From: Deltaproteobacteria bacterium
GTDB lineage: Bacteria; Desulfobacterota; Desulfobulbia; Desulfobulbales; Desulfocapsaceae
DNA length: 64,000 bases
Direction of reading: 5' to 3'
Assembly: GCA_026388715.1 (NCBI GenBank)
Contig: JAPLJF010000010.1
Location: forward strand, 186,001 to 250,000
Positions within the stretch are counted from its first letter, which is position 1. Every line of letters begins with the position of its first letter. The translations under genes were made by a program, and so were the position numbers. The notes under the pieces were generated by a model, which did not search any database, was not told the origin of the DNA, and was given only the letters and a program-made list of their open reading frames with translations. Below are positions 1 to 64,000 of this stretch, piece after piece.

Positions 1-1099
1 GGACCTGGTTGGTGAATGAATTACTCATGACAAAACTGGGGTGGCCAGTGGCACATCCCAGATTAACCAGTCTTCCTTCGGCGAGGATGATAATCTTTTT
101 ACCGTCGGGGAAGATCACATGATCGACCTGCGGCTTGATATTATCCCAAGGGAGATCTCTGATCGCGGCAATATCGATCTCTGAGTCGAAGTGGCCGATA
201 TTGCATACAATGGCCTGGTCCGGCATCAGTTCCATGTGGGGCCGGGTGATGACGCGCAGGTTGCCGGTACAGGTAACAAAAATATTGCCAATAGGGGCAG
301 CTTCCTCCATGGTGACCACTCGATACCCCTCCATCGCGGCCTGCAAGGCACAGATGGGATCGATCTCCGTGATATAGACGGTGGCACCCATGCCGCGCAG
401 GGCCTGGGCACAACCCTTGCCTACATCGCCAAAACCAACGACTACCGCATTCTTGCCGGCAATCATCACATCGGTTGCCCGTTTAATGCCGTCGATCAAT
501 GACTCGCGACAGCCATACAGGTTGTCAAATTTTGATTTGGTAACCGAGTCATTCACATTAAAGGCAGCGCACATCAGTTTACCGCTCTTGGCCATCTCGT
601 TGAGTCGGTGGACACCGGTGGTGGTTTCTTCACTGATGCCACGGATATTTTTCATATCGTCTTTGTACTTGTCATGCATGATCAGGGTGAGGTCCCCCCC
701 ATCATCAAGGATCATGTTTGGCCGCCAGTTGTCCGGTCCAAAGATGGTCTGATCGATGCACCACCAGAATTCTTCTTCATTTTCCCCTTTCCAGGCAAAG
801 GTTGGAATTCCGGCAGCAGCCATGGCTGCTGCCGCATGATCCTGGGTGGAAAAGATATTGCAGGATGACCAGCGAATCTCGGCGCCGAGATCAATCAGGG
901 TTTCCATGAGTACGGCAGTCTGGATCGTCATATGCAGGCATCCGGCGATACGGGCGCCTTTGAGTGGCTGCGCCGCATGATATTCATGGCGTAGAGCCAT
1001 CAGTCCCGGCATTTCCGTCTCGGCGATTTCGATTTCTTTCCTGCCCCATGCGGCAAGGGACATGTCGGCTACCTTGTAATCAATTTTAGGTGCGGTCAT
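1..1099 (-). CDS. ahcY: S-adenosylhomocysteine hydrolase (3' part missing, beyond the left edge)
   Basis: This enzyme reversibly hydrolyses S-adenosylhomocysteine to adenosine and homocysteine with a tightly bound NAD, and so closes the methyl cycle in the cytoplasm. The translation reads [19 protein letters not shown] from the ATG at 1099, with a GAGGT ribosome site just upstream. Family hallmarks are visible: [16 protein letters not shown], the [11 protein letters not shown] segment carrying the NAD/substrate residues, and the Rossmann motif [18 protein letters not shown]. About 366 residues lie in the window; family proteins have roughly 430-480, so the C-terminus lies outside. It lies downstream of metK on the same strand, joining SAM synthesis to SAH removal. 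A terminator-like hairpin lies in the 144 bp between them. Confidence 0.97.
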
Positions 1100-1131
1100 T
1101 AAAAAATACCTCGGTGTGAAAAGGATAAGTT

Positions 1132-1176
1132 AAAAAAAAGAAAGGCCCACCTGGAATGATGTACAGAACAGGTGGG
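1132..1176 (-). terminator. Rho-independent hairpin with T-run between metK and ahcY
   Basis: On the minus strand CCCACCTG and CAGGTGGG (1169-1176 and 1146-1153) form an 8-bp GC-rich stem with a 15-nt loop. It is followed by a short spacer and then a run rich in T (1132-1143). It ends only about 33 nt before the ahcY start codon. It could simply terminate metK transcripts, or act as an attenuator of ahcY. No known SAM or SAH riboswitch consensus was recognised. Confidence 0.6.
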
Positions 1177-1243
1177 GGGAGTGTCTGTTTTTTTAAAAAG
1201 TATTATGGGGTTATGGTCTTGCCGCTTGCGTGGCAAGAAACGC

Positions 1244-2407
1244 CTAAAGTTTGGCGTCCTCCCTTAAGATGGCGGCCTTATCGGTCTTCTCCCAGGTAAA
1301 GTCCTCTCGTTCTCGACCAAAGTGGCCGTAGGCGGCAGTGGCCTGATAGATGGGACGCAACAGGTTCAGGTGTTGGATAATTGCCTTGGGCCGCAGATCG
1401 AAGTGGCGCAGGATAAGAGCCTTGATAAGATCATCAGCGATCTTGCCTGTGCCAAAGCTATTTACATTGATTGATACCGGCTGGGAGATCCCAATAGCAT
1501 AAGCAACCTGAATCTCAATCTCCGTAGCCAGGCCGGCAGCCACAATGTTTTTGGCAATATAGCGCCCCATATAGGAAGAAGAACGGTCAACCTTGGAAGG
1601 ATCTTTTCCGGAAAAGGCCCCACCGCCATGGGAACCTTTGCCACCGTAGGTATCAACAATAATCTTCCGTCCTGTTACGCCGCAGTCACCAACGGGTCCG
1701 CCGATCACGAAACGACCAGTGGGGTTGATATAATATTTTGTGTTGGCATCAATCATGTCAGCGGGCAGGATCGGTTTGATGATCTCTTCCATAACGGCTT
1801 CTTTCAGGTCTTCATAGCTAACGGTTTCATTATGCTGAGTGGAGAGAACGACCGCCTCCACCCGCTTTGGTACATTATTCTCATATTCAATGGTTACCTG
1901 GCTTTTAGCGTCAGGACGCAGCCAGGGGAGACGGCCGGATTTACGTACTTCTGACTGACGTTTAACCAGACGGTGGGCATAGGTGATAGGCATTGGCATC
2001 AGGACCCGGGTCTCATTACAGGCATAGCCAAACATCAAGCCCTGGTCTCCCGCCCCCTGATCAAGATCAAGACCAGTGCCTTCGTTCACGCCTTGGGCAA
2101 TGTCTGGAGATTGCTTGTCAATGGAGGTGAGTACCGCACAGGATTGCCAGTCAAAACCCATGTCTGAAGAGTTATAGCCAATGGAACGAATGGTCTGGCG
2201 GACTACATCGGGCATGTCGATCCAGGCGGTGGTGGTAATCTCGCCGGCAATCATTGCCATGCCGGTTGTGACTAAGGTCTCACAACCTACACGTGCAAGC
2301 GGATCCTGGGTGAGGATGGCATCGAGGATGGCATCGGAGATCTGATCGGCAACTTTGTCTGGGTGCCCTTCGGAAACGGATTCTGAGGTGAAAAGATAAT
2401 TTGACAT
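1244..2407 (-). CDS. metK: S-adenosylmethionine synthetase
   Basis: It makes S-adenosylmethionine from methionine and ATP, supplying cellular methylation. The 387-residue protein, close to the family's usual 380-400, shows the three-domain MetK pattern: [18 protein letters not shown] at the N-terminus (ATP/metal-binding His and Asp), the [12 protein letters not shown] hexapeptide region, and the [17 protein letters not shown]-loop-like motif. I chose the ATG at 2407 ([10 protein letters not shown]) because CTGGAG precedes it at good spacing and homologues begin here. An in-frame start 30 bp further upstream adds ten residues not typical of the family. It is transcribed toward ahcY and diverges from the AcuI-like gene. 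Confidence 0.98.
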
Positions 2408-2677
2408 CGGGTCTGGCTCCAGGAAATGAATGCCCAAACATTGTTCTCACGCGAAAAATAGTGAGTAAAAGTGATTAAGCTTTGTTAATTTATATGGTAT
2501 TTACTAAAACTAATTAAGTTTTACATAGTGACGAAAGAGGGGCGTTCTTGTCAAGAAAAAAAGGAGAAAACAACAAAAAACATCAGTTGTGTCAAGTGCA
2601 AGTACTTACTATTTCAAGTTAGATTAAGCATAAAGAATATTTCGTCAAAATAAAACTGTGCTAAGGGGGAGATTATT

Positions 2678-3667
2678 TTGGGTTTGTATAGAAGTTTTGT
2701 GGTTCGAGAGCAGGATAATGGTGAATTTTCCAGGTCGGTTGAAGAGAAGGACACACAGGAGCTGCCGGCAGGAGAGGTCCTGGTCAGGGTTCACTACTCA
2801 TCGCTGAACTATAAGGATGCCCTCTCTGCTTCTGGTAATCGTGGTGTCACCAGACGATATCCTCATACCCCCGGGATTGATGCAGCTGGCGTGGTGGAGG
2901 ATTCAACTGTTTCTGTTTTTCAGCCGGGAGATCAGGTTATTGTCTCGGGATATGACCTGGGTATGAATCATCCTGGTGGCTTTGCGGAATATGTGCGGGT
3001 CCCGGCAGCGTGGGTGGTGAGGCTGCCTCAAGGGTTGAGCCTGGAGCAGAGTATGATGTTGGGGACCGCCGGTTTCACGGCTGGGCGTTGTGTGGAGATG
3101 CTTGTGTGTCAGGGTTGTGTCCCAGGGGAAGGCGATATCCTGGTGACTGGGGCTACCGGTGGTGTTGGGTCGATCAGTGTAGCAATTCTGGCCAGGCTGG
3201 GCTTTGCGGTGACAGCCCTTACCGGAAAAAATGAGCCTGCGTTTCTTCTCGATCTGGGGGCCAGGACGGTGTTAGCCAGGGGAGAATTTGTCCGGTCGCG
3301 CAAAAAAATGCTCCTGCCGGAAAGATGGGCTGGAGTGATAGATACGGTTGGTGGTCAATACCTGGAGACTGCCATTAAAGAGACCCGATATGACGGGGTG
3401 GTAACCAGTTGCGGCAATGCCGCCTCCGGCGATCTGGCCCTGACTGTTTATCCTTTTATTATTCGTGGGGTACGGCTGATCGGGATCGATTCCGCTCGCT
3501 GTCCTTTGGCCGTCCGTGAGCGAATCTGGCAGCAGTTGGCAACAGAGTATAAGTTCAGTCAGCTTGATCATCTCATATCCGTGATTACCTTGGAAGAACT
3601 TGATGAGGCAATCCAGCGTATGCTTGCTGGGAGTTTACGAGGACGGATGCTTGTGCGGTTGATCTGA
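2678..3667 (+). CDS. YhdH/YhfP-family zinc-less medium-chain reductase (AcuI-like)
   Basis: This is a medium-chain dehydrogenase/reductase of the YhdH/YhfP class. Characterised members (AcuI) reduce acryloyl-CoA with NADPH. The 329 residues contain the N-terminal GroES-like fold (VLVRVHYSSLNYKDALSASG, then HTPGIDAAGVV) and a nucleotide-binding domain with VTGATGGVGSISVAILARLG. The catalytic zinc ligands of alcohol dehydrogenases are absent, as expected for this subgroup. The start is TTG at 2678, supported by a strong AAGGGGGAG ribosome site at 2663-2671. The gene is followed 43 bp later by kdsD on the same strand. The physiological substrate cannot be read from sequence. Confidence 0.9.
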   Translation: MGLYRSFVVREQDNGEFSRSVEEKDTQELPAGEVLVRVHYSSLNYKDALSASGNRGVTRRYPHTPGIDAAGVVEDSTVSVFQPGDQVIVSGYDLGMNHPGGFAEYVRVPAAWVVRLPQGLSLEQSMMLGTAGFTAGRCVEMLVCQGCVPGEGDILVTGATGGVGSISVAILARLGFAVTALTGKNEPAFLLDLGARTVLARGEFVRSRKKMLLPERWAGVIDTVGGQYLETAIKETRYDGVVTSCGNAASGDLALTVYPFIIRGVRLIGIDSARCPLAVRERIWQQLATEYKFSQLDHLISVITLEELDEAIQRMLAGSLRGRMLVRLI

Positions 3668-3710
3668 TCTGTGAGAAGGCAAAACAAGGGGAGTGGAGAG
3701 CAACAAGAAA

Positions 3711-4682
3711 ATGTTGATACAGGATGCACAGAAGGTTTTTTTGATCGAAGAACAAGGCCTGGCGGCGGTCCGGGAGCGGATCGGTGAGGAGTTTGAAAAG
3801 GCAGTGGATATCCTTTTTCACTGTCCGAGTCGCGTGATTATTACTGGAATAGGCAAGTCGGGAATAATAGGGCAGAAGATCGCTGCGACCCTGAACAGCA
3901 CCGGCACACCATCTTTTTTCCTTCATCCGGTAGAGGCCATGCATGGTGATCTGGGGATGGTCATGCCCACTGATGTAGTGATTGCCATATCGTATTCAGG
4001 TGGCACTACTGAGTTGAATGGGCTCCTGATCAGTCTCCACAAGAGGGGGATAACGATCATTGCCATGACCGGCGGTCTGCATTCAATTCTCGCCGAGGCA
4101 GCTGACCTGGTGCTGGATATCGGGGTGCCGATGGAGGCCTGTCCGTTGGGCCTTGCCCCCACGGCTTCGACCACTGCCACCCTTGCCATGGGAGATGCCC
4201 TGGCCGTTGTCCTGTTGCAGAAAAAACAGTTTCGGGCCTCAGATTTTCGGAAAAATCATCCCGGCGGCAGTCTGGGAGAACGTTTGAAGGTGAAAGTTCG
4301 TGAAGTGATGCTGACAGGCAGTGCTGTCCCTTTGGTGCAGGGCGAAGAACCGGCGGCCAGGGCGATAGAGGTGCTCAACGAAAAGAATCTTGGAGCAGTC
4401 TTGATTCTGGGGGTTGAAGAGAAGATCCTGGGTATTGTCACTGATGGGGATGTACGTCGCAGTGTCGCCTTGGGCAAGGTGCTTACCCGTTTGAACGCGG
4501 CAGATATTATGACGGCGAATCCTGTGGCCATTGATGGTTCAATGCTGGCAGCCGACGCCTTGAGCATCATGCAGAGGCATGAAATTACCGTGCTGCCGAT
4601 TGTAAGTGACGGTGGAAGATTGGCCGGGATTCTGCATCTGCATGATCTGTTAGGGAAGGGTGAGTTTCGTTTTTTGGTATGA
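3711..4682 (+). CDS. kdsD: KpsF/GutQ-type arabinose-5-phosphate isomerase
   Basis: It interconverts ribulose-5-phosphate and arabinose-5-phosphate, the first committed step toward Kdo for lipopolysaccharide. The protein has an N-terminal SIS sugar-isomerase domain (GIGKSGIIGQKIAATLNSTGTPSFFLHPVEAMHGDLGM) followed by a linker and two CBS domains (GIVTDGDVRRS, then the MTANPVAIDG region), the standard KdsD layout and length. An in-frame GTG at 3693 would add six residues, but its Shine-Dalgarno would abut the codon directly, so the ATG at 3711 is preferred. The stop is followed 36 bp later by the CooT-like gene. Confidence 0.93.
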   Translation: MLIQDAQKVFLIEEQGLAAVRERIGEEFEKAVDILFHCPSRVIITGIGKSGIIGQKIAATLNSTGTPSFFLHPVEAMHGDLGMVMPTDVVIAISYSGGTTELNGLLISLHKRGITIIAMTGGLHSILAEAADLVLDIGVPMEACPLGLAPTASTTATLAMGDALAVVLLQKKQFRASDFRKNHPGGSLGERLKVKVREVMLTGSAVPLVQGEEPAARAIEVLNEKNLGAVLILGVEEKILGIVTDGDVRRSVALGKVLTRLNAADIMTANPVAIDGSMLAADALSIMQRHEITVLPIVSDGGRLAGILHLHDLLGKGEFRFLV

Positions 4683-4718
4683 TTGACTGGAGCCTTGAAT
4701 GGTGATGGAGGAATGCAA

Positions 4719-4916
4719 ATGTGTCAGATGAGTGTGGTGGTTGAAGAGGAGGGAGTTGAAAAGACGATCATGGAGAATGTGACTCGTCTGCAGGTTTTTG
4801 GCACCACCATTGAGGTGAGCGCTTTTTTTGAGGAACCTCGGAAGGTTGAAGCGGTCTTTATTCAGGCCATTGATTTCTTGGGTGGGAAGGTCATTCTTAA
4901 AAAAAGTGTAACCTGA
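4719..4916 (+). CDS. CooT-family small nickel-binding-type protein
   Basis: This 65-residue protein begins MCQMSVVVEEEGVEKTIMENVTRL. It matches the CooT family, whose founding member binds nickel through the N-terminal Cys2 and helps mature carbon monoxide dehydrogenase. Cys2, the glutamate-rich first strand and the short beta-barrel-like remainder are visible. The start at 4719 is chosen because a GGAGG site lies six bases upstream and because it places Cys at position 2; a TTG at 4683 would add 12 residues and lacks support. It follows kdsD and precedes a small His-tailed protein, so a metal-handling pair is possible but unproven. Confidence 0.75.
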   Translation: MCQMSVVVEEEGVEKTIMENVTRLQVFGTTIEVSAFFEEPRKVEAVFIQAIDFLGGKVILKKSVT

Positions 4917-4959
4917 TGGGAGATATCAGGCAATATTGTGAACGGAAGAAAAATTATGT

Positions 4960-5062
4960 AAGCCGTTGTTCAAAAATAATTATAACATTGTAACATCATG
5001 CAGGCATAACGGGCGGTAACGAAATGGATAAGAATGGAATAATTATTTCGTAACCGCCCTTA
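4960..5062 (+). repeat. Palindromic intergenic element, copy 1
   Basis: This is a member of a dispersed family. It begins AAGCCGTTGTTCAAAAATAA and ends ATTTCGTAACCGCCCTTA. GGGCGGTAACGAAAT (5011-5025) pairs with ATTTCGTAACCGCCC (5045-5059) apart from one mismatch. The two ends also resemble each other in inverted orientation (AATAATTATAACATT against AATAATTATTCCATT). It fills most of the gap between the CooT-like gene and the His-tailed gene. Confidence 0.85.
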
Positions 5063-5083
5063 AAGAGAGGGGGAGATTTAAAA

Positions 5084-5323
5084 ATGGAACAGATGGAGAA
5101 ATTAAGGGTTTTGTTGCCGCATTGGATTGAGCATAATCTGGGCCATGCGGAAGAGTGCGGGAAGTGGTCGGTTTTGGCCCGTCAAGCCGGAGAAGAAGTG
5201 GTGGCTGATCATATCGACGCAGCTATTGCCGCCATGAATCAGGCGAGTGATCTTCTGGATAAAGCATTGCAGGCGGCTGGCGGGGAGATGCCAGATCATG
5301 GACACACGCACCATCATCATTGA
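5084..5323 (+). CDS. Small helical protein with His-rich C-terminus, unknown function
   Basis: I do not recognise a characterised function. The 79 residues are predominantly helical (WIEHNLGHAEECGKWSVLARQAG, then AAIAAMNQASDLLDKALQAAGG). They end in the metal-binding-looking tail HGHTHHHH. Similar short proteins of this general look are annotated as conserved hypotheticals in sulfate reducers. A good GGGGAG site lies 12 bases before the ATG. The His tail, one Cys, and the neighbouring CooT-like nickel protein suggest a metal storage or chaperone role, but this is inference. Copy 1 of the palindromic element lies 21 bp upstream. Confidence 0.7.
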   Translation: MEQMEKLRVLLPHWIEHNLGHAEECGKWSVLARQAGEEVVADHIDAAIAAMNQASDLLDKALQAAGGEMPDHGHTHHHH

Positions 5324-5336
5324 TCTGAAAAGACTG

Positions 5337-5359
5337 GATTCCGGCTTTTGCCGGAATAA
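5337..5359 (+). terminator. Possible hairpin after the His-tailed gene
   Basis: ATTCCGGC and GCCGGAAT form a perfect 8-bp stem with a four-T loop, 14 bp after the stop codon. There is no convincing T-run behind it, so it may be a weak terminator or an mRNA-stabilising hairpin. Confidence 0.4.
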
Positions 5360-5538
5360 GGGGGAATCACAATTTCTGACTTTTTACGAGATTGTCAATA
5401 TTGCTTTGACCAGATTAAGCTTGCGTCTCCGCTTGCCGTCGTGCTAAATTCTCTATTTTTTCTCGCTCAGTTACAATAATACTCTAAGCAATAAGCGCTC
5501 AAGGGCATCGATATTTTTACACAAAAAGAGATTTTGTC

Positions 5539-7152
5539 ATGATAAATGCTTCCAACGTTGCCCTCTCCTATGGGAAGAGGGTTATTTTCAAAGATGTCAA
5601 TATTAAGTTTGTCCCAGGGAACTGCTATGGCTTGATCGGTGCCAATGGGGCCGGAAAATCCACCTTTCTCAAGATCCTGGCCGGAGAGTTGCAACCGGAC
5701 AAGGGGGAGATATCTGTGAGCCCCAGAGAGCGGATCGCTATGCTCAGACAGGACCATTTCGCCTTTGACGAGGAGACCGTGCTCAATACGGTGATCATGG
5801 GACATGCCCGGCTGTACCAGTTGATGGCGGAGCGTGAGGCCCTCTATGCCAAGGCCGATTTTACCGAGGAGGACGGCATCCGCAGCGGTGAGTTGGAGGC
5901 GGAATTTGGGGAAATGAATGGCTATGAGGCCGAGTCAGAGGCCTCTGTGCTCCTCAGCGGTCTGGGAATCAGTGAAGAACTCCTGCCCAAAAAGATGAAG
6001 GAACTGGAGGGCGGGGAAAAGGTGCGGGTGCTGCTGGCCCAGGCCCTTTTTGGCAGTCCGGATATCCTGCTGCTGGATGAACCGACCAACCATCTGGATA
6101 TCCAGTCGATCACCTGGCTTGAAGATTTTCTTTCCCGTTTCCAGAATACGGTTATCATTGTCTCCCATGATCGTCATTTTCTCAATCAGGTCTGTACCCA
6201 TGTGGCCGACATCGATTTCGGCAAGATCCAGATCTATGTCGGCAACTATGACTTCTGGTATCAGGCCAGCCAGCTCAGCTTGAAACAGCGGCAGAGTGAC
6301 AATAAAAAGGTGACGGACAAGGCCAAGGAGCTCAAGGAGTTTATCCTGCGTTTTTCCGCCAATGCCTCCAAGTCCAAGCAGGCCACGTCCCGGAAAAAGC
6401 TTCTGGATAAGCTGCAGATTGAGGATATGCCCGTTTCTTCCCGAAAGTATCCCTTTGTCTCGTTTAAGGCAGGGCGGCCCTGTGGTGATATTATCCTCGA
6501 GGTCAAGGGGCTCTCCAAGGCTATTGATGGTGTCCCTCTGTTTAAAGACCTGGATTTTACCCTGCGACCGGGGGATAAGGTCGCCTTTGTCGGGACCAAT
6601 AGTGTGGCCAAGACCACCTTGTTCCAGATCCTGGCCGGTGAGATCGAACCGGACAGCGGGACTTACCGTTGGGGCGTGACCATGAGCGTTTCCTATTTTC
6701 CCTTGGACAACAGCGCCTATTTTACCAGGGATATGACCCTGGTTGATTGGCTGGGGCAATATACCCCAATCACCGAGGGAGAGACCTTTGCCCGGGGATT
6801 CCTGGGCAAGATGCTCTTTTCCGGGGATGAGGCCCTGAAAAAGACCAGTGTTCTTTCAGGGGGAGAGCGGGTGCGCTGCATGCTTTCCAAGATGATGCTT
6901 TCGGATGCCAATGCCCTGATTCTTGATGAACCCACCAATCATCTTGATCTGGAATCGATCACGGCCTTGAATGACGCGCTTGCGGCCTTCCCTGAGGTGC
7001 TGCTTTTCTCCTCACACGATCATCAGTTGGTGGCAACTATTGCCAACAGGATTATGGAGATCCTGCCCGGGGGTGTTATTGACAAGATGATGCCGTTTGA
7101 TGATTATCTGCAAGATGAGAGTGTGGCCAGAATGCGGGAGCAGTTGGCTTGA
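5539..7152 (+). CDS. ABC-F family ATPase (YbiT-like)
   Basis: This soluble protein has two ABC ATPase domains in tandem and no membrane segments, as in the ABC-F proteins that bind the ribosomal E site and relieve stalls. Domain 1 has GANGAGKSTFLKIL (Walker A), LEGGEKVRVLLAQAL (signature) and ILLLDEPTNHLDI (Walker B). The linker follows around residues 240-300. Domain 2 has LSGGERVRCMLSKMML and LILDEPTNHLDLES. Its second P-loop reads GTNSVAKTT rather than the classical GxxGxGK[ST], so ATP handling there may differ. The 537-residue length fits the YbiT branch. Its own promoter probably lies in the 215 bp before it. Confidence 0.93.
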   Translation: MINASNVALSYGKRVIFKDVNIKFVPGNCYGLIGANGAGKSTFLKILAGELQPDKGEISVSPRERIAMLRQDHFAFDEETVLNTVIMGHARLYQLMAEREALYAKADFTEEDGIRSGELEAEFGEMNGYEAESEASVLLSGLGISEELLPKKMKELEGGEKVRVLLAQALFGSPDILLLDEPTNHLDIQSITWLEDFLSRFQNTVIIVSHDRHFLNQVCTHVADIDFGKIQIYVGNYDFWYQASQLSLKQRQSDNKKVTDKAKELKEFILRFSANASKSKQATSRKKLLDKLQIEDMPVSSRKYPFVSFKAGRPCGDIILEVKGLSKAIDGVPLFKDLDFTLRPGDKVAFVGTNSVAKTTLFQILAGEIEPDSGTYRWGVTMSVSYFPLDNSAYFTRDMTLVDWLGQYTPITEGETFARGFLGKMLFSGDEALKKTSVLSGGERVRCMLSKMMLSDANALILDEPTNHLDLESITALNDALAAFPEVLLFSSHDHQLVATIANRIMEILPGGVIDKMMPFDDYLQDESVARMREQLA

Positions 7153-7208
7153 GGCGGGGTTGATGGGGCACCAGAAGTTGGGCTTGCGTCAAAGAGACAT
7201 CACGTTTG

Positions 7209-9338
7209 TTACGAGATGTGTTCTGTTTCCTGTTGCACCGTATCGTCCTGACAGATGAGAATTTGATTCCGGCCGTTGCTCTTTGCCTGGTAGAGGGCAA
7301 TGTCGGCCAGTTTGATTATTTCCCAGATCGTTTTGGTGGAGGTGTAGGAAAACTCAGCTACACCGATACTGATGGTCTGTTGCAGTGTCCTGTTTGGCGC
7401 ATGAATTTTGCGGGTCTCTATTATGCTCCTGATACGTTCCGCCATGGTGGCCGCACAGGATTCTCCACAATCTGGAAGGAGGATCAAGAATTCTTCGCCG
7501 CCAAAGCGGATCACCAGATCTGCCTTTCTGATACAGTTCAGGATCATTTGCGCCAACTGGACCAGTATGAAATCGCCAGTATCATGGCCAAAAAGGTCAT
7601 TGACCCTTTTGAAATGATCGATGTCGCACATCAAAACGCCGATTTTGCTTTTTCTGCGGATTGTTCCCTCAACAAATTGTTCGATCATTGAGTCCAGATA
7701 GCGGCGGTTGTAGAGACCGGTGAGGGGGTCTTTGGTGGCCATTTCTTCCAGCTTCTTGGCAAAATGTTTGGTCTGGAGAATCGGGAGGGCTTCAGCAATA
7801 TAGCATCGGGCCTCTTCTACGGCCATGTTTTTGAGGTGCTGTACTTCTTCAGGCAGATCAAGGGAAAAGAGAAACTGGACAACGCCGATAATATGACCTC
7901 CTACAAGCATGGGGATGCAGATATGGTCCATGGTATCTGTAAAAGGATATTGCTTGCAGATAAATGGGGTTTCCAGGGAGCTGGTCATGAGCCCGGTCCG
8001 TTTGGCCCGGCAGTGTTCAGCAATAGCAAGTTCCGGAAGTTCCTCTGCCAGTTCATGGGGATTGCAATAAACGGCCGCCATTGCTGCGGATTGCTCATCA
8101 GACTGTTCCCAGATGACAAAGCGTTCCAGTCCGAGTTTATGCTCAAATATCTGCGCCAGTCTGGCGTAGATATCTTTGGTTGATTCATCGGCCTCAATGG
8201 TTTGACGAAAAAGGGAGAGCTCGCGCAGACGAGTGATCAGCACTTGTACCGCCAGGGCTGCCTCACCCAGCTCATCTCGTCGGCTGCTGGCCATCTTTGA
8301 GAGCTGGATGAGATTGTCATCTTCTGCCACCTGTTGTCCGCGTAGTCCGGCCAGGAGTTTTGTCATTCTGCGGAGCAGCTCAACAAAACCGACCAGTGGC
8401 TTGATCATCCTTTGATTCAGGAAGAAGGCAATGAGAGCAAACATGAATGCGGAGCCAATGAGACTGGCAGACATAAAAAGGAGATTGATGCGGGCCATGC
8501 GCTGGCTTGTGCCCATCAGCGCCGCGGCCTCGGCATTTTTGCTCAGGGAGTCCTGGGTTATCTCGGAGTTCAGGGCTTCCAGGAATTGTTCAATCTTGTG
8601 CTGAGTCTCCAGGGTGATGATACGGATGGATGTGATCGTCTGGACGGTTTCATTGAGTTCGTAGTTGGTTGTTTTCAGTTTTTCGATGAAGACCCGTTGG
8701 CCGGAGTTGAGTGTCTGGCCAAGAGTGGTCAACTGGCTGTCAAGTGTGGTAAAGATTTCTGTCGCATCTTGCTGGGTATGGATCAGGGTGTCTATCTGGT
8801 TGGTGGTAATGGAAGTCACATAGAGCTGGTGATGTTGCAGATAGGTACCAATAACCAGAGGCCATATGATTTTACCCTCCTTACTCGATATGTCCATCAG
8901 TTGTTCGGTAGTGTTGATGAGGACCTTTTCGGTTTGGATGATTTTCTTGGTGTTTTGATCCAGGCTTTTCATCCGAACTTCCAGGGTGTCAATCGTTTCA
9001 AGAAACAGCTCTAAGGTTTTTTTTTCTATTGTCGAGAGTTTGTGGCGCAGTTCTTCTGAGTATTTGTGAATCAAATTGAGGTTATCGGTACTGCCAGACT
9101 GCATGTAGAGACGCAGTTGGGTATGAATTTCACCAATGAGTCGGGTTTTTTCGAAGTTGCTATGAAGATTCTGCTGGAGGGCTTGTGATGATTGCTGGAT
9201 CGTGATCTGGCTGAAGATGAGCTGCTGGAGACGCCATGCCCCGAAGATTCCACAGCCCATGATTGAGAACAAGGCAATAAGGATGAGAATGCGGAGTTGT
9301 TTACGAAACGACCAGGTTTTTGGATGATTGGGATGCAT
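7209..9338 (-). CDS. Membrane-bound diguanylate cyclase (HAMP-GAF-GGDEF)
   Basis: The C-terminal GGDEF domain carries an intact active site (RFGGEEF), so the protein probably makes cyclic di-GMP. The architecture is a cytoplasmic N-tail, a first membrane helix (ILILIALFSIMGCGIFGAW), a helical sensory region of about 250 residues rich in coiled-coil heptads, a second membrane helix (LLFMSASLIGSAFMFALIAFFL), a HAMP linker, a GAF-like domain and GGDEF (DPLTGLYNRRYLD onward). I chose the ATG at 9338; an in-frame TTG at 9410 would add 24 residues, and neither has a strong ribosome site. It converges on the ABC-F gene. The signal sensed is unknown. Confidence 0.92.
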   Translation of the reverse strand: MHPNHPKTWSFRKQLRILILIALFSIMGCGIFGAWRLQQLIFSQITIQQSSQALQQNLHSNFEKTRLIGEIHTQLRLYMQSGSTDNLNLIHKYSEELRHKLSTIEKKTLELFLETIDTLEVRMKSLDQNTKKIIQTEKVLINTTEQLMDISSKEGKIIWPLVIGTYLQHHQLYVTSITTNQIDTLIHTQQDATEIFTTLDSQLTTLGQTLNSGQRVFIEKLKTTNYELNETVQTITSIRIITLETQHKIEQFLEALNSEITQDSLSKNAEAAALMGTSQRMARINLLFMSASLIGSAFMFALIAFFLNQRMIKPLVGFVELLRRMTKLLAGLRGQQVAEDDNLIQLSKMASSRRDELGEAALAVQVLITRLRELSLFRQTIEADESTKDIYARLAQIFEHKLGLERFVIWEQSDEQSAAMAAVYCNPHELAEELPELAIAEHCRAKRTGLMTSSLETPFICKQYPFTDTMDHICIPMLVGGHIIGVVQFLFSLDLPEEVQHLKNMAVEEARCYIAEALPILQTKHFAKKLEEMATKDPLTGLYNRRYLDSMIEQFVEGTIRRKSKIGVLMCDIDHFKRVNDLFGHDTGDFILVQLAQMILNCIRKADLVIRFGGEEFLILLPDCGESCAATMAERIRSIIETRKIHAPNRTLQQTISIGVAEFSYTSTKTIWEIIKLADIALYQAKSNGRNQILICQDDTVQQETEHIS

Positions 9339-9410
9339 GTTGCTGGGGAGTAATGGCAGAGGGGTGGTGGCTTGCAGGTTCAGTGAGAGAGTTGGATCGC
9401 CGAAGTCCAA

Positions 9411-9599
9411 GAGGCCACAGTCTCACGGTTCATAGCCTCAACAATTCGAGTTGTATGCTGAATCGTATCTACTTGTCAATGTATAATTTTTTATCTGGGT
9501 TACATGGCTGTCATGCTGGTGATTGTGCGCTGTCGTCACTATCCTTGAGAGAGCATTTCAGGGCCACCCCCAGGCTGTTAGCAGAGGATATCATGTGGG
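9411..9599. other. Intergenic region with GCCACCC/GGGTGGC stem
   Basis: No gene was found in the gap between the diguanylate cyclase start and the repeat fragment at 9600. A stem GCCACCC/GGGTGGC spans roughly 9569-9602 and a TATAAT lies at 9482-9487. Any small RNA here is speculative; no known family was recognised. Confidence 0.35.
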
Positions 9600-9731
9600 T
9601 GGCAGTCGCTTTTCACGCTCTGAGAGTGCTTCCTGATGGGCGTCCACTCCGCGAACGATACTGGGCCGGGTAAGCGAAGATTTCGGACATGGTCTGTAAC
9701 ATGCAATGATTATTTCGTAACAGTTCCTAAG
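9600..9731 (-). repeat. Palindromic element, truncated long-form copy
   Basis: The minus strand reads TTAGGAACTGTTACGAAATA, the usual end of the family. It continues with an internal block (GGCCCAGTATCGTTCGC, then GCCCATCAGGAAG) that is also present in the copy at 12771-12932 (GGCCCAGTGTCTCGTTCGC, then GCCCTGATGGAAG). The far arm is missing. Its outer end overlaps the 3' end of pyk and encodes the last residues LGTVTK and the stop codon. Confidence 0.7.
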
Positions 9732-11143
9732 GGGATGAGTTCCATGCGGTGATTGGTGTCGGGGTGAAGCGGGGATGGCCCTTCTGTCAGGATGGAGAAT
9801 TCACCCGGAAGTCCAAAGTGGTGTTGCAGGTCATTAGCGTAACGGTTCCAGTCTTCGGGCATGGGATGGGCGGTCAGTGGATGCACTCCATAGGAAAAAA
9901 GGAGATCCTGGCAGGTTTTTTCTGAACTGGAGATCGCAAAGGCCCAGATTTTATGCCGGAACCGGGCGATATTGCGGGCAGTTGTTCCTGATTGGGTGGG
10001 GATGATAAGGAAAGCGGGTTCGATCCGTTCGATGGTGGAATCTACGGCCAGGGTGATGAGGCCTATGGCGGCTTTTTTCCAGTTGCTGTCGAGGGTGAGT
10101 TGCCTTTTGAACGGACAGTCGGGACGGAAGTTTTCGATCGATGTTCCAATGGAGGCCAGCATGGCCACCGCCTCCACGGGGTAGGCCCCCATGGCCGATT
10201 CCGCGGAGAGCATGATACAATCGGTGCCATCAAGGATGGCATTGGCCACATCGGTGGCCTCGGCCCGGGTAGGCCTGCGATTGGTGGTCATCGATTCAAG
10301 CATCTGGGTGGCGGTGATCACCGGTTTGCCAGCCCTTTGGGCGTGGGCCATAATTGTTTTCTGGGTGATGGCTATGTCTTCAATGGGGATTTCAACCCCC
10401 AGATCGCCGCGTGCGATCATCAGGCCATCGGTAGCCTGCAAGATGGCATCAAGATGATTGAGCGCAGCAGAGCGTTCGATCTTGGCGATAATAAAGGGAA
10501 AGTATCCCAACTGTCGGGCTGTCTCTCTGACATCTCTGAGATCGGCCTCGGTCGCGACAAAGGATTGGCTGATGGCGTCCACGCCGTGTCTGAGGGCAAA
10601 TTCCAGGCATTCTCGATCATGGGCGGTAAAGGCCGAGATGCCAAGGTCAATGCCCGGCAGATTGAGTCCCTTGTGTGAGCGTAATCTGCCGCCGACACGG
10701 ACAATGCAGTTTACTTCCGGGCCTTGCACGGAATCAACAACAAGCTGAATAAAGCCATCGTCGAGATAAAGAATATCGCCTGCCTTGACCGCCTGCGGGA
10801 GATCCTGGTAGCTTACTGAAACTCGACGCGCATCTCCTGTGATATCCTCGGTGGTCAGGGTAAAGAGGTCCCCGGTCTGAAGCAGGATGGGTTCATTCGC
10901 AATGGCGCCGATTCGCATCTTGGGGCCTGGGAGGTCGGCCATGATGGCAATGCGGCAGCCGCATTGCTGGGCTGCTTTTCGTATCTTGGCAATGGTTTTA
11001 CGGTGTGATGAGAATGCTCCGTGGGAGAAATTCAGCCGGGCAATATTCATCCCTGCCTTGATCATCTGGATCAAGGTTGCCACATTGTCAGAGGCGGGCC
11101 CTATGGTGGCGATGATTTTTGTTTTGTTTTCCGGGAGGTTCAT
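9710..11143 (-). CDS. pyk: Pyruvate kinase
   Basis: It transfers phosphate from phosphoenolpyruvate to ADP, the last step of glycolysis. The 477-residue protein shows the N-terminal TKIIATIGPASDN, ARLNFSHG, the catalytic/metal segment MIARGDLGVEIP, and ITATQMLESM, plus the C-terminal regulatory domain. The start at 11143 is supported by AAAGGTGAAAAG directly upstream and by homologous N-termini; the open frame extends 87 bases further without support. The C-terminal PLGTVTK and the stop lie inside a dispersed palindromic element, so the original end may have been replaced. tRNA-Asn lies just upstream on the other strand. Confidence 0.96.
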   Translation of the reverse strand: MNLPENKTKIIATIGPASDNVATLIQMIKAGMNIARLNFSHGAFSSHRKTIAKIRKAAQQCGCRIAIMADLPGPKMRIGAIANEPILLQTGDLFTLTTEDITGDARRVSVSYQDLPQAVKAGDILYLDDGFIQLVVDSVQGPEVNCIVRVGGRLRSHKGLNLPGIDLGISAFTAHDRECLEFALRHGVDAISQSFVATEADLRDVRETARQLGYFPFIIAKIERSAALNHLDAILQATDGLMIARGDLGVEIPIEDIAITQKTIMAHAQRAGKPVITATQMLESMTTNRRPTRAEATDVANAILDGTDCIMLSAESAMGAYPVEAVAMLASIGTSIENFRPDCPFKRQLTLDSNWKKAAIGLITLAVDSTIERIEPAFLIIPTQSGTTARNIARFRHKIWAFAISSSEKTCQDLLFSYGVHPLTAHPMPEDWNRYANDLQHHFGLPGEFSILTEGPSPLHPDTNHRMELIPLGTVTK

Positions 11144-11234
11144 CTTTTCACCTTTGAGACTTGTTGGTATAGAAAAAAACGTGTAAAAGTATTGACGAAG
11201 TTCCTGTGAGTATGCTATAAGTGGCCACAATTAT

Positions 11235-11310
11235 TCCCCGGTAGCTCAGCTGGTAGAGCAGGTGACTGTTAATCACCCTGTCGGCGGTTCGAATCCGTCC
11301 CGGGGAGCCA
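11235..11310 (+). tRNA. tRNA-Asn (GTT)
   Basis: The 76-nt gene has acceptor TCCCCGG paired with CCGGGGA, a D-loop AGCTCAGCTGGTAGAGC, anticodon GTT in GACTGTTAATC, a T-arm GGTTCGAATCC and an encoded CCA. Confidence 0.98.
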
Positions 11311-11318
11311 GCAATCTC

Positions 11319-11352
11319 AAGTCCAATTCTTGAATTGGACTTTCTCTTTTTT
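11319..11352 (+). terminator. Terminator or processing hairpin between tRNA-Asn and tRNA-Pro
   Basis: AAGTCCAATTC and GAATTGGACTT form a perfect 11-bp stem with a two-base loop, followed by TCTCTTTTTT. Confidence 0.7.
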
Positions 11353-11356
11353 GTGT

Positions 11357-11434
11357 CGGGGCGTAGCGCAGTCTGGTTAGCGCGCCTGCCTTGGGAGCAG
11401 GAGGCCGCAGGTTCGAATCCTGCCGCCCCGACCA
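11357..11434 (+). tRNA. tRNA-Pro (TGG)
   Basis: The 78-nt gene has acceptor CGGGGCG paired with CGCCCCG, D-loop AGCGCAGTCTGGTTAGCGC, anticodon TGG in CTTGGGAG, T-arm GGTTCGAATCC and encoded CCA. Confidence 0.98.
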
Positions 11435-11449
11435 TTTCTCCAGTACGGA

Positions 11450-11486
11450 AGCCAAACACTTATACAGTGTCTGGCTTTTTCTTTTT
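11450..11486 (+). terminator. Rho-independent terminator after tRNA-Pro
   Basis: AGCCAAACACT and AGTGTCTGGCT pair with one mismatch around a five-base loop, followed by TTTTCTTTTT. Confidence 0.8.
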
Positions 11487-11561
11487 GCCGCTCATCTTTC
11501 TGTTAATGTCTTGCCCCCCAACAGATATCAAATAGTTTCGCGGTTGAAATATTCTGTCAGC

Positions 11562-12686
11562 TCAAGTCATCTTGGTTTTTTTGATATTTTTTTGTAGAGA
11601 AAAATCATATCTTGTCAAATAGATATCGGACAGGGTCAGAAAGGCAGTGACAATCAGTGGTCCATAAATGATGCCAAGCACCCCGTAAACAGTGATTCCG
11701 CCCATGAGAGAAAGAAAGACAAGCAAGGTGTGCATCTTGACCTGTCCTCCAACCATTTTTGGTTTTATCACGTATTCTATGGAAAAGGAGAGGACCATAT
11801 AAAACAGGGAGAGAACTATTCCGGTTTCTATCTGGCCATTTATGGCTAAGATCATGGCAGTCGGAATTATGATTACCAGACCGATGCCGGGGATTGGAAG
11901 ACAGGCCACGACGGCCATGATACAACCCCAAAGGATGGGAGCGTTGAGGCCGAATATGGCAAAGACTGCCCCGATAATGATGCCCTGAATAAGTCCACAG
12001 ACGATAGTTCCCTTGAGGATAGCATTGGCGGTTTCCTCAAATTTGGCAAGCAGGAGCCGATCTTCGTGGTCGGGGAGCGGTGAAAGGCGGATGAAAAAAG
12101 CTACAAGATTTTCCTGATCGATGAGCAGAAAAAAGATGATGAGAATCATCATGCAGAAGAGGGCAAGAAATTTCAGAATATTGGCCGCCCAGGAGCTTGC
12201 CTGGTTGTAGAGAAAGAGACCGCCGGCCTTGATAAAAGAAGACAAGGCATCAGTGAGTTGTGCTGGTTCAAAGTTCAGACCAAGTCCATGAAGATAGGTC
12301 TGGACCTGAGTAACCAGCGGGCTTTTCTGGAGGAAGGAGTGTATTTGGAGTCCGACACCTGCGTCTCGTCCCCATTGATACAGGCTTAAGGCCTCGCTGG
12401 AAAGGGCACCGATAAAAAGGAGTAGTGGAATGAAAACAAGAAAGATGATCAAGGTGCAGGTAAGGATAGAGGCAAAGGATGCTGACAGCCGTCTGGTACC
12501 TAAAAAGGAATAGATGGGTCTGAACAGGCTGGCCAGTAGGAAGGAGAGAATCAGGATGGACCAGAATGGCCAGAGAATCCGTCCCAGAAAGATCGTCGAA
12601 ATACAAAAGATTAAGAAAAAATAACGGGACTCCAGTGTGCCTGGATACTGAGAACTTGAGGTCTTTTGGGGCTGGTCATTGTTCAT
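11562..12686 (-). CDS. AI-2E family transporter (PerM-like)
   Basis: This polytopic inner-membrane protein of 374 residues belongs to the AI-2E/PerM family. Members export small molecules or act as Na+/H+ antiporters; the name comes from a proposed autoinducer-2 exporter and does not prove that substrate. Hydrophobic segments alternate from ILWPFWSILILSFLLASLF through GGITVYGVLGIIYGPLIVTAFL. The conserved C-terminal GGxxVxGxxGxxxGP signature is visible. The start ATG at 12686 follows a short polar N-terminus. It is monocistronic. Its upstream gap holds two palindromic elements. Confidence 0.88.
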   Translation of the reverse strand: MNNDQPQKTSSSQYPGTLESRYFFLIFCISTIFLGRILWPFWSILILSFLLASLFRPIYSFLGTRRLSASFASILTCTLIIFLVFIPLLLFIGALSSEALSLYQWGRDAGVGLQIHSFLQKSPLVTQVQTYLHGLGLNFEPAQLTDALSSFIKAGGLFLYNQASSWAANILKFLALFCMMILIIFFLLIDQENLVAFFIRLSPLPDHEDRLLLAKFEETANAILKGTIVCGLIQGIIIGAVFAIFGLNAPILWGCIMAVVACLPIPGIGLVIIIPTAMILAINGQIETGIVLSLFYMVLSFSIEYVIKPKMVGGQVKMHTLLVFLSLMGGITVYGVLGIIYGPLIVTAFLTLSDIYLTRYDFSLQKNIKKTKMT

Positions 12687-12770
12687 GGCAGATTGAACTG
12701 GTGTAATGGGTGATTGGAAAATGAGAAATAAAGTTGCAATTTTTTATAGAGCTGGGTAATTCAAAGTAGT

Positions 12771-12932
12771 TTAGGAGTCGTTACGAAATAATTGTTATAT
12801 TTCTGACCATTTCGTTACAGGCTATGGATGGCCCAGTGTCTCGTTCGCAACAGGGATCGCCCTGATGGAAGAGTGATTGGCTCCTTGTGCCGTTCTTGCC
12901 ATATAACTGTAACAGTTAATTTGTTCCAACGG
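12771..12932 (-). repeat. Palindromic element, long-form copy
   Basis: One arm reads AGGAGTCGTTACGAAATAAT and is followed by the opposite stem ATTTCGTTACAG. An additional block of about 60 bp then precedes GCTCCTTGTGCCG and the far arm TTAATTTGTTCCAACGG. The extra block resembles the internal part of the copy at 9600-9731. It occupies the gap upstream of the AI-2E gene and ilvE. Confidence 0.75.
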
Positions 12933-13065
12933 TCTAGAGGTGGAAACATAATTTTTGTATATAAATAAAGGGGACAACAGTATTCTACTATATAGTTTAA
13001 CCTGATTGAAGAAAAGAGAAATAAGATGGAAGCCTCTTTGGTGGCAAAGACATCGACTTTATTTT

Positions 13066-13169
13066 TAGGAGCGGTTACGAAATAATTATTACATCTTAGA
13101 CCATTTTGTTACAGCTCCTTATGCCGGTTACGGCATTTCAATGTTATGGTTATTTTTGAACAACGGCTT
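13066..13169 (-). repeat. Palindromic element, reverse-oriented short copy
   Basis: Read on the minus strand it starts AAGCCGTTGTTCAAAAATAA and ends CGTAACCGCTCCTA, the same order as copy 1. It ends 22 bp before the ilvE start codon and must be part of its upstream region or leader. Confidence 0.85.
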
Positions 13170-13191
13170 CGCGTAAAAAGAGGAAATTATC

Positions 13192-14274
13192 ATGTGGGAA
13201 AATCTGGAGATAGGGCTGGAGAAGGCAAACCAGGAGCAACTGAAAGAAAAACCTGCCCAGGATAGTCTTGGTTTTGGACGACATTTTACTGATCACATGT
13301 TGTTGATGAAATGGGACCGGCAGAGTGGCTGGCATGATGCCAAGATCTCTCCCTATCATAAATTCAAACTGGATCCCGCGGCCATGGTCTTTCATTATGG
13401 TCAGGCCATCTTTGAGGGGTTGAAGGCGTACAAGGGGAAAGATGGGCAGATCTATCTCTTTCGGCCCGAGGATAATATCGAGCGGATGAATGCCTCGGCC
13501 CTGCGGATGTGTATGCCCCGTTTGCCGGTTGCAAAGGTCTTAAAGGCCCTCAAGGCCCTTGTCTATCTTGATCGGGATTGGATACCCACGGCGGAGGGTG
13601 CCACCCTTTACATCCGTCCCACCATGATTGCCGTGGAGCCTGCCCTTGGAGTTCGAGCGGCCGGCCAATATTATTTTTATATTATCATGTGTCCGGTTGG
13701 GGCCTATTATCCTGAAGGGTTCAGCCCGACAAAGATTTATGTCACGGATAAGTATGTGCGTGCCGTCATTGGCGGGGTTGGCGATGTGAAGACTGGCGGA
13801 AATTATGCGGCAAGCATCATGGCGGCCGAGGAGGCGCATCAGGCTGGATACACCCAGGTCCTGTGGCTGGATGCCTGTAAAAGAAAGTACGTGGAAGAGG
13901 TCGGCACCTCAAATATCTTTTTCATGATCAATAATGAACTGGTAACACCATCGCTTGACGGCTCCATCCTGCCCGGTATTACCAGGGATTCAGTGATTCA
14001 GCTTGCCCGGAAGTGGGGCCTGAAGGTGCTGGAAAGGCCGATTGCCATTGATGAGGTCATTGCGGTCAGTCTTGATGGTTCCTTGACCGAGGCCTTTAGC
14101 ACCGGCACGGCGGCGGTTATCTCGCCCGTGGGTGAGCTCTGTTATCAGGACACGAAATATGTTATTAACAGTGGTAGGACTGGTGAGTTTTCGCAGCGAA
14201 TATTTAACGAGTTGCAGGCGATTCAGAGTGGGCAGCAGGAAGATCCCTTTAAGTGGATAACACGGGTTGGTTGA
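13192..14274 (+). CDS. ilvE: Branched-chain amino acid aminotransferase
   Basis: A fold-type IV PLP enzyme for the last step of valine, leucine and isoleucine synthesis. The 360 residues contain KLDPAAMVFHYGQAIFEGLKAYKG, the substrate loop, the PLP lysine in GDVKTGGNYAAS and the DEVGTSNIFF-type motif (here VEEVGTSNIFF). Length and N-terminus match the longer BCAT2-like subgroup. AGAGGAAATT serves as ribosome site before the ATG at 13192. A palindromic element lies immediately upstream, and no operon partner is adjacent. Confidence 0.95.
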   Translation: MWENLEIGLEKANQEQLKEKPAQDSLGFGRHFTDHMLLMKWDRQSGWHDAKISPYHKFKLDPAAMVFHYGQAIFEGLKAYKGKDGQIYLFRPEDNIERMNASALRMCMPRLPVAKVLKALKALVYLDRDWIPTAEGATLYIRPTMIAVEPALGVRAAGQYYFYIIMCPVGAYYPEGFSPTKIYVTDKYVRAVIGGVGDVKTGGNYAASIMAAEEAHQAGYTQVLWLDACKRKYVEEVGTSNIFFMINNELVTPSLDGSILPGITRDSVIQLARKWGLKVLERPIAIDEVIAVSLDGSLTEAFSTGTAAVISPVGELCYQDTKYVINSGRTGEFSQRIFNELQAIQSGQQEDPFKWITRVG

Positions 14275-14502
14275 TGTTTGAGTGAGCCGTGCAGGCTTGG
14301 TTGGTACAGTTTCTGTGGACAACAGTTGTTGGTGTGCTGATAAGGGGTGGATGTTTTTTTGGCATTCGCCCCTTGATTTTTGTAAAAGCTGGCCTATTGT
14401 TTGACCCAGTTTTAGGGGATCGTGTTTTGTTGTCGATACTCCAGGTTAAAGTGCAGGGGGCGGATGCCCAATTCTCAAACAAAATCGTGTAGGAGGAAAT
14501 AC
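14275..14502 (+). promoter_or_regulatory. Upstream region of groES-groEL; candidate promoter near 14370-14396
   Basis: CCTTGATT followed after about 15-16 bp by CCTATTGT resembles either a sigma-70 pair (TTGATT/TATTGT) or a heat-shock-like pair. No CIRCE inverted repeat (TTAGCACTC/GAGTGCTAA) was seen. AGGAGG at 14491-14496 is a strong ribosome site for groES. Confidence 0.35.
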
Positions 14503-14790
14503 ATGAAAATTCGTCCATTGAATGATCGTCTTCTGGTAAAAAGATTGGAAGAGATAACCAAGACTGCAGGTGGAATTATTATTCCTGACAGCGCCAAAGA
14601 AAAACCAGCCGAAGGCACAGTCATTGCTGTTGGACCTGGCAAGACTAATGAGAAGGGCGACCGTGTTGCCCTGCAGGTAAAAGCTGGGGATAAGGTGATC
14701 TTTTCCAAATACGGCGGTACGGATGTAAAACTTGATGGTGAGGATTTTATCATCATGCGTGAAGATGATATCATGGGTATTATTGAATAA
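14503..14790 (+). CDS. groES: Co-chaperonin GroES
   Basis: This heptameric lid of the GroEL folding chamber has 95 residues: [35 protein letters not shown], the mobile loop, then [34 protein letters not shown]. The start at 14503 is fixed by AGGAGG six bases upstream and by family N-termini; the open frame extends 81 bases further but without homology. groEL follows after 69 bp on the same strand, the classic operon. Confidence 0.99.
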
Positions 14791-14856
14791 GAAGGCGTCA
14801 AGCCGTGTATGGTTACTGTCTCTTGCAAGAGGGGCGTGAAAGATAAAAGGAGATAA

Positions 14857-16512
<1,656 letters not shown>

Positions 16513-16557
16513 GAAGAGTTTTTTGCTGTCCTTCTTCTGTGACAGGAAGAAAAAAAT

Positions 16558-16597
16558 AAAAGGAAAGGGTCTCGGAGCGAGCCCCTTTCCTTTTTGG
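16558..16597 (+). terminator. Rho-independent terminator of the groESL operon
   Basis: AAAAGGAAAGGG pairs with CCCTTTCCTTTT around a loop that itself contains CTCG/CGAG. The downstream arm ends in TTTTT. Confidence 0.9.
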
Positions 16598-16695
16598 CAT
16601 TTTGAAGGTTTTTTTGTGTCTTCTCGGACTTGTTTTAGGGAAAAATTGTTGACAGCAAGGCGTAGATGCGGTATTTATCTCGTCTCAAAATCAAT

Positions 16696-16772
16696 GGCGA
16701 TGTAGCTCAGATGGTTAGAGCATACGGCTCATATCCGTAGTGTCCGGGGTTCGATTCCCTGCATCGCCACCA
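16696..16772 (+). tRNA. tRNA-Met (CAT), elongator type
   Basis: The 77-nt gene has acceptor GGCGATG paired with CATCGCC, D-loop AGCTCAGATGGTTAGAGC, anticodon CAT in GGCTCATATCC, T-arm GGGTTCGATTCCC and encoded CCA. A paired first acceptor base argues against the initiator. A lysidine-modified tRNA-Ile with the same anticodon cannot be fully excluded. Confidence 0.93.
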
Positions 16773-16780
16773 TAAGTTTA

Positions 16781-16822
16781 AAGTAAGGGGTTATGCGGTT
16801 ATGCGCATAACCCCTTACTTGT
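16781..16822 (+). terminator. Long hairpin after tRNA-Met
   Basis: AAGTAAGGGGTTATGC and GCATAACCCCTTACTT form a perfect 16-bp stem. Only a short T-run (TTGTTT) follows, so it may also serve as a processing barrier. Confidence 0.75.
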
Positions 16823-16872
16823 TTATCCAAAGGAAGAGGAAGGATAACGGAAAACGATGAAGGGGATTAATC

Positions 16873-16957
16873 TGGTGATCAAGAATAATTGTAACATTGG
16901 GATGCCATGATTGGCATAAGGAGCGATTACGAAATGGTTATTTCGTAATCGCTCCTA
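16873..16957 (+). repeat. Palindromic element with shortened loop
   Basis: This family member has AGGAGCGATTACGAAAT perfectly complementary to ATTTCGTAATCGCTCCT (17 bp) around a very short loop. It is preceded by ATAATTGTAACATTGG and GGCAT as in the other copies. Its right end carries the stop codon of the minus-strand gene at 16955. Confidence 0.85.
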
Positions 16958-17284
16958 AATTTCGTCATCAGAATCAAAGATGTCCAATTCGTCCTCTGTT
17001 TCTTCCTGTTCTCCCGTCTCTTCCGTGTTTTCTTCTTCATCTTCTAATTCACTTTCATCAGCCTGTTCCTGTTGTAACCGGACTGCTTTTGGGATTTTGG
17101 ATTCTGGAAGAATAATTTCTGTTATTCTAGTAATTTCTTGATGGAGATCAGGATCGGCCAGGCATATATCACACTGGCTGGCGTGGCTTTCGATAAAACT
17201 GATCATACGGGCCGGAGCCATAGTTTCGTTCTGGACATGAGAATACCATATCTTTATCTGTTTTATTAGTCTTTCACACTGCAT
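16955..17284 (-). CDS. Small protein with HxxxCxxC motif and acidic tail, unknown function
   Basis: I do not recognise this 109-residue protein. The first 45 residues hold CERLIKQIKIWY and the motif HASQCDICLADPDLH. The HxxxCxxC spacing recalls the zinc site of anti-sigma ZAS domains but is too little to assign one. The last 40 residues are strikingly acidic (ELEDEEENTEETGEQEETEDELDIFDSDDEI) and probably disordered. The ATG at 17284 is the only sensible start; there is no strong ribosome site. The TAG stop overlaps the end of a palindromic element, so the natural C-terminus may have been altered. tRNA-Sec lies upstream on the other strand. Confidence 0.65.
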   Translation of the reverse strand: MQCERLIKQIKIWYSHVQNETMAPARMISFIESHASQCDICLADPDLHQEITRITEIILPESKIPKAVRLQQEQADESELEDEEENTEETGEQEETEDELDIFDSDDEI

Positions 17285-17446
17285 GGCGTTTGTGGTTTTG
17301 TTTCTTGGGTCGGGGTTGAAGAGAGAAGAAGTCTTGTTGTTGTCAGGGAATACCCTTTTAATCTTTTACAGAAAAAAGAAGCATAATAAAAAGTTGTTTT
17401 CGAGGTCAATATCTATTAAGTTTAATTTCTCTTGTGTAAATACTGT

Positions 17447-17544
17447 GGAAGTGGGCAGGGTACTGGTGGCCCTCCCGGACTTCAAATCCGGTGTGTCGGG
17501 TTAATAGCCTGACAGGTGGGTTCGATTCCCATGCACTTCCGCCA
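17447..17544 (+). tRNA. selC: tRNA-Sec (TCA), selenocysteine tRNA
   Basis: The 98-nt gene has acceptor GGAAGTGG paired with CCACTTCC-like ACTTCC, anticodon TCA within GGACTTCAAATCC, a long variable arm (TGTGTCGGGTTAATAGCCTGACA) and T-arm GTGGGTTCGATTCCCAT, with an encoded CCA. The extended acceptor, long variable arm and TCA anticodon identify the UGA-decoding selenocysteine tRNA. It implies selenoproteins in this genome, but none was recognised in the window. Confidence 0.96.
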
Positions 17545-17582
17545 TTTTCTTTCAGGGCTCAGGTTATTTGTGAATACTTGGC

Positions 17583-18464
17583 TTATGCGGGTTGTCCTGT
17601 TTTGATCAGCGGATGTCCCATTTCTTCTCTCTGGATGACGTATTGTTCTGCCACTTTTCTGGCAATATTTCTGATTCTGCCAATATAGCGTGTTCGCTCC
17701 GCAACGCTTATTGCTTTGCGAGCATCCAGGAGATTGAAGGTGTGTGAGCATTTCAGGCAGTAGTCATAGGCCGGCAGGATGAGTTTTTTCTCCACGAGTT
17801 TGAGTGCTTCTTGTTCGTAGATGTCAAAGAAGGAGATCAGTTTTTCGACATTGGCCTCTTCAAAATTAAAGGTTGAGAACTCAACCTCGGCCTGATGAAA
17901 TATTTCACCATAGCTTACCGTATCATTCCAGGCAATGTCGTAAACACTGTCAACCCCCTGGAGGTACATGGCAAGTCGTTCCAGGCCATAGGTGATTTCC
18001 ACGGTGATAGGGTGAAGATCAATAGACCCTGCCTGTTGGAAATAGGTGAATTGGGTTACTTCCATTCCATCCAGCCATACCTCCCAGCCCAGGCCCCAGG
18101 CCCCTAATGTGGGTGATTCCCAGTCGTCTTCAACAAAACGGATATCGTGTTCAAGCGGACTTAGGCCAAAACGTTGCAGGCTTTTCAGGTAGAGTTCCTG
18201 GACATCAAGGGGAGATGGTTTAAGAACTACTTGATATTGATAATAATGTTGCAGGCGGTTAGGATTGTTGCCGTAACGGCCATCGGTTGGACGTCTTGAT
18301 GGTTGGGGGTAAGCAGCCTTCCAAGGTTCCGGGCCCAGTGATCGAAGCAGGGTAGCTGGATGAAATGTTCCGGCACCAACCTCCATGTCATAGGGTTGTT
18401 GAATGACGCATCCCTGATCTGCCCAGTAATGATTCAGCTCAAGAATGATATCTTGAAAATTCAT
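17583..18464 (-). CDS. glyQ: Glycyl-tRNA synthetase alpha subunit
   Basis: This is the catalytic alpha subunit of the bacterial alpha2beta2 glycyl-tRNA synthetase. The 293 residues include [52 protein letters not shown], the class II motif region and [19 protein letters not shown]. Length is normal. glyS for the beta subunit usually follows directly, but here the next feature is the opposite-strand tRNA-Sec. The beta subunit must therefore be encoded elsewhere. The gene diverges from the CoA-binding protein gene, with a palindromic element between them. Confidence 0.97.
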
Positions 18465-18547
18465 TGAAATTCCTTAAATTTTGGGAAAAGAGCAAAAGAT
18501 TATTCACGATTTGATTTTTTTCTTTTACCCTGTGATAATAACGAGTT

Positions 18548-18651
18548 AAGCTGTTGTATTAAAATAATCGCATTATCTGGATGTCACAAACAGCATAAGG
18601 AGCTGTAACGAAATGGTCAAAAACACAGCGATTATTTCGTAAAGGCTCTTA
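18548..18651 (+). repeat. Palindromic element between glyQ and the CoA-binding protein gene
   Basis: The copy begins AAGCTGTTGTATTAAAATAA, contains CAGCATAAGGAGCTGTAACG and ends ATTATTTCGTAAAGGCTCTT. The stem is imperfect compared with other copies. It lies in a divergent promoter region of 284 bp. Confidence 0.75.
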
Positions 18652-18748
18652 AAATACCATAGCCTGTATAAGTGGTAAATCCTTTTCTCGCAAAAGGGTT
18701 CACTCCTGTTAAAAATCCATATATTATTTCTGATTATAGTGATCTGAT

Positions 18749-19165
18749 ATGTTGAATCTACCTGCGCTTGTTCTTGTTAAAGAGGTCTTGCATACCGCAA
18801 GAACCATTGCCGTAGTTGGTTTTTCGCCCAAAGAGAATCGACCGAGTCATATGGTGGGTTGCTATCTGATGCAAGCTGGATTTCGTGTTATTCCGGTTAA
18901 CCCTGGGCATCGTGAGATCTGCGGGGTTACGTGTTATCCTGATCTTGTCTCGATCCCAGAGCCTGTTGATGTGGTGGATATCTTCAGACGTTCTGAGGAT
19001 GTGCTGCCGGTGGTTGCAGAGGCTATTGCCATTGGGGCAAAAGCGATCTGGATGCAGCAGGGAATTATTAATCAGGAAGCGGCGGTCTTGGCGGAAAAGG
19101 CTGGGCTTGTTGTGATTATGGATCGCTGTATCAAGGTTGATCATATGCAGTTCGGGTCAGTATAA
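18749..19165 (+). CDS. CoA-binding domain protein (YccU-like)
   Basis: A small Rossmann-fold protein of 138 residues. The sequence TIAVVGFSPKENRPSHMVGCYLMQAGFRVIPVNPG is the family nucleotide/CoA-binding motif. It is followed by VDVVDIFRRSEDVLPVVAEAIAIGAKAIWMQQGIIN and the terminal DRCIKVDH with a conserved Cys. This matches succinyl-CoA ligase-type CoA-binding proteins such as YccU, whose physiological role is poorly known. It stands alone, 86 bp upstream of uvrA, and could be cotranscribed with it. Confidence 0.85.
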   Translation: MLNLPALVLVKEVLHTARTIAVVGFSPKENRPSHMVGCYLMQAGFRVIPVNPGHREICGVTCYPDLVSIPEPVDVVDIFRRSEDVLPVVAEAIAIGAKAIWMQQGIINQEAAVLAEKAGLVVIMDRCIKVDHMQFGSV

Positions 19166-19167
19166 AT

Positions 19168-19219
19168 CGTTGATCAAAAACAGCCGTAACTTACTGTAAC
19201 AATAAAGTTGGTTACGGGT
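19168..19219 (+). repeat. Degenerate or minimal palindromic element before uvrA
   Basis: CGTTGATCAAAAA recalls the family's left end. CCGTAAC pairs with GTTACGG across about 20 bases. Homology to the main family is weak. Confidence 0.35.
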
Positions 19220-19251
19220 AATCAGTTTTTTATTTTTATAGTTGATTTTTC

Positions 19252-22107
19252 ATGGAACCACAAACCTTGAGCATCCGCGGGGCGCGGATGCATAATCTGA
19301 AAAATATTGATGTGGATTTGCCGCGCAACAGCTTGGTGGTCTTTACTGGGCTGTCTGGTTCCGGCAAATCAACACTTGCCTTTGACACCTTGTACGCGGA
19401 AGGACAGCGTCGCTATGTGGAATCCCTTTCCACGTATGCACGACAGTTCCTGGGGCAAATGGATAAGCCGGATGTGGATTCCCTGGAGGGGCTTTCGCCA
19501 GCGGTATCGATCGAACAGAAGACCACCAGTAAGAACCCGCGTTCAACAGTTGGCACGGTCACCGAGATTTATGACCATTTGCGGCTGCTGTATGCCCGCT
19601 GTGGCCATCCCTGTTGTCCACAGTGTGGTGAGGAGATTCGCTCACAATCGATCGAGGAGATGGTGCATGGTTTGTTGGCTTTACCGGAAGGAACCAAGGT
19701 GGTTCTGCTGGCGCCGCTTATTATCAACAAAAAGGGACGGCATGAACAGGTCCTGGCCCGGATCAGAAAAGAGGGTTTTGTCCGCATCAGGGTTGATGGC
19801 AATATCCTGCATGCTGATGATGTGGAAGCCCTTGACAAAAACCGTCGTCATTCCATTGAGGTGGTGGTGGACAGGCTAGCGCTTAAATCATCAATCCGCC
19901 GTCGTCTCTCGGACTCGGTCACCACGGCGGTCAGGTTGACGGAGGGCTTTTTATTGGCCCTGTTCCCTGATGAGGGAAGGGAACAACTGTTCAGTGAACT
20001 TGCTGCCTGTCATAGCTGTGGGTTGTCCATGCCGGCTCTTTCCACCCAGCTCTTTTCTTTTAATAATCCGCAGGGTGCCTGTGAGGAGTGCGGCGGCTTA
20101 GGTGTAAAACAATTTTTTGATCCGGGGCTGCTTATTCCAGAACCGGCATTGAGTCTATTGGATGGCGCCATTGTCCCCTGGGGGAGAAGGATGGAGAGCT
20201 CCTATTCTGGTCAGATGCTGGCCGCGCTCGCCAGTCATTATCAGTTTTCCATGGAGACCCCCTTTCAAAAACTACCGGCCAGGATTCAGGAGATTATTCT
20301 GTACGGTTCAGGGCGAGAGGAGATTGCCTTTCATTATCAGAAAGGGAAGCGGGCGATGCGCTCGGAGCAGAGTTTTGAGGGAGTTATCCCCCAGCTCGAT
20401 CGCCGGTATCATGAGACGCAATCAGCTATGGTGCGCGAGGAACTGGCCAGGTACATGAATGAGCAGAGCTGTCCCCGTTGTCATGGTGCCCGGTTAAGGC
20501 CAGAGGCCCTGGCGGTACGGATTGGAAAATGGTCGATTCATGCGTTGACTTGCCTGTCCATTGATACCTTGCTTCGTGAGCTGACCAATCTGCCGTTAAG
20601 CGTTCGTGAGCGGCAGATTGGTCAGCCTATTTTGAAAGAGATTGGTGATCGGCTCTCTTTTTTGGAGGATGTCGGCCTGGGGTATCTTTCGCTGGAGCGG
20701 CGATCCGGGACCTTGTCAGGCGGGGAGGCGCAACGGATCAGGCTGGCCTCCCAGATTGGTTCGCGTCTGGCCGGAGTTCTTTATATCCTTGATGAGCCGA
20801 GTATCGGGCTGCATCAGCGTGATAATCAAAAACTCATCAAGACCCTGGTGGAATTACGTGATCTCGGCAACAGCGTCATTGTCGTTGAACATGATACCGA
20901 TACCATTCTCGCCGCTGATCATGTGCTCGATATGGGGCCTGGTGCTGGAGTGCATGGGGGAGAGGTTGTCTATAATGGCCGGGTTTCCGGGTTATTGGCT
21001 TGTCAGCAGTCTCTTACCGGGGCCTATCTGTCCGGTAGAATGAGGATAGAGTTGCCAGACAAGAGAAGACGGGTTCGCAAGGGGAAGCAGGATATTCTCT
21101 TGCTGCAGAATGGATCGGTGAATAATCTGAAACAGGTTGATGTAGCATTCCCTTTAGGAGTAATGACCTGTGTCACCGGCGTATCTGGTTCAGGCAAGAG
21201 CTCTCTAGTGATGGAGACCCTGTTTCGGATGGCGCAAAAGGGGCTGAAGCAGAGATTGTCCAAGGTGCAGCTTGACGGGGCGGTCTTGTCTGGCCTGGAC
21301 AGTGTTGATAAGATTATCGATATCGATCAGAGCCCCATTGGCCGGACGCCCCGATCCAATCCTGCGACCTATACCGGCGTATTTACCCCCATTCGGGAAC
21401 TTTTTGCCAGGTTACCAGAATCACGGGTCAGGGGGTATAAACTAGGGCAGTTCAGCTTTAACATGAAGGGCGGGCGATGCGAGGCCTGTGAGGGCGAAGG
21501 GGTTAACAAGATTGCTATGCACTTTCTCCCTGATATCTACGTGCTCTGCGAATCCTGTAAAGGAAAGCGGTATAGTCAGGAAACGCTCGATATTCGTTAC
21601 CGTGATAAAAATATTCATGACGTCTTGTCTATGACGGTGGAAGAGGCTTTGGATTTTTTTCAGAATATCCCAGTACTCAAAAATCGACTGCAAACCCTCT
21701 TTGATGTGGGGCTTGCTTATATTACCCTTGGACAGTCCTCAGTGACCCTGTCTGGAGGTGAGGCCCAGAGGGTGAAACTGGCCAGGGAGCTGTCCGGGCG
21801 ACATAGTGGTAGAACCTTGTATATACTGGATGAGCCGACAACGGGTCTGCATCCAGCAGATATCCAGCATTTGCTTACGGTCCTTGGGCGTTTGGTGGAT
21901 CATGGCAATACCGTGGTCGTTATCGAGCACAATCTGGACGTGATAAAAACGGCTGACTGGATTATAGACGTGGGACCAGAGGGTGGCGATAACGGCGGTA
22001 GAATTGTGGCCTGTGGCACTCCTGAGGAGGTGGCGGATGAAAAGAGCTCGTACACCGGAACGTTTTTAGGGGAGGTGCTCAAGGCTGCAAGAAAGAGGGT
22101 GGAATGA
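19252..22107 (+). CDS. uvrA: Excinuclease ABC subunit A
   Basis: This is the damage-recognition ATPase of nucleotide excision repair. The 951-residue protein shows both ABC modules. Module 1 has [28 protein letters not shown] and a zinc-binding Cys cluster near residues 115-130. Module 2 has [15 protein letters not shown] and the second zinc finger [10 protein letters not shown]...CESCKGKRY. Both signatures ([16 protein letters not shown] and [16 protein letters not shown]) and both Walker B strands ([12 protein letters not shown] and [12 protein letters not shown]) are intact. Length is normal. No LexA-type operator was recognised upstream. Confidence 0.98.
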
Positions 22108-22257
22108 CGCCGAATTGATGTTGAAATGATGCGAGGAATCAGGTTTTTCTTTGCGTCCATTCTTTATTTGCTTTAAGGTAGTCCGTTGTGATTGGCGTTT
22201 AAGTATGCATCAGATGATGCGAAAAGAAATTTTGTTCAATAAAAGAGGGTTGTAACA

Positions 22258-22737
22258 ATGACTGAAGAACATGGGAATAATGGTGCCGGCGAGGGTCCGG
22301 TTTTTCGGATGCAGAAGATGTATATCAAGGATTTTTCCTTTGAAAATCCAAATGCCCCTGAGGTGTACCGGCTTCAGAATTCAGAGCCCAAGGTTGATGT
22401 GAATCTGAAATTGAATCACAAAAATCTTGGTGATGATCATTTTGAGGTGAGTTTGCAGATCACGGCCAAGATTGTTGATAAAGGGAACAATGACAAGACC
22501 ATGTTTATCATGGAGATTGAACATGCGGCCGCTTACCTGCTCAAGAATATTCCGGAGGAGCACCTGGAGATGGTACTCAGTGTTGATTGTCCAACCTTGC
22601 TCTTTCCCTTTACCCGGCAGATTGTGAGCCAGATGTCAATTGATGGCGGGTTTGTTCCCTTTTTGATGGAACCGATCAATTTTATGGGTCTGTATCAGAA
22701 CTCCAAAAACCAGAAGGATGCTCAGCAGGAGAATTAA
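22258..22737 (+). CDS. secB: Protein-export chaperone SecB
   Basis: SecB holds preproteins unfolded and hands them to SecA. The 159 residues match the family length. They include RMQKMYIKDFSFENPNAPEVYR, then HFEVSLQITAKI, the EHAAAYLLKNIPEEHLEMVLSVDCPTLLFPFTRQIVSQMSIDGGFVPFLMEPINFMGLY core and a polar tail. AGAGGG serves as ribosome site. The gene is monocistronic and ends in a strong bidirectional terminator shared with the convergent pilus operon. Confidence 0.96.
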   Translation: MTEEHGNNGAGEGPVFRMQKMYIKDFSFENPNAPEVYRLQNSEPKVDVNLKLNHKNLGDDHFEVSLQITAKIVDKGNNDKTMFIMEIEHAAAYLLKNIPEEHLEMVLSVDCPTLLFPFTRQIVSQMSIDGGFVPFLMEPINFMGLYQNSKNQKDAQQEN

Positions 22738-22761
22738 TAAACACCAACTCTTTGTTCTTTA

Positions 22762-22811
22762 AAAGACAAAGGCCCTTATCTCCCAAGCGGAAGATAAGGG
22801 CCTTTGTCTTT
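22762..22811. terminator. Bidirectional terminator between secB and the pilus operon
   Basis: AAAGACAAAGGCCCTTATCT pairs perfectly with its complement over 20 bp around a 10-nt loop. T-rich tracts lie on both sides (TTTGTTCTT on the plus strand, TTTAAAGAAC on the minus strand). Confidence 0.92.
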
Positions 22812-22840
22812 GTTCTTCTAAGTATTTTGGCTAAATTTGC

Positions 22841-23866
22841 TTACAGAGCGGTGGTGACAAAGTTATCGATGAGGGTGGTGACCCCCTTTTCGATGGCCTG
22901 GTTAAAGAGGGCGTCGTATTGTTTGTCTGCCAGTACTGATTCCGGAGAAACCTTGACATCGACTCTATTGGTCCAGACCACATTGCCAGTAGCTGCTTCT
23001 TGAACCCAGATGCGCATCTGCACCACGGCCTGATCTACCTGGCCGCTGTTTTTGGCCTCTCTTCCTGCGAGTGCGCCAACGGCTCCCCACAGAATGGTAT
23101 TCGCGTCCCTGCCTCCAGAAACTCCCAGGATTTCAGAGCCGCCATCGGTGGTATCCCACGGGCCACCGACATTGTGTCCGATAATGGCACCCCAGGTGCC
23201 GCCGGCAATCATGTTGTTCCAGGTGTCGTACTGGTCAGTTCTCGCAAAGCCAAAGGATAGCTGGCTGGTGGTGCCGGAGATAAAGGGCAGGATGCCTCTT
23301 TTCCATGGGGCCCAGGTATGTTCCTGCCGGGTCCTGAATTCGAGGATACGACCACGGACGATATAGTCAGCATTGAATTTCCGGCCAATCTTGGCGACTG
23401 TCTGTTCTGTGAGTCCATGAGTGCCGGGGCTGGCGGCGACTTGATTATCTCGTTGGGTTTGTTGTTCGGCTATATAGCCGCGGATCTGATCTTTCATCAC
23501 ATCTGACCATTCTCCGCTCAGTTCATTATTGAGGGAGACCGAGTTTTTTTGTTCATAGGCGACCAGACTGATAATGGACTGATCAACCATGTAGGCAAAG
23601 ACATCTTCTTGGATAGGAAGCTTGAATCCATTAGTAACAAGGTGGTCGGTCAAGGATTCGGTGATAGCCATATCACGGCGATGGGCGGCGGCAAGTGTAT
23701 CCGCATTCGTGTAATCAGCAAAGGGCAGGATGACAATTGTTCTCCCCTTACCAGGGGCATTGGGTCCTGCTGCTTGCGATACTTGGAGGGTTTCAACCAC
23801 AGTTTGTCCGCAACCGGCTAGCAGCAGGAGCATCAGACTGCACAGTGCGTATTTCAACCTCTTCAT
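22841..23866 (-). CDS. Outer-membrane-type lipoprotein at the end of the pilus operon
   Basis: The 341-residue protein has a lipoprotein signal (MKRLKYALCSLMLLLLAGCGQ, lipobox LLAGC). The mature part starts with a beta/alpha domain (GRTIVILPFADYTNADTLAA, then ITESLTDHLVTNGFKLP). This recalls CsgG- or FlgO-like lipoproteins. A glycine-rich segment follows (GGTWGAIIGHNVGGPWDTTDGGSEILGVSGGRD), and then VVQMRIWVQEAATGNVVWTNRVDVK. The exact family is uncertain. It starts 49 bp after the secretin gene on the same strand and may be a secretin-associated or surface-assembly lipoprotein. Confidence 0.6.
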   Translation of the reverse strand: MKRLKYALCSLMLLLLAGCGQTVVETLQVSQAAGPNAPGKGRTIVILPFADYTNADTLAAAHRRDMAITESLTDHLVTNGFKLPIQEDVFAYMVDQSIISLVAYEQKNSVSLNNELSGEWSDVMKDQIRGYIAEQQTQRDNQVAASPGTHGLTEQTVAKIGRKFNADYIVRGRILEFRTRQEHTWAPWKRGILPFISGTTSQLSFGFARTDQYDTWNNMIAGGTWGAIIGHNVGGPWDTTDGGSEILGVSGGRDANTILWGAVGALAGREAKNSGQVDQAVVQMRIWVQEAATGNVVWTNRVDVKVSPESVLADKQYDALFNQAIEKGVTTLIDNFVTTAL

Positions 23867-23915
23867 AATTTTCTCCCTGTAAAAAAAGGTATTGTTCTTT
23901 GTTTTTGTTAAGAGC

Positions 23916-25661
23916 TTAAATAATATGTGGTTTCAATAAAATGATCAGTTCGCGTTTATGCTTTACCTTTTCTTCATGGCCAAACAAATATTTGATCAGT
24001 GGGATATCGCCAATCACGGGAGCAAAGTTTCCATCTGTTGAGCTTATGTCGCTGATAAGACCGCCAATGACCAGCATCTCCCCATCTTTAACCCTGACGG
24101 TAGTGCTCATTTCCCGGATATTGACATTAGGAAGACCCATCGAAATAGCGGTTGCACCCTCACCAGCAACAATTACAGCCTTTTCTGACCCTTCTTCCAG
24201 CTCTGATGTGACTGGCACTAAATCCATGATGATCTCGTTATTATCAAGGATAGTGGCAGTCAGGCCCAGGCCAACGCCAGAAAGAATGGAGCCTGGTTCA
24301 GCGGTAAAATTGACAGTACTGGCGGCTCCCCCTGTCCCCGCTGTGACGGTGGATGTTATTTTCTTAACGTACGTGACATTGCGACCAACAGAAATCATGG
24401 ATGGTTGGCCATTGAGAACGCTGATCTTGGGATTGGAAAGAATTTTAGTATTTCCTTCAGTTTTGAGGGCGTTGAGAAAGACATCGAAGTTGGACGTATT
24501 GATTCTGACGTTGGATACCAAGCGGGTTGGATCATAAACTGAACCATGATTGGTGCCGTTATTCCACTTGCCGTCCGTGTCATTGGAAAAGACATATGGG
24601 AAGACTTGACCAACCTGCGTTACACCACCGCCGAGAGTCTGTGCCCCAAATTGGACAGCTCCATTGATGTCAAAGTTTTTAAGGACATTTGTCCAATTAA
24701 TACCGACAGCAGAGTCATCAGTCAATTGGACTTCAATGATCTTGGCCTCAATAGAGACCTGCTTATAGATCTCCTTTCTGAGGGAAGTGAAATAAGCCTC
24801 AACTTTATCGAGTATGGGACGTGGGGCGGTCACGGTTATCAAGCCGACTGGTTTATCGATTAAGTAGTAGTTCTCAAGTCCACCTGTTACTTCTTTTGTT
24901 ACTTCTTTTGCTACTTCTTTTTTGCCTTCATCTTTGCCATTAGTTGGAGTGCTGGTTGTCGCACCTTCCTGCAATGTAGATATCTTTACAGTACGTTCAA
25001 TTTTAAGGATACTGTCCATGTGTGATTCGATATTTTTCCAAATATCGAATTCGTTTTTTTCGCTTGAGAGTTTGAGCGTTCCTTCTATATTCTTTGCCAC
25101 GTCCTCACCACCACCGCCAAGGACATTGCCCCCGGTACTTGTGCTGAATTGCTGCTTTTTAAAAGGCATTGCAATGTGAAATTGTTTGGTCTCACGGTAT
25201 TTGATGACAAGGGTACTCCCTTGCATTTCATAGAAATAGTCGACTTGGCGGAGAAGATTTTCAATGGCCTTGTAAAAGTCATCATTGGCCTGAATATCCA
25301 CGTCAACCAACGCATCCTGATTGACATCGCTGGCCCAAGAAATATTTAATTTCTTCTGGCTGGCCAAAGGCTTCATGATTTCCCTGAGAGCTACTTTCTT
25401 TGTAGAACTGATCTTGGCGCCAACCTTGAGTACTGCATCGTCCGTTTTATTATCCAATGCGTCCTTGCTGGCTGGATCAACCAGATACGAAGGTTTTTGA
25501 TATTGAACCGGCAGGGATGGCGGTGTCGCGTTTTGAATGGGAGGCTTTGCGGCCTCTGCTGCCGGTTTTTCTGGTTCTGCAGTCAAGGGACTACAGGAGA
25601 GAAGAACAAGGGAAAGAAGGAAGAGGGCGAATGCTTGCGCCACTTGTGATCTGAGTTTCAT
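23916..25661 (-). CDS. Type II/IV secretin lipoprotein (MshL/PilQ C-terminal-like)
   Basis: The 581-residue protein forms the outer-membrane secretin ring for pilus passage. It carries a lipoprotein signal (MKLRSQVAQAFALFLLSLVLLSCSP). An N0/STN-like domain follows (SSTKKVALREIMKPLASQKKLNISWASDVNQDALVDVDIQ). Then comes a secretin_N region (YLIDKPVGLITVTAPRPILDKVEAYF) and the secretin core from VSIEAKIIEVQLTDDSAVGINW to GDIPLIKYLFGHEEKVKHKRELIILLKPHII. The ATG at 25661 is chosen because AGAGG precedes it and the signal begins there. It resembles MshL more than canonical PilQ because AMIN domains are missing; those are in the preceding gene. Confidence 0.88.
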   Translation of the reverse strand: MKLRSQVAQAFALFLLSLVLLSCSPLTAEPEKPAAEAAKPPIQNATPPSLPVQYQKPSYLVDPASKDALDNKTDDAVLKVGAKISSTKKVALREIMKPLASQKKLNISWASDVNQDALVDVDIQANDDFYKAIENLLRQVDYFYEMQGSTLVIKYRETKQFHIAMPFKKQQFSTSTGGNVLGGGGEDVAKNIEGTLKLSSEKNEFDIWKNIESHMDSILKIERTVKISTLQEGATTSTPTNGKDEGKKEVAKEVTKEVTGGLENYYLIDKPVGLITVTAPRPILDKVEAYFTSLRKEIYKQVSIEAKIIEVQLTDDSAVGINWTNVLKNFDINGAVQFGAQTLGGGVTQVGQVFPYVFSNDTDGKWNNGTNHGSVYDPTRLVSNVRINTSNFDVFLNALKTEGNTKILSNPKISVLNGQPSMISVGRNVTYVKKITSTVTAGTGGAASTVNFTAEPGSILSGVGLGLTATILDNNEIIMDLVPVTSELEEGSEKAVIVAGEGATAISMGLPNVNIREMSTTVRVKDGEMLVIGGLISDISSTDGNFAPVIGDIPLIKYLFGHEEKVKHKRELIILLKPHII

Positions 25662-25747
25662 GGAAAACCTCTTGGCCAATAAAGAATAAGCGAAACGTGT
25701 CATGTCTGTGCAAACCTGTGTGGAATGAAAAGAACCTGTTTGTTTTG

Positions 25748-27766
25748 TTATAAGGGCTTAGATGCCTGGGGGGTATTCCCACCGGTAAGCCTACTTTGTA
25801 TATATTCTTTCAAGCCTGGCGCTAATTGATAGCCGGAGGCCAAAAGGGCTCGATATTGCTCATCGGCCTTGTCTTTCTGGCCCATTTTGTCATAGATCCT
25901 GGCCTTGGCAACCATGGTTTCTACAGACTCTCCATAAAGGGTTTTGTATCTGGCAAGAAGCTTCAGCGCGGCGTCCGGCTGCCCATTCTGCTCGCTGAAG
26001 CTGGCGTAGCTGATCAGGGCCTCTTTCATGGGTGTGGGGTCGCTGATACTCTGGGCAAAATAGTCTGTGGCCTCAGCATTCTGGTTCATGTTTGCCAGGC
26101 CAATGGCCGCATAGAGGGCTGCTTGACTATTTTTTGGCTCTATCTTCAGACTTTCTTTGGCAAAATAGACGGCCTTGGCATTTATTCCCAGACTTGCCAG
26201 ATAAAGGCTTGCCAATCGGTTTGCCAGTTTGGCATTCTTCGGATCAAGTTTAAAGGCTTGTTCGTAGAGGGTACTGGCCTTCTCCATGTTATCAGCCTTT
26301 TCCTCAATCCTGGCCTTGCCGATGAGTTCTTTGGACTGTATCACTTCTTCTGACTGGGCGGCAGACTGTTCAATGACCAGGGCATTCTGTTCCTGCTGCA
26401 CAATGTTAAGGTCTGTTTCAACGGCGAGATTGTCTTGGGCACGTACCGGCCAGATAAATTCTTTGTCTGCCGGATAGATAACAATAGTATTAAAGCGCTC
26501 CTCTTTGCGCAGGTTTTTGAGGTTGAGAATGATATCGAGCGCAAAATCCCAAGGGACATCATTGAGTTTCAGGGTGAGAGTTCCTTTCACTGTTTCGTCG
26601 ACGATGATGTTTTGACCGCTGATATCATTGAATAATCGAAAGACATTGTGCAGATCTATCTTGTAAAAATCAACACTGATCCGTTTGGCGTCTTTGTAGC
26701 CCCCAAAGTTAAAAGAGTTTTCTGGAGATCCTACTGATTTGTCAGTACTGCTTTGTGCTTTGGCCTTCCCTTTGTTCATGGCTGTTGTCGATGAATCAAT
26801 GAGATTCTCCAGAGTCGCATTTTTAGGAGCATCCTTTGGCACTTTTGCATCTTTTGCAACTGGGGACTGGAGGGTGCCATCAATCTGATTCTGCGATTTT
26901 GCTGTTGCCTGGGCCTCTTGTTTCGCCTCTTTAATGATTACCAGCAGTCCTTTCGGATCAGTTGTTACCGTATAATCAAAGAGTTTTGGCAGGCCAGAAT
27001 CAAAGAGCAGACGGATTCCTGTTCCCTTGGGCGCAACCCTGATCTTGCTCAGGGCGGTGCCGACTTCCGTCTCTCGTGCCAATTTTGAGCCATCAACTCC
27101 CGTTATATCTATATACATCATGTCGGGCAGGCCCTTTTTGTCGACAACAATATTGTGACGGAAGTCTTTGAGCGGGGCGTCGGCTACAATAAGAACTTCA
27201 GATTGTTCCGCTCCTTTTTTGATGGTCATATCCTGCAAGATGATTGGGGCCGCCTCTTTTGGAGCAGGCGTGGCAGTGGCAACCGTTTCTTTGGGCGTTG
27301 TTGGGGCAGTGGTGGTCTGGGCAGTATCTGTTTTTGGGTGGATCAGGATTAAGAGATTGTTTTTGTCGCGGTCCACTGAGTAGGTATAACCATCGTTGAT
27401 GGTTATTTCAAAACGGGTGATACTGGGATCCTTGTCAGTAAGCGATTTGGTAACAAGCTTCGCGTAGCTGTTGTCAGGGATAATTTTTGCAGGATTGATT
27501 TTTTTGTCAAGGCTGGCATGGGCGATATCCAGAATAAGCCGTTGGGGATTAAAGAGCTCAAACGTATTATAATCGGGCAGAGTATTGCCAATAATCTCGA
27601 TACTCAAGGCATCTCCCTGCAGGTTTGACTTGATATCCTGGATGAGATAGGAATTGTTTGCCGTTTTCGGGGTATTTTCAGCGAGAGCTGATCCCAAGTT
27701 CAACACGAGCAGAAGGCACAGGGTGAAAAAAATGGTCGGTTGCAATATGGAGAGTCTCTGGTGCAT
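25748..27766 (-). CDS. AMIN-STN-TPR periplasmic protein (PilQ N-terminal-like half)
   Basis: The 672-residue exported protein begins with a signal peptide (LSILQPTIFFTLCLLLVLNLGSALAE). Two AMIN-like peptidoglycan-binding domains follow (about 48-130 and 180-285). After a Ser/Ala/Lys-rich linker there is an STN/secretin-N domain near 355-440 (RISVDFYKIDLHNVFRLFNDISGQNIIVDE). TPR repeats occupy roughly 490-640. In canonical PilQ the AMIN and STN parts are fused to the secretin ring; here they are fused to TPRs, and the ring is encoded next door. It starts three bases after pilP and so is translationally close to it. Confidence 0.8.
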   Translation of the reverse strand: MHQRLSILQPTIFFTLCLLLVLNLGSALAENTPKTANNSYLIQDIKSNLQGDALSIEIIGNTLPDYNTFELFNPQRLILDIAHASLDKKINPAKIIPDNSYAKLVTKSLTDKDPSITRFEITINDGYTYSVDRDKNNLLILIHPKTDTAQTTTAPTTPKETVATATPAPKEAAPIILQDMTIKKGAEQSEVLIVADAPLKDFRHNIVVDKKGLPDMMYIDITGVDGSKLARETEVGTALSKIRVAPKGTGIRLLFDSGLPKLFDYTVTTDPKGLLVIIKEAKQEAQATAKSQNQIDGTLQSPVAKDAKVPKDAPKNATLENLIDSSTTAMNKGKAKAQSSTDKSVGSPENSFNFGGYKDAKRISVDFYKIDLHNVFRLFNDISGQNIIVDETVKGTLTLKLNDVPWDFALDIILNLKNLRKEERFNTIVIYPADKEFIWPVRAQDNLAVETDLNIVQQEQNALVIEQSAAQSEEVIQSKELIGKARIEEKADNMEKASTLYEQAFKLDPKNAKLANRLASLYLASLGINAKAVYFAKESLKIEPKNSQAALYAAIGLANMNQNAEATDYFAQSISDPTPMKEALISYASFSEQNGQPDAALKLLARYKTLYGESVETMVAKARIYDKMGQKDKADEQYRALLASGYQLAPGLKEYIQSRLTGGNTPQASKPL

Positions 27767-27769
27767 TGT

Positions 27770-28312
27770 TTACTCTTCTCCCTTTTTCTTTAATAGCATA
27801 ACGATATTGTTGGTTGATTTCTTTCCGGCTCGGGTTACAGATGTCTCCTCAATGTTCACCTGATTGGGGTCAATGGATGTCACTTTTCCTTTTCTCCCAA
27901 TTTTCATACCAGGTCGGATAACATATCCTTGGCCGGAGGCATCTTCGACCATGGCTATTTCCGCATTGTTCTCAAGAACAATGGCTACCAGTTTTAACTG
28001 CCCTGGTTCAAACAACTGCATGCCGGTGAGGGCCTCCTCGCCATCGACAACTTCCTCCATATAATTTGCTGCTTTTTCTGTAATGAAGGGAGAAAAGGGG
28101 TCCGGTCTGCCTTCAAGCTGGTACGAAAAAACAGCCGAAGGATCACCAGTCGTTGCTGGTAATTCCAGAGTTGATTGTTCGCTGACCGGGTTTGTGCCCG
28201 TTGCTCCTCCACCATCGGGTTCGGGTATCGCCTGGATGGACAGGGGCGCTGTTGCAATCAGCAAGAAGCTGAGAGTGAATGGCAGATGCCTGATATTTCG
28301 TTGTGTTTTCAT
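27770..28312 (-). CDS. pilP: Type IV pilus assembly protein PilP
   Basis: PilP links the inner-membrane PilMNO platform to the secretin. The 180 residues have an N-terminal hydrophobic signal (LPFTLSFLLIATAPLSIQA), a low-complexity linker with GRPDPFSPFI (the typical RDPF-type motif) and the C-terminal beta domain LKLVAIVLENNAEIAMVEDASGQGYVIRPGMKIG. No lipobox cysteine is visible, unlike many PilP proteins. Position directly after pilO confirms the assignment. Confidence 0.88.
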   Translation of the reverse strand: MKTQRNIRHLPFTLSFLLIATAPLSIQAIPEPDGGGATGTNPVSEQSTLELPATTGDPSAVFSYQLEGRPDPFSPFITEKAANYMEEVVDGEEALTGMQLFEPGQLKLVAIVLENNAEIAMVEDASGQGYVIRPGMKIGRKGKVTSIDPNQVNIEETSVTRAGKKSTNNIVMLLKKKGEE

Positions 28313-28330
28313 CAGAGAGTATGTCGTGTT

Positions 28331-28957
28331 TTATTTCTTCGTTGCGCCTTGAGGTTGCGCGAGCTGTTTATTGGTGAACTGGTAGGTGATCAGCGTACAA
28401 TCGGAATCCAGAAGCATCTCGCCCTCGTTTTTCTTTGGTGCGCTCATTTTAACATTGGAGACACTGACAATACGGGCAAGTTTGCTTACATGGTCAAGAA
28501 AACTGCCCATGTTGTGATAAGGCCCGCTTACCTTGATACTGATTGGTATCTCTGAATAAAAATCTTTTGGTACCGCGGCAAGAGGTTTGAAGGTAAGAAA
28601 TTCAAGGCCAGCACTCTGTCCTTCCGCTGAAATATCAGTCAAGAGACGGGGAATCTCTTTTTCTTTAGGAAACAAGACGGCAGTCTCATTAAATTTTTCC
28701 TCGACAGTTACCATTTCTGCCTTGTGTTTATTGAGGGTTGCAGCAGTGTCTTTGGCTTTTTGCAGTTCTTGCGTCGCGGTATTTTTTTGTTGGGTCAGTG
28801 TCTCGATTTCTTTGCTTTTGGGGAGATAAAAAACAAAGAAAAAGAGAATGAGTGGTAAAATCAATAGTGCCGCTGCCCCCGCAAACTTGTAATTCCTTTG
28901 CAGCGGGATGTATTTTGTGTCTATAAAGGTCGCAAATGGCTGGTTATTCTTTTTCAT
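28331..28957 (-). CDS. pilO: Type IV pilus assembly protein PilO
   Basis: This 208-residue bitopic inner-membrane protein has one membrane helix (AGAAALLILPLILFFFVFYL, about 26-48). A coiled coil follows (EIETLTQQKNTATQELQKAKDTAATLNKHKAEM), then the periplasmic ferredoxin-like domain (ISIKVSGPYHNMGSFLDHVSKLARIVSVSNVKMS). This is the PilO pattern. It forms the alignment complex with PilN. The gene lies nine bases after pilN. Confidence 0.92.
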   Translation of the reverse strand: MKKNNQPFATFIDTKYIPLQRNYKFAGAAALLILPLILFFFVFYLPKSKEIETLTQQKNTATQELQKAKDTAATLNKHKAEMVTVEEKFNETAVLFPKEKEIPRLLTDISAEGQSAGLEFLTFKPLAAVPKDFYSEIPISIKVSGPYHNMGSFLDHVSKLARIVSVSNVKMSAPKKNEGEMLLDSDCTLITYQFTNKQLAQPQGATKK

Positions 28958-28966
28958 ACAGGTAGG

Positions 28967-29548
28967 TTATTTTTTCTTTTGATTTGCGTCGTCAGTTTTT
29001 TCTGTTGGTGATCCAACAGTACATTGGATTGAAAATGCCTTTAGATCCTGACCTGCTATTTTGATAAGTGAAGAATCAGACAGATTGACGTCGCTGATAA
29101 AAGGTGATGCATCCAAGGAATCCATGAACTCGGCGATTGTCTTATTGTCCAAGGCTGTGCCTGTAAGTGACAGGGATGTGCCTTGCTGATCAAGAGCTGT
29201 GAGCCACATTCTGGTACTGTCTAGTTTTCTGGAAACTTCATCAAGGACATGGACGGTGAGTGAAGATTCTTTCTTTAATTTTTTTATGATGCCGATTTTG
29301 TTTTCCAGCTCTTTCTTGTCTGCTTCCAGTTTTTTGATCTCAGCCAGAATTTTATCATAGGTCTGTTTTTCCTGATTCAGCCTGGTTGTCTCTGCTTGGA
29401 TGGCGGTGGCATTGTTGATTTGGAGCATGGTTATGGCGCCCAAAATAACCAGAAGAAGTACAAAGATTGTGACAAAGCCAAAGATTTCGTTACGTGCCTT
29501 GGCATGTTGCCGGAGCTGCCTGATAGGGAGCAGGTTAATTTTAAGCAT
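28967..29548 (-). CDS. pilN: Type IV pilus assembly protein PilN
   Basis: This 193-residue bitopic protein starts with the PilM-binding tail MLKINLLPIRQ (the conserved INLLP motif). A membrane helix (IFGFVTIFVLLLVILGAITML), a coiled coil and a small periplasmic domain follow. It lies nine bases after pilM and just before pilO, the normal order. Confidence 0.94.
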   Translation of the reverse strand: MLKINLLPIRQLRQHAKARNEIFGFVTIFVLLLVILGAITMLQINNATAIQAETTRLNQEKQTYDKILAEIKKLEADKKELENKIGIIKKLKKESSLTVHVLDEVSRKLDSTRMWLTALDQQGTSLSLTGTALDNKTIAEFMDSLDASPFISDVNLSDSSLIKIAGQDLKAFSIQCTVGSPTEKTDDANQKKK

Positions 29549-29557
29549 GTTGATAAC

Positions 29558-30616
29558 CTATATATCTGATGTGCGGATGGCAAGGCCAGTCGCAATGGCC
29601 ATTTCCGGGCCAATAGTGTTCAGGTATTCCGAATCGATTTGTTTGGGATTGGTGTGCATTTTAGCAAAAGGATTGAAGATCTCAACCGGCACATTCGTTT
29701 CTCTTTGCAGGAATTCAGCAAGTCCTGCCACCTTAGAGCCGCCACCGCTTAATACCAGCTTGTCAAGCTGTTGGTTCGCGCGGTTAGAATGGTACAGGTC
29801 AATGGCTTTTTTAATTTCTAAAACCCATTGGGCACAGTTGGAAGTAAATATCCTGGTAATCTGTTCCTGCTTTTCTTGGGCTGGGGTCTGCCCAATTTTG
29901 AGTGCTTCCGCTTCTTCCATGGGGATGTCAAAGGTGTCAGCAATCTGTTCGGTTAATTGCCGGCTTCCTGCTGGGATGTCTTTTGCTACCACAGACATGC
30001 CATTGGTAATAATGTTGATATTCATCTTGGTGGCGCCAATATCGACAAGGGCCACATTTTCTTTCTGGGGATAATTGGATTCGTAGATATTTTCCAGGGC
30101 AAAACCATCTACATCGACTATTACCGGTTGCAGCCCGATTCCTTGGAGCATGTCAAGATAGTCGTCAACAATTTCTTTTTTGGCGGCAACGAGCATGACT
30201 TCAGTTTGGTTTGAACCTTCGGTGTTGGTTTTAAGATCTTGAAAATCGAGATAGACATCGTTAATGTCAAAGGGGATATATTGCTCTGCCTCGGCAGTAA
30301 TATACGACTCAAGTTGTTTTTCTTCCATGACCGCGAGATGGATTTTTTTTACAATGACCGAGTAGCCGGATATGGAAATTGCAACTTTTTTATGTTTTAT
30401 TTTCAGATTTGCCAGGAGTTCGGTAATGGCTTTTCCCACAGCCTCAGCATCATGGAGTGTGCCGTCATCCACAGCCCCTTCGGGAAGAATGATACTGCCA
30501 AGATTCACGACTGAATAAGTCTTGTCTGTTTGTTTCAATTCACAGGCCTTAACGGAATGTGAGCCGATATCTAAACCGACAACCAATTTTTCTGTAGAGA
30601 GAAAAGGCAGTTTCAT
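29558..30616 (-). CDS. pilM: Type IV pilus assembly ATPase-fold protein PilM
   Basis: This actin-like cytoplasmic protein docks PilN's tail. The 352 residues start MKLPFLSTEKLVVGLDIGSHSVKACELKQ. They contain the phosphate-binding segments VDIGATKMNINI and LSGGGSKVAGLAEFL. I chose the ATG at 30616, where homologues start; the open frame continues 120 bases upstream without family similarity. It is the first gene of the minus-strand pilus operon, with its promoter in the long AT-rich gap beyond. Confidence 0.94.
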   Translation of the reverse strand: MKLPFLSTEKLVVGLDIGSHSVKACELKQTDKTYSVVNLGSIILPEGAVDDGTLHDAEAVGKAITELLANLKIKHKKVAISISGYSVIVKKIHLAVMEEKQLESYITAEAEQYIPFDINDVYLDFQDLKTNTEGSNQTEVMLVAAKKEIVDDYLDMLQGIGLQPVIVDVDGFALENIYESNYPQKENVALVDIGATKMNINIITNGMSVVAKDIPAGSRQLTEQIADTFDIPMEEAEALKIGQTPAQEKQEQITRIFTSNCAQWVLEIKKAIDLYHSNRANQQLDKLVLSGGGSKVAGLAEFLQRETNVPVEIFNPFAKMHTNPKQIDSEYLNTIGPEMAIATGLAIRTSDI

Positions 30617-30991
30617 AATTGCTTGATCATGCTTTATGTTCTGATTGAACCTGTTGATTGAGCTTAAGTACCCATAATGATTAGTGTGATTGCAACCTTG
30701 ACTTACACTTAGGCCATAAAAAAAAAACTTTGTCAAGAAAATGGATAAAAAAAGTGGAATATTTCTGTAGTAAAATAAAGAAGTAAGATGGTGCGAATTT
30801 TTTTAAAGATAAGATGACACAATATGTTGATGTTTTGTTTTTTTGCGCCCTTCTTGTTGTGTATGGGGCTTTGGGGGGAGGGGTAAATATTCCCTGACAA
30901 TGGGGGCAAGGCAATAATTGTATTCCAGTTGGAACTGGCTTGAAAAGAAAGATTTTTTGAAGTAATCAACGTTATGAGTTTTTATTTGATT
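30617..30991 (-). promoter_or_regulatory. AT-rich region upstream of the pilM operon and lepB
   Basis: No gene was found here. On the minus strand TTGACA (30729-30734) is followed by an uninterrupted T-tract and then TAAGTG at 19-bp spacing. That makes a plausible but weak promoter for pilM. No sigma-54 GG-N10-GC element was convincing. Confidence 0.35.
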
Positions 30992-31121
30992 GGGCCGTTG
31001 TAAAAATAATATTGTCGTTTGGATTGCGAGAATGGCATAAGGAGTTGGTCGCTTTTCATCCATCTATGGCCATCCTAACAAAATGGTCAGAAAAGTAGAA
31101 ATTATTTCGTAATAATTCCCA
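30992..31121 (+). repeat. Palindromic element with extra internal segment, upstream of lepB
   Basis: The left end is GGGCCGTTGTAAAAATAATA, followed by ATGGCATAAGGAG. About 25 extra bases (GTCGCTTTTCATCCATC) precede AACAAAATGGTCAG, and the right end is AAATTATTTCGTAATAATTC. The extra segment shares GAAAAGCGAC (minus strand) with the long-form copy at 9600-9731. It ends 27 bp before lepB. Confidence 0.75.
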
Positions 31122-31148
31122 ATAATCAAGGGAAAGGAGAAGGTCACA

Positions 31149-31793
31149 TTGAACAGCGCGGGAGATAATAAGTCGGTTGTCAGGGAGTATGTAGAGGCCA
31201 TAGTGGTTGCGGTGCTTCTTGCTCTTTTTGTTCGTACTTTTGTGGTTCAGGCCTTCAAGATTCCATCTGGGTCCATGTTGCCAACCCTGCAGATCGGTGA
31301 TCATCTCTTGGTTAACAAATTCAGTTACGGGGTAAAGTTGCCAGTGCTTGGTACCACGTTGATTCACAGGCAAGGGCCAGCGCATGGCGATGTGGTGGTC
31401 TTTCGTTATCCGCGTGACCGGTCTCTTGATTATATCAAACGGGTAGTGGCCATAGCCGGTGATACTCTTGAGGTCAGAGATAAACAGGTTTTTGTGAATG
31501 GCAAGCCGGAGGTAAATCCTCATGCCCATTTCACAAATCGTGATATTATGAGTGCGGCTGCTGGGCCAAGGGATAATTTCGGTCCGGTGACGGTCCCGGA
31601 AGGCAAGATCTTTGTCATGGGTGATAATCGTGATAATAGTTATGATAGTCGCTTCTGGGGATTTGTGGGCCTGCGCGATGTTTTGGGAAAGGCCCTGATT
31701 ATTTATTGGTCCTGGGATGTTGATGAATCTCTGTTTTCTCTTAGTCGTTTTGCCTCTATTCGGTGGGATCGTCTTGGGCATATGGTGCATTAA
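31149..31793 (+). CDS. lepB: Signal peptidase I
   Basis: It cleaves signal peptides at the periplasmic face of the inner membrane. The 214 residues have one membrane anchor (about 17-36), the catalytic serine in IPSGSMLPTL (Ser42), the general-base lysine in DYIKRVVAIAGD (Lys97), and the box E GDNRDNSYDSRFWG. The start is TTG at 31149 with GGAGAAGG upstream. It is followed 42 bp later by pyrB and may share a transcript. Confidence 0.95.
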   Translation: MNSAGDNKSVVREYVEAIVVAVLLALFVRTFVVQAFKIPSGSMLPTLQIGDHLLVNKFSYGVKLPVLGTTLIHRQGPAHGDVVVFRYPRDRSLDYIKRVVAIAGDTLEVRDKQVFVNGKPEVNPHAHFTNRDIMSAAAGPRDNFGPVTVPEGKIFVMGDNRDNSYDSRFWGFVGLRDVLGKALIIYWSWDVDESLFSLSRFASIRWDRLGHMVH

Positions 31794-31835
31794 GCTTTTT
31801 TCAGGGCATCTTTTAGCTTAACTTGTGGACGCAAT

Positions 31836-32786
31836 GTGAATAAAGAATATCGTTTTCAGCATAAACATCTTCTGGAAATGGGACAGCTCTCAGCGGAGGA
31901 TATGCTGTATGTCCTTTCCATTGCCCGTTCATTCAAGGAGATATCGGCACGTCCCATCAAGAAGGTGCCGACACTACGGGGAAAGACAATTATCAATTTC
32001 TTTTTTGAACCCTCCACCCGCACCCGTCTTTCCTTTGAGATCGCGGCCAAGCGTATGAGTGCTGATACCTTTAATATTTCTGCTTCCACCAGCTCGGCCC
32101 AGAAGGGAGAAACCCTGATTGATACGGCCCGGAATCTTGAGGCCATGAGCCCCGATATTATCATTCTTCGTCACCCCAGTTCCGGATCGCCCTTGTTGCT
32201 GAGCCAGCATGTCAATGCCGCAATTATCAATGCCGGCGACGGTACTCATGAACATCCCAGTCAAGGGCTTCTTGATCTGATGACCGTGATGGAGCACAAA
32301 GGCAGGATTGAGGGACTGACCATAGCGATTATCGGGGATATCGCCCATAGCCGGGTTGCGCATTCTGATATTGTCGGCTTTACCCGGCTGGGAGCCCAGG
32401 TCAGGGTGGCCGGGCCCGCGACTTTTATGCCGCCTGGGATTGAATCTCTGGGGGCGCAGGTTTGTGCCACTGCCGCGCAGGCCGTGGCAGGGGCTGATGT
32501 GGTCATGGCCCTGCGGATTCAGCAGGAGCGGCAGCATGATCCTCTGATTCCTTCTCTGCGTGAATATGCCCGGTTTTACGGGGTCAGCCGTAAGTTGCTG
32601 GAGCTGGCCAAGACAGATGTGCTCATCATGCACCCCGGCCCTATCAATCGTGGGGTCGAGATGAATCCGGATGTGGCGGATGGAACGGGTTCTGTCATCC
32701 TTGACCAGGTTGCCAACGGGGTGGCGGTTCGTATGGCCCTGCTTTATCTTGTTATGGGTGGAGAGAAAGGCGGGGATACTCAATAA
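31836..32786 (+). CDS. pyrB: Aspartate carbamoyltransferase catalytic subunit
   Basis: It condenses carbamoyl phosphate and aspartate in pyrimidine synthesis. The 316 residues contain [19 protein letters not shown] (carbamoyl-phosphate site), the [17 protein letters not shown] motif, [13 protein letters not shown], and [11 protein letters not shown]. The start is GTG at 31836. The dihydroorotase gene pyrC follows nine bases later, the arrangement in which PyrB and an inactive or active dihydroorotase are often coupled. No pyrI was seen. Confidence 0.97.
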
Positions 32787-32795
32787 CGGGTTGCT

Positions 32796-34109
32796 ATGAG
32801 TGAGATAACGATTCTGCAGAATGGACGGATCATTGATCCGGCAAATAAGGTTGATCAGCAAGGCGATCTGTGGTTGCGAGACGGCAGGATTGTAGCGCCG
32901 GAGTCCCTTGTGCCTGCAGGGGCGAGGTGTATTGATCTCCAGGGTAAATGGGTGGTGCCAGGGCTTATTGACATGCATGTCCATCTTCGTGAGCCTGGCG
33001 AGGAATATAAGGAGACCATCGCCTCCGGGACGTTGGCTGCCGCTACCGGGGGTTTTACGGCGGTTGCCTGTATGCCCAATACCAAACCGGTCAATGATAC
33101 GGCCGCTGTCACCCGTTTTATTTTAGAGCAGGCAGTCCAGGCTTCAGCCCGGGTCTATCCAGTCGGGGCGATCAGTAAAGGCAGCGGCGGAACAGGACTG
33201 GCTGAATATGGCGAGCTGAAGGCGGCCGGGGTGGTGGCGGTGAGCGATGATGGACAGCCCGTGGTTGATAGCCAGCTCATGCGGCGAGCCATGGAATACG
33301 CGGCCAGTCATGGCCTGCCTGTGATCTCGCACTCCGAGGAAATTGCACTGAGCCGCAACGGGGTCATGAATGAAGGTCAGGTCTCGACCCGCCTTGGTCT
33401 GCGCGGTATTCCCTGTGCCGCCGAGTCCATTATGGTGTATCGGGAGTTGGCCTTGGCCGAGTTGACCGGGGCTCGTGTTCATATCGCCCATGTCAGCACC
33501 GGGGCAGCGACGGATCTGATCCGGCAGGCGAAAAAACGGGGGGTTCGGGTCACGGCCGAGACCGCCCCGCACTATTTTACCCTGACTGAGGAGGCGGTGG
33601 CCGGCTATAATACCAACGCCAGGATGAATCCGCCCCTGCGTGCCGAAGAAGATCGCCAGGCGATTCGGATTGGGTTGCAGGACGGCACCTTTGATGCTAT
33701 TGCCACGGATCATGCGCCCCATTCTGTCCTGGAAAAGCAGGTGGAGTTTGACCGGGCGGCCAATGGCATTATCGGTCTTGAGACCTCTCTGCCCCTGACT
33801 CTGGCCCTGATACGCGCCGGGGTGATCAGTGAGGCTCGTCTGGTCGAGCTGATGTCAACCGCCCCTGCCCGTATCCTGGGTGTTGCTGGCGGTTCCCTTG
33901 CCATCGGTGAGGTTGCTGATGTAACAGTCATTGATCCAGAGCGGAAATTCCAGCTTACCGAGGAGGGAATAGTCTCGCAGTCAAAGAATTCACCCTTCCT
34001 GGGATGGCAGCTTCAGGGCAAGGCGGTATTGACTTTCCTGGGTGGTCGGATCACCTATAATGATCTGCTAACTGCTCAGGTGGATAGGCTGAAGGCCGAA
34101 GGTTTTTAG
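32796..34109 (+). CDS. pyrC: Dihydroorotase with element-derived C-terminal tail
   Basis: This zinc amidohydrolase closes carbamoyl-aspartate to dihydroorotate. The 437 residues include DMHVHLREPGEEYKET (metal His pair), HSEE, HIAHVSTG and ATDHAPHSVLEK, all intact, so it should be active. It belongs to the long type I class (about 425-430 residues). The normal end is near GGRITYND. The last residues LTAQVDRLKAEGF are encoded by one terminal repeat of the element at 34069-34194. It is tightly linked to pyrB. Confidence 0.96.
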   Translation: MSEITILQNGRIIDPANKVDQQGDLWLRDGRIVAPESLVPAGARCIDLQGKWVVPGLIDMHVHLREPGEEYKETIASGTLAAATGGFTAVACMPNTKPVNDTAAVTRFILEQAVQASARVYPVGAISKGSGGTGLAEYGELKAAGVVAVSDDGQPVVDSQLMRRAMEYAASHGLPVISHSEEIALSRNGVMNEGQVSTRLGLRGIPCAAESIMVYRELALAELTGARVHIAHVSTGAATDLIRQAKKRGVRVTAETAPHYFTLTEEAVAGYNTNARMNPPLRAEEDRQAIRIGLQDGTFDAIATDHAPHSVLEKQVEFDRAANGIIGLETSLPLTLALIRAGVISEARLVELMSTAPARILGVAGGSLAIGEVADVTVIDPERKFQLTEEGIVSQSKNSPFLGWQLQGKAVLTFLGGRITYNDLLTAQVDRLKAEGF

Positions 34110-34194
34110 GAACAAATAATGCTGGATTATACAAAAAATCCGGGCTTTGATATCCTTCAGTCTTCAGTCTTCAGTCTAAATGCCTGAGCAGTTA
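34069..34194. repeat. TIR element (MITE-like), copy 1, between pyrC and queC
   Basis: Terminal inverted repeats begin TAACTGCTCAGG at both ends. Inside them they share TAGGCTGAAG and TAGACTGAAG, followed by GAAGG. The 126-bp element reads open at each end in the same frame (LTAQ..RLK.E), giving the C-termini and stops of pyrC and queC. A second copy lies at 50429-50584. It has no coding capacity of its own. Confidence 0.85.
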
Positions 34195-34879
34195 AGACAT
34201 AGGCTACCGGATCCTTGATTCCGGCCTCGGCGAATCCCCTGAGGCGCAGCAGGCAGGAATCGCATCTGCCGCAGGCCTTTCCTTTTATTGGGTCGTAACA
34301 ACTGTGTGTCAGGCTGTAATCTATCCCGAGCGCGACCCCTTTTTCGATTATCTCCTTTTTGCTCAGATACAAGAGTGGTGCGTGGATGGTAAAACCCTTT
34401 TTGTCCATGACGCCGGCCTTGGTGCCCAGATTGGCCATTTTAGTGAAGGCCTCCAGGAATTCCGGGCGACAGTCGGGATAACCCGAATAATCGACGGCAT
34501 TAACGCCAATAAAGAGATCGTTTGCCCCTATTACTTCGGCCCAGGCTACAGCGTGGGCGAGAAAGATCATGTTTCGGGCCGGCACATAGGTGACGGGGAT
34601 CTCGTCAGTTTCCAAATTCAGGTCTCGGTCTTTGGGGACGGTGAGGCTGGTGGTGAGTGCTGATCCTCCGATTTTTCCCAAGTCAAGTTGCAGGGTCAGG
34701 TGCTGTTCCACCGAGAAGGTCTTGGCAATGTGGCTGGCCCGTTCCAGTTCAATGGACTGCTTTTGTCCATAGCGAAAACTGAGACAAGAGCAGGCATAGC
34801 CTTGGGATTTGGCAATAGCCAGAACCGTAGTGGAATCAAGGCCGCCACTGAGGAGAATGATCGCTTTTTTTGAATGCAT
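34157..34879 (-). CDS. queC: 7-cyano-7-deazaguanine synthase with element-derived C-terminal tail
   Basis: It converts carboxy-deazaguanine to preQ0 for queuosine. The 240 residues show the PP-loop [20 protein letters not shown] and the zinc site [19 protein letters not shown], followed by [13 protein letters not shown] where typical QueC proteins end. The extra [13 protein letters not shown] is encoded by the right terminal repeat of the element at 34069-34194. It mirrors the tail on the convergent pyrC. No preQ1 riboswitch was recognised upstream, and no other que genes are adjacent. Confidence 0.96.
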
Positions 34880-35048
34880 GGTCTTTATATTCTTTGAATA
34901 ATGAGTTGGAGTACGGTATAATAAATATCTTTTTTCCTCTTAAATAGAGGCTTTTGTTGAACTTGTAGCTTTTTTGCATGTGAGCATAACGCGATTGCGG
35001 ATTGTGCTTATTTGAGCATTATTTTACCCGTAAAGGAGAAACATTGCC

Positions 35049-36266
35049 ATGAAATTAGGGATTAACGGCCTCGGTCGGATCGGGAAGTTGTCACTCTGGC
35101 ATCATGTCTCAAGAAAACATTTTTCTGAAATTACCGTTAATGTTGGCCGGGAGATCGGCCGGGGACTCAACGACCTGGCGGCCTGTATTGAACGTGATTC
35201 CTCGTATGGCCGTTTGGGATTGTATCTTTATGGACATAAGGGCGGCCGGGTGATCGAGAATCTGGATGAGGAAAAGGGCAGCATGGTCATCAATGGCGTG
35301 CCGGTCACCTTTTTGCGCACGGCGCGCGATCCCAAGGATATCGCCTGGCAGGCAAACGGGGTGAAGCTGGTGGTTGATACTACCGGGGCCTTCACTGATC
35401 CCACTGCCGATGCTGATGCCAAGTGGGGTGCGCTTCGCGGTCATCTCCAGGCCGGGGCCGAAAAAGTCTTGCTCTCTGCCCCTTTCAAGATCAAGTCAAA
35501 AGGGATGGACATGCCGATTGACGCCGTGACCACGGTAATGGGCATCAATGATGAGGATTATGATTCGTCCCGGCACTCCCTCATCTCGGCGGCCTCCTGC
35601 ACCACGACCTGTCTTTCCTATATGATCAAACCGTTGATGGAGAGTATCGGGGCGGAGAACTTTCTTGGCGCCTCCATGGTCACTATCCATGCGGCAACCG
35701 GCAGTCAGCAGGTCCTTGATCGTCTGCCTAAAAGCGGAGCGGTTGATCTGCGCAAGAACCGGTCGATTCTCAATAATATTATTCTGACGACCACTGGCGC
35801 GGCCAAGGCCCTGGCCCTGGTTATCCCCGAGATGAAGTCCATCGGCTTTATTGCCGAATCGGTGCGCATTCCTACCTCGACCGGTTCGTTGATCGTGCTG
35901 GTGCTCAATATTCAGGATGACCTGGAGAGTCCGCTTAAAAGGGATCGGATCAATGCCATTTACCGCGAGTATGCCAAGAATTCTCCCTATCTCGAGTACA
36001 CGGAGGAGCAGAATGTCTCGTCTGATATTATCGGGGTGCCTGAAGCGGCAGCCGTTATTGAAGGCACGGAGACGCATACCCGCACGGCCTCAATTGCCGT
36101 GAATCTCGATAAGATCAAATCCTGTTCCCTGGGTGCTGGTGCTGACCGCATCCTCAGTGTGCCTGTGACCCAGGCGGTTGTCTACGGCTGGTATGATAAT
36201 GAGCTGGGGAGTTATACCAATATGCTGGGTGATCTGACTGTGCAGGTTGCAGACAAGATGCTTTAA
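35049..36266 (+). CDS. gap: Long-form glyceraldehyde-3-phosphate dehydrogenase homologue
   Basis: It should oxidise glyceraldehyde-3-phosphate with NAD(P). The N-terminus MKLGINGLGRIGKLSLWHHV is the Rossmann motif. The catalytic cysteine sits in SAASCTTTCLS (Cys184), where most enzymes have CTTNCL, and the partner histidine is in MVTIHAATGSQQ. WYDNELGSYTNM closes the domain. At 405 residues it is about 70 longer than ordinary GAPDH, with extra sequence after the NAD domain and before WYDNE. It belongs to a divergent long subgroup. AAAGGAGAAAC precedes the ATG. It leads the gap-pgk-tpiA-secG cluster. Confidence 0.88.
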   Translation: MKLGINGLGRIGKLSLWHHVSRKHFSEITVNVGREIGRGLNDLAACIERDSSYGRLGLYLYGHKGGRVIENLDEEKGSMVINGVPVTFLRTARDPKDIAWQANGVKLVVDTTGAFTDPTADADAKWGALRGHLQAGAEKVLLSAPFKIKSKGMDMPIDAVTTVMGINDEDYDSSRHSLISAASCTTTCLSYMIKPLMESIGAENFLGASMVTIHAATGSQQVLDRLPKSGAVDLRKNRSILNNIILTTTGAAKALALVIPEMKSIGFIAESVRIPTSTGSLIVLVLNIQDDLESPLKRDRINAIYREYAKNSPYLEYTEEQNVSSDIIGVPEAAAVIEGTETHTRTASIAVNLDKIKSCSLGAGADRILSVPVTQAVVYGWYDNELGSYTNMLGDLTVQVADKML

Positions 36267-36322
36267 GATTGCTCCAGAAGATTGGGAAGAACTCTCAGGA
36301 TGAAAGAAGGAGGAGTGAGGCG

Positions 36323-37498
36323 ATGAAGACGATCCGTGATCTGGAACTTGCCGGTAAACGAATACTGGTTCGAGTCGATTTTAATGTCCCCATGGATGAA
36401 CAGGGGGTGATTACCGACGATATCCGTATCCGTATGGCCCTGCCCACCATCCAGTATATTCTGGCGCAGAAGGGAAAGCTGATCCTCTGTAGCCATATGG
36501 GCAGGCCGAATGGAGAGCGGGTTGCGGCCTTCAGTCTGGCCCCGGTTGCCGTACACCTCTCCACCCTGATCGGGCAGGAGGTGCGTCTGGCCCCTGACTG
36601 TATAGGGGAAGAAACCGAGGCGATGGTGGCGTCCCTGCAGCCGGGAGAGGTACTTCTTCTGGAGAACCTGCGTTTTCACAAGGAAGAAACGGACAACGAT
36701 CCAGCCTTTGCCGAAAAACTGGCCCGGCTGGCTGATGTCTATGTCAATGACGCCTTTGCCGCGTCCCATCGAGCCCATGCCTCGGTGGCGGGTGTCCCCC
36801 CTCTGGTCAAGGAACGTGGTGCCGGATTTCTCCTCCAGACCGAGATGGATTTTTTTCATAAGGCAATGGCTGAACCTGTCCGTCCGTTGATGGCCATTGT
36901 CGGCGGGGCCAAGGTCTCGTCAAAACTGGGCGCCTTGCAGAATATGCTTGATAAGGTGGATCGGATGATCATCGGCGGGGCCATGGCCAATACCTTTCTC
37001 AAGAGTCAGGGCATTCCGGTTGGCGCTTCTAAGACCGAAGATGATCTTCTCGATACGGCTCGGCAATTGGTCCAGACCGCCAAGGAAAAGGGCGTGAAAC
37101 TCTATTTCCCCGTCGATTTTGTGGCGGCGGATCGTTTTGCGCCAGACGCGGTGGTGAAGAATGTGACCGCCCAGGACATTCCTGAGGGGTGGATGGCCCT
37201 TGATATTGGTCCGGCATCGACCATCTGTTTTCAGGAGGCCCTGGCCGATGTCAGGACTATCGTCTGGAATGGGCCAATGGGTGCCTTTGAGATGGATGCC
37301 TTTGCCCGGGGGACCATGGCCATGTGCCATGCGATTGCCTCGTCCCATGCCTTGTCGGTGGTAGGTGGTGGTGATTCCAATGCGGCGGTGAAGAAATCTG
37401 GCGAGGCCGGAAATATCTCCTATATGTCAACGGGTGGTGGCGCTTTTCTACAGTTGATGGAAGGGAAAAGCCTGCCGGGTATTGATGCCCTGGGCTGA
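36323..37498 (+). CDS. pgk: Phosphoglycerate kinase
   Basis: It transfers phosphate between 1,3-bisphosphoglycerate and ADP. The 391 residues include RVDFNVPMDEQGVITDD, the substrate segment SHMGRPNGER, GGAKVSSKLGAL, and the C-terminal GGGDSNAAVKKSGEAGNISYMSTGGGAFLQLMEGKSLPG. I chose the ATG at 36323, preceded by AGGAGGAGTGAGG, over an earlier in-frame start at 36269. The stop codon abuts a palindromic element. Confidence 0.98.
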   Translation: MKTIRDLELAGKRILVRVDFNVPMDEQGVITDDIRIRMALPTIQYILAQKGKLILCSHMGRPNGERVAAFSLAPVAVHLSTLIGQEVRLAPDCIGEETEAMVASLQPGEVLLLENLRFHKEETDNDPAFAEKLARLADVYVNDAFAASHRAHASVAGVPPLVKERGAGFLLQTEMDFFHKAMAEPVRPLMAIVGGAKVSSKLGALQNMLDKVDRMIIGGAMANTFLKSQGIPVGASKTEDDLLDTARQLVQTAKEKGVKLYFPVDFVAADRFAPDAVVKNVTAQDIPEGWMALDIGPASTICFQEALADVRTIVWNGPMGAFEMDAFARGTMAMCHAIASSHALSVVGGGDSNAAVKKSGEAGNISYMSTGGGAFLQLMEGKSLPGIDALG

Positions 37499-37600
37499 AC
37501 CGTCGTTTGAAAATATCTGTTATGTTGGAATTTCATGACCGGCATAAGGAGCCGTAATGAAATGGCCAAAAATGGGATGGCTATTTCATTACGGCTCCTA
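37499..37600 (+). repeat. Palindromic element between pgk and tpiA
   Basis: It starts directly after the pgk stop (ACCGTCGTTTGAAAATATCT). GGAGCCGTAATGAAAT pairs perfectly with ATTTCATTACGGCTCC (16 bp). Relative to other copies the stem carries compensating C-to-T and G-to-A changes. It is followed by AAAAAAATTG, so it could also act as a weak terminator. Confidence 0.88.
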
Positions 37601-37648
37601 AAAAAAATTGTTGAGCGCCGCTAGCGGTAAGCATCACAGGAGTCAGTT

Positions 37649-38410
37649 ATGAAGAGAAGACCATTGCTTGCCGGAAACTGGAAGATGCATACCACCGTCC
37701 TTGATGCCTGCCATCTTGCCGCAGATATTGCGAAGACATGCGCGGGGCTTGAGGATCGTGATGTGGTGCTGGCCCCACCTTTTACCGTGCTCAGTCATGT
37801 TGCCCATATGGTTGCCGAGACAGGCATCTTCCTTGCGGCCCAGAATGTGTGCTGGGAGGCGGAAGGGGCCTTTACCGGTGAGATCTCTCCGCTGATGGTC
37901 CTCGATGCAGGCGGTGCCGCCGCCATTGTCGGCCATTCGGAACGGCGGCAGATCTTTCATGAGGATAATGCTCTCATCAATAAGCGGGTTCGTGGCGCCC
38001 TTGCCTTTGGACTCATACCCATCCTCTGTGTCGGCGAAACGCTGGAAGAGCGGGAAAGCGGGCAGACCTTCAAGGTCGTGGAAGAACAGGTCAGGTCAGG
38101 GCTTGCCGGCGTTGGGGCGGCGGACATGAAGGATACGATCCTTGCCTATGAACCGGTTTGGGCGATCGGAACCGGCAAAACTGCCAGTACGGGGCAGGCC
38201 CAGGAGGTTCATGCCTTCATTCGCAACCTGGTGGCAGACATGTATGAAAAAAATATTGCCGATCAGGTAAGGATATTGTATGGTGGCTCGGTTAAACCTG
38301 ATAACATTGACGTATTGATGGCTCAGGAAGATATTGACGGTGCACTGGTTGGTGGCGCGGCGCTCAATGCAGAGTCCTTTGGACGAATAATTCACTTTCA
38401 AGAGATATAG
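37649..38410 (+). CDS. tpiA: Triosephosphate isomerase
   Basis: A TIM-barrel enzyme interconverting dihydroxyacetone phosphate and glyceraldehyde-3-phosphate. The 253 residues include LAGNWKMHTT, the histidine in IVGHSERRQIF, the catalytic glutamate in AYEPVWAIGTGKTA and the phosphate loop LYGGSVKPDN. A TCAGG site lies before the ATG. It continues the glycolytic cluster and is followed ten bases later by secG, a pairing common across bacteria. Confidence 0.98.
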   Translation: MKRRPLLAGNWKMHTTVLDACHLAADIAKTCAGLEDRDVVLAPPFTVLSHVAHMVAETGIFLAAQNVCWEAEGAFTGEISPLMVLDAGGAAAIVGHSERRQIFHEDNALINKRVRGALAFGLIPILCVGETLEERESGQTFKVVEEQVRSGLAGVGAADMKDTILAYEPVWAIGTGKTASTGQAQEVHAFIRNLVADMYEKNIADQVRILYGGSVKPDNIDVLMAQEDIDGALVGGAALNAESFGRIIHFQEI

Positions 38411-38420
38411 ATATTTTCTG

Positions 38421-38816
38421 ATGATCACCTTACTTACAGTTATCCATGTGGCGGTCTGTCTCTTTTTGATCGTGATTGTCCTGCTTCAGCACGGGAAAGG
38501 CGCGGATGCTGGGGCAACATTTGGTGGTTCCAGTCAGTCCTTGTTCGGGTCAGAAGGGCCACTGCCCCTGCTGAACAAGATTACGACCACGGTGGCAATT
38601 GTGTTTATGTTGACATCGGTGGCGCTTGCTTATTTTTCATCCAGCAAAAGCACGGGTTCGGTTATGAGTGAGCTAAGCAAACCCAAGGCTGCGGCAGTGC
38701 AAAAAGTGAAAGAGCAGACAAAAAAAGAAGAAAAAGTTATACCGATGCCCGTGACTGCCCCGGAAGGCCAAAAGACAGTACCTGCTTCTACGGAAGGGCC
38801 AGCAAAGGAAAAATAG
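38421..38816 (+). CDS. secG: Preprotein translocase subunit SecG
   Basis: A small subunit of the SecYEG channel. The 131 residues hold two membrane helices (LLTVIHVAVCLFLIVIVLLQ and ITTTVAIVFMLTSVALAYF) separated by the conserved cytoplasmic loop HGKGADAGATFGGSSQSLFGS. A Lys/Glu/Pro/Thr-rich tail follows that is longer than in E. coli. It is followed by tRNA-Leu. Confidence 0.95.
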   Translation: MITLLTVIHVAVCLFLIVIVLLQHGKGADAGATFGGSSQSLFGSEGPLPLLNKITTTVAIVFMLTSVALAYFSSSKSTGSVMSELSKPKAAAVQKVKEQTKKEEKVIPMPVTAPEGQKTVPASTEGPAKEK

Positions 38817-38886
38817 AAGATACCTTGAAATGAAACGAAAATTGTGATGTTTCAAGGCACCTTGGAGTAAAAAGTAAAAGAAGTGC

Positions 38887-38972
38887 GCCGCAGTGGTGGA
38901 ATTGGTAGACACGCTATCTTGAGGGGGTAGTGACCCACGGTCGTGCGAGTTCGAGTCTCGCCTGCGGCACCA
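38887..38972 (+). tRNA. tRNA-Leu (GAG)
   Basis: The 86-nt gene has acceptor GCCGCAG paired with CTGCGGC, anticodon GAG in CTTGAGGGGG, a long class II variable arm (TGACCCACGGTCGTGC), T-arm GAGTTCGAGTCTC and an encoded CCA. Confidence 0.97.
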
Positions 38973-38982
38973 TTTTTTTGAT

Positions 38983-39018
38983 AAGCCCATAACTTTGATA
39001 GTTACGGGCTTTTTTTTA
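38983..39018 (+). terminator. Rho-independent terminator after tRNA-Leu
   Basis: AAGCCCATAACT and AGTTACGGGCTT pair with one mismatch around TTGAT and are followed by a run of Ts. Confidence 0.9.
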
Positions 39019-39063
39019 TTGATAGATGAGTGATGACGAAGGGTTTAATGTCATTGAGTTTTT

Positions 39064-39567
39064 TCAGGCAGTGATTTCCTGAAAACGACTGGCCGGGGCT
39101 GTGCAGACCGGGCAGTTCTCCGTGGCCTTACCTGCCATGATAAATCCGCAAAACTGGCAGACGTGATAACTGGTTGTGCTGTCTGGAGTGTTTTGCCTGT
39201 CCAGTTTCTTTTTCAGACTCAGATGCATGCGCTGCACCTTGGCCGATTGGGAACAGGCGTTGTGCATGGCCTTTTCCTGGACATCACTTGCCAGTTGCCC
39301 AGTCTGCTCGTATAAGTTGATGGTGGCTGGGATCTCATGGTCAAAGGCCATGGAGGTGTTGGACTCATTGGAGCCTGTTTGTCCACGCAGTTGGACAAGA
39401 AAACGGGCTGCCTGGGCAGATTCTGAGTTACTGATTGCTAAAAAGAGGCCGGCCAGGGCCTTGTTCCCTTCCTGTTCTGCTCGTCTGGCGTAGATCTTGT
39501 TGCGGGCAGCCCCCCGTGCCATTTCCATGAATATTTTCTGCAACTGTTCCTGGAGTATCTGATTCAT
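39064..39567 (-). CDS. Rubrerythrin family protein
   Basis: Rubrerythrins reduce hydrogen peroxide in anaerobes. The 167-residue protein has a ferritin-like helical domain and a C-terminal rubredoxin-type iron site with two CxxC pairs (HVCQFCGFIMAGKATENCPVCTAPASRF). In the helices the iron-ligand glutamates are less obvious than in classical rubrerythrin (YARRAEQEGNKALAGLFLAISNSE, then ATINLYEQT). It is therefore a divergent member. It is convergent with the tRNA-Leu operon and followed by the DMT exporter gene on the same strand. Confidence 0.85.
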   Translation of the reverse strand: MNQILQEQLQKIFMEMARGAARNKIYARRAEQEGNKALAGLFLAISNSESAQAARFLVQLRGQTGSNESNTSMAFDHEIPATINLYEQTGQLASDVQEKAMHNACSQSAKVQRMHLSLKKKLDRQNTPDSTTSYHVCQFCGFIMAGKATENCPVCTAPASRFQEITA

Positions 39568-39585
39568 TTGTCTGTTTCTTGTTGA

Positions 39586-40509
39586 TTAACGATTTTTCCT
39601 GTCTGAAAAAAAACCTTTGGCCAGCGGATAAAAAAAGTCCTGACTTACTATTACTCCAGAAAACAGAGTGAAACCACCGATATATTGCAACAGGGTAAAG
39701 GATTCCTGCAGCAGGAACCTGCTGAGCAGCAGAGTGAACAGGGGAATCAGGGTGATGAAGATCGAACTTTTACTCACCTCCATATGTGTCAGGGCGAAGT
39801 TGTAGAGGCTGTAGGCGACCAGGGTTACTGCCAGGCCAAGGTAGAGAATGGCGGACATGGGGACAAGGAGAAAGGAGTGGGGCAGCGGAACTTGCGACAG
39901 CGTGAGGAATGGCGCGAAAAAGAGGGTTCCAACCCAGGCCTGGATAGCGGTGAGAAACAGCGGGGGATAGTGGACGGTGAGTCGCTTGATGGTAATGGTA
40001 TAGACTGTGGCGCAGATCATGGACATGAATTCATAGAAATTACCGAGAAGGGGTGACGGCGCCTGTATGTTTGCCTCTCCACCGAGGCTGAGGATGATGG
40101 CCCCGCCCATGGCCAGAAAAAGACCGATGACGGTCTGCCTTGATGATCTTTCTCCGAGAAAACAGACAGAAGCAATGGTGATCAGGAGTGGCAGCATGGT
40201 CGTGATAAGTGCGGCCTGAGCGGCGCTGGTGTTCTGTAGGGCAAGCGCCTCAAAGAAAAAATAGAAACAGGGCTCGCTCAAAGCCATGATGACAAACAGA
40301 TATCGCTCTTGTCTGCGGATACGGATTGTTCGAAATTGGGGCAGGAAACAGAGAAAGGCCAGTGACGCCACCAGCATTCTGCCAAAGATGACCACCATGG
40401 GATGATAATCCTGAAAAGCCAGTTTCATGGCAATAAAAGAACTTCCCCATAGAAACATGGCAAGAATCAGGCTGAGAGAGGGAAGAAGATGGGGATGATG
40501 CCGGCGCAT
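39586..40509 (-). CDS. EamA/DMT-family transporter
   Basis: An inner-membrane drug/metabolite exporter with about ten hydrophobic helices in two EamA repeats. The first starts LPSLSLILAMFLWGSSFIAMKLAFQDYHPMVVIFGRMLVASL and the second LLGNFYEFMSMICATVYTITIKRLTVHYPPLFLTAIQAW. The 307-residue form from the ATG at 40509 matches family length. The open frame extends 93 bases upstream, with neither start having a clear ribosome site. Substrate unknown. It lies 18 bp upstream of the rubrerythrin gene and is probably cotranscribed with it. Confidence 0.88.
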   Translation of the reverse strand: MRRHHPHLLPSLSLILAMFLWGSSFIAMKLAFQDYHPMVVIFGRMLVASLAFLCFLPQFRTIRIRRQERYLFVIMALSEPCFYFFFEALALQNTSAAQAALITTMLPLLITIASVCFLGERSSRQTVIGLFLAMGGAIILSLGGEANIQAPSPLLGNFYEFMSMICATVYTITIKRLTVHYPPLFLTAIQAWVGTLFFAPFLTLSQVPLPHSFLLVPMSAILYLGLAVTLVAYSLYNFALTHMEVSKSSIFITLIPLFTLLLSRFLLQESFTLLQYIGGFTLFSGVIVSQDFFYPLAKGFFSDRKNR

Positions 40510-40610
40510 GGAAAGTTTTTTTTTACACTTTATGGCGAATTGATTAGTATTGTTTTTTTGTTTGGGGCCAAGGCATGAGTAAGCGTTATCAGTTGATGCC
40601 AAGAAAAAGT

Positions 40611-40713
40611 AAGCCGTTGTTCAAAAATAACTGTAACATTTTAATGACGAGACCGGCACAAGAAGCCGTCACGAAATTGGCGAAAATGGAATAGTTATTT
40701 CGTGACGGCTTCT
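40611..40713 (+). repeat. Palindromic element upstream of the exported 877-residue protein
   Basis: It begins AAGCCGTTGTTCAAAAATAA, and AGAAGCCGTCACGAAAT pairs perfectly with ATTTCGTGACGGCTTCT (17 bp). This stem has a base-pair swap relative to other copies. The ends match in inverted orientation (AAATAACTGTAACATT against AAATAACTATTCCATT). It ends about 20 bp before the start codon. Confidence 0.88.
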
Positions 40714-40732
40714 AACTATAAAAAGTGATGAA

Positions 40733-43366
40733 GTGGAAATGCAAAATTTAAAAGAATTACTCTCTGGTTGTGGATTGTTTGTGGTTGTTATCTTGACTCT
40801 GTTGGTGTCGTGGCCGATCGATAGTCTTGCTGGTTCCACTGACAAAAGCGGTAAGATCAGCGATGATGCCAGTTGCAAGACCGGTGGCAATCTGGCCTTG
40901 GATGATGCTGTTGCACAGACGATGGAGGCCCTGGCCCAGGTGAAGATGGATGAAAACCAACTCGCCCAGACCAGGGAGCTGGTCAAGGGGCTGAATTATA
41001 CCAACATGCGGGTACTCAGGGTTTTTGGTGGTCTGCCCACCATGACTGCTGAGGGGGTATTGGATGTCTTGCATCGCCTGCCTCAAGCCCAGATCTCCTT
41101 TGAGCATCTTGGTGTGCTCGAACATTTTGTCACGCTTCCCGGGGTTGATGCTGAAGCGGCCTGGCAGTTGTTGAAGAAATTAAGAGGGTTGAATTTTGTC
41201 TCGGGCCGGGTGGCGGCGGCAGTCGGGAAGGCTGAAAACCTGCATCCTTCGGTGATGCTGGCGCTTATTGACCGGCTGGCATCCTTGAAGGAACCCGCCC
41301 TCTGGGCCTTCAAGGCCTTCCTTGAAGTGCCGGGGCAAACGGCGGAGGCGGTTGATAAGGGCTTGCGGCTCATTAATCAGATGACGGAAAAACAGTGTTG
41401 GGCCACTGAAAAGAGCTGCAAGATCGTCGGCATGACTCCGGAGTCGGCCTTGATGAATATGACCGCCCTCCGCCGGCTGTCTGATACCGATGCCTGGAAT
41501 GCCCGTTCCCTGTTCCAGCTCCCGGGAGTGACGCCGACGAGCTCGCTGTCCTTGATCAATACTTATTTTGCTGCTTCGCAGGAGGCACAGGAGGCGCTGT
41601 TTTTTTCTTATAATACCAAGGACAAAAGCCTGTTGCTCCAGGCCTTTGCCGATGCTGCTGATCACCTGATCTGGAAGATGAATAATCTGCATGATATCAC
41701 CGAACCCAGTGGCCAGGAGGTGGGGATCAAGGTTCTTTCATCCTGTCCGGCCAGCCGTCTTCGTGAGATCTTTCAGCGTCTGGACGCCAAGATGCAGGCC
41801 CGGTTCAATGGCGAATTCTCGGCCGGTCTTGCCGCAAACCGCGGGGCGACCATTGGGGCGCTGCGTCGTGCCACAGCAGCTGCCCGGGTGCAGGTGGCAA
41901 AGGATTGCACCACTGCTGATGCCTATATCCTTCTTTCGCGGGGCAGCGATCTCTACGATTCATCCTTTCGTGATATCTTGGTGCCGATGTTGAAAGAAAG
42001 GATTGATACCCGTTTTGGTGGTAACCTTCTCGTCTTTCTCAAGACGATTGACCCGCAGAATGCCCATGTCTCTGATTTTATCATCAGTCTGGCCCAGAAA
42101 GGGAAGCTCACTGTGTTTTTTCCGGCACAGGTCCGGGAGCAGGAGCAGGTCCTTGATCTGGTAGCGGAATCGGCATTTCACGATGAAAACAGCCTGATCC
42201 TGTTTTCCGCCACCTTCATGACCTTGCTCCAGACCATCGAGCCGCAGACGCGCACCTATCTTATTGCCAAGATGCTGACTGCAATTCGTGATAAAAATAC
42301 GGTGTTCAGCACCCAGTTGCGGGTGATCCTCCAATATTATCTCCAGGAGTATCCGCATCTGGTCGGGGAGGTGGATAAGATCAGAATCAGGCTGATGATG
42401 TCTGAATATGGCACCATCCCTCTTGACCAGTATGTCAAGACCAGTTTTGGGCAATGGAAGGCGGATGGTAAATTGAGTAGTTTGTCAGTCTTTCAAGGTG
42501 ATGACGATGGCAGTCAGTCCTTTCGTTCTAATTGTCAGTATCTGATGGCCCATGGCTACCGGCCGCGGATTTCCAATTCTTTTATTCTGATGGCAACAGA
42601 TACGGCGCAAGGGCGGGCCGTAACAGCACAGTTGCGGGCGCTTCTTGCGGCCCCGTCGCAGAATCTGGGCCAGATCCACGAGTTGCAGAGCAAGTATCCT
42701 CTGGTCGTTGACTGGGTGAAGGTGATGAACGGGATTGAGATCTCTCATTCTGTGGTCGTTTATTATGATGTGAGCCAGCAGCAGCAGCTTCTCAAACAGT
42801 TTTTGCTGGGTGGCCATGAGATGTTTGTGCAGCGCGGCCATAGTTACTGGCGCAAAGAACAGTTGCTGAATCCGCTGCAGGAGCTGTTGAAGTCCGGGGC
42901 GGTGGTTCCCGCGGATCTGGTCAGTAAACAACGGTTCATGAGCCTGGGATCCTGTGGCGGGATCCGCGCCTATTCAGAACTGGCCACGTTTTTTCATAAT
43001 AAGGTGGATATCCTGGCAACGGTGGGCACCGGCAAGGCTATTGTTAATGACCCGTATAATCAGCTTCTTTTTGAGCTTATTGCCGCTCGTCCAAACAGTC
43101 TGAGCTGGAAAGAGGTAGGTGATCAGGCGGCGATCATCTTTAAACACGGGATGGGAGAAGAGTACCTGCAACCCGGCTCGCTGCCGGCTATTTTGCATAA
43201 GATCATGGATCAGAAACAGATTGAGAAACAGAGCAGTACGATCAGCAGTACGGACAGCACGAGCAGCAGCATGAGTAGCACGAACAATACGCAGGTCCAG
43301 GCGCCGCCGCCTGTCCAGACGCATGCCTTAGAAGTGCGTCAAGCAACAGGAGTGAATGCCAACTGA
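40733..43366 (+). CDS. Large exported protein with possible clan CD (caspase-like) cysteine peptidase domain
   Basis: I do not recognise a named family. The 877 residues start with a signal peptide (CGLFVVVILTLLVSWPIDSLAG). A helical region of about 580 residues follows, with recurring segments such as LLKKLRGLNF, ALIDRLASL and LPGVTP that look like degenerate repeats. From about 620 the pattern changes: ILMATDTAQGRAV, then the hydrophobic VVVYYDVS, an RGHSYW motif (His703) and MSLGSCGGIRAY (Cys741). His followed about 38 residues later by an SCGG cysteine is the arrangement of clan CD peptidases. A Ser/Thr-rich low-complexity tail ends the protein. The start is GTG 40733 or ATG 40739. holA follows two bases after the stop. 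Confidence 0.7.
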   Translation: MEMQNLKELLSGCGLFVVVILTLLVSWPIDSLAGSTDKSGKISDDASCKTGGNLALDDAVAQTMEALAQVKMDENQLAQTRELVKGLNYTNMRVLRVFGGLPTMTAEGVLDVLHRLPQAQISFEHLGVLEHFVTLPGVDAEAAWQLLKKLRGLNFVSGRVAAAVGKAENLHPSVMLALIDRLASLKEPALWAFKAFLEVPGQTAEAVDKGLRLINQMTEKQCWATEKSCKIVGMTPESALMNMTALRRLSDTDAWNARSLFQLPGVTPTSSLSLINTYFAASQEAQEALFFSYNTKDKSLLLQAFADAADHLIWKMNNLHDITEPSGQEVGIKVLSSCPASRLREIFQRLDAKMQARFNGEFSAGLAANRGATIGALRRATAAARVQVAKDCTTADAYILLSRGSDLYDSSFRDILVPMLKERIDTRFGGNLLVFLKTIDPQNAHVSDFIISLAQKGKLTVFFPAQVREQEQVLDLVAESAFHDENSLILFSATFMTLLQTIEPQTRTYLIAKMLTAIRDKNTVFSTQLRVILQYYLQEYPHLVGEVDKIRIRLMMSEYGTIPLDQYVKTSFGQWKADGKLSSLSVFQGDDDGSQSFRSNCQYLMAHGYRPRISNSFILMATDTAQGRAVTAQLRALLAAPSQNLGQIHELQSKYPLVVDWVKVMNGIEISHSVVVYYDVSQQQQLLKQFLLGGHEMFVQRGHSYWRKEQLLNPLQELLKSGAVVPADLVSKQRFMSLGSCGGIRAYSELATFFHNKVDILATVGTGKAIVNDPYNQLLFELIAARPNSLSWKEVGDQAAIIFKHGMGEEYLQPGSLPAILHKIMDQKQIEKQSSTISSTDSTSSSMSSTNNTQVQAPPPVQTHALEVRQATGVNAN

Positions 43367-43368
43367 TC

Positions 43369-44748
43369 ATGGCCCTGATGAAACGCAACGAACTTGCCGC
43401 CTGGCTGGCCCAAGAGGGGGCTGAGCCAGAGGCGCGCGTCTATCTCTTTTTAGGGGAGAGGTATCTGTGCCGAGAGGCGGCGGATATGGTGCAACAGGCC
43501 TTGCTCCAGAAGGGCGGGGGAGTGGTCCATACCATTGACGGAGATCAGGAAGATCCTGGGCAAACCCTTGGCCGGATCATTAATTTCAGCCTGTTGCCGG
43601 GACGGCAGATCTACCGGGTGACGGACAGCCGTCTTTTTCATTCGACGGCGGTGGCGGAAAAGATCTGGAAAAAGGCCGTGCAGGCCCATGATGAGGGGCG
43701 GCCAGGGCCGGCATTGCGGCATATCCAGAACCTGGTGGAGTTGGCTGCACTCGGCGCGGATGAGTCTTTGGCAGAGATTGACCCGGATCAGTGGAAGCAG
43801 CTCTTTGCTTTCGCCAAACCCGATGGTTCACTGGACTGGGCGGATACGTTGCTCGCGGAAGCCGGGCCACAGGCAGGCGCCAAGGGTGGTGGTGCGGCAC
43901 TCCTTGCTGATCGCTATCTTACCGCTTTTGCCAAGGGGTTGCCGGGGCAGAATTTTCTGTTTCTCAGTGCTGAAAATGTTGATAAGCGAAAACAACTTTT
44001 CATCTTCATCAAAAAAAATGGTCTGGTTGTCGATTGTGCCATTGATGCCGGAGCCAGTTCTGCGGCGCAGAGAGGGCAGGAAGATGTCTTGCGCGAGCTG
44101 GCACTCAAGACCCTTGCTCCTTTTAAGAAAAAGATAGAGCCACAGGCCATGAAGATGCTCTTTGAACGGGTAGGTTTTCATCCGGTGGCGGTGGTCATGG
44201 AGCTTGAGAAGGTTATCCTGTTTGTCGAGGAGAGGCCAATGATCAGTTGTGCGGATCTTGAGGCTATGGTGGGCCGGACCAGGGAAGATGCCCTCTTTGA
44301 ATTGACGGAGGCCTTTGGCAACAGACAGGTCGCCTCGACCCTGGTGATTCTTGGCCGTCTTGTAGAAAATGGAATTCATGTCCTTGCGATTCTGGCCACC
44401 ATGCGTAATTATATAAGAAGGCTGCTGCTGTTTCGGTCCCTGCAGTTGCAGGATCATCCCTCCTGGCAGAGGGGGATGCAGGCCAGACAGTTCCAGGATG
44501 TCTATCTGCCGGCGCTCAAGGAAAAGGGGGAGTGGCCCGAGATGTTGAAAGGACATCCTTATGCCCTGTACATGAGTTTTAAAAAGGCAGAAGAGTTTTC
44601 CTGCCCGGTGTTAAAGGACTGGCTGGCCCTTTTGCTGCAAGCCGATTTCCGGCTCAAGGGATCGCCCCTGCCGCCGGCCCTGATTCTGGAAGAGCTTTTT
44701 CTCACCATGTTTGCCTGGAAGCAAAGTGCTACCTTGAAGTTGGAATAA
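43369..44748 (+). CDS. holA: DNA polymerase III delta subunit
   Basis: The clamp-loader delta subunit opens the sliding clamp. The 459 residues resemble HolA: the N-terminal YLFLGERYLCREAADMV (P-loop-like but non-catalytic), NFLFLSAENVDKRKQLF, the ALKTLAPFKKKIEPQAMKMLFERVG helix, FELTEAFGNRQVASTLVILGRLVENGIHVLAILATMRNYIRRLL and a C-terminal helical collar. It is longer than typical HolA (about 340) through an insert around residues 105-185. It follows the exported protein after only two bases. Confidence 0.8.
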   Translation: MALMKRNELAAWLAQEGAEPEARVYLFLGERYLCREAADMVQQALLQKGGGVVHTIDGDQEDPGQTLGRIINFSLLPGRQIYRVTDSRLFHSTAVAEKIWKKAVQAHDEGRPGPALRHIQNLVELAALGADESLAEIDPDQWKQLFAFAKPDGSLDWADTLLAEAGPQAGAKGGGAALLADRYLTAFAKGLPGQNFLFLSAENVDKRKQLFIFIKKNGLVVDCAIDAGASSAAQRGQEDVLRELALKTLAPFKKKIEPQAMKMLFERVGFHPVAVVMELEKVILFVEERPMISCADLEAMVGRTREDALFELTEAFGNRQVASTLVILGRLVENGIHVLAILATMRNYIRRLLLFRSLQLQDHPSWQRGMQARQFQDVYLPALKEKGEWPEMLKGHPYALYMSFKKAEEFSCPVLKDWLALLLQADFRLKGSPLPPALILEELFLTMFAWKQSATLKLE

Positions 44749-44774
44749 ATTTTAATAATGATTATTGTGTGCAA

Positions 44775-45089
44775 ATGAGTAAGACAAAAGATGAACATCA
44801 AGGATCAGTCGCCACCAGAGACAGGGAGGAGATTCGTGAGCCTTCTCTGTATAAGGCGCTGCTCCATAACGATGATTATACCTCCATGGAATTTGTGGTT
44901 GCCATCCTGGAAAACATTTTTTGCAAGACAACATCGGTGGCGACCAAAATCATGCTCGATGTCCATCAGGAAGGGGTTGGGGTGGCCGGGATTTATACCC
45001 GGGAGATCGGCGAGACCAAGATTGAACTGGTGCATCATCTGGCCCGTAAAAACGGTTTTCCTCTCCGTTGTTCTCTTGAGAAAATATAG
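44775..45089 (+). CDS. clpS: ATP-dependent Clp protease adaptor ClpS
   Basis: ClpS delivers N-degron substrates to ClpA. The 104 residues hold LYKALLHNDDYTSMEFVVAILENIF (the NDDYT substrate pocket), IMLDVHQEGVGVAGIYTREIGETKI and the C-terminal strand. A GTG two codons upstream (44769) is a second possible start, and neither has a strong ribosome site. clpA follows 55 bp later. Confidence 0.95.
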   Translation: MSKTKDEHQGSVATRDREEIREPSLYKALLHNDDYTSMEFVVAILENIFCKTTSVATKIMLDVHQEGVGVAGIYTREIGETKIELVHHLARKNGFPLRCSLEKI

Positions 45090-45144
45090 AAAGACAAATA
45101 AAAATATATGGTTACCCCTAAGTTCGGGGATATGGTGAAAGAAG

Positions 45145-47424
45145 ATGCTGAGTAAGACATTGGAAATGGCATTGATTAAGGCGATCAGAGAGGCAAAGAG
45201 CTACCGGCATGAATACGTGACTGTCGAACATATGCTCTATGGGCTGCTCTCTGATGAGTTGACCACCCATATCATCAGTCAGTGCGGGGGCTCCATCGAA
45301 AAGCTGAAACAGCGGCTGGAGGCCTTCTTCACGGGTGAACTGTCTACCTTGGGCCCTGACGGCCCCAGTGAGCCGGCTCAGACCGTGGCCTTTAACCGGG
45401 TGTTGCAGCGGGCGGTCTCCCACGTTCAGAGTTGCGGCAAGAGCGAAGTGGATAGTGGTGACGTCCTGGCCGCTATTTTTTCGGAGGCGGAGTCCCATGC
45501 CGTTTATTTCCTAGGTTCGGAAGGGGTTGGCCGCCTGGCGGTGATTGAGTACATCTCCCATGGCCTGCCGTCAGAAGGGTTGCAGAAGGAACCGCTGCCC
45601 CGCCCGCCCGCCGGACCTGGAACGGATCCTGAGACCAGAGAGATGGAGAAGGACGAGAAGATCCTCCAGGATTTTACCATCAATCTGACGCGCCGCGCGG
45701 CGGAAGGACACCTTGATCCCCTCATTGGCCGGGACATGGAGGTGAACCGGATGATGCAGGTGCTCTGTCGGCGCAAGAAAAATAATCCCTTGCTGGTGGG
45801 CGAACCAGGAGTCGGCAAGACGGCAATCGCCGAGGGTCTGGCCCTGCGCATCCACGATGACAGTGTGGCCCGGGCCGCGGGCCACAAGGCCATGGTTCCT
45901 GATCTCCTGCAGGATACGGAGATCTATCTCCTTGATATGGGGACGCTGGTGGCCGGCACCAAATATCGGGGTGATTTTGAGAAGCGGATGAAAGGTGTGG
46001 TCGAGGCCGTGGAGCGGAAGAAAAACGCCATCCTCTTTATTGATGAGATCCATACCATAGTCGGGGCCGGCGCCACCAGCGGCGGCTCCATGGATGCCTC
46101 CAACCTGTTGAAACCGGCCCTGCAGTCAGGGGTCCTGCGTTGTATCGGCTCCACCACCTATGAAGAGTATAAGAACCATATTGAAAAGGATCGGGCCCTT
46201 TCCCGCCGCTTTCAGAAGATCGATGTGGAGGAGCCTTCTGTTGAGGAGACCCGGTTGATCCTGCAGGGGCTGCAGCCGAAATATGAGCAGCACCATCAGG
46301 TCAGGTATGCCGGAACGGCCATCAGGGTCATGGCCGAGCTGGCTGACCGCTATATCAACGACCGTTTCCTGCCGGATAAGGCTATTGACGTGCTCGACGA
46401 GGTGGGCTCGAACTTTCGTCTGGCCGGCAAGATCGGGAGGACGGTCACGGTCCGGGATGTGGAGGCGGTGGTCTCGCGCATGGCCAGGGTCCCGGCTAAA
46501 AGCGGGACGAGCACCGAGCTTGGTTCCCTGAAAGAGCTCGCCGCCACTATGAAAGGGGCAATCTTTGGTCAGGACGAGGCCATCGACACGGTGGTGGGCG
46601 CGGTCAAACGAGCGCGGGCCGGTCTTGGCCATCCGCAGTCGCCGACCGGCTGTTTTCTCTTTGCCGGGCCCACGGGAGTCGGCAAGACCGAGGTGGCCAG
46701 GCAGCTGGCCCAGACCCTGTCCATCCATTTTGAGCGTTTTGACATGAGTGAATACATGGAGAAACATGCGGTGGCCCGTCTTATCGGCGCGCCTCCGGGC
46801 TATGTGGGCTTTGATCAGGGTGGGCTGCTCACCGAGGCCATCCGCAAACATCCCTATTCCGTGCTCCTGCTTGATGAGATCGAAAAGGCCCATGCCGATA
46901 TCTTCTCCATCCTGCTGCAGGTGATGGATCATTCGACCCTCACCGATAATGCGGGGCGGAAGGCGGATTTCCGGAATGTGATCCTGATCATGACCACCAA
47001 TGCCGGGGCCCGGGAGATGAGCAGCACCCCTATTGGCTTTATGTCCGAGAAAAAGGGGCGCGATCAGAAGGCGGTCAAGGGCTTGTTTGCCCCCGAGTTC
47101 CGTAACCGGCTGGATGCGATTATCTCTTTTGGGGCCTTGAGCGCGGCGTCGGTGGAAAAGGTCGTCGATAAGATGATTGTTGAGCTGCAGGCGCAGCTCT
47201 GCGAGCGGAAGGTGACCATTACCCTGACCCCCAGCGCCCGTAAGTATCTGGCCACCAATGGCTATGATCCCGATTATGGCGCCAGACCGCTGAGAAGGCT
47301 GATCATGAAGGAGATTGGTGATGTGCTCACCGATGAGATCCTGTTTGGCGCCCTGGTGCGGGGCGGAGAGGCCAAGGTGCATCTGCAGGAGAAAAAACTG
47401 GTCTTTACCTATCGAACTAAATAA
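45145..47424 (+). CDS. clpA: ATP-dependent Clp protease ATP-binding subunit ClpA
   Basis: A hexameric unfoldase feeding ClpP. The 759 residues have the N-domain ([35 protein letters not shown]) and the first AAA+ domain ([18 protein letters not shown], then [27 protein letters not shown]). The second AAA+ domain has [45 protein letters not shown] and [13 protein letters not shown]. There is no ClpB-type middle domain, which fits ClpA. It is coupled to clpS. clpP is not in the window. Confidence 0.97.
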
Positions 47425-47449
47425 AAATCATAATTAAAAATATAATTAT

Positions 47450-48409
47450 ATGCATACTGTAATTAACTGGCTCGTGGAGAGTATCGGGGCCATGGGCTAT
47501 CCGGGGATATTTGTGCTGATGGCCATGGAGAGTTCGGTCATCCCGATCCCCAGTGAGCTGATCATGCCTCCTGCCGGTTATCTCGCCCAGGCCGGGCAGA
47601 TGAACATGCTGGTCGCCATTTTCAGCGGTATCTGTGGCAGCCTGTTTGGGGCCTATGTCAATTATTTTGCCGCCCATTATCTGGGCCGGCCGCTTATCCT
47701 GAAATATGGCCGCTACGTCTGGATCACTGAGGAAAAGTTTCTCAAGGTCGAGACCTTCTTCTTGAAGCATGGTGAGATTTCGACCTTTATCGGGCGGCTC
47801 CTGCCGGTCGTGCGTCACCTGATCTCGCTTCCGGCCGGACTGGCCGGAATGAATCATTGGAAGTTTTCTTTCTATACCTTGCTGGGTGCGGGCATATGGG
47901 TGACGATCCTCACCTGGATCGGTTATTTTATCGGAAGCAATCAGGCCCTGATCATGCAGTATTCACACCAGGCCCTGTATGGGGTTCTGGTCTTCTCTGC
48001 CGTGCTCATCGTTATTTACGTTAAGTTACAGTCGAAGAGGGAAAAACAGTTGTTAGGATTTTCAGGAGTGAGCCTTGTAGTTGTCGGCCTCATTTGGGGC
48101 ATCATGGCATTCAACATGTCCACTTCCGTCAAAACCGAGGGGGTTTCTTTAGAGTCTGGTGAATTTTCGAATAACGTTATGTCTCAGAATGTGTATAATC
48201 TCGATCTTGCTGAAAAACGCAATACTCATCTCATGATTTCCGGAGTGTTGGTCGTCATTGGTAGCATCCTCTTTGGCTTTGGCTCACTTGTTTCTCGCTT
48301 AGCAAATACCATGAAATGCCCGTTCTGTGGCGAAATGGTGAAAATAGAAGCAAGAATTTGCAAGCACTGTCGAAAAGACATTGATATTTGTCCCACCTCA
48401 TTTTTGTAG
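47450..48409 (+). CDS. DedA-family membrane protein fused to a zinc-ribbon domain
   Basis: Residues 1-200 are a DedA/SNARE-associated protein (undecaprenyl-phosphate or lipid flippase family): MAMESSVIPIPSELIMPPAGYLA, a GRPLILKYGRYVWITEEKF segment, FIGRLLPVVRHLISLPAGLAGM and four membrane helices. Unlike typical DedA proteins (about 200 residues) it continues. The extension has two more membrane helices (VSLVVVGLIWGIMAFNM and MISGVLVVIGSILFGFGSL) flanking a short loop, and a C-terminal zinc ribbon MKCPFCGEMVKIEARICKHCRKDI. The extension looks more AT-rich than the DedA part. This suggests a fusion with a separate membrane zinc-ribbon protein. Confidence 0.85.
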   Translation: MHTVINWLVESIGAMGYPGIFVLMAMESSVIPIPSELIMPPAGYLAQAGQMNMLVAIFSGICGSLFGAYVNYFAAHYLGRPLILKYGRYVWITEEKFLKVETFFLKHGEISTFIGRLLPVVRHLISLPAGLAGMNHWKFSFYTLLGAGIWVTILTWIGYFIGSNQALIMQYSHQALYGVLVFSAVLIVIYVKLQSKREKQLLGFSGVSLVVVGLIWGIMAFNMSTSVKTEGVSLESGEFSNNVMSQNVYNLDLAEKRNTHLMISGVLVVIGSILFGFGSLVSRLANTMKCPFCGEMVKIEARICKHCRKDIDICPTSFL

Positions 48410-48430
48410 AGCTCAAGTTAAATAGTATTT

Positions 48431-49045
48431 ATGAAAGTTCTGCATAGTCCCGGCCTGCTCCTTGCCACAGTGCTTCTTCTGCAGAGTGTCTTCATTGACG
48501 CTTGCCAGGCTCAACGCCCTGTGAGTGTCAAGCCGTCTGCTGTGAAGCCGCAAGGTGCGAGTCCTGGCAGATTGGCAGAGAATCTTTTCTCAGGTTCTCG
48601 TATTCCTCTGCAGGAAGCCGGGCAGATTGTCACCATCCACAACACGATCCGGGCAGAAGTCGGCGTTGCTCCTGTATGCTGGTCAGAAAAACTGGCAGCG
48701 TATGCCCAGCAATGGGCTGATCATCTTGTCTCTTTCTGGTGGTGTCGGATGAAACATCGTCCCAGCTCCGGGAAGTGGCAGGAGGAATATGGCGAGAATC
48801 TCTTTATCGGGACCGCCGGTCAGTACGGCACATCGGATGCGGTCATGGCCTGGGCAGCGGAAAAACCCAGGTATCATGGCGAGGCGCTTCAATCTTTTCC
48901 GCGGTCGGGTGCTGGTCATTATACCCAGATGGTCTGGCGGGATACCACGCGGATTGGCTGTGCCACCGGGATGTGCAGGGGTAATCTTCTTGTGGTCTGT
49001 AATTATGACCCTCCGGGAAACTTCTTAGGTCGGAAGCCCTACTGA
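48431..49045 (+). CDS. Secreted CAP (SCP/PR-1-like) domain protein
   Basis: The 204 residues begin with a signal peptide (LLLATVLLLQSVFIDACQA). A CAP domain follows: IVTIHNTIRAEVGVAPVCWSEKLAAYAQQWADHL (first conserved His), EEYGENLFIG, YHGEALQSFPRSGAGHYTQMVWRDTTRIGCATGMC (the signature GHYTQMVW with the second His) and VCNYDPPGNFLG. Cysteines suggest disulphides. It is the PR-1-like class, extracytoplasmic, with unclear bacterial function. It lies 22 bp after the DedA fusion. Confidence 0.9.
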   Translation: MKVLHSPGLLLATVLLLQSVFIDACQAQRPVSVKPSAVKPQGASPGRLAENLFSGSRIPLQEAGQIVTIHNTIRAEVGVAPVCWSEKLAAYAQQWADHLVSFWWCRMKHRPSSGKWQEEYGENLFIGTAGQYGTSDAVMAWAAEKPRYHGEALQSFPRSGAGHYTQMVWRDTTRIGCATGMCRGNLLVVCNYDPPGNFLGRKPY

Positions 49046-49174
49046 TAATTGTAATAATAAGTGGTCAGTAAACAGCGGTCGCAGGACTTGATTTCTGTGA
49101 TTGTGCTGGGAACGACTTTTTTTTTGCTTCTCTCTTGATGCGGCTTCGAGCGAAGAACCCTGACAGCCGATATA

Positions 49175-50425
49175 ATGGAAATCTCCGTGAGTTTGACCCC
49201 TGTAAACACCCAGACGCCAGCCGAAAAAACAGCCTTTGCCATCCTGATCATGATCAGTGTCTGTCATCTCCTCAATGACATGATGCAGACCCTGTTGTCA
49301 GCAATCTATCCGCTGCTCCAGACGAGTTATGGCTTGAGCTTTGCCCAGATTGGGGCTATCACCCTCACTTTTCAGGGCACGGCCTCGATCCTCCAGCCCA
49401 TGGTCGGTTTTTATATTGACCGCAACCCGCGGCCCTATTCCCTGGCCATGGGTATGGGTCTCACTCTGGTAGGGCTGGTGCTGTTTTCCCAGGCGGGAAG
49501 TTATCCGATACTGTTAGTGGCGGCGGCATTGGTGGGGACTGGCTCGTCGGTGTTTCATCCGGAATCATCACGGGTGGCGCGTATGGCTTCCGGGGGCCGG
49601 CATGGCTTGGCGCAGTCGTTGTTTCAGGTGGGGGGCAATGCCGGATCGGCTATTGGTCCTCTGCTTGCCGCGCTCATCGTCTTGCGCCATGGACAAACAA
49701 GCCTGGCCTGGTTTTCCGTCGCGGCCCTGCTCGGCATCTATCTCCTGATCCAGGTCGGTCACTGGTACAAGCGGCACGGACTGATGCGATTGAAGTCACG
49801 GGCAACCGCGGATGTGCCCCAGACGCTGCCCCGCGGCAAGGTGGCGCTGGCCCTGGCGGTGCTGCTGGCCCTGATGTTCTCCAAGTTTTTCTACATGGCC
49901 AGTATGTCCAGCTACTTCATCTTTTATCTGATGGATAAATTTCATCTCCCGGTGCGGAACGCGCAGCTTCATCTCTTCGTGTTCTTCGGGGCGGTGGCCA
50001 TCGGTACCATTACCGGGGGGCCGCTTGGCGATCGTTTTGGCCGCAAGGTGGTGATCTGGGCCTCGATCCTCGGGGTGCTGCCCTTTACCCTGGCCCTGCC
50101 GTATGCCAATCTGTTCTGGACCGGGGTGCTCACTGTGCCCATCGGGATGATCCTGGCCTCCGCTTTCCCGGCCATTGTTGTCTATGCCCAGGAACTCCTC
50201 CCGGCCAGGGTCGGCACGGTGGCCGGAATGTCTTTTGGATTTGCCTTTGGGATGGGGGGAATCGGCGCGGCGGTGCTTGGCCATCTCGCGGATATGACCA
50301 GCCTGGCTTATGTGTATCACGTGTGCTCGTTTCTGCCCGTTATCGGTCTGCTGGCCATTTTCCTGCCGGATCTGGAAACGGAATCCAGGAGGCGGCGGAA
50401 ACCGGCTGCTGTCAAGGCTCTTTGA
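49175..50425 (+). CDS. MFS exporter (fosmidomycin-resistance Fsr-like)
   Basis: A 12-helix major facilitator of 416 residues. The opening ISVCHLLNDMMQTLLSAIYPLLQTSYGLSFAQIGAI and GFYIDRNPRPYSLAMGMGLTL match Fsr-type proteins. GSSVFHPESSRVARMASGGRHGLAQSLFQVGGNAGSAIGPL carries the family's characteristic HPE and VGGN motifs. It is an efflux pump of uncertain substrate. Immediately after its stop (four bases) lies copy 2 of the TIR element. Confidence 0.9.
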   Translation: MEISVSLTPVNTQTPAEKTAFAILIMISVCHLLNDMMQTLLSAIYPLLQTSYGLSFAQIGAITLTFQGTASILQPMVGFYIDRNPRPYSLAMGMGLTLVGLVLFSQAGSYPILLVAAALVGTGSSVFHPESSRVARMASGGRHGLAQSLFQVGGNAGSAIGPLLAALIVLRHGQTSLAWFSVAALLGIYLLIQVGHWYKRHGLMRLKSRATADVPQTLPRGKVALALAVLLALMFSKFFYMASMSSYFIFYLMDKFHLPVRNAQLHLFVFFGAVAIGTITGGPLGDRFGRKVVIWASILGVLPFTLALPYANLFWTGVLTVPIGMILASAFPAIVVYAQELLPARVGTVAGMSFGFAFGMGGIGAAVLGHLADMTSLAYVYHVCSFLPVIGLLAIFLPDLETESRRRRKPAAVKAL

Positions 50426-50428
50426 TTG

Positions 50429-50584
50429 TAACTGCTCAGGTAGATAGGCTGAAGGCCGAAGGTGGTTAGGGATAAATAATGCGTGATCATCCAAAATGCC
50501 GGGATTTTTGATATACTGGCTTGTTCCGAGCGTTGCGTGATGATTAATATACTTCAGTCTTCAGTCTAAACACCCGAGTAGTTA
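50429..50584. repeat. TIR element (MITE-like), copy 2
   Basis: Homologous to 34069-34194: left end TAACTGCTCAGGTAGATAGG then CTGAAGGCCGAAGG, right end ACTTCAGTCTTCAGTCTAAA ending CCCGAGTAGTTA. About 30 extra bases in the right half are flanked by a direct ATATAC repeat. Here neither end is in frame with a gene. Confidence 0.85.
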
Positions 50585-50661
50585 TCTTTGATCATTGATG
50601 GGTACAGCAACATCCAAACATGGCGGTACCGGCGAATGTCGCGTGCAGAGTGAGATGAGTC

Positions 50662-51264
50662 ATGGGTAATTTTCCCGTCATCGTTCTTGATTTTGAGACA
50701 ACAGGTCTGTCGCCCCGGTGTGGAGATCGCGCCATTGAGATCGGCGCCGTGCTGATTGACAACAACAGGGTTATTGACCGTTTTCACAGCCTGATGAATC
50801 CAGGCATACCGGTGAGCCCCTTCATCGAGGGCCTCACCGGTATTACCACCGCGATGGTGCGGAGCGCCCCCGGTTGCGCTGAGGTCATGGCCGGATTCGG
50901 CAAGTTTATGCGCCATTTCCCCCTGGTGGCCCATAATGCCTCCTTTGACGGCCGGTTTCTCGATGCCGAGCTGGCCCATATCGGCAGGGCCAGAAACAAC
51001 GAAATGGTCTGCACCCTGTTGGTCGCGCGTCGAGTCTATCCCCATATTCCCAGTCATAAACTGGAGGCCCTGGTCAGATATAAAAAGCTGCAAACCGATG
51101 GCGCCTTTCATCGGGCCCTGGCCGATGCCGAGATGACAGCCCATCTGTGGATGGCCATGATTGAGGACATTAAAAGGCTCTATGGTATGTCGGCAGTGTC
51201 CCTGGAATCCATCCAGAAGCTCTCCCGGATCTCCAGGGCCAAGGCGCGGGCGCTTCTGGCGTAA
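50662..51264 (+). CDS. DnaQ-type 3'-5' exonuclease
   Basis: An RNase-H-fold exonuclease of 200 residues. The DEDDh motifs are VLDFETTGL (Asp10, Glu12), a middle NASFDGRFLDAEL aspartate, and HRALADAEMTAHLW (His and Asp). The short form lacks a polymerase domain. It resembles stand-alone epsilon-like proofreading or repair exonucleases. It is the last ordinary gene before the lasso-peptide cluster, and no partner is linked. Confidence 0.92.
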   Translation: MGNFPVIVLDFETTGLSPRCGDRAIEIGAVLIDNNRVIDRFHSLMNPGIPVSPFIEGLTGITTAMVRSAPGCAEVMAGFGKFMRHFPLVAHNASFDGRFLDAELAHIGRARNNEMVCTLLVARRVYPHIPSHKLEALVRYKKLQTDGAFHRALADAEMTAHLWMAMIEDIKRLYGMSAVSLESIQKLSRISRAKARALLA

Positions 51265-51447
51265 GGCTGTTGTTGTATTGAGCAGGTACCGGATTTCCTT
51301 TCCATTGGCACAGGTTATCCTGATAGTCCTGCGCTGTTAAGAGGGTATTTGAGTCTATGGTCAAAATCGCGGCGAGAGAAAAGAGCAGCAGGGTAGAGGA
51401 TTTGGTAACTTCATTGATGAGGTTTTTTTGACACCGTTGCTTTTACA

Positions 51448-52353
51448 TTAGAGGCTGGAAGCCCCGATTGTATCGCTGAGAAGAAGGCTGATTGTTTCAG
51501 GTATGCGGGAGAAGTCGTGTGGGCGGGTCAGGGAGTAAATGGGAGTTGTTTTTGCCAGTTGAGCGCATTGCTCAAACCGGGTGGTGGTGATTGGTGTTGG
51601 GATCTTTTCTGTGAAATGACGACAGGAGGCATTGGAGGTCAGGGCAAGAAATGATTCCTGAAAGTTGAGGCGTTGCAGGGAAAGATCGTTACCGATATCC
51701 AGGAGGAAGATGGCGGCAATCGGTGTGACATGGGGGTGAAATCTGTTCGGCAGGGATAAATTTCGTTTTTCTACTTCCGGAATGATCCGGGTGTGATGAT
51801 TGGGGTTTTCATCCAGATGAAGCAGGCTGTCCGGCCAGAGTTTTATATCTGGAAACCCCGGTCTTACAAAATTCCTCGTGTCTTTTATGTCAATTGCCGC
51901 CAGGTCATCGGTAAGCAATGTTGCCCCGGCAGCCACCATTTGTGAGGCCATGGTGGATTTGCCCTGCCCTTTTTCTCCAATAAAGATAAATGCCTTGTTG
52001 TTGACAACTACGGCACTGCCGTGAAGGGAGAAAATGCCTCGCTGCATGAGCAGCAAGGCGGATACCAGACCGAGGAGTGAGAGGATGATTTCTGATTCCG
52101 GAGTATTGAAGAAAGGTTGGACTGTTATCCGACATCCATCGTCAATTTGATAGGCATCCGTATCGGGCCAGGAGAGGATGCATCTATTGGTTTCAACCAG
52201 ATAACTCAGACCAAAGTCTGTTTGCAATAACGGACAAGGAATGACGTCACCATAAAGCACGGTGACATCCGGAGGTAAATCGCAAGCAGGATTATACCCT
52301 GCTATGGGAATCATCGATTCAAAAACTAAATCAAAGAGTTGGTTTTTGAACAT
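51448..52353 (-). CDS. Lasso-peptide HPr-kinase-like kinase
   Basis: The 301 residues resemble the HPr kinase/phosphorylase fold found in lasso-peptide clusters, where such kinases phosphorylate the side chain of a C-terminal serine of the precursor. Visible motifs are FSLHGSAVVV (His111-Val115), the P-loop GEKGQGKST (126-134) and TLLTDDLAAID (Asp149/Asp150, catalytic pair). The N-terminal third is a family-typical beta domain. It is the last gene of the minus-strand cluster, after the precursors. The role as a peptide kinase rests on family and context, not on tests. Confidence 0.88.
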   Translation of the reverse strand: MFKNQLFDLVFESMIPIAGYNPACDLPPDVTVLYGDVIPCPLLQTDFGLSYLVETNRCILSWPDTDAYQIDDGCRITVQPFFNTPESEIILSLLGLVSALLLMQRGIFSLHGSAVVVNNKAFIFIGEKGQGKSTMASQMVAAGATLLTDDLAAIDIKDTRNFVRPGFPDIKLWPDSLLHLDENPNHHTRIIPEVEKRNLSLPNRFHPHVTPIAAIFLLDIGNDLSLQRLNFQESFLALTSNASCRHFTEKIPTPITTTRFEQCAQLAKTTPIYSLTRPHDFSRIPETISLLLSDTIGASSL

Positions 52354-52476
52354 GATATTTAGCTATCTCTTTACAGGTCTCTTTGGTTCCCATGTATTGT
52401 ATGAAAAACAAATGAGATTTAAGACCTGTGATGTCCCGAGTTTCCCTTAACCTTTCCGAGGAAGATTGATACAGAA

Positions 52477-52653
52477 TTAGTGAGAACCCCAGTGAAATAT
52501 CCAAAATGAATCCATATTTCCATTAATCCCATTTCCTTTAGTCAGCTTTGACACATCACCATAACAAATCCGTTTGGGAGTCTTGTATGTTTTTAATGAG
52601 GTGGTGGCTGGAGCCTTTGCTTGAGACATCTTGTGATTATTATCCCGCTTCAT
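52477..52653 (-). CDS. Lasso-peptide precursor A1 (58 aa)
   Basis: Too short for routine calling, but the minus strand reads MKRDNNHKMSQAKAPATTSL, then KTYKTPKRICYGDVSKLTK. The leader motif is YxxPxRxxxGx5TK with Thr at position -2. The predicted core is GNGINGNMDSFWIFHWGSH (19 residues), starting with Gly1, with Asp9 suitable for a nine-residue macrolactam ring. Trp and Phe in the tail are plausible plugs. The leader has Arg where the consensus has Leu (PxR instead of PxL). The codon-level frame is continuous to the TAA at 52477. It lies 124 bp before the kinase. Confidence 0.8.
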   Translation of the reverse strand: MKRDNNHKMSQAKAPATTSLKTYKTPKRICYGDVSKLTKGNGINGNMDSFWIFHWGSH

Positions 52654-52830
52654 TTTGTCTTTTTGAGTATCTCGTAAAAAAGTCTGGAACTATCAATTTT
52701 AGATTAGAGGCCTGAACCCCGGCTGTACCGCTGAATAGTTACGAGTTTTCTTCATTTTCGGTGAGCTTCTCAAACCACAAAAAGACTTGTGACGAGGCCA
52801 TTACTTTCTTGATTGTCTGTTTTTCTGTAA
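52654..52830 (-). pseudogene. Relic of a second lasso kinase gene between precursors A1 and A2
   Basis: The 52704-52736 segment is closely similar, with one indel, to the last codons of the kinase gene near 51450-51482 (TTAGAGGC, then CCCC, then CGCTGA). The rest of this gap resembles the A2-A3 gap at 53014-53132 (AAAAAAGTCTGGAACTATC and CACAAAAAGACTT). This indicates tandem duplication of a precursor-plus-kinase unit with loss of one kinase. Confidence 0.6.
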
Positions 52831-53013
52831 CTAATACGAGCGCAGGTGACCTTTATGTGTTGCATCATAAACCCTACCGCGAGTCCAGGTCGCCTTGGTC
52901 AGCACGGATACATCACCGTAACTGGTCCGTTTGGGAGCTGTGTATTTTTTTAATGAGGTGGTGGCTGCTGGAGTCTTTGCTTGAGACATCTTGTGATTAT
53001 TATCCCGCTTCAT
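52831..53013 (-). CDS. Lasso-peptide precursor A2 (60 aa)
   Basis: The protein MKRDNNHKMSQAKTPAATTS continues LKKYTAPKRTSYGDVSVLTK. It has the same leader family (YTAPKRTSYG, TK before the cut). The core would be ATWTRGRVYDATHKGHLRSY (20 residues) if Thr stays at -2. The first acidic residue is then Asp10, one beyond the known 7-9 ring sizes. Cleavage one residue later would give Thr1-Asp9. The peptide ends in Tyr. Leader residue Leu is replaced by Arg, as in A1. Confidence 0.8.
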   Translation of the reverse strand: MKRDNNHKMSQAKTPAATTSLKKYTAPKRTSYGDVSVLTKATWTRGRVYDATHKGHLRSY

Positions 53014-53132
53014 TTTGTATTTTTGAGGATTTTGTAAAAAAGTCTGAAATTATCTGTTTTTGGTGCGCTTCTCGAATCACAAAAAGACTTTTGATGAGGC
53101 CTTACTTTTTGATTGTGTATTTTTTGTAACCA

Positions 53133-53312
53133 TTATGACCTATTAGCGCTAAAATTAGAAAATTTTGAATCATAATGTGATCCGCCATTATTTGCCTTGG
53201 TTAGCACGGATACATCACCGTAACTGGTGAGCCTGGGGGCCTTGTATGTTTTTAATGAGGTGGCAGACTGGCTGGTTGCTTGAATAGATTTGTAATTATT
53301 GTTGTGTTTCAT
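53133..53312 (-). CDS. Lasso-peptide precursor A3 (59 aa), C-terminal Ser
   Basis: MKHNNNYKSIQATSQSATSL, then KTYKAPRLTSYGDVSVLTK, has the canonical leader motif YxxPxLxxxGx5T in full. The core is ANNGGSHYDSKFSNFSANRS (20 residues), with Ala1 and Asp9 forming a nine-residue ring. The C-terminal residue is Ser, the expected phosphorylation site of the cluster's kinase. The ATG overlaps the stop of the cyclase gene (ATGA, 53309-53312), so translation is coupled, with GGAGGAAGGA as ribosome site. Confidence 0.9.
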   Translation of the reverse strand: MKHNNNYKSIQATSQSATSLKTYKAPRLTSYGDVSVLTKANNGGSHYDSKFSNFSANRS

Positions 53313-55222
53313 CTTCCTTCCTCCTGATAGTATGTCTTTTGTAGCCATTTCGCCAGTGATAAGGATTGGAGAATAAAGCCTAACTCAACCTGTCTTATAT
53401 CATTTTTATGATCATTGAATCGGTCATGGGCCTTGGTCAGATTAATATTATTAATAAAATTATAGCTGTAATCAGGCAGGGTGTCAAGTGAGGACGAGAG
53501 CCAGTTGGGAATTTGTGTCGAAAAAGAATGAATCATATTGGCGCTGAAATCGGTTTTCGATTTTCTTTGGCTGATGCTCTCCGGCAGGATATCTTTCAGG
53601 GCGTGGCGAACGATATGACGATTCAGTCCCTGATGAAGTTTCTGGTCGGCAGGCAGGGCCAGGCAGAATTCAATAAGCCGTTTGTCGAAAAAAGGAAACC
53701 GCTGTTCAAGGTGAAATCTTGCCCCTAACTTGTTCATAAACTCCAAGGCGTAGGGATGGAGGGGCTGGCTGATGTTCAGCAGATGGAAGGTCTGTTCTTT
53801 TTGATAGATGTCAGGCAGGCGGCGAGCATGTTCAAACAGTCGATTGCTTATCCCTGTTTTTTGGATCAGCTCCGGGTTGAGTTGGTCGGTTAAATTCAAA
53901 AATTCCCTCTGGTCGCGAGGGGTATAGAGTTGACGTGGGAGTTTGTGTAGGAAAATAATTTTGTTTATTCTCAAGAGGTATCTCATCAAGGCCATCTTTG
54001 AGAGAGGGTTTATGTCCTGTTTTTCCTTGATAAGTTGCAGCCATTTTCCTTTCCTTGCCAACTCCGCGAGCAATGTGTATCCGTAGGAGACAGCCGAATC
54101 GCCATCATGCCCGTCCAGAAGAACCCTGACTCCTTCGTGTTGCGCCATGTGCAGGAGATTCCAGCCCATGAAGAAGTGGGGAGCAAAGAAAGGTTCGTCT
54201 TCCCATTCCACCATTGTCTCGAATGCCACAGAAGCATCTAATTGATCTGCCTGGAGGAAATGCGGAATGATATCGTATCGATCAAGGATTGGTTGGAAAT
54301 AACGCCGTTCGTCACATTCGCTAATGGTATCAAAGACTCCGGAAAATGTGTGCAGGGGGCCGGTTAAACAATGTCTGAGCGGGCCTGCCGCCATGCTGAC
54401 AATGGAGGAAGAGTCAAGGCCGCCGCTGAGGTAGGAGCCAACAGGAGAGGACGATCGAAGACGGCACCGGACCGCCTCGGTAAAGATCTCCCTGAACGCC
54501 TCCGCGTATTCATCCCGGTCGGAGAAGTGTATCTGCGCAGGAGAAGGCTGCCAGTAACATGCTGTCTGGCATTTTTTTTCAGGCGAGACAAGGAGGGTAT
54601 GGCCGGGAGGCAGCCGGAGGATATCCTGGTAAAACGTAGAGCTGTTGTCTAAGGATACGGCGGTTAAGAAGTCGGCAATTTTTTCTTCATTGCATTGCTG
54701 TCTGACTTCAGGAAGACAGAGCAGTCCCTTGATCTCGGAGGCAAAGGCAAAGAAAGTGCTGGGGCAGGTATAATAAAAAGGTTTTACCCCCATGTGATCC
54801 CGGGCACAGAAGATGCGGTTGCGGGCTTTGTCCCAGATGGCAAAGACAAAGTCGCCAAGCAGGTGCTCTGGACACTTTTCTCCCCATTTCTGGTAGGCGG
54901 CAAGGATAAGCCGGCTGTCGGGGATAGAGGCGGTGGCGGAGAGGGAGAGGGAGAGGCCAAGAGCTGAAAAGAGATCTTCACGGTTGTCCAGACGGGCGTC
55001 AGCGGTAATGACCAGCCCGCTTATCAAATCTTCGAAGGGGAGATGTTCCCCAATAGATTCGGGGGTGGTATGCAACTGGCAGTGGACGAGGCCCGCATGA
55101 CCGGATTTCCACATATGATACCCGTCCGGACCCCGATGAGCAAGGGCCAGGCGCATGGAATGAAGTTGCTCAGAGGCAACTTGTCTGTCATTCAAATAGA
55201 GGATACCGGCAATTCCGCTCAT
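53309..55222 (-). CDS. Lasso-peptide macrolactam synthetase (C protein)
   Basis: The 637 residues are an asparagine-synthetase B homologue. It activates the Asp side chain with ATP and closes the isopeptide ring. The N-terminal glutaminase-like domain starts MSGIAGILYLND: the catalytic Cys of true AsnB (MCGI) is Ser, so no glutamine hydrolysis is expected. The synthetase domain has the PPi loop GSYLSGGLDSSSIVSMA (near residue 265) and later conserved segments (LLDGHDGDSAVSYG, FPFFDKRLIEFCLALP). It lies 18 bp after B2. The stop overlaps the A3 start. Confidence 0.95.
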   Translation of the reverse strand: MSGIAGILYLNDRQVASEQLHSMRLALAHRGPDGYHMWKSGHAGLVHCQLHTTPESIGEHLPFEDLISGLVITADARLDNREDLFSALGLSLSLSATASIPDSRLILAAYQKWGEKCPEHLLGDFVFAIWDKARNRIFCARDHMGVKPFYYTCPSTFFAFASEIKGLLCLPEVRQQCNEEKIADFLTAVSLDNSSTFYQDILRLPPGHTLLVSPEKKCQTACYWQPSPAQIHFSDRDEYAEAFREIFTEAVRCRLRSSSPVGSYLSGGLDSSSIVSMAAGPLRHCLTGPLHTFSGVFDTISECDERRYFQPILDRYDIIPHFLQADQLDASVAFETMVEWEDEPFFAPHFFMGWNLLHMAQHEGVRVLLDGHDGDSAVSYGYTLLAELARKGKWLQLIKEKQDINPLSKMALMRYLLRINKIIFLHKLPRQLYTPRDQREFLNLTDQLNPELIQKTGISNRLFEHARRLPDIYQKEQTFHLLNISQPLHPYALEFMNKLGARFHLEQRFPFFDKRLIEFCLALPADQKLHQGLNRHIVRHALKDILPESISQRKSKTDFSANMIHSFSTQIPNWLSSSLDTLPDYSYNFINNINLTKAHDRFNDHKNDIRQVELGFILQSLSLAKWLQKTYYQEEGR

Positions 55223-55240
55223 AATGGGAGTATCTTTTTG

Positions 55241-55684
55241 TTATTTTGGGGAAATTTTATCAAGAGAGGGAAATTCCCGGTACCGTTCCAGACCAGGAAG
55301 CCGGCCAATCAGGATTATGTCATCCAGGCTCAGCCAGGCATGGGCCTCGAAATTCTGTTGGGCATCATTAGCCACGCCGATATGGAGCCTGGTCTTATGG
55401 CCGTGGCCGGCAAAGAGGATCTGCCCGGCCAGGGCCTTGGACAAACAGGTGGAATAGGGGATGAACAATGCGGCAACATTCAGCAACCTGGCAATGCGTT
55501 GCGGAGGAACAGGGCTTGGATTGGCCACATATTTCTCACACGATAATCTCTGGACACGATTGAAAATGTGTTGCGTGGATGTCACCTGCAGACGGATCCG
55601 GTACGTAGCCAACAGGTACAAGGCATTAAAAAAAAGAGCCTTTTCTCTACCCGGCAAGCGAAAGAATTTAAGTAACCTGCCCAT
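55241..55684 (-). CDS. Lasso-peptide B2 leader protease (transglutaminase-like)
   Basis: The 147 residues match the B2/PF13471 lasso maturation protease. The catalytic triad is visible: Cys80 in FIPYSTCLSKALAGQILF, His115 in EAHAWLSL and Asp121 or Asp122 in LDDIILIG. It cuts the leader after the TK site. The 17-bp overlap with B1 suggests coupled translation. Length is as expected for a split B2. Confidence 0.94.
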   Translation of the reverse strand: MGRLLKFFRLPGREKALFFNALYLLATYRIRLQVTSTQHIFNRVQRLSCEKYVANPSPVPPQRIARLLNVAALFIPYSTCLSKALAGQILFAGHGHKTRLHIGVANDAQQNFEAHAWLSLDDIILIGRLPGLERYREFPSLDKISPK

Positions 55685-55991
55685 TTCCCACAGTGATCAA
55701 TTTGTTATCGGCAAGATCTTTAAGAAAAGCAAGAAGGTCCCTCCGGCACTCTTCCTCCTCCACCGCATACTCGGCCATGATTCCCTGATAAACGTCTCGA
55801 AAACTCTTGGGTTGCTCCAGAAGGATCCATATCATTGTCCCCACCTCATCCAGACCGCTGTAGGCGCCTGACGCCAGATCCAGGATCACCGTCTCCCCTT
55901 CAAGCTCGGTGGAGATCTTATCTTCGCCCCGGCAGAGGATAAGATTGTCGAGTTCCTCGTTTTCTAAAGTAAAAATTTCCGAAAATGACAT
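55668..55991 (-). CDS. Lasso-peptide B1 (PqqD-like leader-binding protein)
   Basis: The 107 residues form a RiPP recognition element of the PqqD type: MSFSEIFTLENEELDNLILCRGEDKISTELEGETVILDLASGAYSGLDEVGTMIWILLEQPKSFRDVYQGI. It binds the leader's YxxP region and presents the precursor to B2 and C. The ATG at 55991 is preferred (AAGGTGG upstream); an in-frame TTG at 55997 is possible. It is slightly longer than most B1 proteins (about 80-95). Confidence 0.93.
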   Translation of the reverse strand: MSFSEIFTLENEELDNLILCRGEDKISTELEGETVILDLASGAYSGLDEVGTMIWILLEQPKSFRDVYQGIMAEYAVEEEECRRDLLAFLKDLADNKLITVGNGQVT

Positions 55992-56071
55992 AAACAACCA
56001 CCTTTGAGTTTAAGAAAACTAACCATTATACTTGATACCCGCAATCTTTCTTCAACCCTTCTTCTCAATCC

Positions 56072-56896
56072 TCAGTAATGTAACAGAGATCCCTCTTTCC
56101 TGGCAACCTTGAGGCTGGCATAAAGGGCGTAAATCCCAATCGCCAGCAGCAGAATTGAGAACAGGGCAAGGATAATAAGCTGTTTTCTGATTTCAAATAT
56201 TCCGGCCCCATTGAGCAGGACCTGGCGCATGGCCTCCAGTCCGTGGGTGATGGGCAGCATGACGGAAAAGGGTTTGAGCCAGGCCGGCAGGACGCTCACC
56301 GGATAGAGCATGCCGCCGAGGAGACCGGAACCCATGGCCATGAAGGTACTGATCGGGCTCCCCCTTTTGAAGGCAATAATAAATGCCGCTGACAACAGTC
56401 CCAGGCCAGAGAAGGGCAACAGGGTCAGAAAAAAGGTGATCAGGAAAGTGGCGAGCCCTGGTATCCGTAATTGGGCCCCGAAAATCAGGGTGCCGAAAAG
56501 CAGATAGAAGACGACGCGCAGGCTGGTGGCCAGGAGATTGTAGGCATAGGATGAAAGCAGGATGGTGATGATGGAGGTGGGGGTGACCAGCACTGCTTCG
56601 AGGGTACCGAGCATCTGGGCATTCCTGATCTCATTGGCAAAGGTATCGGTGGAGATGGTGAGATAGTCGGTAAAGGCAATGCCGATCAAGACAAAGGCAA
56701 AAAAGTCGCCGCCGTAGGGGGCGAGGACCGGCAGGCTCTGGCCATCGAACATTCTTGCAACCAGTGAAAAGGTAAAGGTGGTCAGAAGGATGCCGACGCC
56801 CTGCATGAGAAACTGCAGGCGATAGCTGGCCGCAATCTTGAAATCGCGTACCATAAAGGCCAGGGGCTTACCGATAAGCGGAAGAAGATCTCTCAT
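56072..56896 (-). CDS. ABC-2 type permease of the lasso cluster
   Basis: The 274-residue membrane protein has six hydrophobic segments typical of ABC-2 permeases (FLMQGVGILLTTFTFSLVARMF, FFAFVLIGIAFTDYLTISTDTF, ILLSSYAYNLLATSLRVVFYLLF, AFIIAFKRGSPISTFMAMGSGLLGGMLYP, and a last pair). It pairs with the ATPase gene, overlapping it by four bases. Its likely job is export of the mature lasso peptides and self-protection. The order of genes supports this. Confidence 0.9.
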   Translation of the reverse strand: MRDLLPLIGKPLAFMVRDFKIAASYRLQFLMQGVGILLTTFTFSLVARMFDGQSLPVLAPYGGDFFAFVLIGIAFTDYLTISTDTFANEIRNAQMLGTLEAVLVTPTSIITILLSSYAYNLLATSLRVVFYLLFGTLIFGAQLRIPGLATFLITFFLTLLPFSGLGLLSAAFIIAFKRGSPISTFMAMGSGLLGGMLYPVSVLPAWLKPFSVMLPITHGLEAMRQVLLNGAGIFEIRKQLIILALFSILLLAIGIYALYASLKVARKEGSLLHY

Positions 56897-57885
56897 GTGA
56901 TTGCCTCAGGACGCCCCTTCCTCTGAGTGACAAGCTCGGTAAAGGCCGCTTCCAATGGTCTTTTGATCTGACTGCATTCATAAACCCCAACTCCATTCTC
57001 GGCAAGAGATTTAAGCAGCTCAGGAACCCTGGCGTGGTTAATAGTCAGGGTGCAGGCGTATGCTCCGTGCTCTTTGTCAAAGGCGAGCTGATAATCCTGC
57101 TGGCTTTGCAGAGATGGGTGCAGGGTGTCCACGACTATTCGGTAACTCTGTCTGTGTCCCAGACAGTTATGAATCTCGGCTGGAGTCCCGCTTTGCAGGA
57201 TCCGTCCGTGGTGGAGGATGGTCAGCCGGTCGCAGATCTCATCAGCCTCAGTCAGATTATGGGTGCACCAGAGGATGGTTTTTTGTTCTTTAGCTGCGAG
57301 GGTGTTTCTGGTCAGATCAAGAAGGCTGCGGGCGGCAATAGGGTCAAGGCTGGCAGTGGCCTCGTCGAGCAACAGGACTTCTGGCTCGGAGAGCATGGCC
57401 CTGGCAATGGCCAGCCGCTGTTTCTGACCGGCGGAATAGGACATGAAACGGAAGTCTGCCTTGTCTGTCATACCGGTCAGGCCAAGGACCCTGGCGATCC
57501 GCTGAGTTTTGTCCGTGCCCCAGAGGTTATAGAGGCTGGCGAAGAAACTGAGGTTGTCCCGGCCGGTGAGCCGCCAGTAAAAGGTGCGGTCGTTGGTGCT
57601 GACCAGCCCTATTTTTTCCCGAACACGATGTGATTGGCTGCAGATATCAAATCCGGAAATGGTGCCGCCGCCCTGGTCAGGGGTGATCAAGGTGGCAAGA
57701 ATCTTGATAAGCGTTGTCTTCCCTGCACCATTGGGGCCTAACAGCCCCATAATCTCCCCCTGATTCACAGTAAGGGAGACATCCTCCAACGCCTTTACCG
57801 GGTAAGATTTTCGGAACAGGAAAGTCTTCCAGTTCCGCTCGGTGAAGGATTTGGAAATATTATGCAGATCAATCACTGGGGCCAT
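56893..57885 (-). CDS. ABC transporter ATPase of the lasso cluster
   Basis: The 330 residues form an ABC-2 type ATPase: Walker A GPNGAGKTTLIKIL, signature SYSAGQKQRLAIARAML, Walker B VLLLDEATASLD. A C-terminal domain of about 90 residues is common in this class. Many lasso clusters encode a single fused export pump; here ATPase and permease are separate, which is less common. It is the first gene of the cluster in transcription order. A repeat of the GGGGACGCTACC type lies just upstream. Confidence 0.92.
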   Translation of the reverse strand: MAPVIDLHNISKSFTERNWKTFLFRKSYPVKALEDVSLTVNQGEIMGLLGPNGAGKTTLIKILATLITPDQGGGTISGFDICSQSHRVREKIGLVSTNDRTFYWRLTGRDNLSFFASLYNLWGTDKTQRIARVLGLTGMTDKADFRFMSYSAGQKQRLAIARAMLSEPEVLLLDEATASLDPIAARSLLDLTRNTLAAKEQKTILWCTHNLTEADEICDRLTILHHGRILQSGTPAEIHNCLGHRQSYRIVVDTLHPSLQSQQDYQLAFDKEHGAYACTLTINHARVPELLKSLAENGVGVYECSQIKRPLEAAFTELVTQRKGRPEAIT

Positions 57886-57911
57886 GCTGGATACTCTTCT
57901 CCCATCGGAAT

Positions 57912-57931
57912 AAAGGGGACGCTACCCTTTT
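57912..57931 (+). repeat. GGGGACGCTACC-type palindromic repeat, copy 1
   Basis: AAAGGGGACGCTACCCTTTT has a short palindromic frame AAAGGG/CCCTTT. It is repeated inverted at 58334-58353 and again at 59675-59696. This is the look of short REP-like sequences associated with RAYT transposases. Confidence 0.7.
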
Positions 57932-58247
57932 ATGCCCTTCGGAATTCCCCTTGGATTGGCTGAACACGATCTATCCTTGCTTTGCGTTTTGGGGAGTGCA
58001 TTGCGTTCCATATATCATTTCTTTTTTGCAGGTTCAGCCAAAAATCTGCGGTATTCCCGAAAGCTTTTGCCAGAATCAACGCCGTATCAACTGTGATCGT
58101 CCGCTTGTTGTTGCAAAGTTCGTTGACAGTCTTTCGACTTACCATCATAGCTTCTGCCAGTCCATCCCGGGTAAGCCCTAAAGGTTCCAGGAACTCTGTG
58201 ACTATCATTTCTCCAACCGTTACCGGTTGCTGCTTTGTCGTGATCAT
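57930..58247 (-). CDS. HigA-type antitoxin (XRE family)
   Basis: The 105 residues start MITTKQQPVTVGEMIVTEFLEPLG and have the HTH GLTRDGLAEAMMVSRKTVNELCNNKRTITVDTALILAKAFGNTADFWLNLQKRND, the HigA/VapI signature. The ATG at 58247 is chosen for GAGGA upstream; an in-frame ATG at 58310 would add 21 residues of no clear homology. No HigB toxin gene is adjacent, so it is a solitary antitoxin or a regulator. It is between two repeat copies, next to fic. Confidence 0.9.
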   Translation of the reverse strand: MITTKQQPVTVGEMIVTEFLEPLGLTRDGLAEAMMVSRKTVNELCNNKRTITVDTALILAKAFGNTADFWLNLQKRNDIWNAMHSPKRKARIDRVQPIQGEFRRA

Positions 58248-58333
58248 ATCTGGTTCCTCATCTATAGCTGTGGTTGTCGAGATACACGCTTTCAGCTTCT
58301 CCCCTGTCATTGTCCCACTGGAAAATCGATCAT

Positions 58334-58353
58334 AAAAGGTAGCGTTCCCTTTT
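58334..58353 (-). repeat. GGGGACGCTACC-type repeat, copy 2 (inverted)
   Basis: On the minus strand it reads GAAAAGGGAACGCTACCTTTT with one change against the others. It sits four bases after the fic stop, between fic and higA. Confidence 0.7.
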
Positions 58354-58357
58354 CCTG

Positions 58358-59548
58358 TTACTCGACTCGTGTCGCCGCCTCCGGATAGAGATCCGGCAGC
58401 AGGAACTGAAGAGCGTCCAGCGGCAAGGCGAAACTCACCACGCTCACATGGCTGGCGGATTTAACCAGACCAATGCTGATCAACCGGGAAAGTAACGCCC
58501 GGCTGACCCGTTGACCCAACCCGGTCATTTGTTGAAACTCTCCACGGGAAACAGGCCCTGCTGCGAAAAGGTGATAAAGCGGCAACACCGCCTCCGGTCG
58601 TAAAACCTTGTCTTGCGCCATACGGAACGAAATCAACCCTCGAATCCGCTCCTTCATCTGCCCCAGATCCAGCATACGAGCCATGAATCCAACCTGATCC
58701 AGACACTGATCAAGAAAAAAATGGCACCAGTTGCGCAGACCCTGCTCGCTCAAATTACCCCGCCCATCAAGGTCCCCCTGCCGGGGCTCATCGGCATCCG
58801 CCAACCTGGCATAGTAGTCCTGCTGTCGCCGGGCCAACCCCCGGTTTACTGACCAGAGCCCCTGGGTCAGGGGAAACAGCGCCGCATGCGTATGCAAACG
58901 CACCGCCCGGCCGTTGCCATCGGCAAAGGGATGAATCCAGGCCATACGCTGATGCGCGCAAGCAATAGCAATAAGGCGCTCTTCCCAGGATCGAGACGCT
59001 GCATACACCTCATCGTATCGTTTGAAAAATGCGGGCAGTGATTCCGCAGTCGGCGGCACATGGTGTCCCACACTCCGCAAGTCACAGCGCAGCCCCCCCG
59101 GCTCCAAAAGAAGACCGTCGGCAGTGGTTCTGTCCGCTTCAGCCAACCGGCCATACAAAGCCGCGTGCGCCCGCTGAACAAAGGCGGCCGGATAAGGAGA
59201 CTCGCCAGCCTCAACCAGCAACTCCAACTCAATTTCCGCCTGGATATGGGCCACCGCTACACGCTGCAAGCGCGCGATGCCAGGCTGATCCGAGAAATTT
59301 TTGAGCAGTGCCTGACGAATTCTATAGGGATGCGTACCCTGCCCCTCGATACGGTTGCTGTAATAACTATTCATCTCTCGCAGTAACACACGTAATTCCG
59401 CCAGAGTGGCTGCATGTGCCATCGCACCGAGACGCAGAGACTGCTCCACGACCTGGCTTGCCTTAGCGCACAACACGTCCATCTCCTTCTGCGGCAGCAG
59501 AGGCTCGAATTGATGCGGGAAAGAGTAAAGCGAAGAAGTCATATCCAT
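58358..59548 (-). CDS. Fic domain protein (class II, AMPylating-type)
   Basis: The 396 residues form a Fic enzyme that transfers AMP or a related group to a protein. The catalytic motif HPFADGNGRAVR is canonical. The N-terminal inhibitory helix motif is visible in SNRIEGQG ([S/T]xxxE[G/N] type), so this is a class II, self-inhibited Fic. The N-terminal extension and C-terminal winged-helix-like part (LYHLFAAGPVSRGEFQQMTGLGQRVSRALLSRLI) match the longer Fic proteins with a DNA-binding-like tail. The start is among four nearby candidates (TTG 59566, ATG 59554, 59548, 59542). No classical antitoxin partner is adjacent. Confidence 0.93.
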   Translation of the reverse strand: MDMTSSLYSFPHQFEPLLPQKEMDVLCAKASQVVEQSLRLGAMAHAATLAELRVLLREMNSYYSNRIEGQGTHPYRIRQALLKNFSDQPGIARLQRVAVAHIQAEIELELLVEAGESPYPAAFVQRAHAALYGRLAEADRTTADGLLLEPGGLRCDLRSVGHHVPPTAESLPAFFKRYDEVYAASRSWEERLIAIACAHQRMAWIHPFADGNGRAVRLHTHAALFPLTQGLWSVNRGLARRQQDYYARLADADEPRQGDLDGRGNLSEQGLRNWCHFFLDQCLDQVGFMARMLDLGQMKERIRGLISFRMAQDKVLRPEAVLPLYHLFAAGPVSRGEFQQMTGLGQRVSRALLSRLISIGLVKSASHVSVVSFALPLDALQFLLPDLYPEAATRVE

Positions 59549-59583
59549 AAGCATCCCAAGATGCAAAATCGTTGTTGCCGGTT

Positions 59584-59611
59584 TATATACAGTTTTATCT
59601 AACTGTATATA
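59584..59611 (-). promoter_or_regulatory. Perfect palindrome upstream of fic (putative operator)
   Basis: TATATACAGTT and AACTGTATATA are perfect complements around TTATCT, 36 bp before the fic start. This is a typical dimeric repressor site. The Fic tail or HigA could be the regulator, but nothing proves it. Confidence 0.5.
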
Positions 59612-59674
59612 GTATATTTTTAACTATTTGTCATAAAAATTATGCCGGTATTTTTGCCGGCTGGTTTGTTCGTG

Positions 59675-59696
59675 AAAAGGGGGACGCTACCTTTTT
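59675..59696 (+). repeat. GGGGACGCTACC-type repeat, copy 3
   Basis: GAAAAGGGGGACGCTACCTTTTTC is split here as GAAAAGGGGG and ACGCTACCTTTTTC. It is in the same orientation as copy 1 and closes the higA-fic segment on the right. Confidence 0.7.
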
Positions 59697-59835
59697 CTCT
59701 TGCCAGTTGTTTGATCAGTTGCATGGAATCACCGCAGTTCAGTTTATCACGTAAGAGTTGCTCATAGGCTTGGTGAATTTTGACCCGCTGTTGTCCGGTT
59801 CATCTCTTACAGTAAGCCCCTCTCCGCTATCGCAA

Positions 59836-61227
59836 CTACATCGCGCCCTTACCTGTAAGAACGATCCGGATTGTCCGCAGAAATATCATAAGATCAAGAG
59901 TTATGCTCCGGTTCTTGATATAGTAGAAATCATACATCAGTTTTTGGCGCGTATCTTCGATGGAATTGCCGTAGCGGTAATTGATCTGCGCCCAGCCGGT
60001 GATTCCGGGCGTTGCCATGTGCCGTTCGGGATAATAGGGAATCTCCCTGGTGTACATCTCCACCAGGCTGAGCGCCTCCGGCCTCGGACCGATCAGGCTC
60101 ATTTCACCCTTGAGAATATTGATCAACTGGGGCACTTCATCCAGCCGCGTTTTGCGCACGATTTTGCTCACCCGGGTGATGCGGCTGTCATTGTCCGTAG
60201 TCCAGTGCACGTTGTTGCGGTCAGCGCCGTCGGTCATGGTTCTCAGCTTCCAGGCCAGGAAAGGTTTGCTCCCCCTGCCCATGCGCAACTGGGAGTAGAA
60301 TACCGGCCCCCGCGAATCGAGCTTGATCAGAAGGGCAGCGAGGGGAAACAGGGGCAAGGCCAGGCAGAGCCCGACACAGGAGACCAGGATATCGCTTGCA
60401 CGTTTCAGGTACCAGAAGTAACGCTTATTCGAAGTGCTTAATGCAAGGATGAACCAGTTGTCATTGAGATGGTCGATCGGCACCTTGCCTGTTATCTGCT
60501 CGATAACTTCTCTGAAATCTGCAACCTTGATCTTTCTTTGCATGCATTCCAGCAGAAGCCTGAGCAGTTCATCATCCAGGGTGGGTACTGCGACGATAAC
60601 CTGATCAATATCCCTTTCCGCAGCAATCGAGACCAGATCCTGTGTGCTCCCCAGGCGAGGTAACATGTCCAGCGCCTGGCTCCCGTTTCCCCGGGAGACA
60701 TAGCCGGCAATCGTGGTGCGAAGATAGGGATGGGAGCTGATGAGTTGCGCCATTTCCGAACTTTTTTCCCCATCACCGACAAGGAGGGCCCGCCATTGAA
60801 TATGGGAAAGCATCTGTTTGCTGATGAAGTATCGGAAAAAGAAGATAAGAGTGAATGCGCTTACATAAAAAATGATAAACACCGCGCGTGGAACTGGTTT
60901 TCGGAAGAAAAAGAAGATGAACGCCGACAAAATAGAGCTTGCCAGCAGTCCAGAGCCGAGGGTCCCAGCCTGCTGGGTAAAACGTTGTGGTACCTTGTGC
61001 AGGGTGTAGAGGTCAAAAATAAAGAAAAGGAGGAGCGTGGAAAGAAAGAGGGCAATAAAGCCCCAGCCTTGTTCATAAATGAGGTCAAGGGTAAAATGGT
61101 GGCCCTGATGACCAAGGAGGCTGGCGATGATGAACGAGGTGAACATCGCCACACCATCACTAATCAGTAACAGCGCCTCTTTTTCTTGAATACTTGTTCT
61201 CATTGATGAAATAATCCCCTTACGCAT
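59836..61227 (-). CDS. Polyprenyl-phosphate sugar-1-phosphate transferase (WcaJ/WbaP-like)
   Basis: The 463-residue inner-membrane enzyme starts an exopolysaccharide or O-antigen unit by moving a hexose-1-phosphate to undecaprenyl phosphate. It has four N-terminal membrane helices and a CoA-binding-like middle domain. The C-terminal bacterial sugar transferase domain reads KRASDILVSCVGLCLALPLFPLAALLIKLDSRGPVFYSQLRMG, KLRTMTDGADRNN, TRLDEVPQLINILKGEMSLIGPRPE and YPERHMATPGITGWAQINYRYG. The N-terminus (ATG at 61227 or 61203) is uncertain. It is part of a surface polysaccharide region. Confidence 0.93.
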   Translation of the reverse strand: MRKGIISSMRTSIQEKEALLLISDGVAMFTSFIIASLLGHQGHHFTLDLIYEQGWGFIALFLSTLLLFFIFDLYTLHKVPQRFTQQAGTLGSGLLASSILSAFIFFFFRKPVPRAVFIIFYVSAFTLIFFFRYFISKQMLSHIQWRALLVGDGEKSSEMAQLISSHPYLRTTIAGYVSRGNGSQALDMLPRLGSTQDLVSIAAERDIDQVIVAVPTLDDELLRLLLECMQRKIKVADFREVIEQITGKVPIDHLNDNWFILALSTSNKRYFWYLKRASDILVSCVGLCLALPLFPLAALLIKLDSRGPVFYSQLRMGRGSKPFLAWKLRTMTDGADRNNVHWTTDNDSRITRVSKIVRKTRLDEVPQLINILKGEMSLIGPRPEALSLVEMYTREIPYYPERHMATPGITGWAQINYRYGNSIEDTRQKLMYDFYYIKNRSITLDLMIFLRTIRIVLTGKGAM

Positions 61228-61372
61228 GTATGGTTTATGATTTCACTATCAGGTTTCCCGACGTTTGGTGTGATCATGTCTATGCTGTGTGGCAACTCTT
61301 TTTCCTCTTCATCCGGAGTCTCACACCTGCAGAGCAAGGGCTTTTTTGCTTTTGGCCTCAGTGTGGAGTTGT

Positions 61373-61406
61373 GTAGATTGGGTTATGCTGCGCTAACCTG
61401 ATCTAC
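61373..61406 (+). repeat. REP-like palindrome (GGGTTA ... TAACC)
   Basis: GTAGATTGGGTTATGCTGCG followed by CTAACCTGATCTAC is an imperfect hairpin of the GTAGGxxGGGTTA...TAACCC type, widespread in proteobacteria. It lies in a gap of 484 bp without intact genes. Confidence 0.6.
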
Positions 61407-61507
61407 GTACTAAGATTCAAATAGCCGTTTTTTTTTACAGACCTATTCAATATAATATCAACAAGTTGTTTTGGTTCGACCCGTATTGGATGTGATTACC
61501 CCGTATT

Positions 61508-61630
61508 GTGACTCATCCATCCGGTCATTGGGCTGATCGATTAGGCCAATACGCCGGGCAACAAGCAGCAGATTTGGCAGAAAGAACAAGGCTGCAAAAA
61601 AAGATGCCAGAAAGACAATAATGGTGTTTA
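61508..61630 (-). pseudogene. Relic of a WecA-like N-acetylglucosaminyl-phosphate transferase gene
   Basis: The minus strand encodes VNTIIVFLASFFAALFFLPN, then LLLVARRIGLIDQPNDRMDES. This is like the N-terminal membrane helix and following LIDQPNxR motif of WecA/MraY-type transferases. No start codon precedes it and the reading stops resembling the family after about 40 residues. A half-copy of the TAACTGCTNAGG repeat end lies at its 5' edge. Confidence 0.5.
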
Positions 61631-61640
61631 CATTAGAATG

Positions 61641-61652
61641 TAACTGCTTAGG
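61641..61652 (+). repeat. Possible isolated TIR end (TAACTGCTTAGG)
   Basis: This single end differs from the TIR element by one base (TAACTGCTCAGG). No matching opposite end was found within a few hundred bases. It could be coincidence. Confidence 0.3.
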
Positions 61653-61711
61653 TGTTATTATAAATGGATCTTACATGAAAAACTAATTGATCTTGAGAAG
61701 AAACGCGACGT

Positions 61712-62827
61712 ATGAATAGATATTTTCTCAAAATAGTTCAACCTTTTCCATTCAGGGAAAAAATACGAATTAACCGAACAATATTGCTCGACTGTAAAAA
61801 ACTTGCTGTAGAATATAATGTGCTACTGTTATTCTATATGCAGTTGAAGCGATACTTAAAAGAAACAGGGTCTGATGAGGTTGTCAAAAGTTTTATACAA
61901 GAAGAAAAGCAAACTATTCTACAAGTAGTAGCTCTTTCATTGCCACAACGAGCACTTGAGAAAGATGTCCTCTGTTTGTTGGGTCAGGAAAACATTCCTG
62001 CAATTGTGTTAAAGGGAAGTGCAATTTCCCAGGATATCTATCAAAACATCAATTCCAGGACATCCTGTGATATTGATCTTCTTATAAAAGAATCAGATGT
62101 TGAAATTGTAGATAGTATCCTTGTTAATAATGGTTTCATTCGTTCTGACCCCGAACCATTGCCTTTCTTGCGATATCGACGGCATCATACGACATATTTA
62201 CCCAAAGATTCCTGCCAACAAATTCCAATTGAAATTCATTGGAGTTTCTCTATCCCCGGATTTTTCAATTTCTCGTCTCAGCAAATATGGCAACAAGTTG
62301 AAGAGCATAAAGATGGGACCCTCAAGTTGTCATCACAGGTGAATCTTATTCAGCTTTTGATGCATCATCATATGCACGCTTTTAAGCAATTGAGAAATGT
62401 GATCGATTTGTTCTGGGGGATTTATGTTTATGATAATAAAATTGACTGGTCTGATTTTGCTGAAAATATTAAACAAATAGGATTGCTTGGTACTACAAAA
62501 AATACTATCAAGCAAATTGAAGACCTATGGCCGGAAAGTAGCAAGGGACTACGCGGGTTACAAATTTTAAAAAATAGAACGAACAAGACGCTATTTTTTT
62601 TACCTGTTCACGGTCTGATCAAGTTAGAACCAAATGCAGGCCCCCTATGCATAAAAGATAAAATTATTTTTCGGCTGGCCCTTGATAGTTGGGATACTCG
62701 AATTTTTTCCTTTATGAAATCTGTTCTGCCTTCACCTAAAATTATAGAGGAGCTCTATAAAGATGACAACAACAAAGGAATGATAAGGAATTATTTACGG
62801 TTTATCCGTTGGCGCTTCTTCACATAG
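61712..62827 (+). CDS. Nucleotidyltransferase family protein (PF14907-like)
   Basis: The 371 residues include IPAIVLKGSAISQDIYQNINSRTSCDIDLLIKESD, with the GS...D.D pattern of a minimal nucleotidyltransferase, IEIHWSF, and a helical C-terminal part with HHHMHAF. This is the uncharacterised NTP_transf_5 family. The gene looks markedly more AT-rich than its neighbours, so recent transfer is likely. Family members occur in polysaccharide loci and in some RiPP clusters; here it is between two glycan genes and about 9 kb from the lasso precursors, on the other strand. Function unknown. Confidence 0.8.
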   Translation: MNRYFLKIVQPFPFREKIRINRTILLDCKKLAVEYNVLLLFYMQLKRYLKETGSDEVVKSFIQEEKQTILQVVALSLPQRALEKDVLCLLGQENIPAIVLKGSAISQDIYQNINSRTSCDIDLLIKESDVEIVDSILVNNGFIRSDPEPLPFLRYRRHHTTYLPKDSCQQIPIEIHWSFSIPGFFNFSSQQIWQQVEEHKDGTLKLSSQVNLIQLLMHHHMHAFKQLRNVIDLFWGIYVYDNKIDWSDFAENIKQIGLLGTTKNTIKQIEDLWPESSKGLRGLQILKNRTNKTLFFLPVHGLIKLEPNAGPLCIKDKIIFRLALDSWDTRIFSFMKSVLPSPKIIEELYKDDNNKGMIRNYLRFIRWRFFT

Positions 62828-62868
62828 TCGACTGGGTCTTCCTGTAAATGTGTTATCACGTTCATCTA

Positions 62869-63633
62869 TTACCTTTGTTGTCCAAGCTTCTGTAAAAACA
62901 CCCGCCATAAAAACAACGGGCTTGATATGAAATTACGCTTAAATAGTCTTTGTGGCTCTTGTAGGAGTCTTGGCAGCCATTCCAGCCCCATCCTCTGAAA
63001 AACAGGATGGGAACGCTTGACGTTGCCTACATAAAAGTCAAACACTGCGCCCACTGCCCCGATAAACTTAACATCCAGCCGGTCCCAGTGCTGATCGATC
63101 CACTTCTCCTGCTTGGGGGCGGTCATGCCGACCCAGAGCACATCGGGCCGGGCTGCGTTGACAGCCTCCACCATCTTCCGGCTCTCCTCTGCACTGAATT
63201 CCGGCTTGTATGGCGGGGAATAGGAACCGGCAAACCTGATATCGGGGTACTCCACTGCCATTTTTTCCTTAATCGCAGCCAGGGTCTCTTCGCTGGAACC
63301 CAAAAAGAAGTAGCTCTTCCCCCCCCTCTTGTTCAAATGGGCACTTAACCCCCAGAAGATATCGCTGCCGGTGACCCGCTCCCGGATGGTGCCGCCCAGA
63401 ACCTTAGAGGCAATGATGATGCCGACCCCGTCCGGGGTGACGAGGTCGGCGTTGTGGATCGCCTGCTGGAATAGAGGGTCATTGTTAGCCTCAACTAGAG
63501 AATGGGGATTGGCGCAGACAAAGACCTTGCCTTTCTCGCCGGCATCAAGCCATTTGTTAATCAGGTCAACACATTGATCAGGCAGTTGACTGGTTACCGA
63601 ATAGCCGAGGATGTTTTCAGTTGGTATCTGCAT
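62869..63633 (-). CDS. WecG/TagA/CpsF-family glycosyltransferase
   Basis: A 254-residue membrane-associated glycosyltransferase that adds the second sugar to a lipid-linked intermediate. The conserved VCANPHSLVEANNDPLFQQAIHNADLVTPDGVGIIIASKVLGG, the RERVTGSDIFWGL motif and LWVGMTAPKQEKWIDQHW are all visible. Length matches the family. It lies on the same strand as the truncated glycosyltransferase upstream, consistent with one polysaccharide operon. Confidence 0.94.
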   Translation of the reverse strand: MQIPTENILGYSVTSQLPDQCVDLINKWLDAGEKGKVFVCANPHSLVEANNDPLFQQAIHNADLVTPDGVGIIIASKVLGGTIRERVTGSDIFWGLSAHLNKRGGKSYFFLGSSEETLAAIKEKMAVEYPDIRFAGSYSPPYKPEFSAEESRKMVEAVNAARPDVLWVGMTAPKQEKWIDQHWDRLDVKFIGAVGAVFDFYVGNVKRSHPVFQRMGLEWLPRLLQEPQRLFKRNFISSPLFLWRVFLQKLGQQR

Positions 63634-63798
63634 TGTTTCTTTGTTTCTATTGCTTTCAATGTTTATTCGGCGATTCCCGATTGCATGTCGATAAGCCGTA
63701 ATGAAGATTTGGTGATTATCTTAATGATAGTCCTGGCCTCCAATATGTTGCGAACATGTAGCCGATTATTTGATTTCATGAGGATCTCGTGATAATCT

Positions 63799-64000
63799 TC
63801 AGTCGCCCCTTTCATCTACATCCTTCTGCCGTCTGTTGACCGCTATCGCCTGCGCATAAATCCCCATGAGCGCTTCATAGTTCGACTTTTCGGTATAAGC
63901 CTCCTCAAACGACTGTCGTGCCCCGTGGGCCAACCGCTCAAGTAGCCCCGGTGTACGCCAGGCAGATTGCACCTCCCGCAACAGCGACTCCGGATCGGCC
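63799..64000 (-). CDS. Glycosyltransferase C-terminus (5' part beyond the right edge)
   Basis: The minus strand reads ADPESLLREVQSAWRTPGLLERLAHGARQSFEEAYTEKSNYEALMGIYAQAIAVNRRQK up to the stop at 63799. This is the typical end of a GT4-type (group 1) glycosyltransferase: the last helix with the xSxxxYxxLxxxY motif. About 66 residues are in the window. A precise sugar specificity cannot be read. Confidence 0.8.
   Translation of the reverse strand, partial: ADPESLLREVQSAWRTPGLLERLAHGARQSFEEAYTEKSNYEALMGIYAQAIAVNRRQKDVDERGD

Follow-up and report, generated by a model that had tools for sequence, protein, structure and literature searches.

The window analysed here, a stretch of 64,000 nt taken as a whole, carries on its minus strand nine genes that run from 57885 to 51448 in the order D1-D2-B1-B2-C-A3-A2-A1-K. 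Gene calls and scores against Pfam and NCBIfam models, each read with its own cut-off, agree with a first-pass annotation on all the genes it named, on the strand and on the order. The first gene, D1 (56893..57885), encodes a DrrA-like ABC-transporter ATPase (ABC_tran, 112.5 bits; cut-off 25), whose 236.8 bits against the drrA model are under the cut-off of that model. D2 (56072..56896), the start of which overlaps the D1 stop as ATGA, encodes an ABC-2 permease (ABC2_membrane, 43.7 bits; cut-off 26.9), and the two genes adjoin each other at 12 other loci. B1 (55668..55997, TTG start) is a PqqD-like RiPP recognition element (RRE) (PqqD, 63.2 bits; cut-off 23.4) that reaches 69.6 bits against lasso_PqqD_Bac, slightly below the cut-off of 80, and matches the solved lasso B1 proteins 9x90 (7.7e-15) and TbiB1 5v1u (1.2e-13).

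B1 overlaps by 17 nt with B2 (55241..55684), a transglutaminase-like leader peptidase (NF033537, 71.2 bits, cut-off 33; Transglut_core3, 66.1 bits, cut-off 26). Of the catalytic triad proposed for B2 in the first-pass annotation, Cys80 and His115 are invariant across 20 homologues, but the Asp proposed as the third residue varies. A PDB sequence search with B2 found no relative, and a Foldseek search with its structure model (pLDDT 74, two sequences) returned nothing at E <= 0.001; the top matches, sub-threshold and of little weight, include transglutaminase-like entries, a weak likeness to that fold. C (53309..55222) starts 18 nt after B2 and encodes an AsnB-like macrolactam-forming cyclase, with 698.9 bits against the lasso cyclase model NF033535 (cut-off 525). 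The protein contains SGGLDSS, and in an alignment of 15 cyclases Ser2 replaces the glutaminase Cys2 in all 15 homologues, in keeping with the earlier description of C as AsnB-like without the glutaminase Cys.

Three precursor genes follow C. A3 (53133..53312) has the core ANNGGSHYDSKFSNFSANRS, with the ring Asp at position 9 and a C-terminal Ser, and passes NF033521, a model of lasso leaders (19.2 bits; cut-off 19). Its start is most likely at 53312, giving 59 amino acids, since the Shine-Dalgarno sequence GGAGGAAGGAAG lies upstream and its ATG shares nucleotides with the stop of C (ATGA). A2 (52831..53013) has the core ATWTRGRVYDATHKGHLRSY, with Asp at position 10 and a penultimate Ser, and A1 (52477..52653) has the core GNGINGNMDSFWIFHWGSH, with ring Asp9 and a penultimate Ser; no clear Shine-Dalgarno sequence was found upstream of either. 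Leader-model matches are 5e-7 for A3, 1.3e-6 for A2 and 1.0e-6 for A1, and the Y-P-G-TK leader described earlier was confirmed in all three. Against the lasso_cyano model NF033528, A1, A2 and A3 score 21.0, 19.3 and 26.6 bits, all under the cut-off of 33, which leaves them outside that family. A1 and A3 fit the canonical pattern (a Y-x-x-P...G leader, Thr at -2 and Asp/Glu at core position 7-9), but the acceptor Asp of A2 is residue 10 of the core and not residue 9. When the precursors were turned into a leader model, it gathered 35 of them beside such genes in related clusters, about 31 with Asp/Glu at core position 7-9. The predicted dehydrated core masses are 2140.931 Da for A3 (2220.897 Da with one phosphate), 2156.928 Da for A1 and 2356.194 Da for A2.

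The last gene, K (51448..52353), encodes an HPr-kinase-like tailoring kinase with His111, Lys132, Asp149 and Asp150. Alone, K scores 23.4 bits against Hpr_kinase_C of Pfam, under the cut-off of 33.3; a profile built from 13 K proteins matches HPr kinase structures (E 1.5e-10), which bears out the first-pass assignment. For K, modelled from three sequences (pLDDT 49), all Foldseek matches stayed above E 0.001; the best of them, of little weight, include HPr kinase/PEPCK entries. The four residues are invariant in 13 kinases, one of them from a Priestia cluster that carries a paeninodin-family annotation, and the His-Lys-Asp-Asp motif is reported to be essential in lasso kinases, which phosphorylate the C-terminal Ser of the precursor (PMC9266682). 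A tree of 59 kinases places K in a clade of 27 (support 99/99) that includes the kinase of the Priestia plasmid cluster L139, where it is labelled 'aldolase'. Judged by sequence, 51448-57885 is a real, complete kinase-type (paeninodin-like) lasso-peptide cluster, and it probably makes three lasso peptides tagged with a phosphate near the tail.

The same gene block recurs in relatives. D1-D2-B1-B2-C-A-K is also found at L089, L091, L095 and L096 and at L016, which belongs to another family; L017, from the same genus, has the block too, but there K and the precursor precede C. Among 258 genomes of the window's order, 45 have a B2 that reaches the NF033537 cut-off, as do 23 of the 395 sampled across the phylum. 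A scan of genome contigs with a single cyclase protein returned only three loci, and viral contigs gave none. The recurrent block, the recurrence of B2 and the shared leader argue that the cluster is not a chance assembly. The first-pass reading as a maturation cluster is backed by family models, invariant catalytic residues, the leader motif in 35 precursors of related clusters and conserved synteny. Two points in it were overstated: the novelty, since lasso B2 genes are common in the order and kinase-bearing lasso clusters have been published, and the A2 core, given its acceptor Asp at position 10. This kind of cluster is already known and is common among relatives of the source organism.

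Comparison of their DNA shows A1-A3 to be tandem copies: leaders and spacer have been kept alike, while the cores resemble one another no more than by chance. Leader identity is 90% for A1/A2, 83% for A2/A3 and 77% for A1/A3, and the noncoding spacers after A3 and after A2 are 88% identical. The cores share 58% (A1/A2) and 59% (A2/A3), no higher than shuffled sequence; for A1/A3, the core alignment has too many gaps to be informative. The cores have thus evolved more rapidly than the noncoding DNA beside them, as would be expected from diversifying selection or if, once the genes had been duplicated in tandem, their cores were replaced. Other families of ribosomal peptides are well known to combine conserved leaders with variable cores. 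The ring segment of A2 has one extra codon, which places its Asp at position 10 and makes the product of A2 uncertain. At L075, in the same genus, the first acidic residue is also at core position 10 (GQTVILAYLD), and the cyclase and kinase frames there are full-length.

The tails of the precursors differ in a second respect. A3 ends in Ser, A1 in -GSH and A2 in -RSY, so that A1 and A2 lack a C-terminal Ser and have Ser next to last. In the A2/A3 alignment, TCA TAA of A3 (the last codon and stop) stands opposite TCG TAT TAG of A2; if the stop moves by one codon, a Ser that was terminal becomes penultimate. Among the 35 precursors, Ser is terminal in 16 and penultimate in 8 of the other 19, and its frequency elsewhere in the tails is 9.2%. 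Within K's clade, a penultimate Ser is present in 7 of the 11 precursors without a terminal one. Loci with Ser at -1 or -2 amount to 19 of 22 in K's kinase clade versus 6 of 20 with other kinases (Fisher p 0.0004), a value to be read as a lead rather than a rule because the pattern was noticed first and tested afterwards, related rows are not independent and one plasmid precursor (L145) is uncertain. The pattern is absent in clusters of the second order sampled, whose kinases fall in other clades, and the suggestion of a penultimate Ser is therefore limited to the window's kinase clade.

A predicted sigma-70-type promoter (53459..53487, minus strand) lies inside the 3' end of C, upstream of A3. 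It reads TTGACA-17-TATAAT, is the sole site in the region that matches at 12 of 12 positions, and its -10 box ends 147 nt ahead of the A3 start. A region-wide scan gave 7 promoter sites against 7.4 expected, which is chance level, and only this perfect, conserved site is therefore claimed as a promoter. In an alignment of about 50 cyclase genes, TTGACA occupies the equivalent codons, with equal spacing, in L089, L091, L092 and L096, whose cyclases are 47-50% identical to the C protein of the window. The amino acids spelling the site differ among the five genes (L-D-T in the window, then I-D-R, V-D-N, I-D-I and I-D-K), and the -10 boxes are TATAAT, TATTAT, TATAAT, TATGGT and TACGAT. When synonymous codons were resampled, the five scores together had a probability of 2e-7 and the TTGACA boxes of the five, taken by themselves, one of 3e-5, both on the assumption that the five genes are independent. 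The mean score at this site is 11.0 of 12, versus 7.6 for the best other aligned site. At all five loci the precursor start overlaps the C stop or lies within about 20 nt of it; in the closest relative, L017 (C 66% identical), where the precursor is ahead of C, both boxes are lost, and at L016, where it begins 33 nt after C, the site is absent. The site is presumed to be active as a promoter. Within the literature searched, no internal promoter was found described for lasso clusters.

Taken together, we are highly confident that the locus is a kinase-type lasso-peptide operon; in this reading it combines maturation enzymes, export, a kinase that would act on the last or next-to-last Ser and a putative separate promoter for A3-A2-A1-K. 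B1 would bind the leader of A1-A3 and pass it to B2, which would cleave after the Thr-Lys that ends the leader. C would then adenylate the side chain of core Asp9 and link this to the freshly exposed N terminus, so that nine residues form a ring that encircles the tail. Prior to folding, K would phosphorylate the C-terminal Ser of A3 or the neighbouring Ser of A1 and A2, and D1-D2 would export the product. The promoter inside C may transcribe A3-A2-A1-K separately from the enzyme genes.

It is possible, though rather unlikely, that A3 alone is a working, phosphorylated precursor, the other two being copies in decay that are translated poorly or fail to be cyclised. In favour of such a reading are the lack of a clear Shine-Dalgarno sequence for A1 and A2, the Asp10 of A2 and the absence from both of the C-terminal Ser described for lasso kinases (PMC9266682). 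However, the frames, leaders and Thr-Lys of A1 and A2 are intact, the A1 core suits a nine-residue ring with a bulky tail, and cores altered in frame behind leaders kept alike are unlike random decay. To our knowledge, a ten-residue lasso ring exists solely as an engineered fusilassin/fuscanodin variant, and the literature searched gave no natural one in lasso clusters. That A2 nevertheless yields such a ring seems doubtful to us: its Asp10 with Thr at -2, the similar core at L075 and the engineered precedent (PMC8498205) speak for it, but A1 and A3, which share the cyclase, have Asp9 like most relatives, altering ring size by one usually lowers yield (PMC13352647), and A2 and L075 are the only two cases.

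Slightly less likely still is a phosphoglycosylated product, as in pseudomycoidin (PMC8498205), made through the nucleotidyltransferase at 61712-62827. The genome (2.97 Mb) yielded no other NTP_transf_5 gene, this one lies 3.8 kb from D1, and genes of its kind are present near several related clusters; yet it is on the opposite strand, HigA-like, Fic and sugar-transferase genes lie between, and polysaccharide genes surround it. Some of the latter (59836-61227, 62869-63633) might also suggest that the AsnB-, PqqD- and HprK-like genes form a polysaccharide-associated cassette with no lasso link, but this is extremely improbable given that C and B2 pass lasso-specific models and that three precursors with a conserved leader lie between C and K. 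A more ambitious version of the operon reading is a long shot: that kinases of K's clade accept the last or next-to-last Ser, making the published C-terminal-Ser rule too narrow, and that a single cyclase makes rings of both nine and ten residues out of three diversified precursors, which are transcribed from a promoter within the cyclase gene itself.

The kinase-type operon that we favour offers three candidate peptides with predicted masses, and its kind recurs in the source lineage. Two points are open to experiment: a penultimate Ser as a lasso-kinase substrate, and an extra precursor transcript from the promoter inside the cyclase gene.

Among known systems, the cyanobacterial-type lasso families are approached through C, which passes NF033535, and through precursors that resemble NF033528 but stay below its 33 bits. 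The pseudomycoidin cluster likewise has a kinase and a nucleotidyltransferase, although the nucleotidyltransferase gene of the window, while nearby, lies 3.8 kb away on the other strand. The Sphingobium yanoikuyae cluster (SyanK; reported as A B1 B2 C K D) is also Gram-negative, with a split B and C-terminal kinase tailoring (PMC5067487, PMC9266682), but differs in precursor position, exporter position and precursor number; it was compared by description, SyanK being outside the sequence set. Paeninodin-type clusters (PadeK, ThcoK; C A K B1 B2 D), known to us via reviews, share with the window the split B1/B2, the cyclase, a precursor right after C and an HPr-kinase-like K with His-Lys-Asp-Asp, and the Priestia L139 kinase is in the same clade as K. 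The window differs from them in its three precursors, in an ABC-2 exporter of two genes that heads the cluster, in K as the last gene and in two cores where Ser is penultimate, not terminal. Given the gene order conserved in relatives and the frequency of B2 in the order, the cluster is best regarded as an added member of the known kinase-type lasso family rather than a new class.

The second precursor of L016 (12651-12830), a locus from another family with the same gene block, has the core GCSDGNYTDQAFPIHTPKKDLTFTQ, which is strikingly similar to GSGEYTDAAFPTHTPKGDLTFES, the core of the paeninodin-family cluster of Priestia, a likeness that spans different phyla. In the order of genome G121 (family f62), 24 of 41 genomes carry a lasso B2 (peptidase) gene; the kinases of these loci belong mostly to clades other than that of the window kinase, and most of the precursors lack a terminal Ser.

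Two cyclase-precursor units lie within the single locus L073 (128-8500), both with a truncated kinase frame after them, and B1/B2 are on the opposite strand; the first acidic residue of one precursor is at core position 11. At L113 (10021-10736), three tandem short ORFs with B1/B2/K-like genes nearby share the repeated motif YEKPEL..YEDLSDVT and are possibly another peptide family.

Immediately upstream of D1, the ABC ATPase gene of the window cluster, a HigA-like antitoxin gene adjoins a Fic-domain gene (57930-59566, minus strand); no HigB-like toxin was noticed alongside. Polysaccharide genes, encoding a sugar transferase (59836-61227) and a WecG-type glycosyltransferase (62869-63633), both on the minus strand, are also close. 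The only NTP_transf_5 nucleotidyltransferase gene found in the genome (61712-62827, plus strand) lies 3.8 kb from the cluster, and several related lasso clusters also have similar genes nearby, an arrangement that recalls the pseudomycoidin cluster, which combines a kinase with a nucleotidyltransferase.
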